Source: Flavobacterium agri
Lineage (GTDB): Bacteria > Bacteroidota > Bacteroidia > Flavobacteriales > Flavobacteriaceae
Direction of reading: 5' to 3'
Length of the DNA stretch: 64,000 nucleotides
Assembly (NCBI RefSeq): GCF_013401995.1
Contig: NZ_JACBJI010000002.1
Location: 686,196 to 750,195 of the forward strand
Below the pieces are notes generated by a model that had not been told where the DNA came from, ran no database searches, and saw only the letters and a list, made by a program, of their open reading frames with translations. Position numbers and translations under genes: made by a program. Positions 1 through 64,000 of the stretch are shown piece after piece. Position 1 is the stretch's first letter; the number at the start of each line of letters is the position of its first letter.

Positions 1-115
1 CATTTATAGATAGCTTTTTTGCATTTATGGGCATTCCGATTGTGGTTTGGTAGTTAGTCTCCCGACGCTTCGGGAAAAAGCTTTCCATTTATAGATAGCT
101 TTTTACATTTATAGA
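1..115. repeat. Direct repeats around a 16-bp palindrome
   Basis: CATTTATAGATAGCTTTTT occurs at 1-19 and again at 86-104, and a shorter third copy (CATTTATAGA) lies at 106-115. Between the two long copies, at 60-75, is the perfect palindrome TCCCGACGCTTCGGGA. The reverse complement of that palindrome recurs twice near 27.1-27.2 kb beside the tRNA-Leu gene, so it is a dispersed element. No gene is visible here. Confidence 0.75.
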
Positions 116-186
116 CCTTTCTTGAACTCCTTCAAGTTTTTTCGGGTTTACATGGATTTCCTTTGTGTGTATAAAACTTCAATACG

Positions 187-630
187 ATGGAATCAAAAAC
201 AATGCATATCGCCCAATTATTCTTGAGGATTTCGCTTTCGGTTTCTTTCTTTTCGGCTGTCGCGGATCGTTTCGGTTTGTGGGGAAATCCCGGCGAACCT
301 TTCGTAGCTTGGGGAAACTGGGAAAACTTTTTAGCGTATTCGGCTTCCGTAAACAGTTTCATGCCGTCACAAGTACTCGGGATTTTGGCCGTTTCGGCGA
401 CCGCACTCGAAATTGCACTTCCCTTTTTTTTGCTGATCGGATATAAAACCAGGATCGCCGCGGCTACTTCGGGAATTCTGTTGCTCATGTTCGGATTGGC
501 GATGACGTTCGGATTTTCGATCAAAGCACCGTTGGATTATTCCGTATTCACGGCAAGTGCAGGTGCTTTTCTACTTTCGTGTATCAAAGAATACGGGTTA
601 AGCCTCGATAAGATGCGGGCTTCCGAATAA
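187..630 (+). CDS. DoxX-family membrane protein
   Basis: 147-residue integral membrane protein with four hydrophobic segments, at about residues 8-27, 62-83, 90-110 and 117-133. Length and topology match the DoxX/DoxX-like family, and the segment from residue 67 (ATALEIALPFFLLIGY) is typical of it. DoxX relatives are linked to quinone-dependent oxidation or redox stress, but many are uncharacterised and no substrate can be read here. The first ATG of the frame (187) is used; a second Met is codon 6. The gene stands alone before the divergently styled surface protein gene at 765. Confidence 0.8.
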   Translation: MESKTMHIAQLFLRISLSVSFFSAVADRFGLWGNPGEPFVAWGNWENFLAYSASVNSFMPSQVLGILAVSATALEIALPFFLLIGYKTRIAAATSGILLLMFGLAMTFGFSIKAPLDYSVFTASAGAFLLSCIKEYGLSLDKMRASE

Positions 631-764
631 ACGATTTCTGTTTATGGATCGCGTCTGAAAAGCTTGTCAGACGTTAAAATTTAAATTTCAAGGTGGGGTT
701 TTTTGCCACAATTGTGTCTAGTTCGTGAAATCGTGCTTAACTTATTATACACTAAAGGCAGCTT

Positions 765-3494
765 ATGAAAACACCTCTATTTTTTTTATTGTTCTTTTTA
801 TCGGTATTCGGAATCCACGCGCAAGAATGTGAAACGCCGACGGCTTTGCAAATTTCGAACATAACCACAGAATCGGCTTCGTTCGCCTGGACCGCAAACG
901 GTTCCGAAACCCAATGGGAAATCCTCGTGCTTTACGCAGGCGGACCGTTTCCGCTTCCGACGATGGAAGGCGTCATCGTCTCGAACAATCCCGCAACGCT
1001 CACCGGGCTTGAATGTCCCGAAAGTTTCGACGTTTACGTGCGTGCGGTTTGCGCCACTTCGAACAGCGATTGGTCGATGCCGGTGACTTTCTCTACGACG
1101 GGTTGTCCGGGTTCGGTTGGCGATCCTCAAGATTTGTACGCTTGTGCACAAGACGGTACGGCCTGTTTCGACCTTAGTGCGAACGACGAACTCGTTTTGG
1201 GAAGCTCCGAAGCATGGGAAGTCGAAATCACCTATCATACCAGTCAAGCCGATGCCGAAAACGGCGACAATCCGATTCTCGACACGACCCAATATTGCAT
1301 TGCGGAATCTGTAGGTACGCAAACGCTGTACGTTGCGGTGAACGACTTCTTCGCCGGAACGCAAAACATCTATACGTTCGATATTATCGTTTCTACGGTC
1401 AACACAAGCGATTTGCCATTGAGCCCGATTACCCAATGCGATCAGGAAGGAACGGGTACGATCGTTTTCGATTTGACCGTCGCGGCATCCCAACTTGGTT
1501 CAGGCACGCTTACCTATTATACCACGCTGCAAAATGCGATAGGAGAACAAAATGCAATAGCTCAGCCAGCCGCGTATGCGGTCAGTTCGGCGAGTGGCAG
1601 CAGCACCATCTACATACGCGAAGATTACGGAGTTGGCTGTGATTTTGTGTACACGATGCAAATCAACGCGCTTGCCAATTGCGATAATCCCGCGTTCTGC
1701 ATCGGCGCCAATTCGCTGTGTGATGCGTTGGGCGTGCCGTTTGCCAATACGACGGGCGTTGACCAAGCCGAATCCGGAAACGATTACGGTTGCATGGATA
1801 CGACTTACGATCCGACTTGGTTTTACTTTTCGACAAGCGGAGCAGGCAACATCGAACTTTTGATCGAGCAAAGCACCGACATCAATTTTTCCGAAGCCAA
1901 TCTCGACATCGACTTCATCTGCTACGGACCGTTTGCCAATCCTTCGGACGCCTGCACACAACTTACGACCGACAAAATCGTCGATTGCAGTTATTCGGCC
2001 TCGTTGTCAGAAGTCGTATCTATCCCAAATACGCAGCCCGGTCAGTATTATCTGATCATGGCATCGAATTACGACGGTGTTCCCGGTTATATCCGCGTTT
2101 CCGAGACGAACAACAGTCAAGGCGAGATCAATTGTACTGGATTGCGTTTGAACGCGTTTTTGGACGCGAACGGAAACGGTACGAAAGAAGCTTCCGAAGC
2201 GAATTTCAACCTGGGTCAATTCCACTACGAAAAGAACGGGAACGGAATCGTGCACAACATCACGTCACCGACGGGCATCCATCGCATTTACGACACCAAT
2301 ACGTCGAATGCCTACGATCTGAATTACACCGTGAATTCCGAATATGCATCGTATTACAACCTCACGACGAATTCGTATGCCGATGTCAGTGCGGTCGAAG
2401 GCGCCGGATTACAGGATTATCCGTTTCCGGTCACGATCGCACAAGTTTATAACGACGTGGCCGTGACGATTGTTCCGAATGAAGAGCCGCGTCCGGGTTT
2501 TACGTACGACAACACGATCCGATACACGAATTCAGGAAATCAACCCGTGGCTTCGGGAACGCTTACATTTACGCATGATGCGGCGGTTTCGATCGTTTCC
2601 GTTTCCCAATCGGGTATCGTAAACACGCCCAACGGATTCACATATGTGTTCACAAACTTGCAACCTTTCGAAACGCGTGAAATTACCGTGACGATGCAAA
2701 TCCCTACGATTCCGACCGTCAATTTGGACGACTTATTGACCAATACGGTCTCGATTGCCGGAGTTTCGGGCGAGGTCACTACAGAAAATAACACGTCCAC
2801 TTCGGCCCAGATCGTCATCGGTTCCTACGATCCGAACGATAAAATGGAAGCCCGCGGCCCGCAAATCCTGCATTCGTCATTCACGTCTGACGATTATCTG
2901 TATTACACGATCCGATTTGAGAACACGGGAACGGCAAGCGCCATAAACATTCACGTAGACGATACGCTCGATGCACAGCTCGACGCCGAAACATTGCGTA
3001 TGGTGAGCGCGAGCCACAATTATACGTTGGATCGCGTCGGAAGCCAGTTGCGTTGGCGATTCGAAAATATTTTGCTGCAACCGTCTGTAGAAGGTTCTTC
3101 GGTAGGACACGGCTACATCACGTTCAAAGTCAAGCCGAATCCCGGTTATGCAGTCGGCGACGTAATTTCGAACACCGCCCATATTTATTTCGATTTCAAT
3201 CCCGCGATCGTGACCAATACGTTCACCTCGACTTTCGTTTCCCAATTGCAGGTCGATGAGTTCAAACAGCAGACACTCGTCGTCTATCCGAATCCCGTAG
3301 ACGATTACGTGACGTTTTCGTTCAACGACAATTCCGACATCGAAACGATTATCATTTACGACGTAACGGGCAAACGTCTTTTGCAGACTTCAAACAATAC
3401 GATCGATTTGTCTTCGGCCGCTCCGGGATTGTATTTCGCCGATGTGCTCACGCGCGACAAAATCAAGTTTACACGCAAACTCGTGGTAAAATAA
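765..3494 (+). CDS. T9SS-secreted surface protein, paralogue A
   Basis: 909 residues. A signal peptide (about 1-19, ending IHAQ) leads into a fibronectin type III module (20-110). Cys-rich adhesin-like modules follow to about 310, including a CDQEGTGTIVFDL unit. Next is a PPC-like beta module to about 450, then an SdrD-B-like start (FLDANGNGTKEASE). The long C-terminal half is shared with four other genes in the window (YDPNDKMEA, DDYLYYTIRFENTGTA, NTAHIYFDFNPAIVTN). The protein ends in a type A T9SS sorting domain (YPNPVDDY ... KFTRKLVVK). It is probably exported and anchored or released at the surface; ligand unknown. The DANGNG stretch may bind calcium, by inference. Confidence 0.9.
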   Translation: MKTPLFFLLFFLSVFGIHAQECETPTALQISNITTESASFAWTANGSETQWEILVLYAGGPFPLPTMEGVIVSNNPATLTGLECPESFDVYVRAVCATSNSDWSMPVTFSTTGCPGSVGDPQDLYACAQDGTACFDLSANDELVLGSSEAWEVEITYHTSQADAENGDNPILDTTQYCIAESVGTQTLYVAVNDFFAGTQNIYTFDIIVSTVNTSDLPLSPITQCDQEGTGTIVFDLTVAASQLGSGTLTYYTTLQNAIGEQNAIAQPAAYAVSSASGSSTIYIREDYGVGCDFVYTMQINALANCDNPAFCIGANSLCDALGVPFANTTGVDQAESGNDYGCMDTTYDPTWFYFSTSGAGNIELLIEQSTDINFSEANLDIDFICYGPFANPSDACTQLTTDKIVDCSYSASLSEVVSIPNTQPGQYYLIMASNYDGVPGYIRVSETNNSQGEINCTGLRLNAFLDANGNGTKEASEANFNLGQFHYEKNGNGIVHNITSPTGIHRIYDTNTSNAYDLNYTVNSEYASYYNLTTNSYADVSAVEGAGLQDYPFPVTIAQVYNDVAVTIVPNEEPRPGFTYDNTIRYTNSGNQPVASGTLTFTHDAAVSIVSVSQSGIVNTPNGFTYVFTNLQPFETREITVTMQIPTIPTVNLDDLLTNTVSIAGVSGEVTTENNTSTSAQIVIGSYDPNDKMEARGPQILHSSFTSDDYLYYTIRFENTGTASAINIHVDDTLDAQLDAETLRMVSASHNYTLDRVGSQLRWRFENILLQPSVEGSSVGHGYITFKVKPNPGYAVGDVISNTAHIYFDFNPAIVTNTFTSTFVSQLQVDEFKQQTLVVYPNPVDDYVTFSFNDNSDIETIIIYDVTGKRLLQTSNNTIDLSSAAPGLYFADVLTRDKIKFTRKLVVK

Positions 3495-3521
3495 ACCTGT
3501 AATCTAATTGTTTACGAATAA

Positions 3522-3550
3522 AAAAGCCTTCCGTTTTGTGGAAGGCTTTT
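3522..3550. terminator. Bidirectional intrinsic terminator
   Basis: An 11-bp perfect stem AAAAGCCTTCC / GGAAGGCTTTT with a 7-nt loop lies between the convergent genes ending at 3494 (+) and 3557 (-). A/T runs on both sides let it serve either strand. Confidence 0.85.
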
Positions 3551-3556
3551 GTTTTA

Positions 3557-6500
3557 TCATCGCTTTATCACGCGCAAGGTCTTCGAATGGATTCCTTGTA
3601 AAACTGAAACCGTGTAAACGCCCGACGGCAGGTTTTTACCCCATTCGAGGTTTTCGATTTCGTCGGCCGCTACGGTTTGGGCCGCGATCAATCGTCCCGT
3701 CGTGTCGTATATTTTGACTTCGACGGCTTTCGCTTCCGCGGATTCCAAATCCAAACGGAAGTCGTTGCTATACGGGTTCGGATACGCCAAAACAGAAAAT
3801 TCCGTTTCAAGCGCAATCGGTTTCTCGTCTGTCGCAATCTGTCGTGCCGCGCCAGGAGCGGTTATCGTGCAACTTTCCCCAAAAGGCGACCAACTTCCGG
3901 CAGTATTTACGGCAACTCTCACGGCATATTCGGCCGAAGGCGTAAAATTCGGCACCAAATGGAACGTAAACCAGTTTTGCGTGCGGTCGATCACCGTGGT
4001 TTCGAAATTGCCCGAACTCATGTTCGTAACCTCGAAACGATACGAACTTGCATGAGATACGCTCGAGGTCGCGATAAGCGTCCCGGCCGAATTGATCACG
4101 GCGTTGCAATCGATCAACATCGGTACGGTCGGGCTTGAGATAGTGCAGGCCGAACCGTAATTCGAGAACGAACCGTTGGTTTTTACCGCGACTTCCACCT
4201 GATACGTCGTGCCGTAATTGTATCGCGCGAGCATCGTGAGCGAAAACCAATGTTGGTTGCGATCGAGAACCTGGACGGCATTTGCGCCAACCGGATCGGT
4301 GAGATTCGTCACCCGGAAGCGATATTGGGTCACGCCCGCAAGACTCGTCGTCGCGATCAACGTGCTCAACGAAGCCAGGCTTGTGTTGCATTGAGACGGA
4401 TCGATTGCACCGGATCCGCCCGGATCCAAAATTGCCGGAGTCGAAATCTGGCAACTCGGTCCGTAATAATTAAGCCAGATACCGTTCCTTTTGAGCATGA
4501 CCGAAATCGTATACGTCGCCGCATAATCGTAATTAGGCAATTGGGTAAGCTGGAAATTCGGCACGTTGCGGTCGATGGTCTGTTCCGAAAGGTCGCTATT
4601 GTTTACGACTTTAAAGCGATAACCGTTCACGGGCGAACCATGACTCACCGCTCCTATAAGCGTTCCGATGGACGAAAGCGTCGTGCCGCATTGAGAAGGC
4701 AAAACCTGTGAAAAAACCTGGCTGCCGTCGTCTATCGTGCCGTTGCAGTCTTCGTCTATGCCGTTGTACGCGATTTCGGTTGAACCGGGATGAACGCTTG
4801 CCGAAGAATCGTCGCAATCGGTATTGTCCAAAACAAAATTTTCTGGCTGTATACACGAGGTGACAGACGAGGTCGCGTCCCCGAAACCGTCGGCATCCGT
4901 ATCGGCGTAATAAGTGTTTTCCTCGCAACCGACCGTATTGACCCAAAAACCGCCGAACCCCGTCGTTTCAAAAGACACTTCCCATCGGTTCTGTGACGCA
5001 TTCCATATAATATGGGAATCTTCGGGATTTATCGAGATTTCTGGCTCGACATACGAATTCGGTAGGCCTGTAGTATCAGAAGACTGGCCTTTCCTGTGGC
5101 CGATGCGCAGGTTCGAAATGCCTTGCGAATCTGAAGGGTTTTGTGGCAAAAGGCTTGACGGGGTTGGCATCTGTAAATTGAAACTGTCAAAATCGGCTTG
5201 AGAAAAATACAAGGTCACTTTACCCGTAGCCGTATCCGGATTCAGGCTTGGCTTGATTTCATGATGCCTTCGAGAAATACCAGCGGGCTCGTCGGATTCG
5301 ATCCATTGTTTGATCACCACCGTACCCGAAACAGGATTGGCGCCCGTGGCATCGAGGCTCGCCAGTAATTTGTTGAAAAGGTTGCAATGGCAACTTTCCG
5401 TACCAGCCTGCGTCTCCACGTTGAAGGTCTGGGAAGTATAAGCTTGTGTCTCGATCGCATTGGTTTTGGCACAATTGCCCAAAGCCCAAAGTTCGGCCGA
5501 ATAAAAAATGTAAGGCGATGTAGAGAAATAATCCCTTTGGAAAAAGATCTTGCTTCCGGTAGAAACGAAAGGACCTCCTTCGATGTTTTGATCGGAGAGC
5601 AGGACGGTGCCGGCTTCGGTTCCATCCGTTTTCCAAAGCGAGCGATTCGTCCCCGCCGGATTCAAAGCCGTAAAATGCAATTCGCCGTTGTGTACGAACA
5701 AAGCACCCGCGTTTGAACTACCGGGACCGACTACGATTTCTTTGACTATCGAAGTGATGGTGCCATCTGTTTTGTACAATTCCTGGCCGTTCGTTGGATT
5801 GGTTGCCGTAAAATACACATTGCCTCCAAATGTCATGAGACCGGTAGGAGAGCTGCTTCCCGAAGGATTGATGTCGGCGAAAAGGACAGTTCCTGCTGTA
5901 GTTCCGTCGGTGCGCCAAAGTTCCTGGTTGTTTGAAGAGGAAGTAGCGTTGAAGTACATGTAGTTGCCCAAAACGGCATACTCATAACCAATACCGCCTG
6001 TTGAGCCGGGCCAAATATCTTTCAGTAATATTGTACCTGATGCTGTCCCGTCGCTCTTCCAGAGTTCCATACCGTTGCCGGGATATGAATTCACGAAATA
6101 GAGTGCACCGTTGAAAGCCCTGAATTCGCTTGGTTCTGAATATTCGGTAGGCGAGACGAGTTTGATAAAAACCGTTCCGGCGGTCGTGCCGTCGCTTTTC
6201 CATAACTCGCTTCTGTAGCTATCGGTGTCCGAATAGACGCTGAAGTACAACGTGTTTCCCACCACCGTCAGGTTTTTTGGGGAAGAACCGGTCCAGCCGG
6301 CTTCTATGTCTTTTACAAGGGAAGTTCCGGCAGGAGTTCCGTCGCTTTTCCACAATTCTTCGCCATCGCCTGCAGTTGCCTGAAAATACATCAGGTTGTT
6401 GTAAATCGCAAATTCCTGAGGGTTTGAGCTGCCACCGCCGACAGAAATATCCACCGCCATCACGGTCCCAGCTTCGGTTCCGTCGGTTTTCCATAACTCG

Positions 6501-8065
6501 ATGCCGTGCGTGTCGTTAGCGGCAGAGAAATACAGCATGCCGTTGTATGGCACGAATCGGGAAGGGTAGGGAGTCGAACCATACATTCCTGGATAAATGT
6601 CTTTCAGCAATACGGTTCCGGCTTCTGTGCCGTCAGATTTCCAGACTTCGAAACCGTGTACACCGTCATCGGCCCAAAAATACGACGCCCCATTGAAGGC
6701 AACCATTTCCATAATATTCGATCCCGAGGAATCCTGGTAGATGTCTTTCACTATTTTGGTGCCGACAGCCGTTCCGTCGGTTTTCCAGAGTTCGATGCCT
6801 TGGCCGCCGTCGGCCGCAAAAATCATCTGGCCGTTCCAAGCGCTCAGGAAAGCAGGATTTGAAGAAGCTCCTGGGTTGATATCCTTGACAACGACGGTTC
6901 CTGCCGTTGTGCCGTCGGAAGTCCACAACTCGCGGTCGTTTGCGCCTCCAAGAGCCGAGAAATACAGTGTCCCGTTTATGATTTTCATATTTTGTGGATC
7001 AGAAGAAGGCGCTCCCGAGTAGATGTTGCTCACCATAACGGTTCCGGTCTCCGTGCCGTCCGATTTCCAGAGTTCCCTGCCGTCCGAGGCGTTATCCGCA
7101 GAAAAGTAAAGCAAGCCGTTCCTTTCGATAAAATTGCCTGGATTTGACCCTAAAGAGCCGGGCCGTATGTCTTTTACGAGAACGGTTCCCGCTGGCGTTC
7201 CGTCGCTTTTCCATAATTCGCCACCGTATATGGGGTGGTTACTGCTTCCCGAAAAATACACTACACCGCCCGCAGCAGCGATATTGGGATACACGGAATT
7301 CCCGCTCGTATAAAGGTCGGTGAGCATGACCGTTCCTGCTTCTGTTCCGTCCGATTTCCAGAGCTCGTTTCCGTGGGTCGCGTCGGCAGCGCCAAAAAAC
7401 AAAGTACTGCCCAGAACCGTAAGAGAGAAAGGGCCTGACCCTGAAGTCCCGGGATTGATGTCCTTGACCAGTAGTGTTCCCGCTGGCGTTCCGTCGGTTT
7501 TCCAGAGTTCGTTTCCGTAAGGGCTTTTGGTGCAGGCAAAATATATAATGGAATCGATGATCGTAAACATGGAGAAAGTCGTCCCGTCGAGCAAAAGGGT
7601 GGTTCCCGCTTCTGTTCCATCGCTTTTCCACAGCCCGTTCGAGGTCGAGAAAATAAGGTTTCCGCCAAATTCCTTGAAATTGGCCATGTCGCTCGGCATC
7701 GATTTTACAAGGACCGTTCCTGCCGTAGTCCCGTCGGTTTTCCAAAGTTCGGTGGTGTTGGCCGAGAAAAATACGGTATTTCCCACTTTAGTGAGGTTCT
7801 TCGGATCGGAGGAAGTCGCTCCTGCGGCGATTTCCTTGAGCAAGGTCGTACCCCAAGATGTACCGTTGCTTTTCCAGAGTTCGGTTCCGGAGGTATACGT
7901 TTTGGCAGAGAAGTACACGTTTCCGCCCATTTCCGTGATGTACTGCGGATTGCCGGTATAAGAAACGTATGCCGTTGAATTGATGTCCTTGACCATGTAA
8001 GGAACTTGCGCGATCGCGGTTACCGATACCAGCATAACCGACCAAAATTGTAGAAGTCGTTTCAT
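3557..8065 (-). CDS. ELWxxDGT-repeat T9SS surface protein with MopE-like metal-binding motif
   Basis: 1502 residues. A signal peptide (about 1-19) is followed by 17 recognisable repeats of the form ELWKSDGTxAGT, spaced about 45-60 residues apart over the first ~900 residues. These repeats are typical of beta-propeller-like surface proteins. Next is a putative metal-binding stretch (YYADTDADGFGDA ... DNTDCDDSSASVHPGSTEI ... GIDEDCNGTIDDG). Three tandem modules of about 85 residues follow, each starting near a Cys (PSQCGTTLSS, PSQCNTSLAS, LIDCNAVINS). The protein ends with a type A T9SS sorting domain (VLAYPNPYSNDF ... SKTLRVIKR). The 247-bp region upstream, to the stop of the metallopeptidase gene, shows no gene. 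Ligand unknown. Confidence 0.9.
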   Translation of the reverse strand: MKRLLQFWSVMLVSVTAIAQVPYMVKDINSTAYVSYTGNPQYITEMGGNVYFSAKTYTSGTELWKSNGTSWGTTLLKEIAAGATSSDPKNLTKVGNTVFFSANTTELWKTDGTTAGTVLVKSMPSDMANFKEFGGNLIFSTSNGLWKSDGTEAGTTLLLDGTTFSMFTIIDSIIYFACTKSPYGNELWKTDGTPAGTLLVKDINPGTSGSGPFSLTVLGSTLFFGAADATHGNELWKSDGTEAGTVMLTDLYTSGNSVYPNIAAAGGVVYFSGSSNHPIYGGELWKSDGTPAGTVLVKDIRPGSLGSNPGNFIERNGLLYFSADNASDGRELWKSDGTETGTVMVSNIYSGAPSSDPQNMKIINGTLYFSALGGANDRELWTSDGTTAGTVVVKDINPGASSNPAFLSAWNGQMIFAADGGQGIELWKTDGTAVGTKIVKDIYQDSSGSNIMEMVAFNGASYFWADDGVHGFEVWKSDGTEAGTVLLKDIYPGMYGSTPYPSRFVPYNGMLYFSAANDTHGIELWKTDGTEAGTVMAVDISVGGGSSNPQEFAIYNNLMYFQATAGDGEELWKSDGTPAGTSLVKDIEAGWTGSSPKNLTVVGNTLYFSVYSDTDSYRSELWKSDGTTAGTVFIKLVSPTEYSEPSEFRAFNGALYFVNSYPGNGMELWKSDGTASGTILLKDIWPGSTGGIGYEYAVLGNYMYFNATSSSNNQELWRTDGTTAGTVLFADINPSGSSSPTGLMTFGGNVYFTATNPTNGQELYKTDGTITSIVKEIVVGPGSSNAGALFVHNGELHFTALNPAGTNRSLWKTDGTEAGTVLLSDQNIEGGPFVSTGSKIFFQRDYFSTSPYIFYSAELWALGNCAKTNAIETQAYTSQTFNVETQAGTESCHCNLFNKLLASLDATGANPVSGTVVIKQWIESDEPAGISRRHHEIKPSLNPDTATGKVTLYFSQADFDSFNLQMPTPSSLLPQNPSDSQGISNLRIGHRKGQSSDTTGLPNSYVEPEISINPEDSHIIWNASQNRWEVSFETTGFGGFWVNTVGCEENTYYADTDADGFGDATSSVTSCIQPENFVLDNTDCDDSSASVHPGSTEIAYNGIDEDCNGTIDDGSQVFSQVLPSQCGTTLSSIGTLIGAVSHGSPVNGYRFKVVNNSDLSEQTIDRNVPNFQLTQLPNYDYAATYTISVMLKRNGIWLNYYGPSCQISTPAILDPGGSGAIDPSQCNTSLASLSTLIATTSLAGVTQYRFRVTNLTDPVGANAVQVLDRNQHWFSLTMLARYNYGTTYQVEVAVKTNGSFSNYGSACTISSPTVPMLIDCNAVINSAGTLIATSSVSHASSYRFEVTNMSSGNFETTVIDRTQNWFTFHLVPNFTPSAEYAVRVAVNTAGSWSPFGESCTITAPGAARQIATDEKPIALETEFSVLAYPNPYSNDFRLDLESAEAKAVEVKIYDTTGRLIAAQTVAADEIENLEWGKNLPSGVYTVSVLQGIHSKTLRVIKR

Positions 8066-8312
8066 AAGTTGTTGTTTTTGTTAGCAATAAGGAATGGACG
8101 CTGTTTCCCAAATCGAGAAAAGCAGTGTAAAAGTCTGATGAAAGGAAGCGCCCGAACTCAAAAGCACGAATCAAAGGACATGTCGTGAGGCGCAGGATTA
8201 AAAATGCGATGGAAATTGATCGAAATATACTGTTTTTCTGTCAGTTGTCAAAATGAAACTGATTTCTAAAACGTTAATTTACAGATGGGTATCTGTCGGA
8301 AGAGGAAGTGAA

Positions 8313-9245
8313 TCAAAACTCGTGCTTGCGGATCGTTCCGACGCGTTTTCCGACGCCGTTTTCAATTCCGCCACCGGTCGCGATGTACAGATAATTGTAG
8401 TTTTTGTCGGAAATCATGAGTTTGTAGCCTCTTTTGTTCGATTCGGAAAGGTTGCCGATGAGGTAAAATCCGTCTTGTTCCACATTGATGAGATGGCCTT
8501 GGTCTGTGATGTAATAGACGCCGTCATCTGAAGTGAAACTCACGTCGAATGCGATGCGGCGTTCTTCGATCACAGGTTGTTCGACTTCTCTTTTCACGAC
8601 GACGGGACGCTCGACATTTCGGCGAGAATCGGCGTTTTTCGAAACCGTACCGTCTTGTCCGTTGGCGGTATTCCAGCCCAAGGCGATGGCGCGCAACCTG
8701 TCCGATTTTGCCGGATGCGTGTGTGAAGCGCGTTGTGAAGCCGCTACGGCCATCGCAGCCTGTGATTCCTTAAGCGATGCGCCCATTTTGTTGAGTACGA
8801 AACCCGAGAATTCGTCGGCTTCGAGTTCGGTGTCGGGACGGCTGCCGTCGCTGTCGAGCGTATGTCCGTTCAAATGGTGTCCGATCTCGTGCGCCAGAAT
8901 GCTGATTCCGGCCCAATACGTTCCCGAAGCCGTGTTGATGTCGTCCATAAATTCGGCATTGTATAAAATATAGCGTTTGGAATCGAGCACTACGGCGGCC
9001 GCATTGGGAACGTTGGCTTCGCGTATTTCGAAATTCGGACGCAATCCGATAACGGAAATAATACCGTTGATGACTTTTTTGGCGTGTTCGCTGGCCGGAT
9101 ACATCTTGATCTCATGCGACACATCCTCTCCGTAATAACTGCAAGGTTCGTAATATGAAGCAGTTTGGTTTTGGGACGAAACGCTGCCGAAAAGCAACAA
9201 TAAGATCGGCACGAAAAATAGTTGGGAAAGTCTTGTCGGGGCCAT
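8313..9245 (-). CDS. M48-like secreted zinc metallopeptidase
   Basis: 310 residues from the ATG at 9245; a TTG three codons upstream is less likely. The signal peptide is about 1-24. The zinc site HEIGHHLNGH is at 119-128, and the third ligand is probably the Glu in TELEADEFSGF (about 139-150), as in M48-type gluzincins. Unlike HtpX/Ste24 there is no cluster of transmembrane helices, so this is the soluble periplasmic or secreted type. A linker with Arg and Val (about 200-230) is followed by a small C-terminal beta domain. The ACAGAT/ATCTGT palindrome just beyond the stop (8281-8296) may help end transcription. Confidence 0.85.
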   Translation of the reverse strand: MAPTRLSQLFFVPILLLLFGSVSSQNQTASYYEPCSYYGEDVSHEIKMYPASEHAKKVINGIISVIGLRPNFEIREANVPNAAAVVLDSKRYILYNAEFMDDINTASGTYWAGISILAHEIGHHLNGHTLDSDGSRPDTELEADEFSGFVLNKMGASLKESQAAMAVAASQRASHTHPAKSDRLRAIALGWNTANGQDGTVSKNADSRRNVERPVVVKREVEQPVIEERRIAFDVSFTSDDGVYYITDQGHLINVEQDGFYLIGNLSESNKRGYKLMISDKNYNYLYIATGGGIENGVGKRVGTIRKHEF

Positions 9246-9359
9246 GTCCTGCAATTTGGGTTCCTATTAAAACAAAAAACATCCGATTTTAGTATCCGCC
9301 TTAAGAAGTTTCCGACAGTCTGTTAAATTGTGCTATATTCGTCACACAAACAACGCCTT

Positions 9360-11600
9360 ATGAAACAAGCATTACTTTCTTTTGTATTTTTTACGATTTC
9401 GTTGGCCGTTTCTGCCCAGTGTACGGCACCGACAAATCTTACGGTTGTACAGGTGACCGAAACCTCTGCCACGCTCGTCTGGACTGAAACCGGTAACGCC
9501 GTGATGTGGGAAATCGCGATCGGAAGCATGGGATCGCCCGCGCCTTCTGCAAATACTCCCGGAATTCCGGCGACGTCCAATCCGTTTGTCGCCGTTGACT
9601 TGGAGTGCGGTTATCCTTATTCCTACTATGTGAGAAGCGTTTGTTCGGATGTGGAAAAAAGCCCGTGGTCCGGTCCGATCCAATTCAATACGGTGTCTTG
9701 CGGAAGCTCATGTTTTCCGCCACAGGAAGTCCATATCGTGGAACAGACGAACAATTCTACGACTGTGACGTGCTCTCCGACCGTTTCACCGAGTGTCGAA
9801 TTTTTGGTGCAGTTGAGTTGGGCGCCGCCACCGACTCCTGCGGTTCCGCCAACGGCTTCATCGGATACGTTTCCGTTTACTATGCCCGTTACCGAATGCG
9901 GCAATTTGAGCCTGTGGTATCGCAGCGCTTGCAACGCCTCCGTTATGTGGGAAGGCCCGATTTCATTGCGTACGATCAACATGCAACCAAGTCTTGGAAC
10001 GATTTACGGCTGCGTGGTAAACGATGCGGGCATATTCCATATGGCTGATATCGTTCCGCTGCTTCCCGAAGGCGATGTACATGTTTTTGTGTCGCTCGAT
10101 CAAGTGATCAATCCGAATACGCAAACCGAGGTCGACTTGGATACGATGGTCTATGTCCCGACATTCGAGGATGCGCCCACGTATTATGCTGTCGTGAGCC
10201 AGGACGGTTGCGACGATGTTTATCCGATACAGTTCGTTTTTGCGGATACTTGCCAAGGCTTCAGGCTCGAAGCTTTCCTCGATGAAAACGTCAACGGTAC
10301 GAAAGATGTAGGCGAAGGCGATTTTCCGATGGGAAAATTTACGTATGCGGTAAACGACGGTACTCAGCTTAACGGATACACACAAGACGGCACGTACTTT
10401 ATTTACGAGGCGAACCCGGCAAATACATACGATTTCGGATTCGATGTAAATCCGGCGTATGCATCCTTATATTCGACTTCGACGACGTATTCCAATGTTT
10501 CGGCTACAGATCAAATTACGGTTCTGCAATTCCCCGTGACGACTGCAAGCCCTTTTGTAGATGCCGCCGTCACTATCGTTTCGACCCAATCGCCAATGCC
10601 CGGTTTTATGGCATCCGAAGTCGTGACGTTTTCGAACCACGGTACGCAAACTATCACATCCGGTACGTTGACATACACCAAAGATGCTGCGATTCCCGTC
10701 GTTTCGGCCACTTCACAGGGCACGATTACCCACACCGCTACAGGATTTACGCTCGATTTCACCAATTTGCATGCCTTTGAAACGCGTTCTGTGACCATTA
10801 CCTATACGGTTCCGACGATTCCGACCGTACAATTGGGACAACAATTGCATTCATCGGTTTCGATCGCCTCGGCTTCAGACATCAATACGAACAACAATAT
10901 CGCGCAATTGACGCAGAACATTATCGGGTCGATGGATCCGAACGACAAAATGGAGGCTCACGGCCCGCAAATTCTGCACAGTTCGTTTTCTGCCAACGAT
11001 TATTTGTACTACACGATCCGATTCGAAAACACCGGAACGGCCGCGGCCCACAACATCCGTATCGAAGACGTGCTCGATTCGCAATTGAATGAGGAAACGG
11101 TAGAGCTGCTTTCATCTAGCGACCATTGCACTTTGACGCGAAACGGGAATTCGCTCGTGTTCAATTTGCCGAACGTTATGTTGCCGCCGTCTGTAGAAAA
11201 CACGCAGATCGGTCACGGTTACGTTCAGTTCCGTGTCAAGCCGGATGCGGGTTATCAGGTGAACGATGTCATCCCGAACACGGCTTCGATCTATTTTGAC
11301 TTCAATCCGGCGATCGTGACCAACGAATGGACGACGACGTTCGTAAACCAGTTGCAGGTAGATGAATTCGACGCACAATCTGTTGCCGTTTATCCGAATC
11401 CGACCTCAAATTTCGTGACCGTCGCTTTGAAGAATGGGAACGTGAAATCGGCCAGGGTTTATGATGTTTCGGGCAAAATCGTGGCACAATCTGAATTTTC
11501 GGATACGATCGATCTGTCGAAAACGACCTCGGGTATGTACTTCCTCGAAATCCTCACCGATTCGAACCAGAAATTCACAAGGAAACTCCTCAAGAAATAA
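9360..11600 (+). CDS. T9SS-secreted surface protein, paralogue B
   Basis: 746 residues from the ATG at 9360, which begins a canonical signal peptide (MKQALLSFVFFTISLAVSAQ). Two fibronectin-III-like modules (about 20-115 and 116-205) are followed by a short linker and the common C-terminal half seen in paralogue A: FLDENVNGTKDVGE, MDPNDKMEAHGPQILHSS, NTASIYFDFNPAIVTN. The last ~75 residues are a type A T9SS sorting domain (VYPNPTSNFV ... KFTRKLLKK). This is the shortest of the five paralogues and lacks CUB-like and anchor-L modules. A near-consensus promoter element TATATTCG lies at 9334-9341. Confidence 0.9.
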   Translation: MKQALLSFVFFTISLAVSAQCTAPTNLTVVQVTETSATLVWTETGNAVMWEIAIGSMGSPAPSANTPGIPATSNPFVAVDLECGYPYSYYVRSVCSDVEKSPWSGPIQFNTVSCGSSCFPPQEVHIVEQTNNSTTVTCSPTVSPSVEFLVQLSWAPPPTPAVPPTASSDTFPFTMPVTECGNLSLWYRSACNASVMWEGPISLRTINMQPSLGTIYGCVVNDAGIFHMADIVPLLPEGDVHVFVSLDQVINPNTQTEVDLDTMVYVPTFEDAPTYYAVVSQDGCDDVYPIQFVFADTCQGFRLEAFLDENVNGTKDVGEGDFPMGKFTYAVNDGTQLNGYTQDGTYFIYEANPANTYDFGFDVNPAYASLYSTSTTYSNVSATDQITVLQFPVTTASPFVDAAVTIVSTQSPMPGFMASEVVTFSNHGTQTITSGTLTYTKDAAIPVVSATSQGTITHTATGFTLDFTNLHAFETRSVTITYTVPTIPTVQLGQQLHSSVSIASASDINTNNNIAQLTQNIIGSMDPNDKMEAHGPQILHSSFSANDYLYYTIRFENTGTAAAHNIRIEDVLDSQLNEETVELLSSSDHCTLTRNGNSLVFNLPNVMLPPSVENTQIGHGYVQFRVKPDAGYQVNDVIPNTASIYFDFNPAIVTNEWTTTFVNQLQVDEFDAQSVAVYPNPTSNFVTVALKNGNVKSARVYDVSGKIVAQSEFSDTIDLSKTTSGMYFLEILTDSNQKFTRKLLKK

Positions 11601-11606
11601 ACAAAG

Positions 11607-11626
11607 AACCGGTCGATTGGCCGGTT
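11607..11626. terminator. Intrinsic terminator
   Basis: AACCGG / CCGGTT stem with an 8-nt loop, then a T run, seven bases after the stop of paralogue B. It lies between convergent genes. Confidence 0.7.
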
Positions 11627-11629
11627 TTT

Positions 11630-12133
11630 TTATGCGAAGAATGCCGATGCGTTCACAAAGAACACGTAACAAAAGATGCCGAGCAACATCATACAGAACA
11701 CGAACTTGACGAACGTCGAAGCTAAAAACCCGATGAAAGAACCCGTCGCGGCCTTGAGTGCGCGCTTGTGGTCTTGTGAATTGTAAATCATTTCACCGAC
11801 AAATGCGCCCACGAACGGCCCGATGATGAATCCGCCTGGAATCGGAACGAAAATCCCGACGATAAGCCCGATGTTCGTGCCCCAAATGCCGTAACTGCTG
11901 CCGCCGAACTTTTTCGTGCCCTGACTTGGGATCACGTAATCGAGTATCGAAATGACAATCGTAAAGAATAGCGTGATGCCCAAAACCCAATAATTCATCT
12001 CGACGGGTTTCGTCAAATACAGCAGCAACAGGCCGATCCAACTTAGTGGCGGACCAGGTAAGACCGGTAAAAAACTGCCGATGATCCCGGCGATTACCAA
12101 ACACAGGCCGAGAATGGCGAGCAACAAGTCCAT
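11630..12133 (-). CDS. DUF456 family membrane protein
   Basis: 167 residues with about five hydrophobic helices. The sequence matches the DUF456 family: an N-terminal helix with a Gly/Pro-rich turn (GSFLPVLPGPPLSW), a second helix, the motif DYVIPSQGTKKFGGSSYGIWG near residues 66-87, and Gly/Pro-rich helices (PIPGGFIIGPFVGAFVGE). The function of the family is unknown. It is divergent from the lipoprotein gene at 12187, with 53 bp between the start codons. Confidence 0.9.
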   Translation of the reverse strand: MDLLLAILGLCLVIAGIIGSFLPVLPGPPLSWIGLLLLYLTKPVEMNYWVLGITLFFTIVISILDYVIPSQGTKKFGGSSYGIWGTNIGLIVGIFVPIPGGFIIGPFVGAFVGEMIYNSQDHKRALKAATGSFIGFLASTFVKFVFCMMLLGIFCYVFFVNASAFFA

Positions 12134-12149
12134 AGAAACTATTTTTTAC

Positions 12150-12157
12150 TATTTTTG
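12150..12157 (+). promoter_or_regulatory. Candidate -7 promoter element TATTTTTG
   Basis: Exact match to the Bacteroidetes -7 consensus TAnnTTTG, 29 bp ahead of the TTG start of the lipoprotein gene. No clear -33 TTG is visible at the right spacing. Confidence 0.4.
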
Positions 12158-12186
12158 GGAACGATTCCCTAAAGATACGCCGTATT

Positions 12187-12687
12187 TTGAGCCGATTACA
12201 AACCCTTACCCTAAAATTGACGCTCGCTTTCGGCTTGCCGCTGCTGATGGTTTCCTGTCAGTATTTCGACAAGCAGGTGCCGTCTAAGGACGAATTGCTC
12301 GAAAAGGAATTGAAATCGATCAATTGGCAGGAAGTGGATGAGTTTCCTTCGGTCGCCGATTGCGATTCGGTTACCGATAAAGTGATGCGCCGTCAGTGTT
12401 TCCTCGATTTTCTCGTGACCAACATACAGCAAAGGCTCAATGCCGAACCTTTAAAGGTTTTGTATCCCGATTTGGATACGATACAAATGAAAGTCACGAT
12501 TTTCCCCGATTCCCACGTACAGTTCGAGCCCAAACTCAGCGACAGCCTTATTTACGGGAAAGCGACGGTAGACAGCGTACTTCAGGCGCGTCTTGCCGAT
12601 TTTCCACCTGTAAAACCTGCACTAAAGCGCGACATTCCTGTAAAGACACAGTTTGTTTTACCGGTGGTTTTGGAAGTGAAGAGGTGA
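12187..12687 (+). CDS. Putative lipoprotein, TTG start
   Basis: 166 residues. The only start that leaves a complete export signal is the TTG at 12187. It gives a basic, hydrophobic N-terminus ending in a lipobox-like LMVSC, with Cys at residue 24. The mature part is charged. Its C-terminus (FPPVKPALKRDIPVKTQFVLPVVLEV) resembles the last strands of TonB-type C-terminal domains, but it is too short to assign firmly. Probably an outer- or inner-membrane lipoprotein of unknown function. It ends 12 bp before a long inverted repeat. Confidence 0.65.
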   Translation: MSRLQTLTLKLTLAFGLPLLMVSCQYFDKQVPSKDELLEKELKSINWQEVDEFPSVADCDSVTDKVMRRQCFLDFLVTNIQQRLNAEPLKVLYPDLDTIQMKVTIFPDSHVQFEPKLSDSLIYGKATVDSVLQARLADFPPVKPALKRDIPVKTQFVLPVVLEVKR

Positions 12688-12699
12688 TTAAGGATTAGG

Positions 12700-12761
12700 G
12701 ATTTCGACGAAGGAGAAATCTCGACCAGACGATTGGAGGAGATTTCTCCTTCGTCGAAATC
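12700..12761. repeat. 23-bp perfect inverted repeat between convergent genes
   Basis: Arms at 12700-12722 and 12739-12761 are perfect reverse complements (left arm begins GATTTCGACGAAGG), with a 16-nt loop. It sits between the lipoprotein gene (+) and the glycosyltransferase gene (-), eight bases past the latter's stop. It could act as a bidirectional terminator. The arms are far longer than a terminator needs, which suggests a mobile or dispersed repeat. Confidence 0.8.
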
Positions 12762-12768
12762 AACAAAA

Positions 12769-13902
12769 CTAACGCGAAAAACGTCTCCCTTTCCACGAAT
12801 ATTTCCCGAACAACGCCCAAACCGCCACGATCACGACGAAAAACGGATACAATATCGAAGCGAAAACCGGAAACAGGAATTTGCCGTTGTTCAAAAATTT
12901 GTTCGCTTTCGCAAGCATGATCCAATCGGGAACCAGTTTTAGCAGGAACATCGCCAGAGGCAAACGCCAATCGAAAAAGTCGGTTGCCGTACAAATCACC
13001 GAAATCACTAATGCTAGATTCGCCAAAAACGTCACGAGCGCAAGGTTTTCGGCATATTCGTTTTCGTAAGCGACGGTTTTCGAAGCCCATCTCACGCGTT
13101 GGTTGAACAATTCAAACCACGATTTTGTCGGTTGGGTTTTTACGATGGCCGATCCCGATTTGAGGTACGCGACTTTTTCGGGAAACGCCTTAATTGCCTT
13201 TTGGAGCAAAAATACGTCGTCTCCGCTGGCGAGATTGTCCACGCCCGAAAACCCACCGATCTCATGAAATAATTTCTCGGTATACGCAAAATTCGCCCCA
13301 TTGCACATAAATGCTTTCCCCATGCCGAAACTTCCGATCGTCACACCTTGCAGACTCAGGAAATCCAAGCGTTGGAAGTGATGCAGGAAACTGTTTTTTC
13401 CTGTGTATACGACAGGCCCGGCGATCATTTCGGCCTCGTTTTGCAAAATGAAATCGTTGAAGGTGTTGAGCCAATCGGGATCGACCGAACAATCAGCATC
13501 GGTAGTAATCACGAAATCGCCTTTCACGATCGGAATCGCGCGCGAAATCGCATCTTTTTTAGGAGAACCCGACAATCGGATGTTGTCGATCATCGTCGTA
13601 GCGAACGATCCGTGGGCCATCCGCCATTTGTTGACGAGGTTTTCGGAAAAATCTTCGGATGCGTCGTTGATGAAGATCAATTCGAACAAATCTTTAGGAT
13701 AGTCGAGTTTTTCGAACGATTCGAGCAATATCGGCAGGTTCTTTTCCTCGGTGCGGAACGGCACGATGATCGAAAAAGTAGTTTTCGGTTTAGAATCGGA
13801 GCGCTCGAACGTTTTCACTTTTGAAAAACCCGAAACCAAAGCGAAAATGAATCCGACATAAATCAGTACATAAACACCAAGAAGAACTGCTACTGTGACC
13901 AT
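12769..13902 (-). CDS. Glycosyltransferase family 2, membrane-bound
   Basis: 377 residues from the ATG at 13902. The same frame stays open upstream, but only across the flippase gene. An N-terminal helix (about 3-24) leads into a GT-A domain: SIIVPFRTEEKNLP, a DxD-type ITTDADCSVDPDWL (about 118-131), the acceptor-site GDDVFLL, and QRVRW matching the QxxRW motif of processive GT2 enzymes. Two or three C-terminal helices follow. It should transfer a sugar from a nucleotide-sugar to a lipid or glycan at the cytoplasmic membrane. The start overlaps the end of the flippase-like gene by 13 bp, so the two are translationally coupled. Confidence 0.85.
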   Translation of the reverse strand: MVTVAVLLGVYVLIYVGFIFALVSGFSKVKTFERSDSKPKTTFSIIVPFRTEEKNLPILLESFEKLDYPKDLFELIFINDASEDFSENLVNKWRMAHGSFATTMIDNIRLSGSPKKDAISRAIPIVKGDFVITTDADCSVDPDWLNTFNDFILQNEAEMIAGPVVYTGKNSFLHHFQRLDFLSLQGVTIGSFGMGKAFMCNGANFAYTEKLFHEIGGFSGVDNLASGDDVFLLQKAIKAFPEKVAYLKSGSAIVKTQPTKSWFELFNQRVRWASKTVAYENEYAENLALVTFLANLALVISVICTATDFFDWRLPLAMFLLKLVPDWIMLAKANKFLNNGKFLFPVFASILYPFFVVIVAVWALFGKYSWKGRRFSR

Positions 13903-14831
13903 TGAGATTTGAATTTCACGACATAATAACTGCCGATCGACACCGGCAAAACTACATTTAAAAACCACATGAGCGTCGAGATGAACACGGTAATCCATTC
14001 GTTTACGCCGAGCAATCCGAAGAAATAAACCGCGACGCCTCCTTTTACCGCGAAATCGAGAAACTGGAACGTCGGCAGCGAAGATGCGAGAAAATAGGTG
14101 CTTGTGATCGCCGACATCAAGATCGGATACGGCAAATCGACGCCGAACATGCGGAACAACACGAAGTATTGATGCGAGAAAACGAGATAGCGGCAAATCG
14201 CCAAAAACGTATTCCTATGATGGATTCGCTTTGGAAGTTGATTGGTTTTATGGATGAGTTTCTCGATTGAAAATCCTCGGATCGTGAACTTCCGGAAGAA
14301 AAAAGAAGCGAGAAGCAAGACGCAAACCAATCCGAAAATGACCAAGACGTTTTGCGAAGTGATCACGTCGAAATACACGTTGAAATACAGCAATCCGAAA
14401 ACCCCGAAAAGCACGCTCAAAAGCATTTGGATGCCGTTGCACACGAGATTCAGGAATACGATTTTCTTGGCCAACGGTTTTTCGAAATACAAGGCTTTCG
14501 CTCCGTATTCGCCGATTCCGTTAGGCGTGAAAAGTCCGGCAGTCAAAGCTGCGAGTACTTGTTTCGTGGATTCCGCAACCGAAATCGGACGGATCGTCGA
14601 GGCCAAATTCTGCCATTTCAAAATCTCGAGAAAACGATTCGCGAACGACAAAAACAGCACGAGCAAAATCGACGGCCACATCCAGTTTTTGAATGTCGAG
14701 AGAAATTGCTGCCAATCGAGCTTGTCGTTATTCGCAAGCGCATTCCAGATGTAATAAAAAGCGCCGACGAGCACCAAAACTTTGGCAAGCGCAACCCAAT
14801 ATTGTTTAGTTTTGTGCGAAGAGGCAACCAT
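13890..14831 (-). CDS. Lysylphosphatidylglycerol synthase/flippase-like (UPF0104) membrane protein
   Basis: 313 residues with about eight transmembrane helices. The pattern LTAGLFTPNGIGEYGAKALYFEK (about 97-119) and the C-terminal SSLPTFQFLDFAVKGGVAVYFF match the UPF0104/AglD-MprF transmembrane family. Members of the family move or modify lipid-linked molecules. Its coupling to a GT2 gene suggests a role with a glycolipid or lipid carrier, by inference. The start chosen, ATG at 14831, overlaps the ATG of divergent ruvC (shared CATG at 14829-14832). The open frame upstream lies antisense to ruvC. Confidence 0.8.
   Translation of the reverse strand: MVASSHKTKQYWVALAKVLVLVGAFYYIWNALANNDKLDWQQFLSTFKNWMWPSILLVLFLSFANRFLEILKWQNLASTIRPISVAESTKQVLAALTAGLFTPNGIGEYGAKALYFEKPLAKKIVFLNLVCNGIQMLLSVLFGVFGLLYFNVYFDVITSQNVLVIFGLVCVLLLASFFFRKFTIRGFSIEKLIHKTNQLPKRIHHRNTFLAICRYLVFSHQYFVLFRMFGVDLPYPILMSAITSTYFLASSLPTFQFLDFAVKGGVAVYFFGLLGVNEWITVFISTLMWFLNVVLPVSIGSYYVVKFKSQWSQ
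14781..14814 (+). promoter_or_regulatory. Candidate ruvC promoter inside the flippase gene
   Basis: TTTG at 14781-14784 and TAGTTTTG at 14807-14814 fit the Bacteroidetes -33 and -7 elements, with 22 bp between them, slightly long. Transcription would begin near 14821, just ahead of the ATG at 14830. The promoter would lie within the 5' coding region of the divergent flippase-like gene. Confidence 0.4.
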
Positions 14832-15402
14832 GCCGCAAAGAAACGACAAATTGGCAAACGAACGCATCATATTGGGCATCGATCCGGGTACGACCATCAT
14901 GGGTTTCGGATTGATAAAAGTAGTTGGGAAACAAATGAGTTTTTTGCAGCTCAACGAACTTTTGCTGTCTAAATACGACGATCATTACACCAAGCTCAAG
15001 GTGATTTTCGAACGCACGATCGAACTCATAGAAACACACCATCCCGACGAGATCGCGATCGAAGCGCCGTTTTTCGGGAAGAACGTACAGTCGATGCTTA
15101 AACTCGGGCGTGCGCAAGGCGTCGCGATGGCTGCCGGTTTGTCGCGCCAAATTCCGATCACCGAATACGAACCCAAGAAAATCAAGATGGCGATCACCGG
15201 AAACGGAAACGCGAGCAAAGAGCAGGTCGCTAAAATGCTACAACAACTTCTCGGTTTGAAAGAGCTTCCTAAAAACCTCGATTCTACCGATGGCTTGGCC
15301 GCCGCGGTATGTCATTTTTTCAATTCGGGGAAAACCGTCGGCTCGAAAAGTTATTCGGGTTGGGACGCTTTCGTGAAACAGAATTCAGACCGCGTAAAGT
15401 AA
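14830..15402 (+). CDS. ruvC: Crossover junction endodeoxyribonuclease RuvC
   Basis: 190 residues. RuvC resolves Holliday junctions with RuvAB in recombination repair. The RNase H-like core shows the first catalytic Asp in IILGIDPGTTIMGFG, the Glu in IAIEAPFFGKNVQS, and the C-terminal acidic pair in KNLDSTDGLAAAVCHF. It starts at ATG 14830 or possibly TTG 14851, which would give a start close to that of RuvC relatives. With the ATG, the start codon overlaps that of the divergent flippase gene. hemW follows after 22 bp. Confidence 0.93.
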   Translation: MPQRNDKLANERIILGIDPGTTIMGFGLIKVVGKQMSFLQLNELLLSKYDDHYTKLKVIFERTIELIETHHPDEIAIEAPFFGKNVQSMLKLGRAQGVAMAAGLSRQIPITEYEPKKIKMAITGNGNASKEQVAKMLQQLLGLKELPKNLDSTDGLAAAVCHFFNSGKTVGSKSYSGWDAFVKQNSDRVK

Positions 15403-15412
15403 TATTCTGTCG

Positions 15413-15420
15413 TAACTTTG
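15413..15420 (+). promoter_or_regulatory. Candidate hemW -7 promoter element TAACTTTG
   Basis: Perfect TAnnTTTG in the 22-bp ruvC-hemW gap, four bases before the hemW ATG. If used, hemW mRNA would be leaderless or nearly so. No -33 TTG is seen at the usual distance, so support is partial. Confidence 0.4.
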
Positions 15421-15424
15421 CGCC

Positions 15425-16549
15425 ATGTCGGGCATTTACATCCACATTCCATTCTGCAAACAGGCTTGTCATTATTGCGACTTCCATTTTTCGACGAACT
15501 TCAAGAAGAAAGATGATATGGTCGCGGCTTTGGCCAAGGAGCTTGTGTTGCGCAAGCATGAATTTACAGATCAAAAAGTCGGGACGATTTACTTCGGAGG
15601 CGGTACTCCAAGCGTTTTGTCAGCTTCCGAAATCAACTTTTTGATCGAAACGGTTTATCGGCATTTCGATGTTTCGGATAATCCCGAAATTACTTTAGAA
15701 GCCAATCCCGACGACCTTTCCGACGAGAAAATCCTCGAGCTGTCCGAATCGAAAGTCAACCGGCTCAGCATCGGGATCCAATCGTTCTACGACGAAGACC
15801 TGAAGATGATGAATCGTGCGCACAATTCCGCGGAAGCAGAAAAGTCTTTGGCCGAAGCTGCAAAACACTTCGACAACATCACCATCGACCTGATTTACGG
15901 CATTCCCGGGATGGATGACGAACGTTGGAAAACCAATATAAAAACCGCGCTCTCGTTCGGCATTCCGCACGTTTCTGCTTATGCGCTCACGGTCGAACCC
16001 AAGACGGCGCTTAAGAAAATGATCGCCGAAGGAAAAGTGAATGCGCCCAAAGATGAGGTTGCCGAAAGACATTTCCGTATCCTCACAGAATCCTTGAACC
16101 ACAATGGATTCGTGCATTACGAACTTTCCAATTTCGGTAAACCCGGTTATTTCTCGCGTAACAATTCGGCATATTGGCTTGGTAAGAAGTATCTCGGAAT
16201 CGGCCCGTCGGCTCATAGTTTCGACGGCAAATCGCGCAGTTGGAACGTCGCCAACAACAGCTTGTATTTGAAAGGAATCGCTTCTGGAGAGTTACCGTCG
16301 GAAACGGAATTCCTGAGCGAAAAAGACCGCTACAACGAGTACGTCATGACGGGACTGCGCACGATTTGGGGCATTTCACTTGAAAAAGTAGAGCAGGATT
16401 TCGGATCGGACTTCAAAGGATATCTGTTGCGTGAAGCCCAAAACTTTTTGTCCGAAGGTTTGTTGTCTCTCGAAAACGATGTGCTCAAAGCCACGCCAAA
16501 AGGCAAATTCCTGACCGATGGTATCGCATCGGACTTGTTTTGGGTCTGA
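15425..16549 (+). CDS. hemW: Radical SAM heme chaperone HemW
   Basis: 374 residues, normal for HemW. The 4Fe-4S/SAM motif CxxxCxxC is at residues 11-18 (CKQACHYC), with the extra Cys/Phe pattern of HemW rather than of the coproporphyrinogen dehydrogenase HemN. The SAM-binding YFGGGTPS, the RLSIGIQSF segment and DLIYGIPGM also fit. HemW binds heme and delivers it to target proteins. It was formerly annotated as oxygen-independent coproporphyrinogen III oxidase. The C-terminal HemN-type domain is present (TGLRTIWGISL). Confidence 0.92.
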   Translation: MSGIYIHIPFCKQACHYCDFHFSTNFKKKDDMVAALAKELVLRKHEFTDQKVGTIYFGGGTPSVLSASEINFLIETVYRHFDVSDNPEITLEANPDDLSDEKILELSESKVNRLSIGIQSFYDEDLKMMNRAHNSAEAEKSLAEAAKHFDNITIDLIYGIPGMDDERWKTNIKTALSFGIPHVSAYALTVEPKTALKKMIAEGKVNAPKDEVAERHFRILTESLNHNGFVHYELSNFGKPGYFSRNNSAYWLGKKYLGIGPSAHSFDGKSRSWNVANNSLYLKGIASGELPSETEFLSEKDRYNEYVMTGLRTIWGISLEKVEQDFGSDFKGYLLREAQNFLSEGLLSLENDVLKATPKGKFLTDGIASDLFWV

Positions 16550-16552
16550 AGA

Positions 16553-16747
16553 TCAATTCTTCGAAAACTCCGCCGCAACCTTCTTCAAAAACAAATTCTT
16601 ATACTCGGGCGCCTTGAATTTCCAATGCAAAATAAAATGTTCGTTGGTAGAGCGCATGTCGAGTTTTCCAAGCATTTTCTTGCCCAAAACGACAACTTTT
16701 CCCAAATAATCCTCTTGCGAACGCGCAATTGTAATCGTAGTTTCCAT
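16553..16747 (-). CDS. Small conserved-looking hypothetical protein
   Basis: 64 residues from the ATG at 16747, mixed charge, no signal peptide or helix-rich membrane segment. The composition and a regular run of charged and hydrophobic residues (EHFILHWKFKAPEYKNLFLKK) look coding. It ends three bases from the stop of convergent hemW. I recognise no family. Confidence 0.45.
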   Translation of the reverse strand: METTITIARSQEDYLGKVVVLGKKMLGKLDMRSTNEHFILHWKFKAPEYKNLFLKKVAAEFSKN

Positions 16748-16861
16748 AATCGTATTTATCGGCTGCAAAGTGAAGCAAATAAACGAAGATGTTTCTTACA
16801 CGATTTTATGTGAAAGTTATTTGATATTTATATTAAAGTCTGTGTTGGCGCGGGTTTTCGG

Positions 16862-17236
16862 CTATCGGATGAAGAAAGAACGCCCCGAATTTCCATTGAA
16901 AATCAGGTTCAAAGCACCTGCAACCAGACCTCCTTTCAAATCGGTGGCGCCATTCGGATTGAACGAATCGACCCTGACGCCTTGGTAAAAATTGTCGAGA
17001 TAGGTAACCGAAGTAATTTTTGAACCGGAAGCGCTTAGTTGATCGTAATATCCCATCATATTGTTATAGGATACGAAAGCCGTTTGATTGGCGGCCGATC
17101 CTGTCGTAAGCGTATACAAAGAGGAATTGAAAATATTCGTTTTTCCGAAAAAGATCGGCGATCCCGAAACAATCGGCTGCATACTCTGAGCCGACGCGGC
17201 GACTGTGAAAAACAAAAAAGCGATACAGGTTTTCAT
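16862..17236 (-). CDS. Small secreted hypothetical protein
   Basis: 124 residues from the ATG at 17236, which starts a clean signal peptide (MKTCIAFLFFTVAASAQS). The mature protein is about 105 residues and rich in Ser, Gly, Asn and Tyr (NQTAFVSYNNMMGYYDQLSA, GGLVAGALNLIFNGNSGRS). There are no cysteines in the mature part, no lipobox and no T9SS tail. I recognise no family. It probably acts in the periplasm. Confidence 0.6.
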   Translation of the reverse strand: MKTCIAFLFFTVAASAQSMQPIVSGSPIFFGKTNIFNSSLYTLTTGSAANQTAFVSYNNMMGYYDQLSASGSKITSVTYLDNFYQGVRVDSFNPNGATDLKGGLVAGALNLIFNGNSGRSFFIR

Positions 17237-17298
17237 AATCAGCGATTTAGAATAGAAAGATAAGAAAATTCGTCCATGCAAAACCATTTCGATTGTAA

Positions 17299-17306
17299 TA
17301 TCTTTG
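17299..17306 (+). promoter_or_regulatory. Candidate -7 element TATCTTTG for the cyclase gene
   Basis: Exact TAnnTTTG ending 20 bp before the ATG at 17327. It supports that ATG over an in-frame ATG at 17276, which would lie upstream of the promoter. Confidence 0.4.
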
Positions 17307-17326
17307 GAAATCACAAACAATTCCCA

Positions 17327-18127
17327 ATGATTGCCAACATTACCCATAACGCACAAAATTTCAAAGTCGATCTGTCAAAACCGCTCGATATTTCAATTCC
17401 ATTGTCGTCGGACGAAAAGAACCCGATCGCGTGGTACATCGAAAAACCCGCGATCGAACCCGTACGATTTGGCGATTGGATCGGAAAAGTGTCCGAAGGC
17501 AGATCGTCTACGAACTTCAACAACATTTTCTTCAACCCGCACGGACACGGCACGCATACCGAATGTCTCGGCCACATCACACGTGATTTCTATAGTATCA
17601 ACGAAAACCTCAAGACGTTTTTCTTTTTGGCCGAAGTCGTTTCCGTAAAGCCCGAAAATGAAGGTGAGGATTTTGTGATCCGCAGAGCGCAAATCGAAAG
17701 TGCTTTAGGTGGAAAAACGCCCGAAGCCATCGTCATCCGCACGCTTCCGAACGAATCCGGCAAATTATCGAAGAAGTATTCCGAGACGAATTGGCCGTAT
17801 CTTTTGGAGGAAGCCGCTTTGTATTTGCGCGAAATCGGCGTCAAGCATTTGCTTATCGATTTACCGAGCGTAGACAAGGAACACGACGAAGGGAAATTGC
17901 TTGCGCATAAGGCGTTTTGGAATGTTTCGGATGTGAACGATCTCAATCCCGGCGCACGTCTCGATTGCACGATTACCGAAATGGTTTACGTTGCGGATTC
18001 GGTGGAAGACGGAAGATATTTGCTCAATTTGCAGATTGCGTCTTTTGAGAATGATGCGAGTCCGTCGAAACCGGTTTTGTATTTGGTGATTCCGAGCGCA
18101 GTCGAGGAATCTCAGCCGAAGCAGTAA
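17327..18127 (+). CDS. Cyclase/kynurenine formamidase-like hydrolase
   Basis: 266 residues of the cyclase family (PF04199), which includes metal-dependent kynurenine formamidase and isatin hydrolase. The metal-binding signature HGTHTE appears within NPHGHGTHTECLGH (about 75-88). A LLIDLPSVDKEHDEG segment near 185 is typical of the second half. Substrate unknown. The last residues (about IPSAVEESQPKQ) are encoded by a copy of the dispersed GAGCGCAGTCGAGG repeat, so the C-terminus has probably been extended by repeat DNA. Confidence 0.85.
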   Translation: MIANITHNAQNFKVDLSKPLDISIPLSSDEKNPIAWYIEKPAIEPVRFGDWIGKVSEGRSSTNFNNIFFNPHGHGTHTECLGHITRDFYSINENLKTFFFLAEVVSVKPENEGEDFVIRRAQIESALGGKTPEAIVIRTLPNESGKLSKKYSETNWPYLLEEAALYLREIGVKHLLIDLPSVDKEHDEGKLLAHKAFWNVSDVNDLNPGARLDCTITEMVYVADSVEDGRYLLNLQIASFENDASPSKPVLYLVIPSAVEESQPKQ

Positions 18128-18152
18128 TTCTTTTAATCTTTAAATCCAAAGA

Positions 18153-18524
18153 ATGAACATCCAGCAATTCTACGAATATTGCCTTTCTAAAAAAGCCGTC
18201 GAGGAAACTTTTCCGTTCGATGAGGACACGTTGGTTTTCAAAGTGGGCGGCAAAATGTTCGCACTTTCGTCTTTGCGCGAGTGGGAATCGGGAAATCCTG
18301 GCGTGAACCTTAAGTGCGATCCCGATAAATCCGCCGAATTGAGGGCCGAATACAACGACATCAACCCGGGTTACCACATGAGCAAAGTGCATTGGAATAC
18401 GGTGACTTTAGGCGGAGACGTATCGGATAAACTCGTTAGGGAATTAATCGACCACTCATACGATTTGGTGTTCAAAAGCTTAACTAAAAAAATGCAAAAG
18501 GAGATTTTGGAATCGACCGATTAG
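18153..18524 (+). CDS. MmcQ/YjbR family protein
   Basis: 123 residues with the MmcQ/YjbR fold signature: N-terminal LSKKAVEETFPFDEDTLVFKVGGKMFAL, then the middle NLKCDPDKSAELRAEY, and C-terminal GYHMSKVHWNTVTL with an LIDHSYDLV helix. These proteins have a CyaY-like or DNA-binding-like fold, but their role is not settled. Starts 25 bp after the cyclase gene. Confidence 0.88.
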   Translation: MNIQQFYEYCLSKKAVEETFPFDEDTLVFKVGGKMFALSSLREWESGNPGVNLKCDPDKSAELRAEYNDINPGYHMSKVHWNTVTLGGDVSDKLVRELIDHSYDLVFKSLTKKMQKEILESTD

Positions 18525-18539
18525 GTTTACTTTTGTCGA

Positions 18540-18601
18540 GTCGCCGCGAATTTCACGAATGCCACAAATAATTCGTGCCGATTCGTGAAATTCGTGGCAA
18601 A
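18540..18601. repeat. Imperfect palindromic intergenic repeat
   Basis: CGAATTTCACGAAT and ATTCGTGAAATTCG form a perfect 14-bp inverted repeat around about 20 nt that carries another partial copy (AATTCGTGCC). GCC and GGC extend it outward. It lies between two co-directional genes and has no T run, so it is not a simple terminator. Confidence 0.65.
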
Positions 18602-18635
18602 ATAATTGTGCTTAGCGGCCCAAACTTAGCCTTAA

Positions 18636-19370
18636 ATGAAAGAACAGATAAAAAATTTCCTAAACGAAGAACAAGACCCGAAAGCGGTCGAGAAAATCAC
18701 GTCCAAACTCAACGATTTGCTCATGCGAAACGAGGAAGTCGGCTACATTGGCGTCCAGAAAAAACCCGTGACGGTTTTCCCGGACAGCATCGTTTTGACG
18801 AACAAGCGCATCATCATGTGCAAGCCGAAAAATCTCGGATTGTCTATGGATTTCACCGATTACGCTTGGGAAGATATCGCAGGAACATTCGTAAAAGAGA
18901 ATATTTTGGGATCGGAATTTTCGTTTTCGACCAAGACCGACATACAGGTTTCGATCGATTATATCCCGAAAGCCCAGGCACGTAAAATCTATACGTTCGC
19001 CAAGGAACAACTCGAATTACTCAAGGAAGGCCCAAATCCGCAATCGGCGCAAACATTCGCTCAACCTGAACCGATCGTCGCTCAACCAGAGCCTGTAATC
19101 GAAGTCGAAGAACCCGAAGTCGAAGAAGTCGAAACCGAAGAAGTCACGAATTTCGCCGAATTAATTCCGGCCGCACAACAACTCGTCAACGAAGTGCCTC
19201 AAATCGAGCAAGCGCCGGCAGCCGCAAAATCGGGGGAGAAACCGTTAAGCGAACTTTCTAAAGACGAACTTTTTGAAAAATTGCAGAATTACAAGCGTTT
19301 GCTCGACAACGGACTCATCCTGCAAGGCGAATACGATAATTTGAAAAAGGAGATTTTGCCGTTTTTGTAA
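18636..19370 (+). CDS. PH-domain protein with C-terminal SHOCT-like motif
   Basis: 244 residues. Residues about 30-130 look like a bacterial PH domain (VTVFPDSIVLTNKRIIMCKPKNLG ... FSFSTKTDIQVSIDYIP). An acidic Pro/Glu/Val-rich linker follows (about 140-175). The C-terminal ~30 residues (LFEKLQNYKRLLDNGLILQGEYDNLKKEIL) match the SHOCT pattern. Such architecture is widespread and of unclear function. Cytoplasmic; no signal or membrane helix. Confidence 0.8.
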   Translation: MKEQIKNFLNEEQDPKAVEKITSKLNDLLMRNEEVGYIGVQKKPVTVFPDSIVLTNKRIIMCKPKNLGLSMDFTDYAWEDIAGTFVKENILGSEFSFSTKTDIQVSIDYIPKAQARKIYTFAKEQLELLKEGPNPQSAQTFAQPEPIVAQPEPVIEVEEPEVEEVETEEVTNFAELIPAAQQLVNEVPQIEQAPAAAKSGEKPLSELSKDELFEKLQNYKRLLDNGLILQGEYDNLKKEILPFL

Positions 19371-19388
19371 AATCCTAAGTAAAAAATA

Positions 19389-19415
19389 GCATAAGGATAG
19401 GCGAGAGTCTGTCCT
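19389..19415. terminator. Probable intrinsic terminator
   Basis: Imperfect stem AAGGATAG / TCTGTCCTT followed by a T run, between convergent genes ending at 19370 and 19424. Confidence 0.55.
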
Positions 19416-19423
19416 TTTTTATT

Positions 19424-20278
19424 TTAGAAAGTCCCGACCAATCCGATGGTTTGCCTTGAGAAATTCAAATTCCACGAAATCTTCTTTTTGGCGAGATACG
19501 GGTCGTAATTGCGTTCGCGGTTCAAATATTTATCGATACTTTCAACGGTTATCACACTTATGATGACACCGACGCCGATATCCGAAGACCAATGTGCGCC
19601 TTCCCACATACGCGATACGGGTGTAATCAAACCAAGCGCCCACAATCCGGTTTTTACCCACGGATTTTTGAACTGTTTCGAAATCGCATAAGCCGTCGTA
19701 AACGATAAGATGGTGTGCCCCGAAGGGAACGAATGGTAGCCTTCTTCTTTCGAGAACGGTTTGAAACTGGCTGAACCGCGACCTGTTCCCGGCCTTGCGC
19801 GTCCTACTGCATTTTTGAGCACCGTTTGTATGAGTCCGCCGGCAGTGGCCGAGGAAATCAACAACACCCCCGTTTTCCTGACTTTTTGGTTGCGTGTCAA
19901 CAACCCGAAAGCGTAAATCCCGCCCGTGATCCCGTAGTTGTATAGCGGTTTGCCAAAGTAGAACGCCCCTTCTTTCAAAAACCCGGGAGCTTGTTTGCCC
20001 TGATCGAGAAAGTATTCGCCCACTTCTTCATCTCCAAGCCATAGCATAGTGGTTGAAGCGCCGAGGCACGCGGCCGTTGTCCATTCGTCTTTTCCCCAAT
20101 GAGCGGGTTCGGAATACGCATGAAGCACACCTTTATAAACGCTGGCGCCGTCATACTTGAGGTCTGCCCAAATCGATGGGCGCGGTTTCAGGCTGTCGAC
20201 GGCAACCATAGAACTGTCTTGCGCAAAAACGCTTTGGGCAAACAATGCCACAAGCAGGAATGAGAAAATACGGGCCAT
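19424..20278 (-). CDS. PAP2-family phosphatase
   Basis: 284 residues with a signal peptide (1-19) and several hydrophobic segments. All three PAP2 signature motifs are visible: KNAVGRARPGTGRG (KxxxxxxRP), the PSGH motif in HSFPSGHTILSF, and the catalytic-His block SRMWEGAHWSSDIGVG (SRxxxxxHxxxD). It should dephosphorylate lipid phosphates such as phosphatidic acid or undecaprenyl diphosphate at the periplasmic face. The exact substrate is not readable. Confidence 0.9.
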   Translation of the reverse strand: MARIFSFLLVALFAQSVFAQDSSMVAVDSLKPRPSIWADLKYDGASVYKGVLHAYSEPAHWGKDEWTTAACLGASTTMLWLGDEEVGEYFLDQGKQAPGFLKEGAFYFGKPLYNYGITGGIYAFGLLTRNQKVRKTGVLLISSATAGGLIQTVLKNAVGRARPGTGRGSASFKPFSKEEGYHSFPSGHTILSFTTAYAISKQFKNPWVKTGLWALGLITPVSRMWEGAHWSSDIGVGVIISVITVESIDKYLNRERNYDPYLAKKKISWNLNFSRQTIGLVGTF

Positions 20279-20307
20279 GAATGTCTGTTTGAGCCTAAAA
20301 ATAAAAA

Positions 20308-20345
20308 ATTTCTTAAAACGGGAGTTGCTTCCCGTCTTAAGAAAT
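20308..20345 (-). terminator. Intrinsic terminator after the DUF4407 gene
   Basis: Strong hairpin (outer arms ATTTCTTAA / TTAAGAAAT, inner ACGGGA / TCCCGT) followed on the minus strand by a T-rich run. Confidence 0.75.
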
Positions 20346-20365
20346 GCTTTGGATTTATTTTGAGC

Positions 20366-21466
20366 TTAGAGCGTCTGCTTCTGTTTCTCTACAAATCGCT
20401 CCGATTGCGCGTCCATCAAGCCTTTCACGCCCATGCGCTGTTTGTTGAAGATTTCGCGGTCGTCGGCAATGTCGGCGTAGACTTTATCGCTGATGCCATT
20501 GGTCGTTTTCACCAAGAGTTCACGCTGGTAAACATCTTGCGTGATCGTCGCTTTGAGCGCTGTTTCCAAATCCTGCAACTTGAAATCGTATTCGCCTTTC
20601 GGAGACAACAATTTGGCGATGATTGGCGATGTTTCGATAGCCAGAAACAGCAACATGATGAAGAAAGACGGCAGCCAAGGCAGTTTATCCAACGCATTGA
20701 TACGCGCCATCAAACCGTCGAAGCCGTCGATTACCGGTTGGGTTTCGGTCACTTTCTTGTCTAAATCGGCTTGAAGCGTTTTGTTTTTGGCTTCGAGTTC
20801 GACGATTTTAGCATCGTTCGATTTTTTCAACGTCTCGAATTCCGAACGCGCCAAATCGTGTTTGGCGATTTTTTCCTTATAGACCGGGCCTTTCCCGATT
20901 TTCATCGTGCCTTTCGTGCCTTCGGCTTCCGAAATATACGTGGCGTAAAGCGCATTCACTTCTTTTTCCTTGCGGCCTGTTTCGGTTTTAAGGCTGTCGA
21001 TCTGGGCTTTGTTCTTGTCGATGTCCGACTGGAAATAATTCGAGACTTCCTTTTTGTTGGCAAGCGTCATCGCGTTCTTTTCCTTGAGCAATACCGTATC
21101 GATCTCTTTTTCGAAAATCTTGATTTCGAGTGGTTTAGAAATGACGATAGCGATGATTACCGCCAATACGATACGAGGTGTCGCCTGCACGAATTCTGCC
21201 GAAAAGCTGTCGCGCTTGCGGATCGTCGAAACGATGAAACGGTCGAGGTTGAATATGAGCAATCCCCAAACGAAACCGAAAAACACGGCTGCGTAAAGAT
21301 TGTCGAAAACGGTGTAAAGCGCATATGAACCGGCGATGAACGCCATGACGGCCGTAAAGAAAACCGTCGCGCCTATGCCTACGAATTTGGTTTGTTCCCC
21401 TTCGGAACAGGTTTCGAGCAGCTTTTTGTCGGCTCCCGAACACACGATAAAAAAGTCTTTCAACAT
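20366..21466 (-). CDS. DUF4407 domain membrane protein
   Basis: 366 residues from the ATG at 21466, with start MLKDFFIVCSGADKKLL typical of the family. Transmembrane helices lie near 29-50, 52-70 and 87-105, then a long coiled coil (about 125-265, rich in Lys/Glu/Ala) and a last helix near 285-300 (LPSFFIMLLFLAIETSPIIAKLL). The family is common in Bacteroidetes; function unknown. A TACATTTG element at 21496-21503 (minus strand) lies 30 bp upstream of the start. Confidence 0.85.
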   Translation of the reverse strand: MLKDFFIVCSGADKKLLETCSEGEQTKFVGIGATVFFTAVMAFIAGSYALYTVFDNLYAAVFFGFVWGLLIFNLDRFIVSTIRKRDSFSAEFVQATPRIVLAVIIAIVISKPLEIKIFEKEIDTVLLKEKNAMTLANKKEVSNYFQSDIDKNKAQIDSLKTETGRKEKEVNALYATYISEAEGTKGTMKIGKGPVYKEKIAKHDLARSEFETLKKSNDAKIVELEAKNKTLQADLDKKVTETQPVIDGFDGLMARINALDKLPWLPSFFIMLLFLAIETSPIIAKLLSPKGEYDFKLQDLETALKATITQDVYQRELLVKTTNGISDKVYADIADDREIFNKQRMGVKGLMDAQSERFVEKQKQTL

Positions 21467-21583
21467 ACGTTTGATTTTTTGATTGATGATGCTTACAAAT
21501 GTAACGCCAAAAATTTGAAGATGTTGTTTTTCAAACGGAATTGGGTGCATTTGTGTTGAGAACAAGATTTTACGCCATAAAAA

Positions 21584-21603
21584 AATCCGCATGATCGCGG
21601 ATT
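21584..21603 (-). terminator. Intrinsic terminator after the BlaR1-like gene
   Basis: AATCCGC / GCGGATT hairpin, followed on the minus strand by a T run, 19 bp past the stop at 21623. Confidence 0.75.
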
Positions 21604-21622
21604 CTTTACGGGCTTGATTTTT

Positions 21623-23293
21623 TCAGTTCTTCGCCTTTAGGCTAACGGGCAAAGTGTAAGATGAAACGACTACATTTCCGTCTTTTTTCGCCGGATTCCA
21701 TTTCGGCGAAGATTCCAGAACGCGTGTCGCTTCTTGCCCGACTCCGTTTTCACCGTCTTTGAGGATTTTGATGTCGGACAAACTGCCATCGGTTTCAACG
21801 AGGAATGACACTACCAATTTCAAATCTTTATTAAGGCCTTGTGGCGTTTTGAATTCTTTCGTGAAGAACTCGATGAACTTCGGCATTCCGCCCGGAAATG
21901 AAGCGTTTTCGTCTTGAGAAGCCGCTTCTTTCCATTGATTTAACGTAGGTACGCCAATTTTTCCAGAACCGATCTTGCTGTTGCCGTTTTTGTCGAAATG
22001 CCATTCGAGGACTTTCGGATATTGGTTCGCATTTTTGAGCTTGTCAAAACCTTTTTCGGTATAAAGCTGTGTTTGATACGGCTGCGGAAACTGTGCCGAA
22101 CGCGCATTTTTATACACTTTACTGGTTTGCGTGCTTACAAAATCAGAGGCTTTGTAGTTTTTGAGTTCGCTGTTCTTTACGTGTTTCCCGTCAATCCAAA
22201 CGGCATATCGTTTTGTATCTGAAAAAGCGCGAAACTGCTTTTCGCTGAGGTTGTTTTGCGCAAGGCTCGGCGGAGGCGGAGGCAACATCGCTTTTTCGGA
22301 AGCCGTCAAATCTGAATAACGCTTCTTTTCTGTTTTACCGTCGGAGTCCGAAATGTAAAATACCGTTTGCGCATAATACGGGCTTGGCGCCGCAACCGGT
22401 TTTGGAGGCGGAGGAGGCGGAGGCGGAACGTTTTGCGCCACAGATTCCACCGCGAAAAATGTCGTCAGTGCGAAAAATGCGATCGCGATACCGAACGTTT
22501 TGGCGATTTTGCTCGGCAAAGGTGTACGTGTTGTCATCATGATCATTCGTTTTTTTGTGATTGAAAAATTGAAACTGCTGGCTAAAGAAAAGGCATTCGA
22601 TATGTGAGCTTTTGAAAGAAGCAATTCTTGGTACGAAATGCTGTCGTGATGGGCGACAACCGCTTCGTCCGCAAGGAATTCGTGATTGAGTCGAATGGTT
22701 TTTTTGTAGAGAACAAGCATTGGGTTGAACCAGAAAACCGTCTTTAGAATTTCGGTGAACAAAATGTCGAACGAGTGTTTCTGTCTCACGTGCGTGATTT
22801 CATGAGTCAAAAGTTGGGATTCCAGACCGTTTCTGAAATCGTCGGCATTCACGAAAATATAATTGAGGAACGTATGCGGAAGTGTTTCCGATGCAAGCAA
22901 TACATACGTGACGCCGTCCCGTTCTTCGGTTTTGTTCTTTCGGATGCTTGAAAATATGCGAAACAGGTTTTTGGCGAAGCGATATCCGAAAATGCACAAT
23001 CCGATAGCATACATCATCCAAAGACAAATCTGTAAATAATCGGTCGGATTCGGATTTTCCGCAGCGATCATTTGAGAAGCCATCGGAAGCATCGGTAAAA
23101 TTTGGGGTGCGGCTTGTGCGACGGTTTCGGTTTCGACCTGAATTCTGACGAATGGGATTGCAATCGAAAATACCAGCGCGAACAACAGGTAATATCGGCT
23201 GAACGTATGCATTTTGGCGTTCTCGAGCAGCAATTTATAAACGGCGAAAAGCGCGATCTGACAACAAATGGAAGTAATCAGGAAATCGGTCAT
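21623..23293 (-). CDS. BlaR1-type M56 peptidase sensor fused to a TonB C-terminal domain
   Basis: 556 residues. Membrane helices lie near 5-22, 32-50 and 88-105. The M56 zinc protease site HEITH is at 164-168, with a further Glu in NHEFLADEAVV. A helix near 258-278 follows. The C-terminal ~95 residues form a TonB-like domain (DLKLVVSFLVETDGSLSDIKIL ... WNPAKKDGNVVVSSYTLPVSL). Classical BlaR1 has a penicillin-binding sensor domain; here TonB takes its place, after a Pro-rich stretch. It likely senses an envelope signal and cleaves or inactivates the adjacent BlaI repressor. Its ATG overlaps the blaI stop (ATGA). Confidence 0.88.
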   Translation of the reverse strand: MTDFLITSICCQIALFAVYKLLLENAKMHTFSRYYLLFALVFSIAIPFVRIQVETETVAQAAPQILPMLPMASQMIAAENPNPTDYLQICLWMMYAIGLCIFGYRFAKNLFRIFSSIRKNKTEERDGVTYVLLASETLPHTFLNYIFVNADDFRNGLESQLLTHEITHVRQKHSFDILFTEILKTVFWFNPMLVLYKKTIRLNHEFLADEAVVAHHDSISYQELLLSKAHISNAFSLASSFNFSITKKRMIMMTTRTPLPSKIAKTFGIAIAFFALTTFFAVESVAQNVPPPPPPPPKPVAAPSPYYAQTVFYISDSDGKTEKKRYSDLTASEKAMLPPPPPSLAQNNLSEKQFRAFSDTKRYAVWIDGKHVKNSELKNYKASDFVSTQTSKVYKNARSAQFPQPYQTQLYTEKGFDKLKNANQYPKVLEWHFDKNGNSKIGSGKIGVPTLNQWKEAASQDENASFPGGMPKFIEFFTKEFKTPQGLNKDLKLVVSFLVETDGSLSDIKILKDGENGVGQEATRVLESSPKWNPAKKDGNVVVSSYTLPVSLKAKN

Positions 23294-23661
23294 TGCTGTT
23301 TCTTTTTGATTTGCTCGTCGATTATTTTGCGGAGTTCCTTGAGTTCGGTTTCCGAAAGGTCGGTTTCGGTCGTAAAGAAGGAAGCGAATTGGGATGCGGA
23401 ATTGCCAAAGAAATTTTGGATCAACCCGTTGACGTGTCTCGAAAAGTAATCGTTCTTTTTGACGAGTGCGAAATACTGCCGTGAATTCCCGATTTCCTCA
23501 TAACCGACGAATTTCTTGTCCGCCATGCGTTTGAGCAGCGTCGCGACGGTTGTGGGCGCGGGTTTCGGATCTGGATAGGCATCGAGCAAATCTTTCATGA
23601 ACGCTTTTTTGAGCTTCCATAAATATTGCATGAGTTGTTCTTCGGCGTTCGTTAAGTTCAT
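23290..23661 (-). CDS. BlaI/MecI/CopY-family repressor
   Basis: 123 residues with the winged-helix domain of BlaI/MecI: LTNAEEQLMQYLWKLKKAF, PAPTTVATLLKRMADKKFV, and a wing in GYEEIGNSRQYFALV. The helical C-terminal dimerisation part follows. Such repressors bind TACA-type palindromes as dimers and are released when the partner M56 protease cleaves them. Two matching operators lie ahead of the operon (24161-24194), so it likely represses its own transcription. The signal sensed is not evident; no beta-lactamase is next to it. Confidence 0.92.
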   Translation of the reverse strand: MNLTNAEEQLMQYLWKLKKAFMKDLLDAYPDPKPAPTTVATLLKRMADKKFVGYEEIGNSRQYFALVKKNDYFSRHVNGLIQNFFGNSASQFASFFTTETDLSETELKELRKIIDEQIKKKQQ

Positions 23662-23684
23662 TTTTTACTTTTTATTGTTATTTC

Positions 23685-24149
23685 TTATTGATAGGTAATC
23701 GGACTACATTGGGCGAATTTTTCGCTTGCGGCAATCGGGAATTTGTGGGTTTTCAGAAATTCGGACAAAAGCTGCCTGAAGCGGTTTTCGGTTGTTTCAG
23801 AAAGCGGATTTTTGCCGAAATCGAACAAAAAGTAATCGACCGTTCCGTCTTTTTGCATGTAAATGCGGTTGAAGCATCGTGTTTTTGATTCCCATTTGAA
23901 TTGGTTGTCGTTTAAGTATTTTCCGAAATCCGAGAAAAACTGAACGTATGCTTTTTGCAATCGCTGTTGTTCCTCGTCGGTTTTGAAAACGGCCAATTTA
24001 GGATCAGTGTGAACCGCACTTTTGTAAATCTTGTCGAGTTCATGAGACGACACACCTTGATTTTCTGCTTCGCTGAACCGCAGTATTTTGGTTTGGGCGT
24101 TTGCGGAAAATCCCAACATAAAAACGAAAAGAAGCAACAGTTTATTCAT
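23685..24149 (-). CDS. Small secreted hypothetical protein, first gene of the blaI operon
   Basis: 154 residues with signal peptide MNKLLLLFVFMLGFSANAQ. The mature protein has a helical middle (EEQQRLQKAYVQFFSDFGKYL) and two Cys, at CFNRIYMQ and QCSPITYQ. The segment RCFNRIYMQKDGTVDYFLFDF resembles the TonB C-terminal pattern, so it may share a fold with the end of the BlaR1-like protein. It is first in the operon, 23 bp before blaI. Product role unknown; a regulated target or an accessory sensor are both possible. Confidence 0.7.
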   Translation of the reverse strand: MNKLLLLFVFMLGFSANAQTKILRFSEAENQGVSSHELDKIYKSAVHTDPKLAVFKTDEEQQRLQKAYVQFFSDFGKYLNDNQFKWESKTRCFNRIYMQKDGTVDYFLFDFGKNPLSETTENRFRQLLSEFLKTHKFPIAASEKFAQCSPITYQ

Positions 24150-24160
24150 CTTAAATCATT

Positions 24161-24194
24161 TCTACAAATATAGATTTATTTCTACAAACGTAGA
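24161..24194 (-). promoter_or_regulatory. Two BlaI-type operators overlapping -7 promoter elements
   Basis: Box 1 TCTACAAATATAGA (24161-24174) and box 2 TCTACAAACGTAGA (24181-24194) are palindromes of TCTAC/GTAGA type (one mismatch in box 1), spaced exactly 20 bp. On the minus strand each contains a perfect TAnnTTTG: TATATTTG (24172-24165) and TACGTTTG (24192-24185). BlaI bound there would cover the promoter. The first gene starts at 24149. The remaining upstream sequence to 24400 shows nothing else recognisable. Confidence 0.75.
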
Positions 24195-24400
24195 ATAAAA
24201 AGTTTTATTGTGCGAATTTTAATTCAGCCGTTGCGATTTCCCGATGTATATTCTTTCATAAACGATGCTTTTTATGAAATATGTACAGAAAATCAAATGT
24301 ATAATTCGATATTGAGTAACTTTATTATCCCCGAATTTGTTGTTTCCCAAATCTTTTGGCGTGGATATTTAATCCGATTTATAAACACAAATTCACCATC

Positions 24401-25213
24401 ATGAAAACAATCAAAACCATCCTTTCGATGCTGTTATTGGCATTGCCGACATGGCCTGCAATTGCGCAGGAATTCAAGGAACAGTTCGTGACTTCTACCA
24501 AGATGCACCGCAATGTGACAGGCGAAAACCTTACGCGGGCCGAGTGGCTTTCACTCGAAAAGGAGTACTTCGACAAGGTCATCAGCAAGAACGAGTTCAT
24601 CGTAGGCCATCGCGTGCTGATGCATTACTTTACCCCAGACAACACCGAATTCCTGGTGCAAAGCACGTACGACTCGTGGGAAGCCATAGAAAAGGCAAAC
24701 ACGCGCACCGACGACCTTGTCAAGAAAGGCTGGCCAGACGAAAAGGCGCGTAAGACGTTCTTTGAAAAACGATGGAAGTATTATCAACCGCAGCATTCCG
24801 ACGAGATTTATTCGACGATGGCAGGCGGCCGTATGCCAAAAGCGAAATCAGACAAGCCGCAGATCTTCTACATGCGCGTGAATTATTGGGGAACGCCGAA
24901 AGACGGCACGCAAAAGGAATTCGACGAACTCAACAAGCAATTTGTCGAAGCGGTGTTCTACAAAAATGACCTGATCAAAGGCTATATGCCGTTGGTTCAT
25001 GCGTGGGGAGCCGACAACATGCAATATACCGAGATTTTTGTCGTCGATGCGATGTGCGACCTTGAAAAAGCGATAGACAAAAACGACGAGTTGTTCAAGG
25101 CCAAGTGGGATACGGAAGCCAAGCGGAAGGAGTTCGAAACCAAGTTCGATAAGTATTTTGACGGAAGGCATGGCGATTTTATTTTCCAGAGCGTTCCGGA
25201 GTTGGCGAAATGA
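24401..25213 (+). CDS. Secreted protein with two copies of a ferredoxin-like/ABM-type domain
   Basis: 270 residues from the ATG at 24401, beginning a signal peptide (to about AIAQ, residue 23). The mature protein is an internal duplication. Residues about 65-135 (TEFLVQSTYDSWEAIEKANTR ... FFEKRWKYYQPQHSDEIY) align with about 190-265 (TEIFVVDAMCDLEKAIDKNDE ... FETKFDKYFDGRHGDFIF). Each copy has the alternation of strands and helices expected for a dimeric alpha-beta barrel unit, so a single chain may form a pseudo-dimer. Ligand or reaction unknown; periplasmic by inference. No close promoter motif seen. Confidence 0.7.
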   Translation: MKTIKTILSMLLLALPTWPAIAQEFKEQFVTSTKMHRNVTGENLTRAEWLSLEKEYFDKVISKNEFIVGHRVLMHYFTPDNTEFLVQSTYDSWEAIEKANTRTDDLVKKGWPDEKARKTFFEKRWKYYQPQHSDEIYSTMAGGRMPKAKSDKPQIFYMRVNYWGTPKDGTQKEFDELNKQFVEAVFYKNDLIKGYMPLVHAWGADNMQYTEIFVVDAMCDLEKAIDKNDELFKAKWDTEAKRKEFETKFDKYFDGRHGDFIFQSVPELAK

Positions 25214-25250
25214 AGTTATGATCAAGACGTGCCAGATAGACGGGATTCGC

Positions 25251-25325
25251 GTTAGGGATGGAAGCGGCATCCTTTTGGCGGCGAGCGCAGTCGAGGCGCC
25301 AAAAGATACAGCAGACAGCCCGGCG
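25251..25325 (+). repeat. Dispersed repeat element, copy 1
   Basis: Core runs from GTTAGGGATGGAAGCGGC to GACAGCCCGGC. Inside it is a 9-bp stem CTTTTGGCG (25272-25280) / CGCCAAAAG (25297-25305), whose loop carries GAGCGCAGTCGAGG. Related ends occur at 35804-35950 and 55826-55967. It contains no open frame of interest. Confidence 0.7.
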
Positions 25326-25387
25326 GCGGCTTATCGGGACATGTTTACCACAGAATTTTCCAGCCGACGCAACGCCCTAAAAATTAA

Positions 25388-25432
25388 AACCATTAAGGAA
25401 ATTAAGACAACACCTTAATTCCCTTAATGGTT
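25388..25432. terminator. Long hairpin, probable terminator
   Basis: 19-bp stem with one mismatch (AACCATTAAGG... / ...CCTTAATGGTT) and a 7-nt loop, between the convergent genes ending at 25213 (+) and 25468 (-). A second small hairpin AATCCGC/GCGGATT at about 25441-25462 follows. Confidence 0.65.
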
Positions 25433-25467
25433 CAAATAAAAAATCCGCGGTTAAGCGGATTCTATAA

Positions 25468-26856
25468 TTACTTCGACAGTTCTACAAAATATTTGTAAAA
25501 CAACGGAATCGTCTCAATGCCTTTCAAATAATTGAAAACCCCGAAATGCTCGTTAGGCGAGTGGATCGCATCCGAATCCAAACCGAATCCCATCATGATC
25601 GTCTTGCTTTTGAGTTCTTTCTCAAACAAAGCCACAATCGGGATCGAACCGCCCGAGCGCACCGGGATCGGCTTTACGCCAAAACTTTCGTTATATGCTT
25701 TTGCCGCAGCTTGATATCCGATAGAATCGGTAGGCGTCACATAACCTTGTCCGCCGTGATGAGGCGTGACTTTTACTTTTACCGATTTCGGAGCGATGCT
25801 TTCGAAATGTTTCGTGAACAATTGCGTGATTTCTTCCCAATCCTGGTTCGGAACAAGTCGCATCGAAATTTTGGCGTACGCTTTGCTCGCAATCACGGTT
25901 TTTGCGCCTTCGCCTGTGTAGCCGCCCCAAATTCCGTTGACGTCCAATGTCGGACGGATGGAATTGCGTTCGTTGGTCACATATCCGGCTTCTCCGTAAA
26001 TATCATCTATGTCAAGCGCTTTCTTGTAGTTTTCGAGCGAGAACGGCGCTTTGGCCATTTCGTCTCTTTCTTCGCGCGACAATTCCTCGACTTTGTCGTA
26101 AAACCCGGGAATCGTGATGTGGTTGTTCTCGTCGTGCAACGAAGCGATCATTTTAGCGAGGATGTTGATTGGGTTGGCAACAGCTCCGCCATATAATCCT
26201 GAATGCAGATCACGGTTCGGACCTGTAACTTCGACTTCTACATAACTCAAGCCTCGCAAACCGGTCGTGATCGACGGTTGTTGGTTCGAGATCATGCCCG
26301 TATCCGAAATCAAGATCACGTCGTTCTTGAGTTTCTCCTGATTCCTTTCGACAAACCAGCCCAAGCTTTTCGACCCGACTTCTTCTTCGCCTTCGATCAT
26401 GAATTTCACGTTACAAGGCAAGGTATTCGTGCGAACCATATACTCGAGCGCTTTCACGTGCATATACATCTGGCCTTTGTCGTCGCACGCGCCACGCGCG
26501 AAAATCGCACCTTCAGGATGGATTTCGGTCTTTTTGATTACGGGTTCGAACGGAGGCGACGTCCACAAATCCATAGGATCCGGTGGCTGTACGTCGTAAT
26601 GACCGTAAACGAGAACGGTCGGGAGTTCAGGATTGATGATTTTTTCGCCGTAAACGATAGGATATCCGGGCGTGTCGCAGATTTCTACTTTGTCGCATCC
26701 GGCTTCTTCAAGGCTTTTCTTGACGGCCTCGCTCATATCGATAACGTCTTGAGAGTAAGCGCTGTCGGCAGAAACCGACGGTATTTTCAATAAATCTATA
26801 AGTTCGTTGATGAATCGGTCCTTGTGCTGCTGCACGTAGGGTTTTATGTCGTCCAT
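25468..26856 (-). CDS. M20-family dipeptidase
   Basis: 462 residues from the ATG at 26856 (a Met eight codons upstream is possible). Zinc-site motifs of M20 dipeptidases are clear: VYGHYDVQP with metal His and Asp, ARGACDDKGQ with the bridging Asp, MIEGEEEVGS with the catalytic Glu pair, and LISDTGM. The lid domain includes the GPNRDLHSGLYGGAVANP hallmark. C-terminal DSDAIHSPNEHFGVF supplies the last ligand. It hydrolyses dipeptides in the cytoplasm; specificity not readable. No signal peptide. Confidence 0.9.
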   Translation of the reverse strand: MDDIKPYVQQHKDRFINELIDLLKIPSVSADSAYSQDVIDMSEAVKKSLEEAGCDKVEICDTPGYPIVYGEKIINPELPTVLVYGHYDVQPPDPMDLWTSPPFEPVIKKTEIHPEGAIFARGACDDKGQMYMHVKALEYMVRTNTLPCNVKFMIEGEEEVGSKSLGWFVERNQEKLKNDVILISDTGMISNQQPSITTGLRGLSYVEVEVTGPNRDLHSGLYGGAVANPINILAKMIASLHDENNHITIPGFYDKVEELSREERDEMAKAPFSLENYKKALDIDDIYGEAGYVTNERNSIRPTLDVNGIWGGYTGEGAKTVIASKAYAKISMRLVPNQDWEEITQLFTKHFESIAPKSVKVKVTPHHGGQGYVTPTDSIGYQAAAKAYNESFGVKPIPVRSGGSIPIVALFEKELKSKTIMMGFGLDSDAIHSPNEHFGVFNYLKGIETIPLFYKYFVELSK

Positions 26857-26925
26857 GAAGGAAATGAGTTGGTTTATCATTCAAAAGTAGGAAAAACAAT
26901 TAAATCAAATTTTCTTGTAAAATGG

Positions 26926-26955
26926 TTTGGAAATACAATTCTATGTGTATATTTG
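26926..26955 (+). promoter_or_regulatory. tRNA-Leu promoter
   Basis: TTTG at 26926-26929 and TATATTTG at 26948-26955 with 18 bp between them fit the Bacteroidetes -33/-7 pattern well. Transcription would start near 26961, about 30 nt before the mature tRNA end. Confidence 0.7.
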
Positions 26956-26990
26956 CACCCACCAAAGCAGCAGTGATGTTGCGCATCAAC

Positions 26991-27072
26991 GCGGGTGTGG
27001 TGAAATTGGTAGACACGCCAGACTTAGGATCTGGTGCCTTACGGTGTGTAGGTTCGAGTCCTATCACCCGCA
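26991..27072 (+). tRNA. tRNA-Leu (anticodon UAG)
   Basis: 82-nt class II tRNA. Acceptor GCGGGTG/CACCCGC plus discriminator A, D-arm GTG...CAC, anticodon stem CCAGA/TCTGG with loop CTTAGGA (anticodon TAG at 27025-27027), a variable arm TGCCTTACGGTGT, and T-arm GTAGG-TTCGAGT-CCTAT. CCA is not encoded. It reads CUN leucine codons. The 3' part of the gene is repeated twice downstream. Confidence 0.95.
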
Positions 27073-27262
27073 CGAAAGCCTCTCTTTATGGGAGGCTTTT
27101 TCTATTTTGGGTGTGTAGGTTCTCCCGAAGCGTCGGGACTATCACCCGCACGAAAGCCTCTCTTTATGGGAGGCTTTTTCTATTTTGGGTGTGTGTGTAG
27201 GTTCTCCCGAAGCGTCGGGACTATCACCCGCACGAAAAGCCTCTCAAATCAAGAGGCTTTTT
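27043..27262 (+). repeat. Three tandem copies of the tRNA-Leu 3' end plus terminator
   Basis: Unit: GTGTGTAGGTTC, then a T-loop part, then CTATCACCCGCACGAAA and the hairpin GCCTCTC/GGGAGGC with a T run. Unit 1 (from 27043) is the genuine tRNA end with GAGTC. Units 2 (from 27109) and 3 (from 27187) have TCCCGAAGCGTCGGGA in place of GAGTC, at 27123-27138 and 27205-27220. Unit 3 has a different terminator hairpin (AGCCTCT/AGAGGCT). Units 2 and 3 lack the 5' half, so they cannot be tRNAs. The rest of the gap to 27561 is AT-rich, with a small palindrome at 27292-27306 and TAAATTTG at 27535-27542. Confidence 0.9.
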
Positions 27263-27561
27263 TCATTTATGGTCCATTCGCTTTTTGCGAATTCTCGATG
27301 AGAATCATAGTTTGCCGTTTTTGGCTAAATATATTTTCGTTTCGAAATGCTTTTTTCCAACAGGATCGGAAGCCCAGTATTCACTACTTTTTTCGACTTT
27401 TCTCTATTGTCGTTTTTTGGAATTTATCGATGAACGAAGCATTTTTTTCGAAGCTTTTCGCAGTCGAATTCTCATGCCGTTTATCGAATTCTAATTTTAA
27501 CAGGCTGACGGACAGCATGCTGGATATTTTTAAATAAATTTGAGAGTATTCCCCAAAATTT

Positions 27562-28707
27562 ATGAGAAAAATTTACGCTTCCGCAATCGCTGCGTGTATT
27601 TGCTTTGTTTTTGCGATTTTGTCCTGTTCCAAATCCGATGACGACGGCTATGTTCCCGTCGAACCGGTTTCGCCCGTAACGGTGGATCTTACCCAAGTGC
27701 CGTATCCGAAATTATCCGATTATAAATTCTTTGAAGGCGAGATGAAAAACCAAATCCCGTCGCTGAACGTCTTGCCGTATGCGCCTTCGAGTAATTTGTT
27801 CGCCGATTATTCGCACAAGAAGCGCTTCGTTTGGATGCCAACCGGAACGAAAGCCACTTTCGCTGGAGACAATGTTTCGTTGGAATTGCCGGTAGGCGCG
27901 GCTCTCATCAAAACTTTTTACTACGACAACGTCCAGAGCGCACCAGTTCCCGGGCAAACCAGGATTATCGAGACACGCGTGATGATCCGTCAGGCCTCAG
28001 GCTGGATTTTCGCCGATTACGTTTGGAATGCCGATCAGACCGAAGCTTTGCTCGATCTCGCGGGAAGCGTCACACCTATTTCCTGGACCGATGAAAACGG
28101 TGTTTCGCGAAATGTCGATTATCGTATCCCGAACGAAGTACAATGCAAGGTGTGTCACAAATGGCAGGATTCCCAAAACGGCGGCACTGCGATTCAGATT
28201 CCGATCGGGATCAAACCACAGAACCTCAATTTCAACTACAATTACGGCAACGAATCGAAAAACCAGCTCACCAAATGGATTGAGGCAGGTTATCTCGATC
28301 CGAATTTCACGATGCCGTCTGCCGCCAATTCGACTGTCGATTACAGCGATGCGACCAAACCCGTAGAATTGCGCGTAAGGTCGTATTTCGACGCTAATTG
28401 CTCGCATTGCCACATGACCAACCGCCATTGCGATTACAGGCCGATGCGTTTTGCATTCAGTGAAACGACCGGCACGAACGGATTGGCGAATATGGGTGTT
28501 TGCGTCGATACACAGGACATGCAAGGATTTCCGACGGAATTGGGAAAAATCATCACACCACGCCATCCGGAACAATCGATGCTGTTTTATAGGGTCAACA
28601 CGATCAACGAAACGTTCAGGATGCCGCTTCACGGAAGGACGCTGATTCACGACGAAGGCGTCGCGTTGATCCAGGAATGGATAAATTCTCTCGAAAACTG
28701 CAATTAA
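27562..28707 (+). CDS. Diheme c-type cytochrome lipoprotein (SO_2930-like)
   Basis: 381 residues. The lipobox LSC places the lipid-attached Cys at residue 22, so the protein is membrane-anchored in the periplasm or on the outer membrane. Two heme c attachment motifs are present: CKVCH (195-199) and CSHCH (280-284). Met residues in the C-terminal part could be distal ligands. The arrangement resembles the SO_2930-type diheme cytochromes, expected to pass electrons in the periplasm. It is followed after 25 bp by a T9SS surface protein, so the two are probably co-expressed. Confidence 0.8.
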   Translation: MRKIYASAIAACICFVFAILSCSKSDDDGYVPVEPVSPVTVDLTQVPYPKLSDYKFFEGEMKNQIPSLNVLPYAPSSNLFADYSHKKRFVWMPTGTKATFAGDNVSLELPVGAALIKTFYYDNVQSAPVPGQTRIIETRVMIRQASGWIFADYVWNADQTEALLDLAGSVTPISWTDENGVSRNVDYRIPNEVQCKVCHKWQDSQNGGTAIQIPIGIKPQNLNFNYNYGNESKNQLTKWIEAGYLDPNFTMPSAANSTVDYSDATKPVELRVRSYFDANCSHCHMTNRHCDYRPMRFAFSETTGTNGLANMGVCVDTQDMQGFPTELGKIITPRHPEQSMLFYRVNTINETFRMPLHGRTLIHDEGVALIQEWINSLENCN

Positions 28708-28732
28708 TCATACAACTAAATAACTACTCAAT

Positions 28733-31198
28733 ATGGATTTGAAAACTACTAAACTAAAAAAACGGCCGCGCTGGTTCAATCTGTTTTTGATGGCCGTCGC
28801 GGGATTTGCGTTTCAAATGTCGAATGCACAAAATACATGTGCGACGGCACAGCCCATAACGGCGGGCACTTACACGGTTTCCGCAATCAACGGAACGAAC
28901 ATCACCAGTTCGTGTTCGAATGCCTCAATGGCCGAATGGTATGCATACACGCCGACCGAAAACCACAGTGTCACGTTAACGTCAGATTTGCCACAAAACA
29001 TCTGTAAAGACACCAATTTCAGCGTGTATACGGGAAATTGTTCGGCATTGAGTTGTTATGTATCCGATGACGATTCGGGTGTGATCCAATGCAACTCGGG
29101 TAATTCGAATTCTTATCTGTCGAAAAAAACGTTCGATGCGATGGCTGGCGTTACGTATTATATCGCTTGGGACAACCGATGGAATGCGCTCGGATTCGAT
29201 TTCCAATTGATCGAAGCGCCGTTCGTTCCAAGCCCGTGTTTCGTGGCGACTCCTGTCACAGCGGGCACTTACACGGTTGGGGCGATCGATGGCGGGAACA
29301 TCTCCACCTCGTGTTCGACCGCGACCCTTGCCAAGTGGTACCGTTATACGCCGACCCAGGATTACCATCTTACCGTAACATCCGATTTGCCCCAAAACTT
29401 ATGCAAAGACACGAATTTCAGTGTATATACAGGTTCGTGTTCAGGAATCCTGACCTGCGTTTCGAGCGATGACAACTCGGGAGTTTTGGCCTGTAATTCG
29501 GGCAATACGAACTCGAATCTTTCCAAGAAAACCTTCGATGTCGTTGGCGGGACTACCTATTACATCGCTTGGGACAACAGATGGAGCGCAGCAGGATTCG
29601 ATTTCCAGATCATAGAAGAAGTGATCGTCGTGCCCGTAAATTATACGACTCAAGTCATTGGCACATTGTCTATGGGCGATTACAATAATTGCGTGGTAGA
29701 TATGAACGGAGACGGGAAAGATGACATCGCCAGCGTGAACAATACGAGTTTGAGAGTGAATTATCAAGGTGCGGGTGGCGCATTCGAAGTGGGCTATTTT
29801 ACGGTTCCCGGGCCCAGCATGATGCCAAGTTGGAGCATAGCGGCCGGTGATTATAACAAAGACGGTTACAACGATTTGCTTCTCGGAAACGGCAGCGGAT
29901 TGTCTTTCTGGAGGTCGAACGCGGGCGGGACGGCCTATACGAGCATCACACCGGGACAATATATTTTCTGCCAACGCACGAACTTCATCGACATCAATAA
30001 CGATGGTAATCTCGATGCCTTTTCATGCCACGACGTCGCTCCCAACTGTTATTACATGAACGACGGCTCGGCAAATATGACGTTCTACCAGTCAAGCGGC
30101 GCCAATCTTTTCGGATCGGTCGGCGGGAATTACGCATCTATCTGGACCGATTACGACAACGACGGCGACAGCGATCTTTTCATTTCGAAATGTTCCGGTC
30201 CTCCGTGCGAGTTGCACCGCAATAACGGCAACGGCACGTTTACCGACGTAGCCTATGTTTCGGGCATCAATTTCACGCCGGTACAATCATGGTCTTCTTC
30301 GATCGGCGATTTCGACAACGACGGCGATATGGATATCCTTGTAGGTTCCAACGGAGGCGTGCCGACGCGACTGTACAGAAACGACCTCGACCTGAATGCA
30401 GGTCCCGATATGTTCACGAATATCACGATGGGATCCGGATTCGACAGCAATTTATCCTCGAACCGCGATTATGTGGCCTACGATTTCGACAACGACGGAT
30501 TTTTGGACATCCTTGGAGGCGGTGGAAAAATCATGTTCAACCAAGGCGACAATTCGTTCCTTCCGACGGCTTATGCGGGAATGACCGTGGGTTCAATCGG
30601 CGATTTGAACGGCGACGGGTTTTTGGATATCCTTATCGGAACATCGATAAAATATGCGATCCCGAATGGCAACAATTGGTTTGCGGTCAATCTTCACGGC
30701 ATCCAAAGCAACAGCAACGGAATCGGCGCACGTGTCGAGATTTACGGTTCTTGGGGCAAACAAATCCGCGACATTCGCAGCGGCGAAGGGTTTGAATACA
30801 TGAGTACGCTCAATGCGCATTTCGGATTGGGATCGGCGACTACGGTCGACCAGGTGATCATTAGATGGCCTTCGGGTGTTGTGGACACGATCCAAAATCC
30901 GACAAGCAACCAACTTTTGAGTGTCGTCGAAGGTTCGTCTCTCGCCACACACGATCCTAATGCCGGTGTGTTCAGCGTGTATCCGAATCCGACGAGCGAT
31001 GTGCTCACGATAAGCCATAGCAATGCGATACCGTCCGTAACTTCTGTTGAGATTTTCGATCTTGGCGGAAGATTGGTCGCTTCTCCGGCTTTGGTCAACG
31101 ATAGTGTTTCGGTGAAAAACCTAAGTCAGGGAACTTACATTCTGGTACTTCGCGCCGATGGTGGAAAAGCATTCAGCCAAAAATTCATCAAAAAGTAA
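28733..31198 (+). CDS. VCBS/FG-GAP and ASPIC-UnbV surface protein with T9SS tail
   Basis: 821 residues. An N-terminal signal segment (about 1-32) is followed by two near-identical modules of ~130 residues (CATAQPITAGTYTVSAINGT and CFVATPVTAGTYTVGAIDGG). Next come FG-GAP/VCBS repeats with calcium-loop patterns such as DMNGDGKDDIA, DYNKDGYNDLL, DYDNDGDSDLF and DFDNDGDMDIL. An ASPIC/UnbV domain follows (about 640-735; NSNGIGARVEIYGSWGKQIR ... VDQVIIRWPSGVVDTI). The protein ends with a type A T9SS sorting domain (VYPNPTSDVL). This is the CRTAC1-like architecture. It is probably a calcium-stabilised surface protein exported by T9SS; partner may be the upstream cytochrome. Confidence 0.88.
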   Translation: MDLKTTKLKKRPRWFNLFLMAVAGFAFQMSNAQNTCATAQPITAGTYTVSAINGTNITSSCSNASMAEWYAYTPTENHSVTLTSDLPQNICKDTNFSVYTGNCSALSCYVSDDDSGVIQCNSGNSNSYLSKKTFDAMAGVTYYIAWDNRWNALGFDFQLIEAPFVPSPCFVATPVTAGTYTVGAIDGGNISTSCSTATLAKWYRYTPTQDYHLTVTSDLPQNLCKDTNFSVYTGSCSGILTCVSSDDNSGVLACNSGNTNSNLSKKTFDVVGGTTYYIAWDNRWSAAGFDFQIIEEVIVVPVNYTTQVIGTLSMGDYNNCVVDMNGDGKDDIASVNNTSLRVNYQGAGGAFEVGYFTVPGPSMMPSWSIAAGDYNKDGYNDLLLGNGSGLSFWRSNAGGTAYTSITPGQYIFCQRTNFIDINNDGNLDAFSCHDVAPNCYYMNDGSANMTFYQSSGANLFGSVGGNYASIWTDYDNDGDSDLFISKCSGPPCELHRNNGNGTFTDVAYVSGINFTPVQSWSSSIGDFDNDGDMDILVGSNGGVPTRLYRNDLDLNAGPDMFTNITMGSGFDSNLSSNRDYVAYDFDNDGFLDILGGGGKIMFNQGDNSFLPTAYAGMTVGSIGDLNGDGFLDILIGTSIKYAIPNGNNWFAVNLHGIQSNSNGIGARVEIYGSWGKQIRDIRSGEGFEYMSTLNAHFGLGSATTVDQVIIRWPSGVVDTIQNPTSNQLLSVVEGSSLATHDPNAGVFSVYPNPTSDVLTISHSNAIPSVTSVEIFDLGGRLVASPALVNDSVSVKNLSQGTYILVLRADGGKAFSQKFIKK

Positions 31199-31218
31199 TT
31201 AAGCTTAGTTTTAAATGT

Positions 31219-31245
31219 AAAGCCCGGAATTTCTCTCCGGGCTTT
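31219..31245. terminator. Intrinsic terminator
   Basis: 10-bp perfect stem AAAGCCCGGA / TCCGGGCTTT with a 7-nt loop after the stop at 31198. Confidence 0.85.
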
Positions 31246-31311
31246 ATTGTTAAAGTGAAAATCGTGCAAAGTGAAATTGTTTTTGTGTAAACGGAGTTGG
31301 GATGGCGCATT

Positions 31312-31319
31312 TACATTTG
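31312..31319 (+). promoter_or_regulatory. Candidate -7 element TACATTTG
   Basis: Exact TAnnTTTG 17 bp before the ATG at 31337; supports that small gene being expressed. No well-placed -33 element. Confidence 0.4.
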
Positions 31320-31336
31320 TCAAAAAAGCAACTACA

Positions 31337-31633
31337 ATGAAAGCGCAAAACTTAATCCTCAAATGCTGCAACTGCAAAATGCCGAACGACAAGGAGTTCA
31401 ACGAGTTTGTGTTTCAACAACTGGACAATCCAAATGTGGATTACTGCGGAACTTCGGTCTTGCATCCGCAAAAAATGGCTAATGAGAATGCTTTGTTTCT
31501 CAATTTCCACTTCAAGCATCCGTTCGAGGTCGATGAGGAAACCGCACTCGAAAAAGTGACTTGGGCATTCTACAGGCGGCAGATCGAAAAAGTAAAATCG
31601 GATAATGGGGAAATAGATATTTTCCTGTCCTGA
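31337..31633 (+). CDS. Small hypothetical protein
   Basis: 98 residues from the ATG at 31337. The N-terminus carries three Cys in CCNCKM and a fourth in DYCGTS, so metal binding is conceivable. The rest is soluble and mixed charge (EETALEKVTWAFYRRQIEKV). A promoter-like element upstream and a terminator starting three bases after the stop (31636) support a real monocistronic gene. I recognise no family. Confidence 0.6.
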   Translation: MKAQNLILKCCNCKMPNDKEFNEFVFQQLDNPNVDYCGTSVLHPQKMANENALFLNFHFKHPFEVDEETALEKVTWAFYRRQIEKVKSDNGEIDIFLS

Positions 31634-31635
31634 TG

Positions 31636-31660
31636 AAAGCCCGCTGAAGATGCGGGCTTT
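31636..31660. terminator. Bidirectional intrinsic terminator
   Basis: Perfect stem AAAGCCCGC / GCGGGCTTT with a 7-nt loop between convergent stops at 31633 and 31662. Confidence 0.85.
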
Positions 31661-31661
31661 T

Positions 31662-32180
31662 CTATTCTTCCATAATCATCGCGGTCGCCGTCGGACATTT
31701 GACGGTTTCGCCTGGTTTAGCGCAACTTATTTCGGTGCCGCAAATCCAACCGGTGCGTTTTTCCTGAACGTAAAGGTTGGGGTCGCATCCGTTGCCCGAT
31801 TCGCAAATGCTGTAAAACATATGGAAATTCTCATCAGAAGAAAACGCGAAATCGTTTCCACGCTTTTTCAGCCATCTCGACACCTTTACATTTCGTTTGA
31901 GGTCACTCAACATGACAAAATAATACGACTTTGACTGCTCGCCCATTGTCGTTTTTTCGCGTATTTCGATACGGTCAAAATGTAGTTGAGAACCATTGTG
32001 CGAAAGGTTTTTGGTCAAATACGTTTTATAAGCCGTCGTATCCGCATCGAAAATAATGTGTCCGTTTTCGATATGAGCAAACCGTTTGCCGTTCAATATA
32101 TCCGAAACCGAATTGATTTGTCCGATTGCAGCTATACTTGAAAGTAAAAGGAATAAGTAGGTCAGATACGTTTTTGTCAT
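31662..32180 (-). CDS. Secreted hypothetical protein
   Basis: 172 residues from the ATG at 32180, beginning a signal peptide (MTKTYLTYLFLLLSSIAAIGQ). The mature protein carries four Cys, in CESGNGCDPN, WICGTEISCAKP and KCPTAT (five positions by count), clustered in the last 50 residues and probably disulfide-bonded. Mostly beta by pattern. No lipobox or T9SS tail; probably periplasmic. I recognise no family. Confidence 0.6.
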   Translation of the reverse strand: MTKTYLTYLFLLLSSIAAIGQINSVSDILNGKRFAHIENGHIIFDADTTAYKTYLTKNLSHNGSQLHFDRIEIREKTTMGEQSKSYYFVMLSDLKRNVKVSRWLKKRGNDFAFSSDENFHMFYSICESGNGCDPNLYVQEKRTGWICGTEISCAKPGETVKCPTATAMIMEE

Positions 32181-32244
32181 TGGGTAAAATTGCAAGCGTT
32201 TTTCTTACTTTTCGGCTAGTTCAGGGGTTTAATCTGAGACATAT

Positions 32245-34017
32245 TTACTTTTTGCTCTCAATCCAAGCGTCGATTTTCCTCTCAAGCAAAGCCAAAGGCA
32301 TTACGCCGCTTTCTAAAATCTTCGCATGGAATTCGCGGATGTCGAATTTGTTGCCCAATGCGGTTTGTGCTTTTTTCCGAAGTTCGATGATCTTTAATTG
32401 ACCAATCTTGTAAGATGTCGCCTGACCCGGAAGCGCCATGTAACGCTCGGTTTCCATTACGATTCCGTCGGCTGGTTCGGCTTCGTTTTCCATTTTGTAT
32501 TGGATGGCTTGTTCTCTTGTCCAACCTTTCCAATGCAAGCCCGTATCGACCACAAGACGCGTGGCGCGCAACATTTCGCTGCCAAGCATCCCGAAATATT
32601 GGTAAGGATCGTTGTAAAGACCTAACTCCTTTCCGAGACTTTCGGTGTACAAAGCCCATCCTTCGCCTTCGGCACCGAACCACGCAAACTTCCTGAAGTC
32701 GGGCAGTTCCTTGTTTTCCTGTTGTAGCGAAATCTGGAAATGGTGACCCGGAATGGCTTCATGAAGGAACAAATCTTCATCGGCGTAATAATTGTATTTG
32801 CTCACATCGGGAATCGGTACGTAGAAAATCCCGGGACGCGAACCGTCGGCCGCACCTTGGATATATTCGGCAGAAGCGCTTTTCTCACGGAATGCCTCGG
32901 TTCTCCTGATTTCGAAAGGCGTCTTGGGCTGAAGCGAGAAGAATTTGTCGACGTTGGGTTTGATGATGTTGTGGATGCGTTCGAAATTCGCGATCACTTC
33001 CTCTGGTGTCTTGAACGGTTTAAGTTCTTTTTTCTCTCGCACGTAATTGAAGAATTCCTTGATGTCGCCCTTGAATCCGACTTGTTGTTTGACTTTTTCC
33101 ATCTCGGCCCGAAGACGCGCCACTTCCTTGAGTCCTAATTCGTGGATTTCGTCTGGCGTCATATTGGTCGTCGTCCATTGCTTGACGTAGATTTTATAGA
33201 CGTCCTTGCCGAAAGCCAGATCGTTGTATCCGCTCGTGGCACGCGAAGCCGGCAAATATTCGTTCTTAAGGAAATCGATCATTTGCCTGAACTTCGGTTC
33301 GAGTTTCTCTGTAATCGTTTTGGAATAGGCGTCGGTCAGGTCTTTTTTGATCGCATCAGAAAAATCGGCAGGCATGTTCTTAATCGTCGTGTAGAACAGG
33401 TTGTCTTCGACTTTAGAAGTGATCATATCCTCGAATTGCGGAATGACTTTAATCGTAAGCGATTTGGGTAAAACCACTTTTTGCGCAATCCCTTTTTTCA
33501 TGTATACCATCGCCGAATCGAGCCAAACGCTGTACTTGTCCATTCTTTTAAGGAAGTCGCGGTAGTCTTTTTCGGTCTTGAAGGGTTGTGCCGATTCGCC
33601 ACCGGCCAATTGTCCGATGGTAAGATGCGTTCCCGCGAATTGTTGGATAGGCAACAGGTTCGTCGGATATTTCAGTAAATCCAAACCTATAGATGTCTCC
33701 CATCCGATGATGTCGTAACTGATTTTTTCCTCGGCCGAAAGGACTGTCGTATCTACAGATTTCAATTCCGATTGGTACTTCTCGAAGAATTTTTTCTGTT
33801 CCGCGCGGTACGAATCGGTCATCTCGAAAACGAGTTGGTCGTTGTACTGGCTTTGCCCGTTGAGCGTCGCGTCGATCGGATTGAGTTTGTTCTTGTCGTC
33901 GAAATAATTTTTGGTGAGCGTCGAGAAGTCCATGTGTTTTTCTTCAGATTTTTTACAACCGACGAACACCGAACAAATCACGGCGGCGATTGTCACTTTA
34001 TAGATGAACTTTTTCAT
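32245..34017 (-). CDS. DUF885 family lipoprotein, peptidase-like
   Basis: 590 residues with a lipobox (CSVFVGCKK; lipid Cys at 21). It belongs to DUF885, a family related in fold to M32/M3-type metallopeptidases. The zinc-binding pattern HEAIPGHHFQ is present, with a downstream Glu in EGEGWALYTESLG. The N-terminal helical half and C-terminal LLERKIDAWIESKK fit the usual ~580 residue length. It is predicted to be a membrane-anchored metallopeptidase, but activity has rarely been tested in this family. It ends the operon that begins with the NTF2-like gene, two bases upstream. Confidence 0.85.
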   Translation of the reverse strand: MKKFIYKVTIAAVICSVFVGCKKSEEKHMDFSTLTKNYFDDKNKLNPIDATLNGQSQYNDQLVFEMTDSYRAEQKKFFEKYQSELKSVDTTVLSAEEKISYDIIGWETSIGLDLLKYPTNLLPIQQFAGTHLTIGQLAGGESAQPFKTEKDYRDFLKRMDKYSVWLDSAMVYMKKGIAQKVVLPKSLTIKVIPQFEDMITSKVEDNLFYTTIKNMPADFSDAIKKDLTDAYSKTITEKLEPKFRQMIDFLKNEYLPASRATSGYNDLAFGKDVYKIYVKQWTTTNMTPDEIHELGLKEVARLRAEMEKVKQQVGFKGDIKEFFNYVREKKELKPFKTPEEVIANFERIHNIIKPNVDKFFSLQPKTPFEIRRTEAFREKSASAEYIQGAADGSRPGIFYVPIPDVSKYNYYADEDLFLHEAIPGHHFQISLQQENKELPDFRKFAWFGAEGEGWALYTESLGKELGLYNDPYQYFGMLGSEMLRATRLVVDTGLHWKGWTREQAIQYKMENEAEPADGIVMETERYMALPGQATSYKIGQLKIIELRKKAQTALGNKFDIREFHAKILESGVMPLALLERKIDAWIESKK

Positions 34018-34018
34018 G

Positions 34019-34372
34019 TTATCCGTGGTATACGCGCGATGCGATTATTTTTCCGTTTTCGACTTCGAGCACTTCGGCGACGAGCAAATCTTCTTCATTT
34101 TCAAGTTCACGGACATATTCCATAAACACTTGGCGATCATTTGCGGTCAGCGAAGTGATTTTATAAAACAACGTCGGAAGTCGGTCAAAAGCATCCTGCC
34201 ACCATTCGCGCATGGCTGCTTTTCCGGTAACCAAACCATTGGTTTCGGGCTTCCTGATTTTGAGCTTCGGGCTGTAATGTTCGGCATTGTCGTGATAAAG
34301 CAACAGAAGCCTTTCAAGGTCTTTCGCGTTGAAGGCGTCCATCCATTCAACGGCTATGTATTCTACGGACAT
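34019..34372 (-). CDS. NTF2-like/SnoaL-type protein
   Basis: 117 residues with the cone-shaped NTF2-like pattern: a helix EYIAVEWMDAFNAKDLERLLLLYHDNAEHYSP, a central GLVTGKAAMREWWQDAFDRLP, and C-terminal strands ending VLEVENGKIIASRVYHG. This family includes small enzymes and binding proteins, so no specific reaction can be given. Cytoplasmic. It sits one base ahead of the DUF885 gene and is probably co-transcribed. Confidence 0.85.
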   Translation of the reverse strand: MSVEYIAVEWMDAFNAKDLERLLLLYHDNAEHYSPKLKIRKPETNGLVTGKAAMREWWQDAFDRLPTLFYKITSLTANDRQVFMEYVRELENEEDLLVAEVLEVENGKIIASRVYHG

Positions 34373-34410
34373 AAAAAATTAATTTGCCTAAAAATACACA
34401 TTTGTCCGCG

Positions 34411-34713
34411 TTAGGCCGCGGTTGTTTCGGAATCAAGCCATAAAAGTTCGGAAAGGCATGGATTCGCGCGCATGATCAACCGCCATTTTTGGCTTTCCTT
34501 CCACTTTTTTATTTCCGCGACCCGTGATTCGGCAAGAGAAAGTTTACTGAACGTCTCGAAATAGATGAGATGTGTCGCATGGATTTCCTTCGAAAACGAA
34601 GAGCACGCGATTAATTTGTGTTCTTCAAGTTTTTGCGTCAAATCGTCGGTCGCACCGATATAGAGATAAGTGCGCGCGACATTGGTGAAGATGTACAGGT
34701 AACAAAATTGCAT
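34411..34713 (-). CDS. GIY-YIG domain protein with catalytic residues replaced
   Basis: 100 residues from the ATG at 34713. The GIY-YIG core is recognisable: YLYIFTN ... YLYIGATDDL ... EEHK, and the helix AESRVAEIKKWKESQKWRLI. In active URI-type nucleases an Arg lies in the LxRRLxEH segment and a Glu in RREKQIKKW. Here the corresponding positions read TQKLEEH and SRVAEIKKW, so Arg is Lys and Glu is Val. That suggests a nuclease-dead protein, unless other residues compensate. The N-terminal open frame upstream to 34779 is not needed. Confidence 0.75.
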   Translation of the reverse strand: MQFCYLYIFTNVARTYLYIGATDDLTQKLEEHKLIACSSFSKEIHATHLIYFETFSKLSLAESRVAEIKKWKESQKWRLIMRANPCLSELLWLDSETTAA

Positions 34714-34768
34714 GGCGTATAGATTAGACGATAAAAGTAGCGTGCAAGCTCGAAATCCGGTTACAGAT

Positions 34769-34785
34769 TTTCTGTACATTTTGTG
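34769..34785. repeat. TTTTCTGTACATTTTGT motif beside a palindrome
   Basis: The same 17-nt string follows the palindrome copy at 58333-58365 (from about 58363). Here it precedes the palindrome at 34803-34840, suggesting both belong to a larger element. Confidence 0.5.
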
Positions 34786-34802
34786 AAAATTGAGGAAAAA
34801 TG

Positions 34803-34840
34803 ACAGACCTCAAAGGTTTTTAAAAACCTTTGAGGTCTGT
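34803..34840. repeat. Perfect 38-bp palindrome, copy 1 of the CCTCAAAGG element
   Basis: Arms of 19 bp without a loop (ACAGACCTCAAAGGTTTTT and its complement), between the GIY-YIG and pseudouridine synthase genes. The core ACCTCAAAGGTTTT/AAAACCTTTGAGGT recurs at 57836-57868 and 58333-58365. It may also terminate transcription. Confidence 0.8.
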
Positions 34841-34864
34841 TCTATAAGCTCGAAACAGACTATT

Positions 34865-35737
34865 CTACCCGTTTCTCAAATTGATCACTTCCTGTTCCGT
34901 CAAAAACCTCCAGTTTCCTCTCGGCAAGTTCTTTTTGGTCAATCCTGCAAACGAAACGCGGTCGATTTTAAGCACATTGTATTTGAACTGCTCGAAAATC
35001 GCACGCACGACTTTTACGTTCGCGGTTCGCAATTTCAGGCCGATTTCTGTTTTCGGCTCGCCTTCCACATAACTGATTTCGTCCACGAACAAACGATGTT
35101 CATCGAGCGTCACGCCACCCGAAATCTTCTCGAGATCCTCAAATTTAAGGTTGCGGTCAAGCGACACCTGATATATTTTTGGCGACTTCTGGTTCGGTTT
35201 GCCAAATTTCACGACCATATCGTTGTCGTTCGTAAAAAGCAGCAATCCCGTAGTCGTTTTGTCCATACGCCCGACAGGTTTCAAGTTCGGCACACCCGAT
35301 GAGCGAACCAGATCCAAAACATTGTTCGAACCTTTTTCCTCATCGCCCGACGTACTGAAATTCTTAGGTTTGTTAAGCAGCACATATTCCTTGCGCTCAG
35401 GCGTGATAAGGCTTCCGTCGAAATTCACCACATCTCCGGGTTTCACTTTGTAACCCATTTCGGTCACGACGGCGCCATTGACTTTCACATTGCCCGATTG
35501 GATATAAATATCCGCATCTCGACGCGAGCAAGCACCCGAATTCGCGATGTATTTATTGAGCCTGATTTCGTCCGAAGCCTTTGCCGCTTTGGCTGGAGCC
35601 GCTTCCTTCTTAGGTTTTTGCGTGCGTTTTGGCAAAGCCGGTTTTGCATCCGATTTCGGCTTAAAAAAGTTTGTACGCCCGTCTTTTCCTTTGCTGCGGT
35701 CGAAACGCTTGTCGTTGTTAGGCTTGTCCATCCCCAT
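34865..35737 (-). CDS. rRNA pseudouridine synthase, RsuA/RluB family
   Basis: 290 residues. A Lys/Pro/Ala-rich N-terminal tail (to about 55) is followed by an S4 RNA-binding domain (RLNKYIANSGACSRRDADIYI ...). The pseudouridine synthase domain has the catalytic motif VGRMDKTTTGLLLFTND, whose Asp attacks the uridine. It modifies rRNA, most like the large-subunit RluB group, but the exact site cannot be told from sequence. The start is ATG 35737 or the next ATG at 35731. TATCTTTG at 35749-35756 (minus strand) is a likely -7 element. Confidence 0.88.
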   Translation of the reverse strand: MGMDKPNNDKRFDRSKGKDGRTNFFKPKSDAKPALPKRTQKPKKEAAPAKAAKASDEIRLNKYIANSGACSRRDADIYIQSGNVKVNGAVVTEMGYKVKPGDVVNFDGSLITPERKEYVLLNKPKNFSTSGDEEKGSNNVLDLVRSSGVPNLKPVGRMDKTTTGLLLFTNDNDMVVKFGKPNQKSPKIYQVSLDRNLKFEDLEKISGGVTLDEHRLFVDEISYVEGEPKTEIGLKLRTANVKVVRAIFEQFKYNVLKIDRVSFAGLTKKNLPRGNWRFLTEQEVINLRNG

Positions 35738-35748
35738 TAAATTTTTGG

Positions 35749-35756
35749 CAAAGATA
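35749..35756 (-). promoter_or_regulatory. Candidate -7 element TATCTTTG
   Basis: Exact TAnnTTTG on the minus strand, 11 bp ahead of the pseudouridine synthase start; implies a very short leader. Confidence 0.4.
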
Positions 35757-35803
35757 CGTAAGGTTCAGGGTTTAGGGCGCACAGATGTGGTATTTGTTGT
35801 AAG

Positions 35804-35950
35804 AAGCCAATCCGGCTGTCCGCTGCAAGTCCTCGGCTCCAAGCCAAATTTTTTTGCATTTGGCCGCGAGCTTCCTGAGGTCGCTGCGCCAAAAGCTAAA
35901 AATAAAGGCTTGTTTCCTGTGGGCTTTCCGCTGCCATCCGGGCTAGGAGG
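35804..35950 (-). repeat. Dispersed repeat element, copy 2
   Basis: Read on the minus strand it runs from TAGCCCGGATGGCAGCGG to CAGCGGACAGCCGGATT, about 147 bp, with an interior unlike that of copy 1. It fills most of the 255-bp gap between the UbiA and pseudouridine synthase genes. A short open frame across it (35765-35953) looks like repeat sequence, not a gene. Confidence 0.7.
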
Positions 35951-35992
35951 CAAGTGTCGGACAATAAAAATAAATAATGAGAATAAGGAATA

Positions 35993-36949
35993 TCAAAGTC
36001 CCGACATCAACATCTTTTTCCCGTTCCACAAAACGCTGGGTTCGATCAAAACGATGCAGAAAACGCCGGCCACGATCAAAAATTTGAGCATGTTATGTAA
36101 TGCCAGAAACTGTTTGCGTTTGTCGGCTTGCCATAAAAAAAGTACGAAAAAGAGTAGGAATCCGAGACACACATAGAAGTAGATATCCATATAACCCACG
36201 TCGAACATATTGATCAACGCATACACCGGAATTACCGTAAGCACGACCAAAACCGTAATTATTCTTTTCGAAACGTTTTCGCCGTAAACCACGGGAATCG
36301 TCTTGTAATCGGTGGCAAAATCACCTCGTAAGTTCTCGAGGTCCTTGGTCATCTCACGAATCAACAAAAGCAAAAACAGGAAAGACGCGTGCGAAATGAT
36401 GATCTCGAGCTGCATCGGCCGGAACATGCTGTTCGGATCGAGTTTTCCGAAGTACAGCAAAATCCCGAAAAACGGCGCAATAGCAAGCAAACAAGCCGAA
36501 ACGTTGCCGATAATCGCATATTTTTTAAGCTTGTGCGAATAGAACCAGATCACGAAAATGTACATCGCATAGAACAACGCCACGCGCCAAGATACGAGCC
36601 ATCCGACGAAAACCGCTAGAAAATTGAGTGAAAAATAAACATACAATTTGGTTTTCTGGCTTACCAATCGGTCGAGCATCGACTTGCGCGGCCGGTTGAT
36701 CAGGTCTTTTTCCGAATCGTAAAAATTGTTGATGATATAACCCGAAGCGATCGCGATAGAAGACGCCAAGACCAACAAAAAGATATTGATGTCCAAAATC
36801 ACCTCGAGTGCGCCCATTTCGGGTGGCGACAAAATGAAAATCGCCGAAAGGTACTGCGCCAAAGCGATCACGGGAATGTTATAACCGCGAACCACCGAGA
36901 ACATGCTTGCGATTTTCTTGAGCAGCAATTTGTTCTTGCGGTTGAGCAT
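35993..36949 (-). CDS. UbiA-family prenyltransferase (GGGP-type)
   Basis: 318 residues, about eight to nine transmembrane helices. The first Asp-rich motif is NNFYDSEKD (74-82), matching NDxxDxxxD; the second is DLENLRGDFATD near residue 210. Bacteroidetes relatives beside mevalonate genes are annotated as geranylgeranylglycerol-phosphate geranylgeranyltransferase, an enzyme of archaeal-type ether-lipid synthesis. That name rests on similarity and context; other isoprenoid acceptors are possible. Follows mevalonate kinase by 36 bp, in the same direction. Confidence 0.8.
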   Translation of the reverse strand: MLNRKNKLLLKKIASMFSVVRGYNIPVIALAQYLSAIFILSPPEMGALEVILDINIFLLVLASSIAIASGYIINNFYDSEKDLINRPRKSMLDRLVSQKTKLYVYFSLNFLAVFVGWLVSWRVALFYAMYIFVIWFYSHKLKKYAIIGNVSACLLAIAPFFGILLYFGKLDPNSMFRPMQLEIIISHASFLFLLLLIREMTKDLENLRGDFATDYKTIPVVYGENVSKRIITVLVVLTVIPVYALINMFDVGYMDIYFYVCLGFLLFFVLFLWQADKRKQFLALHNMLKFLIVAGVFCIVLIEPSVLWNGKKMLMSGL

Positions 36950-36985
36950 CCGGTTGGAATTTGTGATTGTGTCCTTCGGGAAATC

Positions 36986-37924
36986 CTAGAACTGGTAAAC
37001 GACTTCGAGTTTGTAGTCTTTGAGTGCTTTTTGCGCTTTCTCCAAATCTTCGGTAAAGCCCAAAATATAACCGCCGCCGCCAGATCCGCAAAGCTTCAGG
37101 TAATAATCGTTAGAATCGATGCCGTGTTGCCAGATGCCGTGGAATTGTTCGGGAATCATCGGCTTGAAATTGTTCAAAACGACTTTCGAAAGTTTCTTGG
37201 TATTGGCAAAAAGCGACTTCATATCGCCTCCGAGGAAATTCTCGACACAAGCGTCGGTATATTTCACGAACTGGTTTTTGAGCATCGCACGGAAACCTTT
37301 GTCCTTGAGGTTTTCCATAAAAATGTTCACCATCGGTGCGGTTTCGCCTACGATTCCGGAATCGAGCAAAAACACGGCTCCGTGACCGGTCGCTTTTTGG
37401 GCAGGAATTCCGGTCGCTTCGATATTGTCTTTTGAATTGATCAGAATCGGGATGCTCAAATATGAGTTCAACGGATCGAGACCGGAACTTTTTCCGTGGA
37501 AAAACGATTCCATGTGACCGAAAATCGTCTTGAGCGTAAGCAATTTCTCGCGCGTAAGGTTTTCGAGAACCGTGATTTTATTCTTGGCGTATTTGTCGTA
37601 AATCGCCGCGACCAAAGCGCCGCTCGATCCGACGCCGTATCCTTGCGGGATAGACGAATCGAAGTACATGCCTTCGGCTACATCGTGATGTAATTGGGCA
37701 ATGTCGAACTGCACCAAATCTGGATGTTCGGTTTGCAAATTCTCGAGATAGAATACGAAACGGCTTAGGCTCGCGTTCGATTTTTTGGCGTCCTCGTCTG
37801 GGTTTTCGGCCACTTTGAGCGCGCCTTTGTAATAATTGTATGGGATAGAAAGTCCTTTAGAATCCTTGATGATTCCGTATTCGCCGAACAGGAGAATTTT
37901 TGAATAGAATAACGGTCCTTTCAT
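36986..37924 (-). CDS. Mevalonate kinase-like GHMP kinase
   Basis: 312 residues of the GHMP kinase superfamily. Visible are the ATP-binding PQGYGVGSSGALVAA (about 94-108), the N-terminal SKILLFGEYGII, and the C-terminal KLCGSGGGGYILGF motif. Its place between diphosphomevalonate decarboxylase and a prenyltransferase fits mevalonate kinase, which makes 5-phosphomevalonate. Phosphomevalonate kinase is the alternative. Cytoplasmic. Confidence 0.82.
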   Translation of the reverse strand: MKGPLFYSKILLFGEYGIIKDSKGLSIPYNYYKGALKVAENPDEDAKKSNASLSRFVFYLENLQTEHPDLVQFDIAQLHHDVAEGMYFDSSIPQGYGVGSSGALVAAIYDKYAKNKITVLENLTREKLLTLKTIFGHMESFFHGKSSGLDPLNSYLSIPILINSKDNIEATGIPAQKATGHGAVFLLDSGIVGETAPMVNIFMENLKDKGFRAMLKNQFVKYTDACVENFLGGDMKSLFANTKKLSKVVLNNFKPMIPEQFHGIWQHGIDSNDYYLKLCGSGGGGYILGFTEDLEKAQKALKDYKLEVVYQF

Positions 37925-38002
37925 TTTATTTGGTGTTTAGCGTATAACGCAGGAACGCTCGATTTATTAGTGTAAAGTTACGCAATTTAAAACGCCGAAC
38001 TT

Positions 38003-39085
38003 TCAAAAGTTTTGTGCACCTGCGCCGATTCGGTCGCAAATGTACTCTCCATTTTTGCAAAACGCAACTAATTCATCCTTAATAAATTGCAAAACTTCTA
38101 CTGCAACGTTTTCGGGATAAAGTACGTGTACGTTCGCTCCGGCGTCTAAAGTGAAACAAACGGGCATTGCGGTTTCCCGTCTGAATTTCCAGATTTTATT
38201 GATGATTTCGAGCGTGTTCGGTTTCATCAGGATAAAATACGGATTAGACGTCATCATCATCGCATGCAACGTCAATGCCTCGCTTTCGACGATGGAGATG
38301 AAACTTTCCAAATCGCCCGATACCAGTGAATTTTTTACTTTCGACAGGTTCTCGTGCGCTTGTTCAAAACGTCTTTCGGCAAACGGATGCCCGATCATCA
38401 AGTCGTGACCGACCGTACTCGAAACCTCTTTTTGCCCTTTCTCTACAAGCAAAATCGCATCCTGGTAATTCTTGAAATTCGGATGGATTCCGAACGGGAA
38501 TTCCACGCCAAATAAATCAGAACTTCCTTCAATTTCGGCATGTTTTCCCCAAACCACGACTTCGCCTTTTACGCTGCGGCACGCACTTCCGGAGCCAAGC
38601 CTTGCCAAAAAAGATGCTTTTTTCCAGAAATGATCGTCGGTCATTTGAGGATTGAGCGCTTTTTCCAAACTCATCAAATTGACCGATAAAGCCGCCATTC
38701 CCGAAGCCGAAGACGCGATTCCCGATGAATGCGGAAACGTATTGCGCGTATCGATTTTAAAATGATAGTCTTTCAAAAATGGCAAATAGCGTTCTATGCG
38801 TTCGAAAAACTTGATGATTTTGGGTTTAAAATCCTCTTTCGGTTGTGCTTCAAAAAGCAAATCGAAAGAGAAGTTCCCGTCGTTTGCGCGTTTTGAAAAT
38901 TCCAGTTCCGTTACGGTCTTACAAGAATCCAGTGTAAAACTGATCGATGGATTCGCAGGCAATTGCGGTTCTATCTTACCCCAATATTTCACCAAGGCAA
39001 TGTTGCTCGGCGCGCTCCATTCAAAACGGCCGTTTTCAGGATAAGTAGCGTAAGGTTTCGGGATGAAATCGACGTCTTGCGACAT
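38003..39085 (-). CDS. mvaD: Diphosphomevalonate decarboxylase
   Basis: 360 residues from the ATG at 39085. Family signatures: SAPSNIALVKYWGK near the N-terminus, NTFPHSSGIASSASGMAAL for the phosphate-binding loop, and RLGSGSACRSVKGEVVVWG. It converts mevalonate diphosphate to isopentenyl diphosphate with ATP. It leads the mevalonate cluster; a TATCTTTG -7 element lies at 39101-39108 on the minus strand. Gap to the mevalonate kinase start is 78 bp. Confidence 0.9.
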   Translation of the reverse strand: MSQDVDFIPKPYATYPENGRFEWSAPSNIALVKYWGKIEPQLPANPSISFTLDSCKTVTELEFSKRANDGNFSFDLLFEAQPKEDFKPKIIKFFERIERYLPFLKDYHFKIDTRNTFPHSSGIASSASGMAALSVNLMSLEKALNPQMTDDHFWKKASFLARLGSGSACRSVKGEVVVWGKHAEIEGSSDLFGVEFPFGIHPNFKNYQDAILLVEKGQKEVSSTVGHDLMIGHPFAERRFEQAHENLSKVKNSLVSGDLESFISIVESEALTLHAMMMTSNPYFILMKPNTLEIINKIWKFRRETAMPVCFTLDAGANVHVLYPENVAVEVLQFIKDELVAFCKNGEYICDRIGAGAQNF

Positions 39086-39100
39086 AAGATGAATTTTGGG

Positions 39101-39108
39101 CAAAGATA
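39101..39108 (-). promoter_or_regulatory. Candidate -7 element TATCTTTG for the mevalonate cluster
   Basis: Exact TAnnTTTG ending 15 bp before the mvaD start. No convincing -33 TTG at the right spacing. Confidence 0.4.
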
Positions 39109-39240
39109 GGTTGAAAGTGGTTAAGTGCTTAGGTGCTCAAGTGCGAAAGTTTGCAGTAGGAAAAAAGCCGTCATCAATATGGTGCTCGTTTCGTACTTTC
39201 GCCATTGCGCAACGTGTCCAAAGTGAAGCGCCTCTAAAAA

Positions 39241-39717
39241 ATGAACAAGTTCTCCAAAATCCTCATCATGGTCGCCACGTGCATCGGCGTCGGATATATT
39301 TCGGGCCAGGTCACCCAATCGAGTGTCGACACTTGGTTCCCGCTTCTTGAAAAACCATCGTTCAATCCGCCGAATTGGTTGTTTCTTCCCGTCTGGAGCA
39401 CACTTTACGTATTGATGGGAGTCGCCGCCGGATTGGTTTGGGCACGTATCGATTTCGATAAGGACGAGGTTCGCAACGCACTCAAATTTTTCTTTATCCA
39501 ATTAGGATTGAACGCCGCATGGTCGTTGGTTTTCTTCGGACTCAAGAACCCGTTGCTGGCTCTGATTGAAATCGTTCTGCTTTGGCTGATGATATACGAG
39601 ACCTGGTTCAAATTCAAAAAACTAAACAAAATTTCGGGATTCCTGTTTGTGCCGTATTTACTTTGGGTCAGTTTCGCGACAATCCTCAACGCATCCATTT
39701 GGTATTTGAACCGCTGA
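39241..39717 (+). CDS. tspO: TspO/MBR family protein
   Basis: 158 residues, five transmembrane helices as expected. Family motifs include KPSFNPPNWLFLPVWSTLYVLMG, LNAAWSLVFFG and PYLLWVSFATILNASIWYLN, with the conserved Trp/Asn residues. TspO proteins bind porphyrins and cholesterol-like ligands and may affect redox or porphyrin handling. Divergent from the mevalonate cluster; a near-consensus TACTTTCG lies at about 39194-39201. Confidence 0.93.
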   Translation: MNKFSKILIMVATCIGVGYISGQVTQSSVDTWFPLLEKPSFNPPNWLFLPVWSTLYVLMGVAAGLVWARIDFDKDEVRNALKFFFIQLGLNAAWSLVFFGLKNPLLALIEIVLLWLMIYETWFKFKKLNKISGFLFVPYLLWVSFATILNASIWYLNR

Positions 39718-39756
39718 TTTTTTGGAGTGTCGGAGAATTTTGGGCATCCGTAAAAA

Positions 39757-39790
39757 AAAATCCCCTTCAGAACGAGCCGAAGAGGATTTT
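39757..39790. terminator. Bidirectional terminator
   Basis: 12-bp stem with one mismatch (AAAATCCcCTTC / GAAGaGGATTTT) between convergent tspO and paralogue C. Confidence 0.7.
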
Positions 39791-39808
39791 CCCATTAAAA
39801 CGATATCG

Positions 39809-42800
39809 TTATTCTATGACCAGTTTGCGAACCAATCGCTTGTCGCTTGCGGTCATTATCTCTACTAAATAAACGCCTTTTGATAATCCGGTCACGTTCA
39901 CGTTGGCTTGCGATTGTTGCAAGCCATCGGTTTCGGTGACTTTCTTGCCCAGCATGTCATAAACCGAAATCTTAGAAAGCACTTCGCTCGTGTTGGTAAA
40001 ACTTACCGTGAACACACTGTTCGCAGGATTCGGGAACAAAACGAAACTTGAAGCGTCGAAATCATCATTCTGCAACGCATCGATAAACATCGTATTGAAC
40101 GTATTGGTCACAACGGCAGGATTGCTGTCGAAATAAATTTGGGCCGTATTCGGGATGATGTCGCCCGCCTGGAAACCAGGTTTTACTTTTATCTTGAAGA
40201 ACACATAGCCTTTCGAAAGTTGATCGTTCTGCATTTGTCCCGGTAGCATGATGTAGTCAAAAATCCATTTTAAATGGTTCTGCTTGCGCTGTAGCACATA
40301 GTTATGGCTCGCATTGAGCATCACGACGGTATTCTCATCCAATTGAGGATCGAGAATGTCGTCAAGGCGAACTTGGATTGCACTTGCCGTTCCCGTGTTT
40401 TGGAAATAGATGGTGTAGTACAAGAATTCATTTACGCTGAACGTATTGATATCGATCTGTTCGCCATGCGCTTCGATGATCATGTTCGGATCGTACGAAT
40501 TCACGACAACCTGCGTATTCGAAAATGTATTGTTCGCTAAATCGATGTCGTTCGCTACAGCCGAAATCGTTACGCCATTCGTGAGCAAATCGTCTTGGTT
40601 TACAGTTGGAGGCGCAGGCACGGAAAGCGTCACGATGAACATGCGTGTCTCGTTTGGCTGCAAGTCGGTGAAATTATACGTGAAACCATTCAAATTGGCG
40701 ACCGTTCCTGGTTGAGAGACATCTGTAATGGTAACCAAGGCATCTTTTGTAAACGTGATCGTTCCCGAAGCCGGGCTCACGCCGTTATTCGTATAAATGA
40801 CTTTATTTTGGTACGTCATTGCAGGCCGAGGCGCGCTGATAGAGACGATAGAAACCGCAACATCGTTGAACGGTTGGGTCAGCGTAACCGGGAAATACAC
40901 GATTTGCTCACCGCTGCCAACGGCGATATTCATGTCGTTGTACGAAGCCGATACTGTATAATAAGACGCAAATCCAGACTGGATAACATAACCCAAATCG
41001 TAGCTGTTGACCGGATTGGCGTCGTAAAGATCGTAGCTTCCGAAAGGCGAATACACTTGCGAAATATCGCCTGAATCATTCTGCTCTACAGTAAACGATC
41101 CATGGTTGAAAGCATCTTCGCTCGCATCTTTTACACCGTTTGCATTTTCGTCAACAAAAGCCACCAATTGCAATTTGTCTGAACATTGAGGCGGACCAGA
41201 AGTGAAACTGCCGGCTTCTATAAATACGGCCGAATCGTATAATGAATCGTTTCGGTCAGCTACTACAAGTTTGATGTGGTACGGATGGTTAGGTATCACA
41301 ACTGACGATGCCGTCATCACGGCCGTTTGTCCTATGAAATTAGTGGCGCCGTCGTAATCGGGAGTGCCGAAATACTGGCCAAAATAGCCTTCATTTGCCG
41401 AAGCACAGCTCGTATTGTTCGCACCGTCGCGAATCGTCACTACCGAAACCGGATCCTGTGTTCCCGGAACAACAGCCAAATTGGTGGTGATACCTGTTTC
41501 GAGATCGGTCAAAAGAAAAGCGAAAGCGTCGGCGTAATTGCATTGGAAAATCCCGTATTCATCTGAAGCGAAAAGGAAATTAAAGCTCATGAATTCGTTC
41601 AAAGCCGTAAAATCGAATTCGAGTTTAGTGGCATTCCTCGAATTCATCGGCGTTCCCAAAGTCGTACTGATGATGGCTTCCAAATCTGCATCTCCAGGCC
41701 ATTGAGCACCGCCGTCACTAAGTGCCGATGTGTTTGGTCCGGGAATATTCGCAGCATCTCCGGTGCTTAAAACGATTCCCGATGTCAACGGAAAATTCGG
41801 ATTGTCGTTCTGGAAAAAGCCGATGCCATTGGTAGAGCCGAAAGTCGTTCCGGTACTCGAGCTCACGTTGGTGATTTCCAGGCAAGGATTGTCTATCAAA
41901 ACGTTGCTGATCAATTCTGAAGGCGTATAAAGTGTCGTATTCACGCTGAGCGGATTGGTTTCGGGAATAGCCGTAACGAACGAAACCGGCGGAGTCGAAA
42001 CCGTCATCCAGCCTTCTTCGCAAATCGTCTTGATGCTTACGCTATAAGTCGTGTCCGGGGAAAGTCCGGTCAGGACGAATGGATTGCTTGATGTCGTGAA
42101 AGGTGAACCCGAAACAGAAGGCGTCACCGTCAATTGCCATTGCGTGGCATCGCCTACGGAAGTCCATCCGATTGTTGCCGAATCGGTCGTTACATTGGTA
42201 ACGGTGACTCCGTTCGCGACAAAACAATTCGACGGCGGACCGCAATATACCGAAGCGTCCCAACCCGGCATGTTGACACTCGTGTCGCTTTTGAAAACGA
42301 AGGTCAGGCAACCGTCGGTGCTCGTCGATTCAAACGGGCCTGGAATGGTAGTTCCCCAAAATGATCCGGGCAATCCGCCGGGCACGTTGCCGCCGAGGTT
42401 GCCACTTGAAATCATCGGTGCCGAAGTGGAATTTCCGTTGTACACATATAATCCGTCCCAAGTGGCTTCGGTATTGAAAGAGTTGAACGAAACCGATACG
42501 ACATCTCCGGGATTTTCAGGACAAATCGTGGTCGTAGCATTACTAAGGTTCGAATAATTTCCGTTCGCACCTCCGTTGTCGTAAAAATGTTCGCCGCATA
42601 GGGTTACGGGTTGCACGGTCGTCGCGATAGCTGACTGACTCCAGACGCTCACGCTGTTTTCGCAATGCGCACGCACGTAAAAGCTATAACAAGTACTTGG
42701 ACTTAATGCGGGAAACATATAAGGATTCGCCGTCACTAGTGTTCCGACTGAAGAAACCGTAGGTGCCGGTGCGCCGCAAGGGATCGCCAAAACCTCCCAA

Positions 42801-43324
42801 AGAACAGCCGTACCCGTTTCCGTCCAGCTTAGCAACGCAGTTGTAGACATTACATTCGATACCGTAAGTGCAGTAGGAGCGGGACAGTTGAAGTTTTCGC
42901 TTCCGCACGTTATCATGGCTTCCCATCCGCCATTTTCTAGAGTTGAATCGCTTTTGAACCAAAAGGTGAGGCAGCCGTCAGGGCTAGTGGAAGTGAACGG
43001 TCCGGGAGCGGTAGTGCCCCAAAAAGCACCCGACATCCCACCTGGAACGTTGCCTTGTTGTCCGCTTGAAATTTGAGGCGCATTCGTCGAATTGCCATCA
43101 AAAACATAGAGTCCGTCAAATTGTGCTTCGGTTTGGAATGAAGTGAACGTTACCGTTACGGCTTCACCGGGAACATCTGGGCAAATCGTGGTAATCTCAT
43201 CGGCGTTCGCCGGATAATTGCCTTCCAATCCGCTATCGTAGAAATATCCGCCACACTGCAGCTGGGCAAAGCCAACCGAAGAAAACAGGACGATAAAAAA
43301 CAAAGAGAGTAGTTGTTTGCTCAT
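39809..43324 (-). CDS. T9SS-secreted surface protein, paralogue C
   Basis: 1171 residues. After a signal peptide (1-21) come a CUB-like module (about 23-145: CGGYFYDSGLEGNYP ... FDGLYVFDGNS), fibronectin III (150-235), a second CUB-like module (240-360: CGEHFYDNGG), a second fibronectin III (365-455) and a choice-of-anchor L module (about 465-690: GIVLSTGDAANIPGPNTS ... FASDEYGIFQCNYADAFAFLLTD). Then the common C-terminal half (FVDENANGVKDASED, YDPNMIIEAHGEQ) and a type A T9SS sorting domain. It is the largest of the five paralogues and lies before D and E on the chromosome but is downstream of them in transcription, across a terminator at 43405. Confidence 0.9.
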   Translation of the reverse strand: MSKQLLSLFFIVLFSSVGFAQLQCGGYFYDSGLEGNYPANADEITTICPDVPGEAVTVTFTSFQTEAQFDGLYVFDGNSTNAPQISSGQQGNVPGGMSGAFWGTTAPGPFTSTSPDGCLTFWFKSDSTLENGGWEAMITCGSENFNCPAPTALTVSNVMSTTALLSWTETGTAVLWEVLAIPCGAPAPTVSSVGTLVTANPYMFPALSPSTCYSFYVRAHCENSVSVWSQSAIATTVQPVTLCGEHFYDNGGANGNYSNLSNATTTICPENPGDVVSVSFNSFNTEATWDGLYVYNGNSTSAPMISSGNLGGNVPGGLPGSFWGTTIPGPFESTSTDGCLTFVFKSDTSVNMPGWDASVYCGPPSNCFVANGVTVTNVTTDSATIGWTSVGDATQWQLTVTPSVSGSPFTTSSNPFVLTGLSPDTTYSVSIKTICEEGWMTVSTPPVSFVTAIPETNPLSVNTTLYTPSELISNVLIDNPCLEITNVSSSTGTTFGSTNGIGFFQNDNPNFPLTSGIVLSTGDAANIPGPNTSALSDGGAQWPGDADLEAIISTTLGTPMNSRNATKLEFDFTALNEFMSFNFLFASDEYGIFQCNYADAFAFLLTDLETGITTNLAVVPGTQDPVSVVTIRDGANNTSCASANEGYFGQYFGTPDYDGATNFIGQTAVMTASSVVIPNHPYHIKLVVADRNDSLYDSAVFIEAGSFTSGPPQCSDKLQLVAFVDENANGVKDASEDAFNHGSFTVEQNDSGDISQVYSPFGSYDLYDANPVNSYDLGYVIQSGFASYYTVSASYNDMNIAVGSGEQIVYFPVTLTQPFNDVAVSIVSISAPRPAMTYQNKVIYTNNGVSPASGTITFTKDALVTITDVSQPGTVANLNGFTYNFTDLQPNETRMFIVTLSVPAPPTVNQDDLLTNGVTISAVANDIDLANNTFSNTQVVVNSYDPNMIIEAHGEQIDINTFSVNEFLYYTIYFQNTGTASAIQVRLDDILDPQLDENTVVMLNASHNYVLQRKQNHLKWIFDYIMLPGQMQNDQLSKGYVFFKIKVKPGFQAGDIIPNTAQIYFDSNPAVVTNTFNTMFIDALQNDDFDASSFVLFPNPANSVFTVSFTNTSEVLSKISVYDMLGKKVTETDGLQQSQANVNVTGLSKGVYLVEIMTASDKRLVRKLVIE

Positions 43325-43404
43325 TGGCGATGTTTTTTGGTATCCCGTAAATTTATTGATTTACAAATTGTTAAGCAAGTCTTAAGATTTCATAAAAATG
43401 AAAA

Positions 43405-43427
43405 AATCCTCCAAATTTTGGAGGATT
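43405..43427 (-). terminator. Intrinsic terminator after paralogue D
   Basis: Perfect 11-bp stem AATCCTCCAAA / TTTGGAGGATT with a single-base centre, in the 127-bp gap between D and C; a T run follows on the minus strand. Confidence 0.75.
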
Positions 43428-43451
43428 CCTTTGTTGATGGGCAATTGCGAT

Positions 43452-46400
43452 TTATTTAATTAACAATTTTTTTGTGAATTCCATGTTGTTTTCTGAAAGT
43501 ATTTTTATGACATATACCCCTTTCGATAAACCAAGCACGTTAAAAATGGCAGAGGACGTGCCAAAATCCTGTTCCAAAACTTTAGCTCCCAAAATATTGT
43601 ATACGTTGATCTTTTGGATGATTTGCGCATCCGATAAAGACACAAACACGTTTTGTGAAGCCGGGTTCGGATAAATTCTCGCATCGGTTTTTATAACATC
43701 TCCAGAAGATAAAGCGTCTGTAAAAGTCGTCTCAAACACATTGGTTTGGATCGCAGGATTTGAGTCGAAGAAAATATTGGCAGACGCCGGAACCATATCA
43801 CCTTCCGTAACGCCCGGATCCAATTTGATACGGAACGTCACAAAGCCCTTGCTGGCGGCTTCATTTGCCAAATTCGAAGAAAGCATGATGTAATCGAATT
43901 TCCATTGCAGATGTGTGCCGTTGCGCTGTAAGACATAGTCGTGGCTCGATTCCAGGATTGTAATGCTGTTTTCGTCCAATTGCGGATCCAAGTCCATGTC
44001 GATCTTTACGTGTATCGCATCGGCCGTGCCCAAATTCTGGAAATTGACGGTGTAATACAGATAGTCGTTTTGAGAAAACGTATCGATCGGGATTTCAGGT
44101 CCGTGATGCTCGACGATATTGTTCGGATCAAAAGAATTCACGACGACTTGCGACAAAGACGAGCTGTTGTTCGCCGGATTGATTTCCGTGACCGAAGCCG
44201 TAATCGAAGCCGAATGCGTAAGCACATCGCCCAAGTTTACCGTAGGTACGTCGGGAACCGAAATGTTGACCATGAACGAGCGCGTTTCCTGTGGTTGCAA
44301 CCCGATGTAATTGTAAGTAAGGGTGTTGCTGTTGATGTTAGCTCCCGCCAAGGTGCTCGATGTAATCGTCGTAAGCATATCCGAAGTGAAATCCAATGTT
44401 CCCGAAGTCATGGAAACGCCATTATTGTGATAAAAAACCTGACAAGAATGTGTGTATCCCGGTCTCGGAAGTGAGCCAGGCGATACGGTTAGGCTCACAT
44501 CGCTGTACGGGTTGGTCAACACAATAGGGAAATACAATACTTGCGTGCCGCTTCCCGTTGCGATGGTCTGGTTGGTATAGCCCGAACCCGAAAAAGAATA
44601 ATAGCCCGAAAACTCATTTTGGATCGCGTAATTCAGGTTGTATGTATTGGTCGGAACGTCGTCATAAAGCGAATATTCGCCGTCGGGAACGTAAACCTGT
44701 TGGACAGGTCCGGCGTTTTGCGAAATCGCGAACGAGCCGTAAGTGAAGTTCTGTTCAACTCCGTCCTTGACACCGTTGCCGTTCTCGTCCACAAAGGCTA
44801 CGAGTTCCAATTTGTCTGAACATTGTGGCGGGCCTTGCGTAAAACTTCCGGCTTCGATGAATACCGCAGAATCCAAAAGAGTATCCTGTTTATCGGCAAT
44901 GACCAATTTCAAATGATACTGATGATTGACGGCCAACGAAGCCGAAGCCGTCATCACTTCCGTCATGCCGTTGAAGTTGATCGGTGCATTCAACGAGCTG
45001 CTGCCATCGCCATAATATTCCCCAAAAAATTGAGGGTTGGCCGAATTGCAACCCGCGTTGTAAGCTCCGTCACGAACGGTCACGACCGAAACCGGTAGTC
45101 CGTTGGTGCCGGGAACTACCGCTAAATTCGTTGTGACGCCCGTCTGAAGGTCGGTAAGCAAGAAGGCGAACATGTCTGAAAAGGTACATTGGAACATGCC
45201 GTACTCCTCTGAAGCGAATACGAAGTTGAAACTCATCTGAGGCGCAAGGCTCGTAAAATTGAATTCAAGTACAGAAGCGTTCTTGCCAAACATAGGTTCG
45301 CCGATGGTAGCCAGAGCCAACGCTTCGAGGTCGGGATCGCCGGGCCAGCCTCCGGCGCTGTATCCAAGCGACGAGGTGTTAGGTCCCGAAATCTGGCTCA
45401 CCGCTCCCGTAGACAAAACGATTCCCGATTCGAACGGGAATTGCGTGCCCGAGCCGCCATAAAAATACCCGATGCTGGGCAAACCGCCATAATTGGCCGA
45501 ACCCGAAGAGGTGATGTTGGATATGTTGAGGCAAGGATTATCTATGAGCACCGATTGTACCAATTGGGGAATCGTGTACAACGAAGTATCGCCAACCAAC
45601 GGAGGATATACGGGAGTCGCGGTATAACCAACAGATTTCCACGAACTGTGCAACCCGTTTCCGCAATTCGAACGCAAATAAATCATGTACGATTCGTTGG
45701 CTTGCAAATTGGTGATCAGGTGCGGGTTGTCGAATATTTCGATGCCCGAATCACTATCCGACGGATCGGAGTCGGTTGCCGGTACGACAAGGATTTCCCA
45801 AGACGTCGCGCCTCCGATTTCGTTCCAGCTTACATTGGCCGACGTATTTAGCGGTGAGACTCCGGTAACGGTAAGGTTCTGCGGCTGATGGCATGAAAGT
45901 ACGGGCGAAAAATTATTGATGTCGTCGAGCAAAATACGGTCTCCGGTTTGCGATCCCGAAGTCTGGGTGCAAGTACGCACGAAAGCCACGTAAACGGCCG
46001 TTCCGCTTGGGTACGGCAAAGTGACTTCGTATTGCCCGTAAACCGGATTTAACGGCAGGACATCGTCGTTGTATTCGGCAAGCATCGTGGTAAATGAGCT
46101 CGCTTGTGTCGGGTCGGCCGTTCCCGGTGCGACCCAAACCTGAAGTTTCGAATTGGAATAACCCGCGATCGCAGAACTCGCCCTGAAATACAATTTCGCG
46201 TCGGGAGTCACATAAAAAGACGGCGTCACCAGATAATCTTTCGACAGATTGCCCGAACCGATGTTCTGTCGGTCCATAAAAGCCGCGTGACTGCCCGAAA
46301 GAGCCGGATAATTTGAATTCAGCGTCCAATAGTTCGTACCTATGCCATTGTCATAAACGTACCAAGTGCCCGACGGCAATGTCCACGGGCCATTCCCTGC

Positions 46401-46493
46401 AGGCGGAATCACGGTATTGTCGTCGAAAGTCTCAACGAATTGGGCTTGAGCCAAACTTCCTATCAGCAACAAGAACAGGTAAATCTTTTTCAT
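43452..46493 (-). CDS. T9SS-secreted surface protein, paralogue D
   Basis: 1013 residues. Signal peptide (1-17), a choice-of-anchor J/cleaved-adhesin module (about 18-200: FVETFDDNTVIPPAGNGPW), a fibronectin III (205-295), a choice-of-anchor L module (305-530) closely similar to that of C, and the common C-terminal half (FVDENGNGVKDGVEQ, FDPNNIVEHHGPE). It ends with a type A T9SS sorting domain (IYPNPASQNVFV). The ATG comes one base after the TGA stop of paralogue E, so the two are translated from one mRNA. Confidence 0.9.
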   Translation of the reverse strand: MKKIYLFLLLIGSLAQAQFVETFDDNTVIPPAGNGPWTLPSGTWYVYDNGIGTNYWTLNSNYPALSGSHAAFMDRQNIGSGNLSKDYLVTPSFYVTPDAKLYFRASSAIAGYSNSKLQVWVAPGTADPTQASSFTTMLAEYNDDVLPLNPVYGQYEVTLPYPSGTAVYVAFVRTCTQTSGSQTGDRILLDDINNFSPVLSCHQPQNLTVTGVSPLNTSANVSWNEIGGATSWEILVVPATDSDPSDSDSGIEIFDNPHLITNLQANESYMIYLRSNCGNGLHSSWKSVGYTATPVYPPLVGDTSLYTIPQLVQSVLIDNPCLNISNITSSGSANYGGLPSIGYFYGGSGTQFPFESGIVLSTGAVSQISGPNTSSLGYSAGGWPGDPDLEALALATIGEPMFGKNASVLEFNFTSLAPQMSFNFVFASEEYGMFQCTFSDMFAFLLTDLQTGVTTNLAVVPGTNGLPVSVVTVRDGAYNAGCNSANPQFFGEYYGDGSSSLNAPINFNGMTEVMTASASLAVNHQYHLKLVIADKQDTLLDSAVFIEAGSFTQGPPQCSDKLELVAFVDENGNGVKDGVEQNFTYGSFAISQNAGPVQQVYVPDGEYSLYDDVPTNTYNLNYAIQNEFSGYYSFSGSGYTNQTIATGSGTQVLYFPIVLTNPYSDVSLTVSPGSLPRPGYTHSCQVFYHNNGVSMTSGTLDFTSDMLTTITSSTLAGANINSNTLTYNYIGLQPQETRSFMVNISVPDVPTVNLGDVLTHSASITASVTEINPANNSSSLSQVVVNSFDPNNIVEHHGPEIPIDTFSQNDYLYYTVNFQNLGTADAIHVKIDMDLDPQLDENSITILESSHDYVLQRNGTHLQWKFDYIMLSSNLANEAASKGFVTFRIKLDPGVTEGDMVPASANIFFDSNPAIQTNVFETTFTDALSSGDVIKTDARIYPNPASQNVFVSLSDAQIIQKINVYNILGAKVLEQDFGTSSAIFNVLGLSKGVYVIKILSENNMEFTKKLLIK

Positions 46494-46494
46494 A

Positions 46495-49386
46495 TCATTC
46501 CACGATTAGTTTTTTTGAAAGTGTTCCGCCTTGAAACGAGCGGGCTTTTACGAGATACAATCCAGAAGGCAAAGCCGAAATGTCTAAAGTGGCAGCTCCC
46601 GATTCCAATGTATTCTCGCCCACTTTTTTGCCGACAATATCGTAAATCTCCACCTTATTGAAACCTGCTGATGCGTCGAGTCTGATCTGCAGTTTGTCCG
46701 TCGCAGGATTCGGCCAGATCAAGAGTTGGTTCGCATCAGATTCGGGCAATTCCAACTGCTCCACGAATTGTGTCTCGAACGTATTGGTCACGATCGCCGG
46801 ATTCGTATCGAAGTAAATGTTGGCCACGTTTGGTATGACATCGCCGACTTCGAATCCCGGATCGACTTTTATCCTGTACGTGAGCCAACCTTGACTCGAT
46901 TCATCGTTTTGGGATTGCCATGTAAGGTTGATGCCGTCAAAACGGAAAGTCAAATCGTTTCCTGTACGCGTCATTTGATACGTATGGCTCGCACCTACCA
47001 TTCGCAACGATTCAGCGTCGAGTTGATCGTCGAGCGTATTTTCGATGCTGATATTGATCGCTTCGGCATTTCCGGTATTCTGGAAACGAACGGTGTAATA
47101 CAGATAATCGGCGTCCGAAAATTCATCGATGTCTATTTGCGGGCCGTGGCTTTCGGCAATGTCGTTCGGATCGTATGAATTCACGACGTTCATCGTATGC
47201 GTGAAGCTTAGAAAATCTGAAGAAAGCGAATTCGTGACGCCCGTTAACGCAGCCGATGTAGTAATCACATCATCCATATTCACTACAGGAACATCGGGAA
47301 CTTGCATGTCGATATCGATCAGCGAAGTCTGGTTTGGCGCCAGCGTAACCGATTTGGTAAAACCGGTCGGAGTAAGCGTTATCGGCTGATTCGACGAAAG
47401 CGTACCCAAAACAGGATCTTTCGTAAAGTCCAATGTAGCGGTCTGGGTCGCCGTGCCGTAATTCGAAACCATCACGTAATTGTTGTATACCATGTTCGGT
47501 CTCGGCGCGTTCGAAGCCACAAGTGCCACAGACATATTGGTGAGCGGCTGTACAACTTGTACCGGGAAATAATACGTCTGCAAAGTGTTGTCTACCGTAA
47601 GATTGGAATAGCTGGGATTCACAAGAGTTAAGTAAGACGCGTATTCAGACAGCAGTTGATACGTGATATTCACCGTAATTCCGGGAGTCGAAAGCAATAC
47701 GACACCACTCGAAGACCACATCGTAGAGTCGTTTCCTGAATTCGAAACCAGGAAGTTACCGAAATGCGATATGGATTCACCCGTGTCGAACGTGCCGTTA
47801 TTGTTGGTATCGACAAAAGGCTTCAAAACGATTGCGCCCGAATTTTCACCGGTCGTAGCCGAAATCGGGCTTGACCAAGAGCTTTGTCCGCCATCTCCGG
47901 GAACTCCGCAAAGCGAACGCACGTAAAAGTCGTAGCAGGTGGTTTCTTGTAAATCAGTTATTTCATACGGATGCGTGTCTACCGTAACAGCTCCTGCAAC
48001 GGGACCAAAACCCGGAGCCGGAGAACCGCAAGGCAATGCGATCACTTCCCAAGAAGTCGCAAAATCGAAAGTTTGCCAATCGAGCAGGACCGATGTGTCG
48101 GTGACGATAGGGCTGGAAAGCACAGGATGGATGCAAGATACAGGCGGCCCACACGAAATCTCGGCTTTCCATCCGCCTAAATTGTTCGTGCCATCCGATC
48201 GGAAATGGAACGTAAGGCAACCGTCAGGGCTCGAAGATGTGAAAGGACCGGGAATCGTATTTCCCCAATAACCGCCGGGCAAACCGCCCGGAACATTCCC
48301 AACGCCGTACATACTCGCGATCATAGGCGCGGCCGTCGAAGGCCCGTCAAACACATAAAGCGCATCGAAACCGACTTCGGTATTGAATTCCTGAAAGTAA
48401 GCACTTACCATATCGCCCGGATTCGTTGGGCAGATGGTAAAGGTCGTATTGGCGTTTGGCAAGTAAGTAGACGCAGGTCCGCCATCGTCGTAAAACATCG
48501 AACCGCATTCGGGCAAGTGACGATAAAACGGCCCAATCTGAACCCAATTGCTCGCCGAAGATTCGCAAACGCCGCGAACATACACGTAATAAGACGTATT
48601 AGGCACTATCGGTTGGGCCGAAGGTTGCGTCGTACCGGTCAAACCAACAGAATTCCCGTTAGCGATGATGGTTGTACCCAGATTCGGATCGAAAGTCGTT
48701 CCCGCTTGCACGACATGCACCTCATATTGGCCGGCATAAGTAGCGGGCCATGAAAGTACGGCGCCATTACCCGCAGGTCCGAGCGTAAAAACGTTCGCGT
48801 CCGGTGTCCAGCAATCCGATACAAGCGCAATGTCGTCAATGAGGATTTCACCCGGCGTAAAACCAGAGGTTTGGGTATACGATCTTTTAAAAACGATATA
48901 ACCCGAAGTATTTCCCGTGCCGCCTATGTGCAAGGTGCGGTTGTTGTAAACTCCAGTCGGATAATTCGTAGGGTCGAAAATAGTGATGCCCGAAAAGGTA
49001 GCGGGATCGTCAATATTAGCGGTCGCCGGAAGCACGAATACCGACAATCCGGCATCTGCAGTGTGTTTGGCGTTGAAAAGCAACGTGGCATTGTTTGGGA
49101 AAGGCGTCAACGGAGAAACCAACACATCCATCGAAGTTTGGCCTTCGGTCAAGGTTTCAGACGGCAGGAAAGCCGCATTGGGTAATGTATTCGACGGATG
49201 CGAGGCGTCGTTAAGCGTCCAGCTCGACGTTCCGGCCGTACTCAAGATTTTCCACGTTCCGGTTGGTAAAACCCAATCGTTCGAAGTCGGGGCCGATACG
49301 CTCGCGCCATCGAAATTTTCATAAAACTGGGCATTTGCTCCAATTCCACAAAGAGCCGATAAGATTAAAAAAGTAATTTTTTTCAT
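46495..49386 (-). CDS. T9SS-secreted surface protein, paralogue E
   Basis: 963 residues from the ATG at 49386, which begins a signal peptide (MKKITFLILSALCGIGANAQ). Modules: choice-of-anchor J (about 21-190), fibronectin III (195-290), CUB-like (300-420: CGSMFYDDGGPASTY), fibronectin III (425-515). Then comes a shorter copy of the common C-terminal half (FVDTNNNGTFDTGES, YDPNDIAESHGPQ) and a type A T9SS sorting domain (IWPNPATDKLQI). First gene of the E-D operon; a strong promoter lies 17 bp upstream. Confidence 0.9.
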   Translation of the reverse strand: MKKITFLILSALCGIGANAQFYENFDGASVSAPTSNDWVLPTGTWKILSTAGTSSWTLNDASHPSNTLPNAAFLPSETLTEGQTSMDVLVSPLTPFPNNATLLFNAKHTADAGLSVFVLPATANIDDPATFSGITIFDPTNYPTGVYNNRTLHIGGTGNTSGYIVFKRSYTQTSGFTPGEILIDDIALVSDCWTPDANVFTLGPAGNGAVLSWPATYAGQYEVHVVQAGTTFDPNLGTTIIANGNSVGLTGTTQPSAQPIVPNTSYYVYVRGVCESSASNWVQIGPFYRHLPECGSMFYDDGGPASTYLPNANTTFTICPTNPGDMVSAYFQEFNTEVGFDALYVFDGPSTAAPMIASMYGVGNVPGGLPGGYWGNTIPGPFTSSSPDGCLTFHFRSDGTNNLGGWKAEISCGPPVSCIHPVLSSPIVTDTSVLLDWQTFDFATSWEVIALPCGSPAPGFGPVAGAVTVDTHPYEITDLQETTCYDFYVRSLCGVPGDGGQSSWSSPISATTGENSGAIVLKPFVDTNNNGTFDTGESISHFGNFLVSNSGNDSTMWSSSGVVLLSTPGITVNITYQLLSEYASYLTLVNPSYSNLTVDNTLQTYYFPVQVVQPLTNMSVALVASNAPRPNMVYNNYVMVSNYGTATQTATLDFTKDPVLGTLSSNQPITLTPTGFTKSVTLAPNQTSLIDIDMQVPDVPVVNMDDVITTSAALTGVTNSLSSDFLSFTHTMNVVNSYDPNDIAESHGPQIDIDEFSDADYLYYTVRFQNTGNAEAINISIENTLDDQLDAESLRMVGASHTYQMTRTGNDLTFRFDGINLTWQSQNDESSQGWLTYRIKVDPGFEVGDVIPNVANIYFDTNPAIVTNTFETQFVEQLELPESDANQLLIWPNPATDKLQIRLDASAGFNKVEIYDIVGKKVGENTLESGAATLDISALPSGLYLVKARSFQGGTLSKKLIVE

Positions 49387-49403
49387 GCAATTCGTTGTTT
49401 TTT

Positions 49404-49433
49404 CAAATATAAACAATTGCACAAAACGCTCAA
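49404..49433 (-). promoter_or_regulatory. Strong Bacteroidetes-type promoter for paralogues E-D
   Basis: On the minus strand TTG (49433-49431), 19 bp, then TATATTTG (49411-49404). Both elements and the spacing match the -33/-7 consensus. Expected start of transcription is near 49397, giving a leader of about 11 nt. The -33 lies next to the stop codon of the flavoprotein gene. Confidence 0.75.
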
Positions 49434-49435
49434 CG

Positions 49436-50644
49436 TTAGCTGATCGAGCGAGCCAAAATAAACGCGCCTGTCCACGCATTCTGAAAGTTGAAACCGCCCG
49501 TAATCGCGTCTATATTGAGGATTTCACCCGAAAAATAAACGTTCGGTAAAACTTTGCTCTCCATCGTCTTGAAATTCACTTCTTTGAGGTCGATGCCGCC
49601 CGCAGTCACGAACTCTTCCTTGAACGTGCTTTTGCCGTTGACGTTGAATTTAGATTGGGTAAGTTCCGTCGAAAGTTTTTGGAGCTGGGTTTTCGACAGA
49701 TCGGCCCATTTTTGTTCGGACGGGATTCCACTAGCCGTCACAAGGCTTTCCCACAACCTATTCGGGAAATCGAAAGGCGATTTCGAGACGACGGCCTTTT
49801 TGGGTTGGTTTTGCTTGATGTCGCGCAGGATTTGCTCGGCTTCTTCGGCATCCGATGTATGAAGCCAATTCACGGTTATCCCGAATTGGTAGTTCTTCTG
49901 GGCAAGAATCCGCGCGCCCCAAGCCGACAGTTTGAGGATTGCCGGTCCGCTCATTCCCCAATGCGTGATGAGCAAAGGCCCGGCCGATTCGAATTTCGTG
50001 CCGTTGACGTTTACCGAAGCCAAAGCCGAAACGCCGGGCAAATTCTTTATTCGGTTGTCTTTGATGTTGAATGTGAAAAGAGACGGAACCGGTTCTACGA
50101 TAGAGTGTCCGAGGCCTTGCAGCAATTCCCACATTTTCGGATTGCTTCCGGTGGCAAAAACCAATTTCTGACACGAGAATTGTTCTTGGTTCGTGTCGAC
50201 TTTCCAATGGTTTTCGCCTTGATAGACAGATTGCACGCTTTGTGTGGTGAGCACGTCGATTTTACATTTTTTCGTCGCTTCGAGGAAACACTCGATGATG
50301 GTTTGGGACGAATCCGAAACGGGAAACATGCGGCCGTCTTCCTCAATCTTGAGTTCGACGCCGTGTCTTTCGAACCATTCGATCGTATCGCCAGAAGCGA
50401 ACGTATGAAACGGGCCGCGCAGTTCTTTTTCGCCTCTCGGATAGAATTTCACGAGTTCGTCAGGATCAAAACACGCATGCGTCACATTACAGCGTCCGCC
50501 GCCCGAAATGCGCACTTTTGTGAGCACGTCCTTGCCGCGTTCGAGTATCGCGATCTTCAATCTCGGATTGGCTTCGGCCACATTGATGGCAGTGAAGAAA
50601 CCCGCGGCGCCTCCGCCCAATATCAAAATGTCGTAGGTTTTCAT
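49436..50644 (-). CDS. BaiN/HI0933-family flavoprotein
   Basis: 402 residues. FAD-binding Rossmann motif ILGGGAAGFFTAI at the N-terminus, then RISGGGRCNVTH and the family-specific ITHWGMSGPAILKLSA, and C-terminal SGEILNIDAITGGFNFQNAWTGAF. It is of the HI0933/BaiN type, predicted FAD-dependent oxidoreductases of mostly unknown substrate. Its ATG overlaps the TGA of the glycerophosphodiester phosphodiesterase gene, indicating an operon. Confidence 0.9.
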   Translation of the reverse strand: MKTYDILILGGGAAGFFTAINVAEANPRLKIAILERGKDVLTKVRISGGGRCNVTHACFDPDELVKFYPRGEKELRGPFHTFASGDTIEWFERHGVELKIEEDGRMFPVSDSSQTIIECFLEATKKCKIDVLTTQSVQSVYQGENHWKVDTNQEQFSCQKLVFATGSNPKMWELLQGLGHSIVEPVPSLFTFNIKDNRIKNLPGVSALASVNVNGTKFESAGPLLITHWGMSGPAILKLSAWGARILAQKNYQFGITVNWLHTSDAEEAEQILRDIKQNQPKKAVVSKSPFDFPNRLWESLVTASGIPSEQKWADLSKTQLQKLSTELTQSKFNVNGKSTFKEEFVTAGGIDLKEVNFKTMESKVLPNVYFSGEILNIDAITGGFNFQNAWTGAFILARSIS

Positions 50645-51315
50645 GCGCGGTCGGGGAAATCGGTTATGATGCCGTCTATGCCAAAGTTTTCAATGCGCGA
50701 AATATCTTCGGGTTCGTTGACCGTCCAGACGTATAAGCGCAAGTTTTCGGCTTTTATTTTTTTGACTGAAGCTTCGTCGAGCAAATGGAAATACGGATGC
50801 AACGTCTCGGCATTTATCGATTTTGCGAACCCGATGGCCAAATCCAGATCGGTTTCTGTAAGTACGCCAAGCGGGATTTTGGGATTCCGGTTGCGGATTT
50901 CCTGTAAAGCCGTCCAATCGAACGAAGAAACAAGGAAATGATCGTAATTCCAGCCTTCGGAAACGTATTTTTCGATGAGTTGCGTAACCGGACGCGCCGC
51001 AGCCTCGACTTTGAGTTCTATGTTGACGAGGCAGCGCTTGTCTACAAAATCGAGTACTTTCGCAAGCGTCGGAATCTCGTGGTGCAAATCGACTTTGAGT
51101 TTTTGTAAATCGTCGCAAGCCATGTCTTTGACCGTTCCCGAAACGCCCGTCAACCGGTCGGTATGCTCGTCGTGGAAGACCATGATTTGTCCATCGGAGG
51201 AAAGGTGCACGTCGAGTTCGATGCCGTCCGCGCCCATTTCTAGCGCTTTTCGGAAAGCCGCGATCGTGTTTTCGGAAACATAGCCTTTGGCGCCTCGGTG
51301 CGCGATGATCTGCAT
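50641..51315 (-). CDS. Glycerophosphodiester phosphodiesterase
   Basis: 224 residues from the ATG at 51315. GDPD motifs: IIAHRGAKGYVSENTIAAF with the HR and the E, LEMGADGIELDVHLSSDGQIMVFHDEHTDRLT with the catalytic metal-site Glu/Asp and His, and VNIELKVEAA. It hydrolyses glycerophosphodiesters to glycerol-3-phosphate and an alcohol. No signal peptide, so cytoplasmic. Couples by ATGA overlap to the flavoprotein gene. Confidence 0.92.
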   Translation of the reverse strand: MQIIAHRGAKGYVSENTIAAFRKALEMGADGIELDVHLSSDGQIMVFHDEHTDRLTGVSGTVKDMACDDLQKLKVDLHHEIPTLAKVLDFVDKRCLVNIELKVEAAARPVTQLIEKYVSEGWNYDHFLVSSFDWTALQEIRNRNPKIPLGVLTETDLDLAIGFAKSINAETLHPYFHLLDEASVKKIKAENLRLYVWTVNEPEDISRIENFGIDGIITDFPDRA

Positions 51316-51438
51316 GGGATTTTTTTGCAAATGTAGCCATCACAATCTTTATCTGGACCATGGTTTTTGTAATCTTTAATGAGACAAATTGTACAAGAAA
51401 GGTCGCTTTTGCTGTAAAGTGCCGCCAGCAACGTCTTC

Positions 51439-51446
51439 TAACTTTG
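51439..51446 (+). promoter_or_regulatory. Candidate -7 element TAACTTTG
   Basis: Exact TAnnTTTG 17 bp ahead of the ATG at 51464; supports expression of that small gene. Confidence 0.4.
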
Positions 51447-51463
51447 CTCAAAACAATTACAGA

Positions 51464-51736
51464 ATGAAGACGCAACTTACCACACAAGCGCTGAACTTGA
51501 TGATTTCCGAACGTTTTGCACACAGACTGCAATGCGGCCAATTAATGAAAGAAACCGTAGAAAGCGAATATGGGCTTACACCATTAGCCGAAATTTTCAA
51601 AAAGCATTTCTTTTCGCATATCGACAAGTGTGTAGAAAACCCGAACTGCGAAAGCCGACGTGTACTTTTCGCGCTCGCCGATTTCTGGACCGTGTTTTTC
51701 AAGACGAAAGAGGTCTGGCCTTTATCGGCGGCTTAA
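51464..51736 (+). CDS. Small hypothetical protein
   Basis: 90 residues from the ATG at 51464. Helical, with Cys at CGQLMK and at the pair KCVENPNCESRR. No signal peptide or membrane segment. A TAnnTTTG element lies just upstream and the reading frame ends two bases before the convergent DUF4180 stop. I recognise no family. Confidence 0.55.
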   Translation: MKTQLTTQALNLMISERFAHRLQCGQLMKETVESEYGLTPLAEIFKKHFFSHIDKCVENPNCESRRVLFALADFWTVFFKTKEVWPLSAA

Positions 51737-51738
51737 TT

Positions 51739-52101
51739 TTACATATTTGACATCCGATCCAAAGCCTCGTCAACAGATTGGGAAAAATTGATAAGCTGGC
51801 CTTTGTTGCTTTCCAAAATAAAATCATGAAGACTTTTGCTGTCGTATTTTTCGAAATCGCCAACAATCGTCAAGCCCATTCGATAGTTCGAGAATTTTTG
51901 CAGCATGTCGCCCGCCATACGGGTTTTGAGATCGAAGAAAGCAGGTATGATGTTGGTTTCGTGCACCAAAATCCGATCGAAATCCTGATAGTACATATTC
52001 ACGAGCAGTTCAAGCCCTTCGCCCGCGTCATTGATCAGGATGACATCCGAAAACACTTCGGCGATTTTCAAATTTCCGATGAGGTGTGTCTTGATTTCCA
52101 T
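51739..52101 (-). CDS. DUF4180 domain protein
   Basis: 120 residues matching DUF4180: IAEVFSDVILINDAGEGLELLVNMYYQDFDRILVHETNI, then a DLKTRMAGDMLQKFSNYRMGLTIVGDF stretch and a C-terminal helix. The fold resembles STAS-like domains. Function unknown; cytoplasmic. Starts five bases after the stop of the FAD-linked oxidase. Confidence 0.88.
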   Translation of the reverse strand: MEIKTHLIGNLKIAEVFSDVILINDAGEGLELLVNMYYQDFDRILVHETNIIPAFFDLKTRMAGDMLQKFSNYRMGLTIVGDFEKYDSKSLHDFILESNKGQLINFSQSVDEALDRMSNM

Positions 52102-52105
52102 CGGC

Positions 52106-53584
52106 TTATCGGTAATGCTCGTAAAACTTGTTGCTGAAAATGCCGTCGGGATCGTATCTTTTCTTGAGTGCGAAAAACGAATCGGCCTGCGGATATACTT
52201 TGCGGAACGTGGTTTTGTCGATGTGCAGTCGATACGGCAAATAATACGTGCCGTCGTGATCGATCGCTAGTTTGACGAGTTTTTGGGTAAGCGCTTTCAT
52301 GGCTTTTTCCTGTTCATCGGTTTTCTTTTGGTTGAACAAGAACACGAATCCGAACACATTTTCGCGCGCATACGCCAAATAGCTGTCGTTGTCTTTGTAT
52401 ACGTTGCGGATCGTGATGTTGAGCAAGTCGATGTCATTGTCGGGGAGTACTTTTTTCAACGCCTGCACGTACTCGTCGAAACGGCGTTCGGGAATGAAAT
52501 ATTCCTGCAGAATATCGGTCGAACCGAAATCTTTGTTTTCGATAAGGCTTACGTCGTCGTTGAGGATTTCGTTGCGCGAGATGTTTGCGTCGGCCGTGAA
52601 TTCTCCCAAATGCGTTTCCAAATCCCATCGGAGTCGTTTGCCGTATTCGCTGTTGACCGAACTGCGGAACACCAAACGCTTGACTTCGGTCGTTTTTGCC
52701 GAATGTTTACGCGGTTTTTTCACGAGCGGCTTACCCGTCGATTTGAATACGTTGAGCGTCGCATTGAGCAGGAATTCCTTATCTGAAATATTGAGCCGGC
52801 CAAAAACCAGTTTCACGTCTTTGTCTTCGGACGCGTGTTTTTTAAAGTACGTGAGATAGTCTTTCGCATCGAGTTTATATCGCGTGAAACTCATGTTCTC
52901 GTTGTCGACGACTTTCATTTTGACGTCGAGGATGATGCCGAAAAGACCGTATCCGCCAATGACCAAATGAAACAATTCCGCATTTTCAGTGCGGCTGCAA
53001 GTCACGATTTCCCCATCCGATTTCAATAAAGTGAACGAAACCACGCTCGAGGAAACCGGTGGCGAGTCTTTTTGCCAGCCGTGTCCGTTCACGCTCATCG
53101 AACCGCCAATCGAAAACGAGCTGAACGCCTGCATCACGGCAATCGATTTGTCGAATTTGTCGAGGTAATTGATTGCGTCTTGCCAAAGTGCGCCCGATCC
53201 AATCGTCAAAATGTTGTGGATGGAATCAAATTCCATATGGTTGTACGGCCGCATGTTGAGTACGATTCCGTCGGGATACATCGTATGTCCGCCCATAGAA
53301 TGGCGCGCGCCCGCGATCGAGATCGGTTTGCCCGACGATTTCGAATACGCGATAAGGTCTTTGAGTTGTAAAACGATACTGTCGCGGGTTTTAGCGATAT
53401 CGACAAGTGAATCGATTTTGGTCAGGCTGAGTTCGCTCGCATCGTTCGTATAGCCTTTAGGCGTCGGCGGTTTGTGTCCGTCTTCGGCAAAAGCGGTCTT
53501 GGCGATGAAAAAAATCGGGAACGAAAGGAAAAGCAGCACAATGCCGATTCCCGTCCAAATGATGCGTTTGCGTTTGATTTTCAT
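52106..53584 (-). CDS. FAD-linked oxidase (VAO/PCMH fold), membrane-anchored
   Basis: 492 residues. One N-terminal transmembrane segment (about 7-29) precedes the FAD-binding domain. The motif GKPISIAGARHSMGGHTMYPDG (about 85-106) carries the His used for flavin attachment or binding in this family. SFSIGGSMSVNGHGW and GGYGLFGIILDV continue it. The C-terminal end (KKRYDPDGIFSNKFYEHY) is typical of D-arabinono-lactone/L-gulono-lactone oxidase relatives. Substrate probably a sugar lactone or aldonate, not certain. Confidence 0.85.
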   Translation of the reverse strand: MKIKRKRIIWTGIGIVLLFLSFPIFFIAKTAFAEDGHKPPTPKGYTNDASELSLTKIDSLVDIAKTRDSIVLQLKDLIAYSKSSGKPISIAGARHSMGGHTMYPDGIVLNMRPYNHMEFDSIHNILTIGSGALWQDAINYLDKFDKSIAVMQAFSSFSIGGSMSVNGHGWQKDSPPVSSSVVSFTLLKSDGEIVTCSRTENAELFHLVIGGYGLFGIILDVKMKVVDNENMSFTRYKLDAKDYLTYFKKHASEDKDVKLVFGRLNISDKEFLLNATLNVFKSTGKPLVKKPRKHSAKTTEVKRLVFRSSVNSEYGKRLRWDLETHLGEFTADANISRNEILNDDVSLIENKDFGSTDILQEYFIPERRFDEYVQALKKVLPDNDIDLLNITIRNVYKDNDSYLAYARENVFGFVFLFNQKKTDEQEKAMKALTQKLVKLAIDHDGTYYLPYRLHIDKTTFRKVYPQADSFFALKKRYDPDGIFSNKFYEHYR

Positions 53585-53596
53585 CGGAAACCCAAG

Positions 53597-55261
53597 TTAT
53601 CGCTTTTCCAAAAGCACGATCGAAAACGGCGTGTCGAGTTCCACTTCTCCGAATTTGACCATCACGTCCTTGCCCGAATAGGCATCGCGCAATTTGGTGT
53701 AATCCTTGAAAACCGACGCGACTTTGATCGTTTTTGGGCCAACCGGCAAATCGAGGCCGATGACCACGCGATCCTTGATTTCGCCGTTTTCGTAACCACG
53801 GCTGAACACATACGGCTTACCCGATATGACTTTATGGACGCCAGCTCCGACGGCCACGTGTCTCTTTCGGAATTTGCCGAGTTTCTGCCAATGTTCGAGC
53901 GATTTCTTGGAATTTTCGTTGTTCGCGATCTCATCCCAATTCATGAACGAACGCAACGTCGCGTCGCCTTGAGTGCCTTCTATGACGAGTGATCTTGCGC
54001 TTTCGTCACCATAGTATACTTGTGAAATTCCGGGTGAAAGCAACAGTTTCGTGCCAGCTTCTATAGTTCGCGTGCGTTTGCCGTCGAACGGATTGCCGTC
54101 GTCGTGCGAAGACAGGTAATTCAGGACCGTGTAGCCTTCGAGCACGTTGTTGAGCTTGTCGGAATATTTCGAGAAGATGAATTCGTTGGTCTTTTCGGCG
54201 TCCCATCGGAACTCGAAATTGATCAGGCTGTTGAACCCGTTTTCGAAATAGTTGACTTTCTTATCTCCGAAATTGTAGTCTTTCCCGCTTGAAATGCCGT
54301 ATCCGTACACTTCGGCTACAGTAAAGAAATCGTTAGAATCCATTGTTTTTTCAGGATTTTTCTCTTTCCATTCGGCAAATGCGATGTTGCATTGCGATTT
54401 GAATTCGCCCCAGACTTTTTCGTCGGTATGCTTGACCGTATCGGCGCGATAACCGTCTATGCCGAATTCACGGATGTAGTCCGTGAGCCATTTGATGATG
54501 TAAAAACGAGGCGCGCGCGGATACCCCGTTTTCTTGAAGAAATCGTCGAGTTCTTTCACTTCTTGCTCATATCGGCCTTCGGCTTTCCATTTATCGATGA
54601 GGTGTTGCGGCAATTGCACTTCCTGATTGCTTTCGGTGAGGACATCGGGTAGATTTTTTACGAGTGTGCACGCCGTGGTCGTATCGAACGTCTTGTAATC
54701 GCATTGCGGGCCTGTCCTGACCCAATCCTGAGGCCAAACCGGATCTTGGTCGGTAACCGGGCCGGTGTGGTTGATCACGGCGTCGAGCAAAATCCTGATG
54801 CCGTGGCTGTGAGCGACTTCGACGAGTTCGGCGAGGTCTTTCGCCGTTCCGAAATTCGGGTCGATTTGCGTCCAATCCTTTGTCCAATACCCGTGAAAGC
54901 CGTAGGTGAGACCTTGACCTTCGTCTGTTCCGCCGTGAATCTGTTCGACGATCGGTGTCATCCAAATGGCATTGATCCCAAGCTTGTCAAAATAGCCTTC
55001 CTCGATTTTCTGGGTGATGCCTTTAAGGTCGCCGCCTTCGAATCCGCGCAGTTTTCCGGTGGGTTGGTTGCGTCCGAAATTGACGTCGTTCGAAAGGTTG
55101 CCGTTATTGAATCGGTCGACGAGCAAGAAATACAAGTTCGCGCCTTCCCAAACGAAAGGCAATTTTTCTTTTTTGGCAGGAGTTTTCGGTGCGGTTTGCG
55201 CCTCGGTATTCATACTCATCATCAATGTCGCGAGGATTGCGGAGAAAAGCGTTTTCTTCAT
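53597..55261 (-). CDS. GH13 alpha-amylase, periplasmic or secreted
   Basis: 554 residues from the ATG at 55261, with a signal peptide (about 1-22, ending NTEAQ). GH13 conserved regions: ILLDAVINHTG (region I), DGYRADTVKH with nucleophile Asp274, FTVAEVYGYG with acid/base Glu317, and LSSHDDGN with His386-Asp387. A C-terminal beta domain follows. It should cleave alpha-1,4 bonds in starch or maltodextrin, supplying the maltose-handling genes to its right. No T9SS tail and no lipobox, so likely periplasmic. Stop at 53597 is 12 bp before the start of the FAD-linked oxidase. Confidence 0.9.
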   Translation of the reverse strand: MKKTLFSAILATLMMSMNTEAQTAPKTPAKKEKLPFVWEGANLYFLLVDRFNNGNLSNDVNFGRNQPTGKLRGFEGGDLKGITQKIEEGYFDKLGINAIWMTPIVEQIHGGTDEGQGLTYGFHGYWTKDWTQIDPNFGTAKDLAELVEVAHSHGIRILLDAVINHTGPVTDQDPVWPQDWVRTGPQCDYKTFDTTTACTLVKNLPDVLTESNQEVQLPQHLIDKWKAEGRYEQEVKELDDFFKKTGYPRAPRFYIIKWLTDYIREFGIDGYRADTVKHTDEKVWGEFKSQCNIAFAEWKEKNPEKTMDSNDFFTVAEVYGYGISSGKDYNFGDKKVNYFENGFNSLINFEFRWDAEKTNEFIFSKYSDKLNNVLEGYTVLNYLSSHDDGNPFDGKRTRTIEAGTKLLLSPGISQVYYGDESARSLVIEGTQGDATLRSFMNWDEIANNENSKKSLEHWQKLGKFRKRHVAVGAGVHKVISGKPYVFSRGYENGEIKDRVVIGLDLPVGPKTIKVASVFKDYTKLRDAYSGKDVMVKFGEVELDTPFSIVLLEKR

Positions 55262-55349
55262 AGGTCGGTTTCCTCGCGTTGACAAGTTAGCGAACGAACA
55301 AGGCGAGGCGTTTTTAATTATGGTGAAATTTACGGATTTTCCATGAATA

Positions 55350-55382
55350 ACAAAGCCTCTCGAAGTGAATCGGAGGCTTTGT
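55350..55382. terminator. Probable intrinsic terminator
   Basis: 10-bp stem ACAAAGCCTC / GAGGCTTTGT with a 13-nt loop, between the amylase start and the DUF1398 gene. Confidence 0.6.
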
Positions 55383-55403
55383 CGGTAATTGGATTTTTAA
55401 CGT

Positions 55404-55794
55404 TCACATTCCCGGAATTTGCTCGACGAGAATTTCATTTCCGTTTTTATCGAAATACGTACAAGTCATTTTTAAGGTCACACGTCCATTTTTCAACTCC
55501 CGATTTGGCCGCTTGAGTGCAGAAAGTCAAATAATCGGATTGTCCTTGCTGATGTGCTTTGAGATCGGATTTAAAAACATCGGCATTTGCGTTATGGGAA
55601 ACGCCAAGCATTTCATATTTCGGATTCGAAACGGCGTTGAAATCGCCTTCGCCAAAATAGTCGGTATGGCCGTTGTTGACGAAAGTCGTATACGATATTA
55701 CTCCGAGTTTTTTCAAATCCTGGATGTAAGCCGGAAAATCGGCGCCGGATTTCACTTTGGAATGGGCGGAATGGATTTGGTTGATGGTGAACAT
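55404..55794 (-). pseudogene. DUF1398 gene with a one-base frameshift near its end
   Basis: The uninterrupted frame (55447-55794, 115 residues) matches DUF1398 from MFTINQIHSAHSKV to GVEKWTCDLK, then runs into NDLYVFR and stops. In another frame, directly downstream of five A residues (T run 55469-55473 on the plus strand), the reading KMTCTYFDKNG and a further ~11 residues continue to a stop at 55404. That is the C-terminus the family normally has. Removing one A rejoins the two. The gene is either broken at its 3' end, slips in translation, or contains a sequence error. Function of DUF1398 is unknown. Confidence 0.75.
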
Positions 55795-55825
55795 GAGTAG
55801 AGATTTGTTTTTTGATCCTGAAGCC

Positions 55826-55967
55826 TAGCCCGGATGCAGCGAATTAGCCTTTTGCAGTAAAACCGTACGCTTTGCGCTTTTTGCGGAAGCGACTGGAAGA
55901 AGCTCTTCGCAAAGGCTGCAAAACAAGGTTTTTCAAGAAAGCTAATCGCGGAAGCCGGACACGAGCT
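55826..55967 (+). repeat. Dispersed repeat element, copy 3
   Basis: Runs from TAGCCCGGATGCAGCG to GCGGAAGCCGGACACGAGC. Inner arms GCGaATTAGC / GCTAATcGC form an imperfect inverted repeat. It fills most of the gap between the amylase ending at 56003 and the DUF1398 gene. No gene is seen in it. Confidence 0.65.
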
Positions 55968-56002
55968 TCTAAAAAGCGAACTGGCGAAGCAAAAGCTCCT
56001 GA

Positions 56003-57919
56003 TTATTTCAGCTCCAAAATATAAGCCGATTTTGGTTCGATTGTGACATCTTGTTCCAAATCGACGGATTTTCCGGAAACGACATCGGTTCCTGTCGTGA
56101 AATCCTTGAGGCCTTCGGCGAAACGCGCGGTTTTGAATGTTTGCGCCTTGTCGGAATTGTTGATCACGACCATGACCGATTCTTTTTCGTTGTATCTGAA
56201 ATAGACATACACATTGTTTTCAGGTAAAAACTGCAGCGTTTTTCCGTTGTGAATCACCGATTTCGACTTTCTCCAATTAAACAGTTTGGACGAGAAATCG
56301 AAATAAGCTTTTTCGGTTTCGTTTCTTCCAGAAGACGTGAAGGCGTTGTGCGGATCGCTGTTCCATCCGCCGGGAAAATCGCGTCTGATGTCGCCGTCGC
56401 CTTTTCCTTTGTCGCCTTGCATCCCGATTTCGGAACCGTAGTAGATTTGAGGGATTCCGCGCACCGTAGCGATCAGCGTCATCGCCATTTTATACGAATC
56501 GAGGTTTTTGTAAATCTGGTTGAAACGCTGCGTATCGTGGTTTTCGGCAAACACGAGAATCGAATTGATGTTCGGATACAAAAAGTCGTTCGTGAAGTTT
56601 TCGTACACTTTGATGATGCCGCGGTCCCAATTCGGTTCGTTTTCGTTGAACACGTTTCCGAAGGCATCGTGAAGCGTGAAATCCATCACAGAAGGCAAAT
56701 ACGAATTATAGTTCTGGATCGCCCCGATTTTGGAATCCTTCTGCCAATAGGCCATTTGCGCCTGATCGTGCATCCAGACTTCGCCTACGATGTTGAAGTG
56801 CGGATATTCGTCGGTGATCGCTTTCGTCCATTTCGAAATGCCTTCTTTGTCACAATAGCTGTAGGTGTCGACACGGAATCCGTCGAGATCGGCGTATTCG
56901 ATCCACCAAATCGCGTTTTGCGTGAGGTATTTCAAAACCAACGGATTGGCTTGGTTGAGATCGGGCATCGACTTCACGAACCAGCCGTCTACGCAATATT
57001 TTTTGTCGATTTCGGATTTGTTCGGATCGAATTGTGTCGTCATGCGGTAATTGCTTTGGGCGTAACCCGGAAATTGGTGCACCCAATCGTATGTCGGCAA
57101 ATCTTTGATCATCCAGTGTTCGGCGCCCCAATGGTTGGTCACATAATCCAGGATCAGCTTCATGTCGCGTTTGTGCAATTCCGATGAAAGCTTGAGATAA
57201 TCGTCGTTCGTGCCGTATCGCGCATCGATTTTATACACGTCCGATTGGGCATATCCGTGGTAAGAGCCGCGGGCGTCGTTGTCTTCGCAAAGCGGCGTGC
57301 TCCAAACGGCTGTCGCGCCTAAACTTTTGAGGTAATCGAGATTGTCGATGATGCCGTCGATGTCGCCTCCGTGACGTCCGTGGTCGTTGTTGCGATCGGA
57401 TTTTTCTTTCGTGTTTGATGTGTTGTCGTTGGACGGATTGCCGTTCGCGAAACGGTCGGGCATGATCAGATAGACCAAATCGGAAGAGTCGAAACCTTGT
57501 CGCAGCGCGGAATCTTTGCGTCTTTGTTTGAGTTCGTATTTGTGGGTGAATTTGGTTTTACTTTTTTCGGAAAATGTGAACGTCAATTGAGTCGCCGGGA
57601 TGTTTTTGGTATCGATCGTGACGAACAGATAGTTGGGGTTTTCGGTTTTGGTGACGCCTGTAATCGGAACGTTGTCGGAAACCGAAACGGTGTATTTGGA
57701 AATGTCTTTTCCGTAGAACATCACTTGCAGTTCCGGGTTTTTCATGTTGGAATACCAGAATGGCGGTTCGGTTTTTTGGAGTTGGGCGAGGAGTTGGTTT
57801 GGTAGTAGGGTAAATAGTGTTAATGTTGTGATTAGAAACCTCAAAGGTTTTGAAAACCTTTGAGGTTTAGAACCAAAACCAAATTTTGAAAAAAGGTCCA
57901 AAGTAAAATTTGCTTTCAT
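56003..57919 (-). CDS. GH13 neopullulanase/cyclomaltodextrinase-like amylase (SusA-like)
   Basis: 638 residues from the ATG at 57919. An N-terminal cyclomaltodextrinase-type beta domain (about 50-135) is followed by the catalytic domain: KLILDYVTNHWG, DGFRVDTYSYCD with nucleophile Asp351, NIVGEVWMHD with acid/base Glu380, and FAENHDTQRF with His461-Asp462. A C-terminal beta domain closes it. It should degrade maltodextrin or pullulan in the periplasm. The first 28 residues are unusual: residues about 18-28 are encoded by a palindromic repeat. The TTG at 57844, inside that palindrome, would give a compact signal peptide MRFLITTLTLFTLLPN. Confidence 0.88.
   Translation of the reverse strand: MKANFTLDLFSKFGFGSKPQRFSKPLRFLITTLTLFTLLPNQLLAQLQKTEPPFWYSNMKNPELQVMFYGKDISKYTVSVSDNVPITGVTKTENPNYLFVTIDTKNIPATQLTFTFSEKSKTKFTHKYELKQRRKDSALRQGFDSSDLVYLIMPDRFANGNPSNDNTSNTKEKSDRNNDHGRHGGDIDGIIDNLDYLKSLGATAVWSTPLCEDNDARGSYHGYAQSDVYKIDARYGTNDDYLKLSSELHKRDMKLILDYVTNHWGAEHWMIKDLPTYDWVHQFPGYAQSNYRMTTQFDPNKSEIDKKYCVDGWFVKSMPDLNQANPLVLKYLTQNAIWWIEYADLDGFRVDTYSYCDKEGISKWTKAITDEYPHFNIVGEVWMHDQAQMAYWQKDSKIGAIQNYNSYLPSVMDFTLHDAFGNVFNENEPNWDRGIIKVYENFTNDFLYPNINSILVFAENHDTQRFNQIYKNLDSYKMAMTLIATVRGIPQIYYGSEIGMQGDKGKGDGDIRRDFPGGWNSDPHNAFTSSGRNETEKAYFDFSSKLFNWRKSKSVIHNGKTLQFLPENNVYVYFRYNEKESVMVVINNSDKAQTFKTARFAEGLKDFTTGTDVVSGKSVDLEQDVTIEPKSAYILELK
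57836..57868. repeat. 33-bp perfect palindrome inside the GH13 coding region, copy 2
   Basis: AAACCTCAAAGGTTTT, G, AAAACCTTTGAGGTTT: 16-bp arms around one base. It lies in frame in the amylase N-terminus, encoding about KPQRFSKPLRF. Confidence 0.85.
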
Positions 57920-57972
57920 AATTGTAGTTGTTTCAATAGAATTCAATCCGAAAGCAAAATGCCTCCAGAAGA

Positions 57973-58323
57973 TTACTCGATTATTTCCTCCCGCTTGAAT
58001 CGCACCCGAAATAAACTTCCCGTTCGATCGTAACGTTTATTGAACGCTTTCGTGTAGCTGTTGAACAAATTCGAGAAAGGTTGATAAATCTTTGTTTTAT
58101 ATTTTTCGGGAATTTCTTCCACGGGCCGAATCCGAACCTTGATCTCCAATCGATTCAAATGCATTTCACAATCGAGAATTTTCGCGACGGGATGAATGTG
58201 TTTCTCCATCAATTCTGTGAAGTATCGGCAATTTTCCTGATCTCGAAAAATCAATTCGTCGTTGTTGCCGACATGAGTGATGATATACGATTGATTGGCT
58301 TCGAGTTTTTTGACTTGTTCCAT
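57973..58323 (-). pseudogene. Truncated IS200/RAYT-like transposase remnant
   Basis: 116 residues. PFSNLFNSYTKAFNKRYDRTGSLF followed by RFKRE matches the region of REP-associated tyrosine transposases and IS200-like relatives just before the catalytic Tyr helix. The upstream stretch CEMHLNRLEIKVRI aligns with the usual CLMPNHFHLLIRI, so the two HUH His residues are Asn and Leu here. The frame stops right after RFKREEIIE, so the catalytic Tyr helix is missing. It cannot act as a normal Y1 enzyme; either a decaying remnant or a co-opted DNA-binding protein. Flanked by palindromes at 57836 and 58333. Confidence 0.7.
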
Positions 58324-58332
58324 TAGTCAAAT

Positions 58333-58365
58333 AAACCTCAAAGGTTTTCAAAACCTTTGAGGTTT
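58333..58365. repeat. 33-bp perfect palindrome, copy 3
   Basis: Same arms as copy 2 (AAACCTCAAAGGTTTT) with C at the centre, ten bases ahead of the transposase-like gene and 20 bp past the GH65 stop. TTTTCTGTACATTTTGT follows it. Confidence 0.85.
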
Positions 58366-58385
58366 TTCTGTACATTTTGTTAAAA

Positions 58386-60686
58386 CTACACCGTCACCAA
58401 CCCATTCGGCTCCACAGTAACCGCTTTTCCATTCACAAAAACCGTGAGTTCCTCACCGCCTTCCAAAGCAAAATCCGTCGTTTCCGGATGAACCGAAATC
58501 TTGAGAATCTGCCCACGGAAATTGATCTTGAACGAATATCCGTTCCATTCTTTCGGAATCCGCGGCGAAAAATGCAGCTGGTTGTCCTTGACGCGCATTC
58601 CGCCAAAACCTTCTACGATGCTCATCCAGGTTCCGGCCATCGACGTGATGTGCAAACCTTCCTCAACTTCCTTGTTGTAATCGTCCAAATCAAGTCGCGA
58701 TGTGCGCAAATAGAATGTGTACGCCATTTCCATCTTGCCCAAAACCGCAGCCTGGATCGAGTGCACGCAAGGCGAAAGCGAACTTTCATGAACCGTGAAA
58801 GGCTCGTAAAAATCAAAGTGTCTTTCCAATTCTTCTTTAGAGAAATGATCCTCGAAGAAATAAAAACCTTGAAGCGTGTCGGCTTGTTTAATATATGGCG
58901 AGCGAAGGATGCGATCCCACGACCATTTCTGGTTGATTGGACGTTGCGACTTATCCAAATCGTGCACTTTTACAAGCTCCTTATCCAAAAATCCGTCTTG
59001 CTGCAAATACACTTGATGTTCTTCCGAATACGGCAAATACATCTTATCGGCAACGTCTTTCCACTTCGAAACCTCGTTCAAAGTTAGTTTCGTTTTACCG
59101 AGGATTCTTTCGTAATCCTGACCAAATTCAGCCGAAACTTTCTCCAATTGCTCAACCGTATAATTGATGCACCATTGTGCCAAGTAATTCGTGTAGAAAT
59201 TATTGTTGACGTTGTTCTCGTACTCATTCGGACCCGTCACACCCAAAATCACGTATTGGTTTTTCGCAGTCGACCAAGTCGCGCGCTGTTGCCAGAATCT
59301 AGCAATCGCGATAAGCACTTCCAATCCTTTTTCAGGAACATAAGAATAATCGCCTGTATATCGAACGTAATTGAAAATCGCGAACGCTATCGCGCCGTTC
59401 CTGTGGATTTCCTCAAACGTTATTTCCCATTCGTTGTGGCATTCTTCTCCGTTCATGGTTACCATCGGATACAAAGCCGCACCATTCGTAAACCCAAGTT
59501 TCGCCGCATTTTCAATCGCTTTGTCCAATTGATTGTAACGGTAAACCAACAAGTTTTTCGCCACTTGCTGGTCTTTCGTCGCCATGTAAAACGGAATGCA
59601 ATACGCCTCGGTATCCCAATACGTCGATCCACCGTATTTCTCACCGGTAAAGCCTTTCGGACCGATGTTCAGGCGCGAATCTTTACCAGAATATGTTTGG
59701 TTCAACTGGAAAATATTGAATCGGATGCCTTGCTGCGCTTTCACGTCCCCATCGATCGTGATGTCGCTCATTTCCCAGACTTTCGCCCAGGCATCAATCT
59801 GGTCTCGCAACAAGGTTTCGTAACCTTTCGCTTTCGCGGATGCGATGACGGAATCGGCAGCCGAAACCGTGTCCTGATGATTCATCGAAGACGTATACCC
59901 GCCGATTTTTTCGATGGAAGCGACTTGTCCTTTTCCAGCCGAAACCGTGTATGTAAATTGGATTTTATCGTTGGTTTTCTCGACGTTTTCAGTCGTTCCC
60001 AAAACAGTTCCGTCAACCGAAACCGAATTGTGCATAAATGTCGTGGCGGTAAAATGCGTCTTGAATGTACGTGCCGTCACAAACGCGTTTTCGCCTTTTT
60101 GATTCACAGAAAGCGGTTCCCAGAATTTCTCTTCCCAGTTCGCGTCTTCGTTGTGAACGCCCGCGTCGATGTAAGGTTTGAACACGATTTTCGCGTCGTT
60201 GTTCAAAGGCGTGATATCGTATTTGATGATCCCCGCTTCGTCAAGATCGGCGCACAGAAAACGGCGCACGTTTACCGAAATTTCGGTTCCGTTCTGCAAT
60301 TTCGCTTCGAACGACCTGTTGTACCAACCTTGTTGCATGTTGAGTTCGCGTTTGAAGTTTTTCACCTGCGCGCAAACGTTCATGTCAAATTCCTCGCCGT
60401 TGATTTCGATGTCGATCCCGATCCAGTTCGGTGCGTTCAAAACTTTCGCGAAGTATTCCGGATAGCCGTTTTTCCACCAGCCCACTTTGGTCTTGTCGGG
60501 ATAATAAACGCCGCCGATATAACTTCCCTGGAAAGTTTCCCCAGAGTATTTTTCTTCAAAATTGGCGCGTTGGCCCATCGCTCCGTTGCCTATGCTGAAC
60601 AAGCTTTCGGAGGACTTGACGTTGTCGCGCTCAAACCCTTCTTCTATGATCGACCAGTTGTCTGGCTTTATATAATCCTGATGCAT
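58386..60686 (-). CDS. GH65 maltose phosphorylase-like enzyme
   Basis: 766 residues, full length for GH65. The general-acid Glu is Glu488 in LGVTGPNEYENNVNNN. The N-terminal beta-sandwich, the (alpha/alpha)6 barrel and C-terminal beta sheets are all present. The phosphate-binding end HESSLSPCVHSIQAA is visible. It should phosphorolyse maltose to glucose and beta-glucose-1-phosphate; trehalose or kojibiose phosphorylase are sequence-close alternatives. The adjacent beta-phosphoglucomutase needs exactly that product. No signal peptide, so cytoplasmic. Confidence 0.88.
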   Translation of the reverse strand: MHQDYIKPDNWSIIEEGFERDNVKSSESLFSIGNGAMGQRANFEEKYSGETFQGSYIGGVYYPDKTKVGWWKNGYPEYFAKVLNAPNWIGIDIEINGEEFDMNVCAQVKNFKRELNMQQGWYNRSFEAKLQNGTEISVNVRRFLCADLDEAGIIKYDITPLNNDAKIVFKPYIDAGVHNEDANWEEKFWEPLSVNQKGENAFVTARTFKTHFTATTFMHNSVSVDGTVLGTTENVEKTNDKIQFTYTVSAGKGQVASIEKIGGYTSSMNHQDTVSAADSVIASAKAKGYETLLRDQIDAWAKVWEMSDITIDGDVKAQQGIRFNIFQLNQTYSGKDSRLNIGPKGFTGEKYGGSTYWDTEAYCIPFYMATKDQQVAKNLLVYRYNQLDKAIENAAKLGFTNGAALYPMVTMNGEECHNEWEITFEEIHRNGAIAFAIFNYVRYTGDYSYVPEKGLEVLIAIARFWQQRATWSTAKNQYVILGVTGPNEYENNVNNNFYTNYLAQWCINYTVEQLEKVSAEFGQDYERILGKTKLTLNEVSKWKDVADKMYLPYSEEHQVYLQQDGFLDKELVKVHDLDKSQRPINQKWSWDRILRSPYIKQADTLQGFYFFEDHFSKEELERHFDFYEPFTVHESSLSPCVHSIQAAVLGKMEMAYTFYLRTSRLDLDDYNKEVEEGLHITSMAGTWMSIVEGFGGMRVKDNQLHFSPRIPKEWNGYSFKINFRGQILKISVHPETTDFALEGGEELTVFVNGKAVTVEPNGLVTV

Positions 60687-60836
60687 TGTCTTTTCGTTTT
60701 TGAAGTTTGCCTTTAGAGGTCGGCTCGCTTCGGTTGTTGATTTTTTTGTGATTGATGATTGATGGTTTGCGATGTCAATTGCCTGAAAAGGACTTGTGGC
60801 ATCGCAAGGTGTTACTGCTTTGTTGTTTTTTGCGGA

Positions 60837-61493
60837 TCATTTCTTGATCAACGTGTCGATAAAACTCAAATCTATCGTCACGAAATCGGGGAAAATGTAT
60901 TGCGCTTTCTTAAGGATTTTCGCATCTCCGATGCCTACGCTCGTCATCCCGGCGATATTCGCGGCATCGACTCCGGCAAACGAATCCTCGAACACGATAG
61001 AATCCTCATTGGAAATCTTGAGCTTCTTGGCCGCACGCACGAAAACCTCGGGATCGGGTTTGGCGTTGGTTACGTCGTTTCCGTCGATAATTACGTCGAA
61101 ATAGTCAAGAATCCCTACTTTTTCAAGGATGATACGCGCATTTTTGCTGGCCGAACCAAGTGCGATCGGTTGTTGCTTTTCCTTTAGGTATTGCAGTACA
61201 TGCATCACGCCCGGAAGGATTTCGCTTCTGTCCATGTTTTTGATGTACGACAGGTAATCTTCGTTTTTCTGCTTGAGCCAAACATCCTTGTCGGCCTGCG
61301 AAGCCTGCGCATTTCCGAGTTCCAGGATGATTTCGAGCGAACGGACGCGGCTCACGCCTTTTAACGCTTCGTTGTGCTCGGGTGTAAATTCGATGCCAAG
61401 AGAATCGGCGATTTTCTGCCAAGCCAAAAAATGGTATTTAGCCGTGTCTACGATAACGCCATCGAGGTCGAATATGAATGCTTTTTTATTCAT
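60837..61493 (-). CDS. pgmB: Beta-phosphoglucomutase
   Basis: 218 residues from the ATG at 61493. HAD-family core with the nucleophile Asp9 and acid Asp11 in FIFDLDGVIVDT, the cap-domain GVSRVRSLEIIL, ALGSASKNARIIL, the KPDPEVFVRAAKKL motif, and FEDSFAGVDAA. It interconverts beta-glucose-1-phosphate and glucose-6-phosphate, completing maltose use after GH65. It overlaps the stop of the MFS transporter gene by 8 bp, so translation is coupled. The 150-bp gap to GH65 has GATTGATGATTGATGG direct repeats and nothing else evident. Confidence 0.92.
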   Translation of the reverse strand: MNKKAFIFDLDGVIVDTAKYHFLAWQKIADSLGIEFTPEHNEALKGVSRVRSLEIILELGNAQASQADKDVWLKQKNEDYLSYIKNMDRSEILPGVMHVLQYLKEKQQPIALGSASKNARIILEKVGILDYFDVIIDGNDVTNAKPDPEVFVRAAKKLKISNEDSIVFEDSFAGVDAANIAGMTSVGIGDAKILKKAQYIFPDFVTIDLSFIDTLIKK

Positions 61494-63027
61494 TAATGTC
61501 AATTTTTTTGTTGGTGGAGACGCCTAATGTCAACAAGCCGGCGAGGATCATGGAACAACCTCCCACGATTAGAGCATAAACTGGTTCGCTGTTGAAGAAT
61601 TCTTTTACAAGAAAACCCAGTATCGTTCCGGCAACGATTTGCGGAATAACTACGAAGAAGTTAAAAACCCCCATATAATAGCCCATTTTTGCAGATGGAA
61701 GTGAACCCGAAAGCATCGCATACGGGATAGATAAAATGCTAGCCCAGGCAATACCGACACCAACCATGGCGAGCAAGAGTCCGACTTTGTCCGATAAGAA
61801 ATAAATGGAAATCAATCCAAAACCACCTGCCACCAAAGCCAACATATGTGTGAATTTGTTGCTGGTACGTTTGGCTAAAACAGGCAATAAAAATGCAACT
61901 GCAGCCGCGACGCCATTGTACAATGCAAACATTACGGTTACCCAATCTGCGGCATCGTTGTAAAGTTTAGATTTTGGGTCTGTTGCACCGAACACATGCC
62001 CAGTAACCGAATTTGTTGTGTAAATCCACATTGCAAACAGCGCGAACCATGAGAAAAATTGTACCCAAGCAAGTTGCTTCATGGTTTTTGGCATATTCAA
62101 AAGATCGGTAACGATCACGGTAAAACCATTTCGCGTACCTTTTTTTCGCAATTGAGAAACCAATGAAAACAAGAACCCAACAACAACCAGTCCGATAGAA
62201 AGGATGTAAAGCTCCTTATGCTGATTCGCTTCTCCGTTTTCATTTACTTTTGAATTGATGTGATGGACATAAACCGAAAACAATCCACCGATAATCAGTA
62301 AAACGATACCAATGCCAAATTGTCTCGGGATTGTGACTCCATGGTTAACATCGTTTTGATTTGATTTTGTTTCTTCGTGCTTTTCTTCAAAGGCTTGAAG
62401 TTCTTCAGGGGAATACTCTTTAGAATTGAAAACGGTCCACAATACGGCAAGTAGAAAACAGACGCCTCCAATGTAGAAAGACCATTTCACCGACTCGGGA
62501 ATAACTCCCTCTGGAGCTGTATTGCTGATTCCGAACCAATTCGTGAACACGTATGGCAATGCGGAACCTACCACGGCTCCAAGCCCGATAAAGAAACTTT
62601 GCATGGCAAAACCAAGCGTTCGCTGTTTTTCGGGAAGGTTATCGCCCACAAACGCGCGAAAAGGCTCCATCGAGATGTTGATTGAAGAATCCATGATCCA
62701 CAATGTCCCGATCGCGACCCAAAGCGTAGGCGAATTGGGCATAACGAGCAGTGCAAGCGAAGAAAGGATGGCGCCGACAAGGAAATAGGGTCTCCTTCGA
62801 CCTAGTTTTGTCCATGTCCTGTCAGAAAAATAACCCACAATAGGCTGGATGATCAAACCGGTCAAAGGTGCGGCAAGCCAATACAAGCCGATCTTATCGA
62901 CTTCGGCTCCGAGAGTATCGAAAATCCTTGAAGTGTTCGCATTCTGTAATGCGAATCCAAATTGAATCCCCAAGAACCCGAAACTCATGTTCCAGATTTC
63001 CCAGAAACTTAATCTACGCTTTTCCAT
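61486..63027 (-). CDS. MFS transporter, maltose/sugar uptake
   Basis: 513 residues with about 12 membrane helices. Cytoplasmic loop motif DRTWTKLGRRRPYFLVGA (loop 2-3) is that of the MFS sugar carriers of the SLC45/GPH-like group. A central hydrophilic loop (about 215-245) separates the halves. Its gene order, before beta-phosphoglucomutase and GH65, points to maltose or malto-oligosaccharide import. First gene of the operon; regulatory palindromes and a TAnnTTTG promoter precede it. Confidence 0.88.
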   Translation of the reverse strand: MEKRRLSFWEIWNMSFGFLGIQFGFALQNANTSRIFDTLGAEVDKIGLYWLAAPLTGLIIQPIVGYFSDRTWTKLGRRRPYFLVGAILSSLALLVMPNSPTLWVAIGTLWIMDSSINISMEPFRAFVGDNLPEKQRTLGFAMQSFFIGLGAVVGSALPYVFTNWFGISNTAPEGVIPESVKWSFYIGGVCFLLAVLWTVFNSKEYSPEELQAFEEKHEETKSNQNDVNHGVTIPRQFGIGIVLLIIGGLFSVYVHHINSKVNENGEANQHKELYILSIGLVVVGFLFSLVSQLRKKGTRNGFTVIVTDLLNMPKTMKQLAWVQFFSWFALFAMWIYTTNSVTGHVFGATDPKSKLYNDAADWVTVMFALYNGVAAAVAFLLPVLAKRTSNKFTHMLALVAGGFGLISIYFLSDKVGLLLAMVGVGIAWASILSIPYAMLSGSLPSAKMGYYMGVFNFFVVIPQIVAGTILGFLVKEFFNSEPVYALIVGGCSMILAGLLTLGVSTNKKIDINE

Positions 63028-63029
63028 TT

Positions 63030-63066
63030 ATCGTAAAATAAGGTTACGATAAGCGCAATGCTTATC
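63030..63066 (-). promoter_or_regulatory. Overlapping inverted repeats upstream of the MFS gene
   Basis: ATCGTAA / TTACGAT (63030-63036, 63044-63050) and GATAAGC / GCTTATC (63048-63054, 63060-63066) are both perfect, sharing GAT. They lie between the MFS start and the promoter at 63111, in the leader region. They could be operators of the LacI-type regulator or mRNA hairpins. Confidence 0.5.
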
Positions 63067-63110
63067 AAACTTGTTAGTTTCGAAGTGGTGTACAAGCCTG
63101 ATAATCTCGT

Positions 63111-63118
63111 CAAATATA
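63111..63118 (-). promoter_or_regulatory. Candidate -7 element TATATTTG of the maltose operon
   Basis: Exact TAnnTTTG on the minus strand, about 84 bp upstream of the MFS start. No clear -33 TTG. Confidence 0.5.
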
Positions 63119-63162
63119 AGGTTTAATTTTTTCGGAAATCGGAAAATGGCGTTCGAAGGCTT

Positions 63163-63172
63163 ACGTTAACGT
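63163..63172. promoter_or_regulatory. Palindrome ACGTTAACGT, candidate LacI-type operator
   Basis: Perfect 10-bp palindrome about 45 bp upstream of the TATATTTG element. LacI-family sites are short palindromes of this kind. Candidate only; no second copy was found. Confidence 0.4.
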
Positions 63173-63210
63173 TTTCGTGTTGATAACTTTGGATCGAATT
63201 TTCAGATGTA

Positions 63211-63318
63211 CAGATTTTCAGATTTTCAGAAATTCGATAAGATGCAGAAGGAATTGGCATTGGAATCCATGCGGGTTTCCCATCTGAAAATCCGTGAATC
63301 TGACGATCTGAAAATCTG
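63211..63318. repeat. CTGAAAATC-type inverted repeats beyond the LacI gene
   Basis: CAGATTTTCAGATTTTCAG (63211-63229) faces CTGAAAATC (63284-63292) and CTGAAAATCTG (63308-63318). A long hairpin is possible. It lies seven bases beyond the stop of the LacI-type gene and may end its transcription. Confidence 0.6.
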
Positions 63319-63325
63319 TCAATCC

Positions 63326-64000
63326 CTAAAAACTTCCCCTTTTTAAAGCCCGTGTCGATTCGCGTTCCACAAGATGGGTTTCGATGACTTCGGTACGGTA
63401 ATGTTCTTCTTCTTCCTCGTCTTCGGATTCTAGCCTTTGTATAAGCATTTTGGCCGCTTTCCCGCCCATTTCGATGCCGTCCTGGCTAACCGTCGTGATG
63501 CTTGGCGAGGAATATTTCGAGATGATGCCGTCGGTGAATCCGATCACCGAAATGTCTTCGGGTACGTTCAAGCCGATTTTCTTGGCACCTTTTATCGCGG
63601 TTACGGCAAACAGTTCGTTCACGGCGAAAACGGCGTCGGGTTTGTTCGCGGCGATGAATTTCTCGATCGGAACCGCGCAGTTGTCGATGTCTTCTATGCG
63701 AAGGATGAGGTTTTCGTCTACGTTCACGTCGTTTGTCCGAAGCGCGCGCAGGTAGCCTTCCGTACGCAATTTACCGACGCTCACATAATCGACGGTCGTG
63801 ATCAGCGCAATCTTCTTAAAGCCGTTATCGATAAGGTTCTGGATCGCATCGAAAGCAGCGCGGTTGTCATCTATGATGACCTTGTCGCACAAGATATCGT
63901 TGGTCACGCGGTCGAACATGACCACGGGCATTCCTTGGTTGATGACCTCGATGATATGGTGGAAATCGGCCTTGTTCTGAGTTTCTTTCGACAGCGACAT
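63326..64000 (-). CDS. LacI-family transcriptional regulator, partial
   Basis: 224 residues visible; the DNA-binding N-terminus is outside the window. The periplasmic-binding-like effector domain is clear: VVMFDRVTNDILCDKVIIDDNRAAFDAIQNLIDNGFKKIALI, GYLRALRTNDV, NKPDAVFAVNELFAVTAIKGAKKIGLNVPEDISVIGFTDGIISKYSSPSITTVSQDGIEMGGKAA. The C-terminus has an acidic run (ESEDEEEEEH). It probably senses a maltose-derived sugar and controls the MFS-pgmB-GH65-GH13 genes downstream. Confidence 0.85.
   Translation of the reverse strand: MSLSKETQNKADFHHIIEVINQGMPVVMFDRVTNDILCDKVIIDDNRAAFDAIQNLIDNGFKKIALITTVDYVSVGKLRTEGYLRALRTNDVNVDENLILRIEDIDNCAVPIEKFIAANKPDAVFAVNELFAVTAIKGAKKIGLNVPEDISVIGFTDGIISKYSSPSITTVSQDGIEMGGKAAKMLIQRLESEDEEEEEHYRTEVIETHLVERESTRALKRGSF

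Follow-up and report, generated by a model that had tools for sequence, protein, structure and literature searches.

A tRNA-Leu array with a recurring palindrome in Flavobacterium agri: probable remnant of an overlooked family of mobile elements at tRNA genes

Downstream of a tRNA-Leu(UAG) gene in Flavobacterium agri, the 3' end of the gene and its terminator are repeated twice, each time with a palindrome standing in the T-loop. What produces such an array, and what does the palindrome mark? We analyzed the locus within a stretch of 64,000 nucleotides (contig NZ_JACBJI010000002.1, positions 686,196 to 750,195), here called the window, and compared it with the rest of the genome and with related genomes. 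The array appears to be a remnant of mobile elements that target tRNA genes, a family that has attracted little notice, and this ties a trivial-looking repeat to a recurrent genetic element of many Bacteroidota.

The array behind tRNA-Leu and its counterparts in the same genome

The array occupies positions 26991–27263 of the window and begins with the intact tRNA-Leu(UAG) gene on the plus strand (26991–27073; ARAGORN; Rfam RF00005, 60.9 bits), whose T-loop reads GGTTC-GAGTC-C. The gene is followed by a terminator-like hairpin (AAAGCCTC...GAGGCTTTTT, 27075–27101) and by two tandem units of 78–82 bp. The first unit consists of a left tRNA piece, GGTGTGTAGGTTC (27110–27122), the palindrome TCCCGAAGCGTCGGGA (27123–27138), a right tRNA piece, CTATCACCCGCAC (27139–27151), and a second terminator-like hairpin (27153–27179). 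The other unit has the same order, with a left piece that is one letter off (TGTGTGTAGGTTC, 27192–27204), the same palindrome (27205–27220), the same right piece (27221–27233) and a third, diverged hairpin (AAAAGCCTCTCAAATCAAGAGGCTTTT, 27235–27263). All tRNA pieces and hairpins are on the plus strand, and the palindromes have no strand of their own. In both units the palindrome is located between GGTTC and CTATC, where the tRNA-Leu gene has GAGTC (tRNA-Leu index 66–70, in the T-loop); GAGTC is absent from both copies. With GGTTC on one side and the 3' strand of the T-stem on the other, 5 nt are exchanged for 16 nt; the GGTTC to the left of the palindrome derives from the tRNA.

A sequence-only reading of the window had described two tandem copies of the tRNA-Leu 3' end and terminator with TCCCGAAGCGTCGGGA in place of GAGTC. 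Re-reading the coordinates confirms this, and the palindrome occurs above chance: at up to 2 mismatches there are 6 matches in the window, which correspond to three sites read on both strands, compared with 0.04 expected from shuffles. The three successive terminators proposed behind one tRNA are found as terminator-like hairpins between 27075 and 27263, and a further palindrome noticed at positions 60–75 is real. Because the two units are near-identical (98% over 48 nt) and tandem, the last copying step was surely a duplication. Both units, which the sequence-only reading had suggested might be small RNAs, fold well as RNA (z -4.88 and -5.93), as expected of a palindrome combined with a terminator. 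The ORF list contains no gene within the array. At the gathering score, Rfam matched only the tRNA and Flavo-1 in the window, and no rtT. The Flavo-1 RNA (RF01705) is at 25246–25329 on the plus strand, about 1.7 kb before tRNA-Leu, with 44.3 bits against a gathering score of 42.

In the comparison with relatives that the same reading had proposed, the Leu array is absent from all 29 tRNA-Leu loci examined in other species (of 149 genomes with a match), three of which have only 82–199 nt downstream, but the same anatomy is present at other tRNA genes, as described below. The array is therefore found at one of 30 species loci examined, a count that concerns the ORF-less array and not the nuclease gene; occurrence in only some alleles of a locus is as expected of a homing endonuclease element. 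In a looser check of the 29 other loci, CCG..CGG was present within 400 nt in 4, and a copy of the tRNA tail in none.

The genome comprises 3,976,830 bases in 39 contigs, in which the palindrome type TCCCGAMGCKTCGGGA occurs at 4 sites, two behind tRNA-Leu and two behind tRNA-Asp. Allowing any four bases at the center increases the number to 22 sites, including two behind tRNA-Arg(CCT) and one in the tail of tRNA-Phe. Thus, 7 of the 22 sites are tied to tRNA sequences and the other 15 have no tRNA tie as far as seen. The palindrome at 60–75 belongs to the end of a related, less clear tRNA-Asp(GTC) array, which covers positions 1–118 of the window (plus strand) and also contains a partial copy, GGTTTGGTAGTTAG, at 44–57. 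The tRNA-Asp(GTC) gene itself is located approximately 345–271 nt before the window start. A further palindrome and two more partial copies, GGTTTAGTAGTTAG, are located between the gene and the window; the array is interrupted by an assembly gap, 33 N in length, that ends one base before window base 1. The tRNA-Asp array repeats the 5' part of the tRNA (GGTTTRGTAGTTAG; L005, about 5852–6270, just before window base 1) and matches no clean break-point class. Its first unit has no palindrome and folds as a mini acceptor-like hairpin.

Behind tRNA-Arg(CCT) there are two ORF-less copies of the tRNA tail, broken by the palindrome after GTTC. The tRNA-Phe site is split between two contigs. Contig C39 starts with tRNA-Phe, and a GIY-YIG nuclease gene begins 55 nt further on; contig C12 ends with the rest of the GIY-YIG gene followed by GGTTC-TCCCGATGCTTCGGGA-CTGGAGGTACCA, a broken tRNA-Phe tail. 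The two contig ends have 76 identical bases in common. As the genome carries a nuclease gene of the T-loop class at tRNA-Phe, this class would be at work now, or have been in the past, at the Phe, Leu and Arg genes alike. Three other small GIY-YIG genes of the genome (L136, L140 and L141) have no tRNA within about 1.5 kb. The window also contains a small GIY-YIG ORF on the minus strand (34411–34779; 122 aa; PF01541, 30.5 bits), with no tRNA within approximately 1.5 kb and no such palindrome found near it.

Nuclease genes between intact and broken tRNA copies in relatives

A palindrome pattern search was carried out in 150 genomes of the genus, and 30 loci were fetched. Here tRNA-Phe, tRNA-Val and tRNA-Asp genes have their own broken copies further on, with a small ORF between, and this ORF is a GIY-YIG nuclease gene, mostly of 80–100 codons. 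The usual order is intact tRNA, terminator, GIY-YIG ORF, palindrome-broken copy of that tRNA, and terminator again. The distance from tRNA to GIY-YIG ORF has a median of 52 nt (93 ORFs within 100 nt, not de-duplicated), and the units measure about 80–430 bp. In three full units examined, the GIY-YIG gene is the only ORF between the tRNA and its broken copy, and there is no integrase. The suggestion that the Leu array is the footprint of an element at tRNA 3' ends, as integrases would leave, is thus close: an element exists in relatives and in the same genome, but it carries a GIY-YIG nuclease rather than an integrase.

The break points are sharp. Given as the tRNA positions on either side of the palindrome, they are 56/62 in tRNA-Phe and mostly 45/51 in tRNA-Asn, where 53/57 or 58/64 also occur. 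In Val, Ala, Pro and Arg, the break is at 27–28/45–46, so that the palindrome takes the place of the anticodon arm. The palindrome replaces either 3–7 nt of a tRNA loop region or 10–17 nt of the anticodon arm. In the T-loop class (56/62), 5 nt are swapped for 16 in 7 of 7 distinct copies, the same exchange as in the window units, and in the variable-loop class 5 nt are swapped for 18 in 36 of 37. The class labeled 'late' (Leu-CAA) is, by tRNA numbering, a T-loop class too, and the label 'Dloop_up' is incorrect for L167, L223, the later units of L252 and the second unit of L259. There is also a mirror form, with the broken copy first, then the ORF, then the intact tRNA, in which the D-loop sequence AGCTCA-GTT-GGTTAG becomes AGCTCA-palindrome-GGTTAG; it is found at L232, L236, L241, L246 and L248 and, with greater distance or small differences, at L237, L243 and L250. 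The breaks are not limited to the tRNA 3' end: besides the T-loop, they are found in the D-loop, anticodon arm and variable loop. Two palindromes per unit are present in L186, L188, L195 and L196.

The palindrome arms read YCCCGA..TCGGGR in 72 of 93 distinct broken copies, and CCG..CGG occupies positions 3–5 in 90 of the 93. Since every inverted repeat whose arms were 5 or longer satisfied the break finder, palindromy is built into these counts, but the arm letters are not.

ORF-less units similar to those in the window occur in other genomes. One unit is present at tRNA-Arg(CCT) in G033, and such units also occur at tRNA-Cys in G007; in neither genome did the single-protein query identify a nuclease of the corresponding class. 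At a tRNA-Asn gene (L165, genome G159), ten ORF-less units of approximately 93 bp are arranged with a nuclease gene at the far end, and in G080 three arm-swapped ORF-less units of 85 bp precede tRNA-Ala. At a tRNA-Arg(TCT) gene (L252, G162 C1:1849500–1854500), seven tandem nuclease units (374 bp) are observed, the last arm-swapped copy of which is called tRNA-Ile(TAT) by ARAGORN and is likely a false tRNA. In one tRNA-Phe element (L099, G137 C1 about 467600), an XRE-like regulator ORF appears on reading to replace the nuclease gene; an apparent nuclease C-terminal end and the broken tail remain, and a second palindrome is located inside the terminator.

Using one nuclease protein as query, we obtained matches in 114 of the 150 genus genomes at E <=0.001, a number that includes weak matches and may include unrelated GIY-YIG genes. 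Several of the matches are tandem arrays with periods of 350–400 bp. Among 30 loci from this query, a tRNA gene is present in 26, and in 24 it lies at most 93 nt upstream of the nuclease match on the same strand. In L150 the tRNA is 333 nt from the match, and in L165 about 1.1 kb, beyond the ten ORF-less units. The alignment A3, compared with named genomes, gave 244 relatives, from which 80 loci were kept, in Bacteroidota taxa as far as recognized. Within the stretches examined, 63 of the 80 have a tRNA upstream on the same strand and 8 an intact tRNA downstream instead; no tRNA is present in the stretches of the other 9, of which 4 have less than 420 nt upstream.

Across 134 loci, an intact tRNA precedes the nuclease ORF by up to 100 nt or follows it by up to 30 nt in 98. 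A palindrome-broken cognate copy was found in 95 and none in 39, including some where the locus sequence ends. These 134 loci, with 196 ORFs, include some places twice; identical sequences are excluded from the tree, the arm count and the de-duplicated control. In this control, a broken copy was detected with the cognate tRNA at 94 of 134 distinct ORF ends, a different set from the 134 loci that has the same number by coincidence, compared with 0 of 134 for shuffled tRNA. The stretch upstream of the gene gave 1 of 129 with the cognate tRNA. With an earlier finder, at least one of up to eight non-cognate tRNAs equalled the cognate in 10 of 153 cases, partly via the shared T-arm; in several units at Val, Ala and Pro that finder mistook the T-arm for the palindrome, an error that the final finder excludes. 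Because the query proteins were tRNA neighbors, the fractions do not describe GIY-YIG genes in general.

Break point and nuclease lineage

Seven of seven proteins scanned match Pfam PF01541 over the cut-off, one of them being the window ORF that is not tRNA-linked. Residues Y6, Y17, G19, R27, H31 and E64, which we take to be catalytic, are invariant in 8 aligned proteins. The ORFs are short, and no domain beyond the catalytic one was found in them. Solved structures matched by the A3 profile at E <=0.01 are limited to two UPF0213 GIY-YIG proteins, 1zg2 (E 4.7e-07) and 1ywl (E 6.8e-04). The genes are under purifying selection, with median dN/dS of 0.18 for Phe, 0.08 for Asn, 0.11 for Val and 0.10 for Ala in hand-chosen groups of 4, 9, 4 and 4 loci (6, 14, 5 and 3 usable pairs, respectively).

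The position of the palindrome in the tRNA follows the nuclease lineage. On a tree of 81 proteins, whose alignment has only 95 columns, which leaves many forks open and in which near-copies inflate clustering, the position class requires 13 changes compared with a shuffled mean of 41.3, and none of 200 shuffles was as low. For tRNA-Asn only (52 rows), 7 changes are required compared with 15.4 in shuffles, again with 0 of 200 as low. Six loci (L167, L223, L153, L175, L222 and L259) were left out of the tree, and all but L259 also out of the arm and swap counts. One clade, starred in the tree, contains 13 anticodon-arm elements at Val, Ala, Pro and Arg together with one Asp element broken nearby. 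The anticodon-arm class as a whole needs 5 changes, as three Pro and two Asn elements are outside the main clade. The T-loop class T58 (57–60) is hardly clustered, with 4 changes and 31 of 500 shuffles as low. Within one clade, different tRNAs are broken at the same position, and one tRNA is broken at different positions in different clades, which makes it hard to explain the pattern by shared location.

While the extra tRNA copy is interrupted at a clade-related point, the target sequence is still present in the intact tRNA beside the element. In tRNA-Asn, for instance, the loop letters of the intact gene are identical in most position classes. Since the target is kept in the adjoining intact tRNA, the palindrome alone cannot protect the locus from self-cutting. 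Either self-cutting is tolerated or the nuclease recognizes more than the loop.

Origin of the array and competing explanations

Based on this anatomy, we suggest that the array in the window is probably an ORF-less tandem array, non-autonomous or decayed, of homing-type GIY-YIG elements that target tRNA genes; in the displaced copy, the palindrome would mark the point of attack, and the cutting and the mobility are what we infer. The family is placed with homing-type GIY-YIG elements by resemblance and anatomy, as a candidate rather than a proven member. The observation made in the sequence-only reading was right and its idea of an element close; its interpretation is partly supported.

In the mechanism that we envisage, the nuclease would cut the tRNA gene at the break point (T-loop GGTTC-GANTC in the Phe/Leu/Arg class), and repair from an element-bearing copy would insert the element, restoring one tRNA gene and leaving the second copy interrupted. 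After the cut, copying from the left end would begin in the intact tRNA of the element-bearing locus and run across the nuclease gene as far as the palindrome; the right end would pair with the part of the tRNA beyond the palindrome. The product of these two steps would have exactly the observed order, a rebuilt tRNA and a displaced broken copy. If the copied flank were the other side, the mirror form would arise. The palindrome would remove the target sequence from the broken copy, and unequal recombination between units could generate the tandem arrays. Gene-less units may simply persist, or, as a guess, the T-loop-class nuclease at tRNA-Phe may act on them in trans. The conserved arms may take part in binding, in resolution or in the element's mobility.

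The closest case among the literature matches listed is a phage enzyme. SegB of phage T6 is a free-standing GIY-YIG homing endonuclease (PMC13096335). According to that study, the motif RAWTSGAAC is common to 23 of 83 reproducible cleavage sites, cleavage peaks are located within tRNA genes, SegB activity together with homologous recombination leads to tandem copies of tRNA-Tyr and segB, and the authors argue that self-cutting is tolerated in their phage (PMC13096335). In our own comparison, the reverse complement of the motif, GTTCSAWTY, corresponds to the T-loop; tRNA-Phe and tRNA-Arg of this genome fit it, and tRNA-Leu fits in 8 of 9 letters. The elements resemble SegB and the free-standing GIY-YIG homing endonucleases of T-even phages in having a small nuclease gene adjoining tRNA genes, a T-loop motif and a link to tandem amplification (PMC13096335). 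Unlike SegB, they are chromosomal in Bacteroidota, and their protein is mostly 80–100 aa long. Their units end in a palindrome-swapped tRNA copy, a feature absent from the description of SegB used here (PMC13096335). A viral origin was considered and rejected, as a scan of IMG/VR with A3, one query type, found no relative.

Integrative elements use tRNA genes as attachment sites. Such elements also leave an intact tRNA and a displaced fragment at the other end, with breaks in the anticodon arm or T-loop. The present elements differ from them in that the units examined contain no integrase, the displaced fragment contains a palindrome, and the units are only about 80–430 bp long. A tRNA-integrating genomic island was rejected for the window itself, where units of 78–82 bp have no room for an integrase.

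A broader proposal is plausible, though short of probable: that these are minimal mobile elements of Bacteroidota, widespread and undescribed, consisting of a GIY-YIG protein of 80–100 residues and a palindrome, which attack lineage-specific tRNA arms, rebuild the tRNA, mark the displaced copy and multiply as arrays with gene-less units in trans, the palindrome being a working part of mobility. Because of this last point, they would differ both from known kinds of homing endonuclease and from REP/RAYT systems. Among the matches listed from the open-licence PMC literature, no title or abstract describes such arrays and only the phage study (PMC13096335) is close; none of four palindrome 14–16-mers was found in open-licence PMC papers. 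If the homing-type reading is right, the element attacks very conserved genes without putting them out of action, and the palindrome is its record of where the attack took place. The presumed target would stand beside each nuclease lineage, allowing a direct and cheap test of how small GIY-YIG proteins find their sites. In bacteria, the elements would parallel the tandem amplification of tRNA genes that SegB drives in phage. At tRNA loci, they account for some of the contig breaks and dubious tRNA calls. The function of the conserved TCCCGA..TCGGGA hairpin is a further question that they raise.

The palindrome is also found independently of the nuclease elements. Dispersed palindromes of one type are present in 60 of 150 Flavobacterium genomes, and similar palindromes are scattered at places without a tRNA gene, apparently also inside genes. 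In the F. agri genome, a scan for palindromes with a loose center found 84 sites compared with 3 in the control; among the sites listed, most had no tRNA link seen. Genome G006 has 42 palindromes of a related type and no GIY-YIG match with the query used. Given these scattered palindromes and G006, the spread of the palindrome is not one-to-one with that of the nucleases. A repeat that is mere noise unlinked to tRNA ends, the outcome that would have spoken against the original reading, is not what the relatives show, yet palindromes do occur away from tRNAs too. At L062 and L065, TCCCGACGCTTCGGGA is found in apparent coding sequence, in frame as PDASG (by eye), and resembles intragenic palindromic elements. 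The F. agri genome also has, at C1:15302–16525, six imperfect palindromes CCCGA...TTCGGG spaced by multiples of 201 bp, perhaps within a repeat protein gene.

These scattered palindromes raise the possibility that the palindrome itself is the mobile unit, REP-like and moved by the GIY-YIG protein in the role of a RAYT, hitting many places and surviving in tRNA genes only in spare copies. Such a unit would explain why the arms are conserved across tRNA types and positions, and why palindromes are scattered in the genus, some apparently within reading frames. In addition, the genome has no Y1/RAYT transposase to move palindromes: PF01797 has 0 matches, compared with matches in 5 of 14 control genomes, and a RAYT as mover was therefore rejected. 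As in REP/RAYT systems (PMC3733652), the palindrome is short and also scattered; here it is tied to a nuclease gene. It differs from those systems in the GIY-YIG protein and in its fixed points within tRNA copies (PMC3733652). No GTAG or CGTC tag was seen at the palindrome end, and reading the sequences gave no constant tag outside the arms. We consider this explanation unlikely, because palindrome counts do not track GIY-YIG matches one-to-one (G006), the position within tRNAs goes with the nuclease clade, and the palindrome comes at the cost of 3–7 nt of target or of an arm, unlike the REP insertions known to us. An element built around the nuclease remains our preferred reading.

Could the array be a passive product of slippage or unequal recombination? 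Tandem repeats containing the tRNA-Tyr 3' end (rtT RNA) occur downstream of E. coli tyrT, and the Leu array is similar in repeating the 3' end of a tRNA gene in tandem behind it. We know of no palindrome swap or nuclease gene in the tyrT repeats, and an rtT/tyrT-type repeat was rejected for the window, where Rfam gives no rtT match. A duplicated tail in which a palindrome landed by chance in one copy and was then copied would fit the near-identical (98% over 48 nt), tandem units and the lack of a gene in the array, and the tandem step of this scenario, already part of the sequence-only reading, stands. What it misses is the recurrent swap at the same tRNA position, at other tRNAs beside a nuclease gene. 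Six other species have Phe elements with the 5-for-16 exchange at the same position, as does the tRNA-Phe tail in the F. agri genome, and broken cognate copies accompany the nuclease genes at 94 of 134 ORF ends. Passive duplication as the whole explanation is thus highly improbable.

We regard it as equally improbable that the broken copies, some of them tRNA-like with a new anticodon arm, serve the host as decoy or regulatory RNAs, with the nuclease as a domesticated partner acting, for example, against phages or tRNA-cutting toxins. The purifying selection on the ORF and the calling of some arm-swapped copies as tRNAs by ARAGORN are consistent with a function. In phage, SegB-driven tRNA amplification is reported to counter a tRNA-cutting defence (PMC13096335). 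Weak PADLOC matches were obtained for 3 of 4 proteins, but these (best E 2e-06) extend over no more than parts of the catalytic fold. Moreover, a large part of the tRNA is missing from most copies, and the patchy presence and varying tandem copy number would be more in keeping with a selfish element. An assembly artefact is hardly credible: the assembly is a draft of 39 contigs with an N gap in the tRNA-Asp array and contig ends in the tRNA-Phe array, but the Leu array is internal to its contig and the same anatomy is present in single-contig genomes and a chromosome record (e.g. G022, G159, and L188 on NZ_CP058246.1).

Two loci have unusual palindromes. At L089 (G114), the palindrome has other letters, TCTCGT..ACGAGA, and two are present in one tRNA copy. 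At L153 (G119), several copies contain a double palindrome, as if two target points had been marked.
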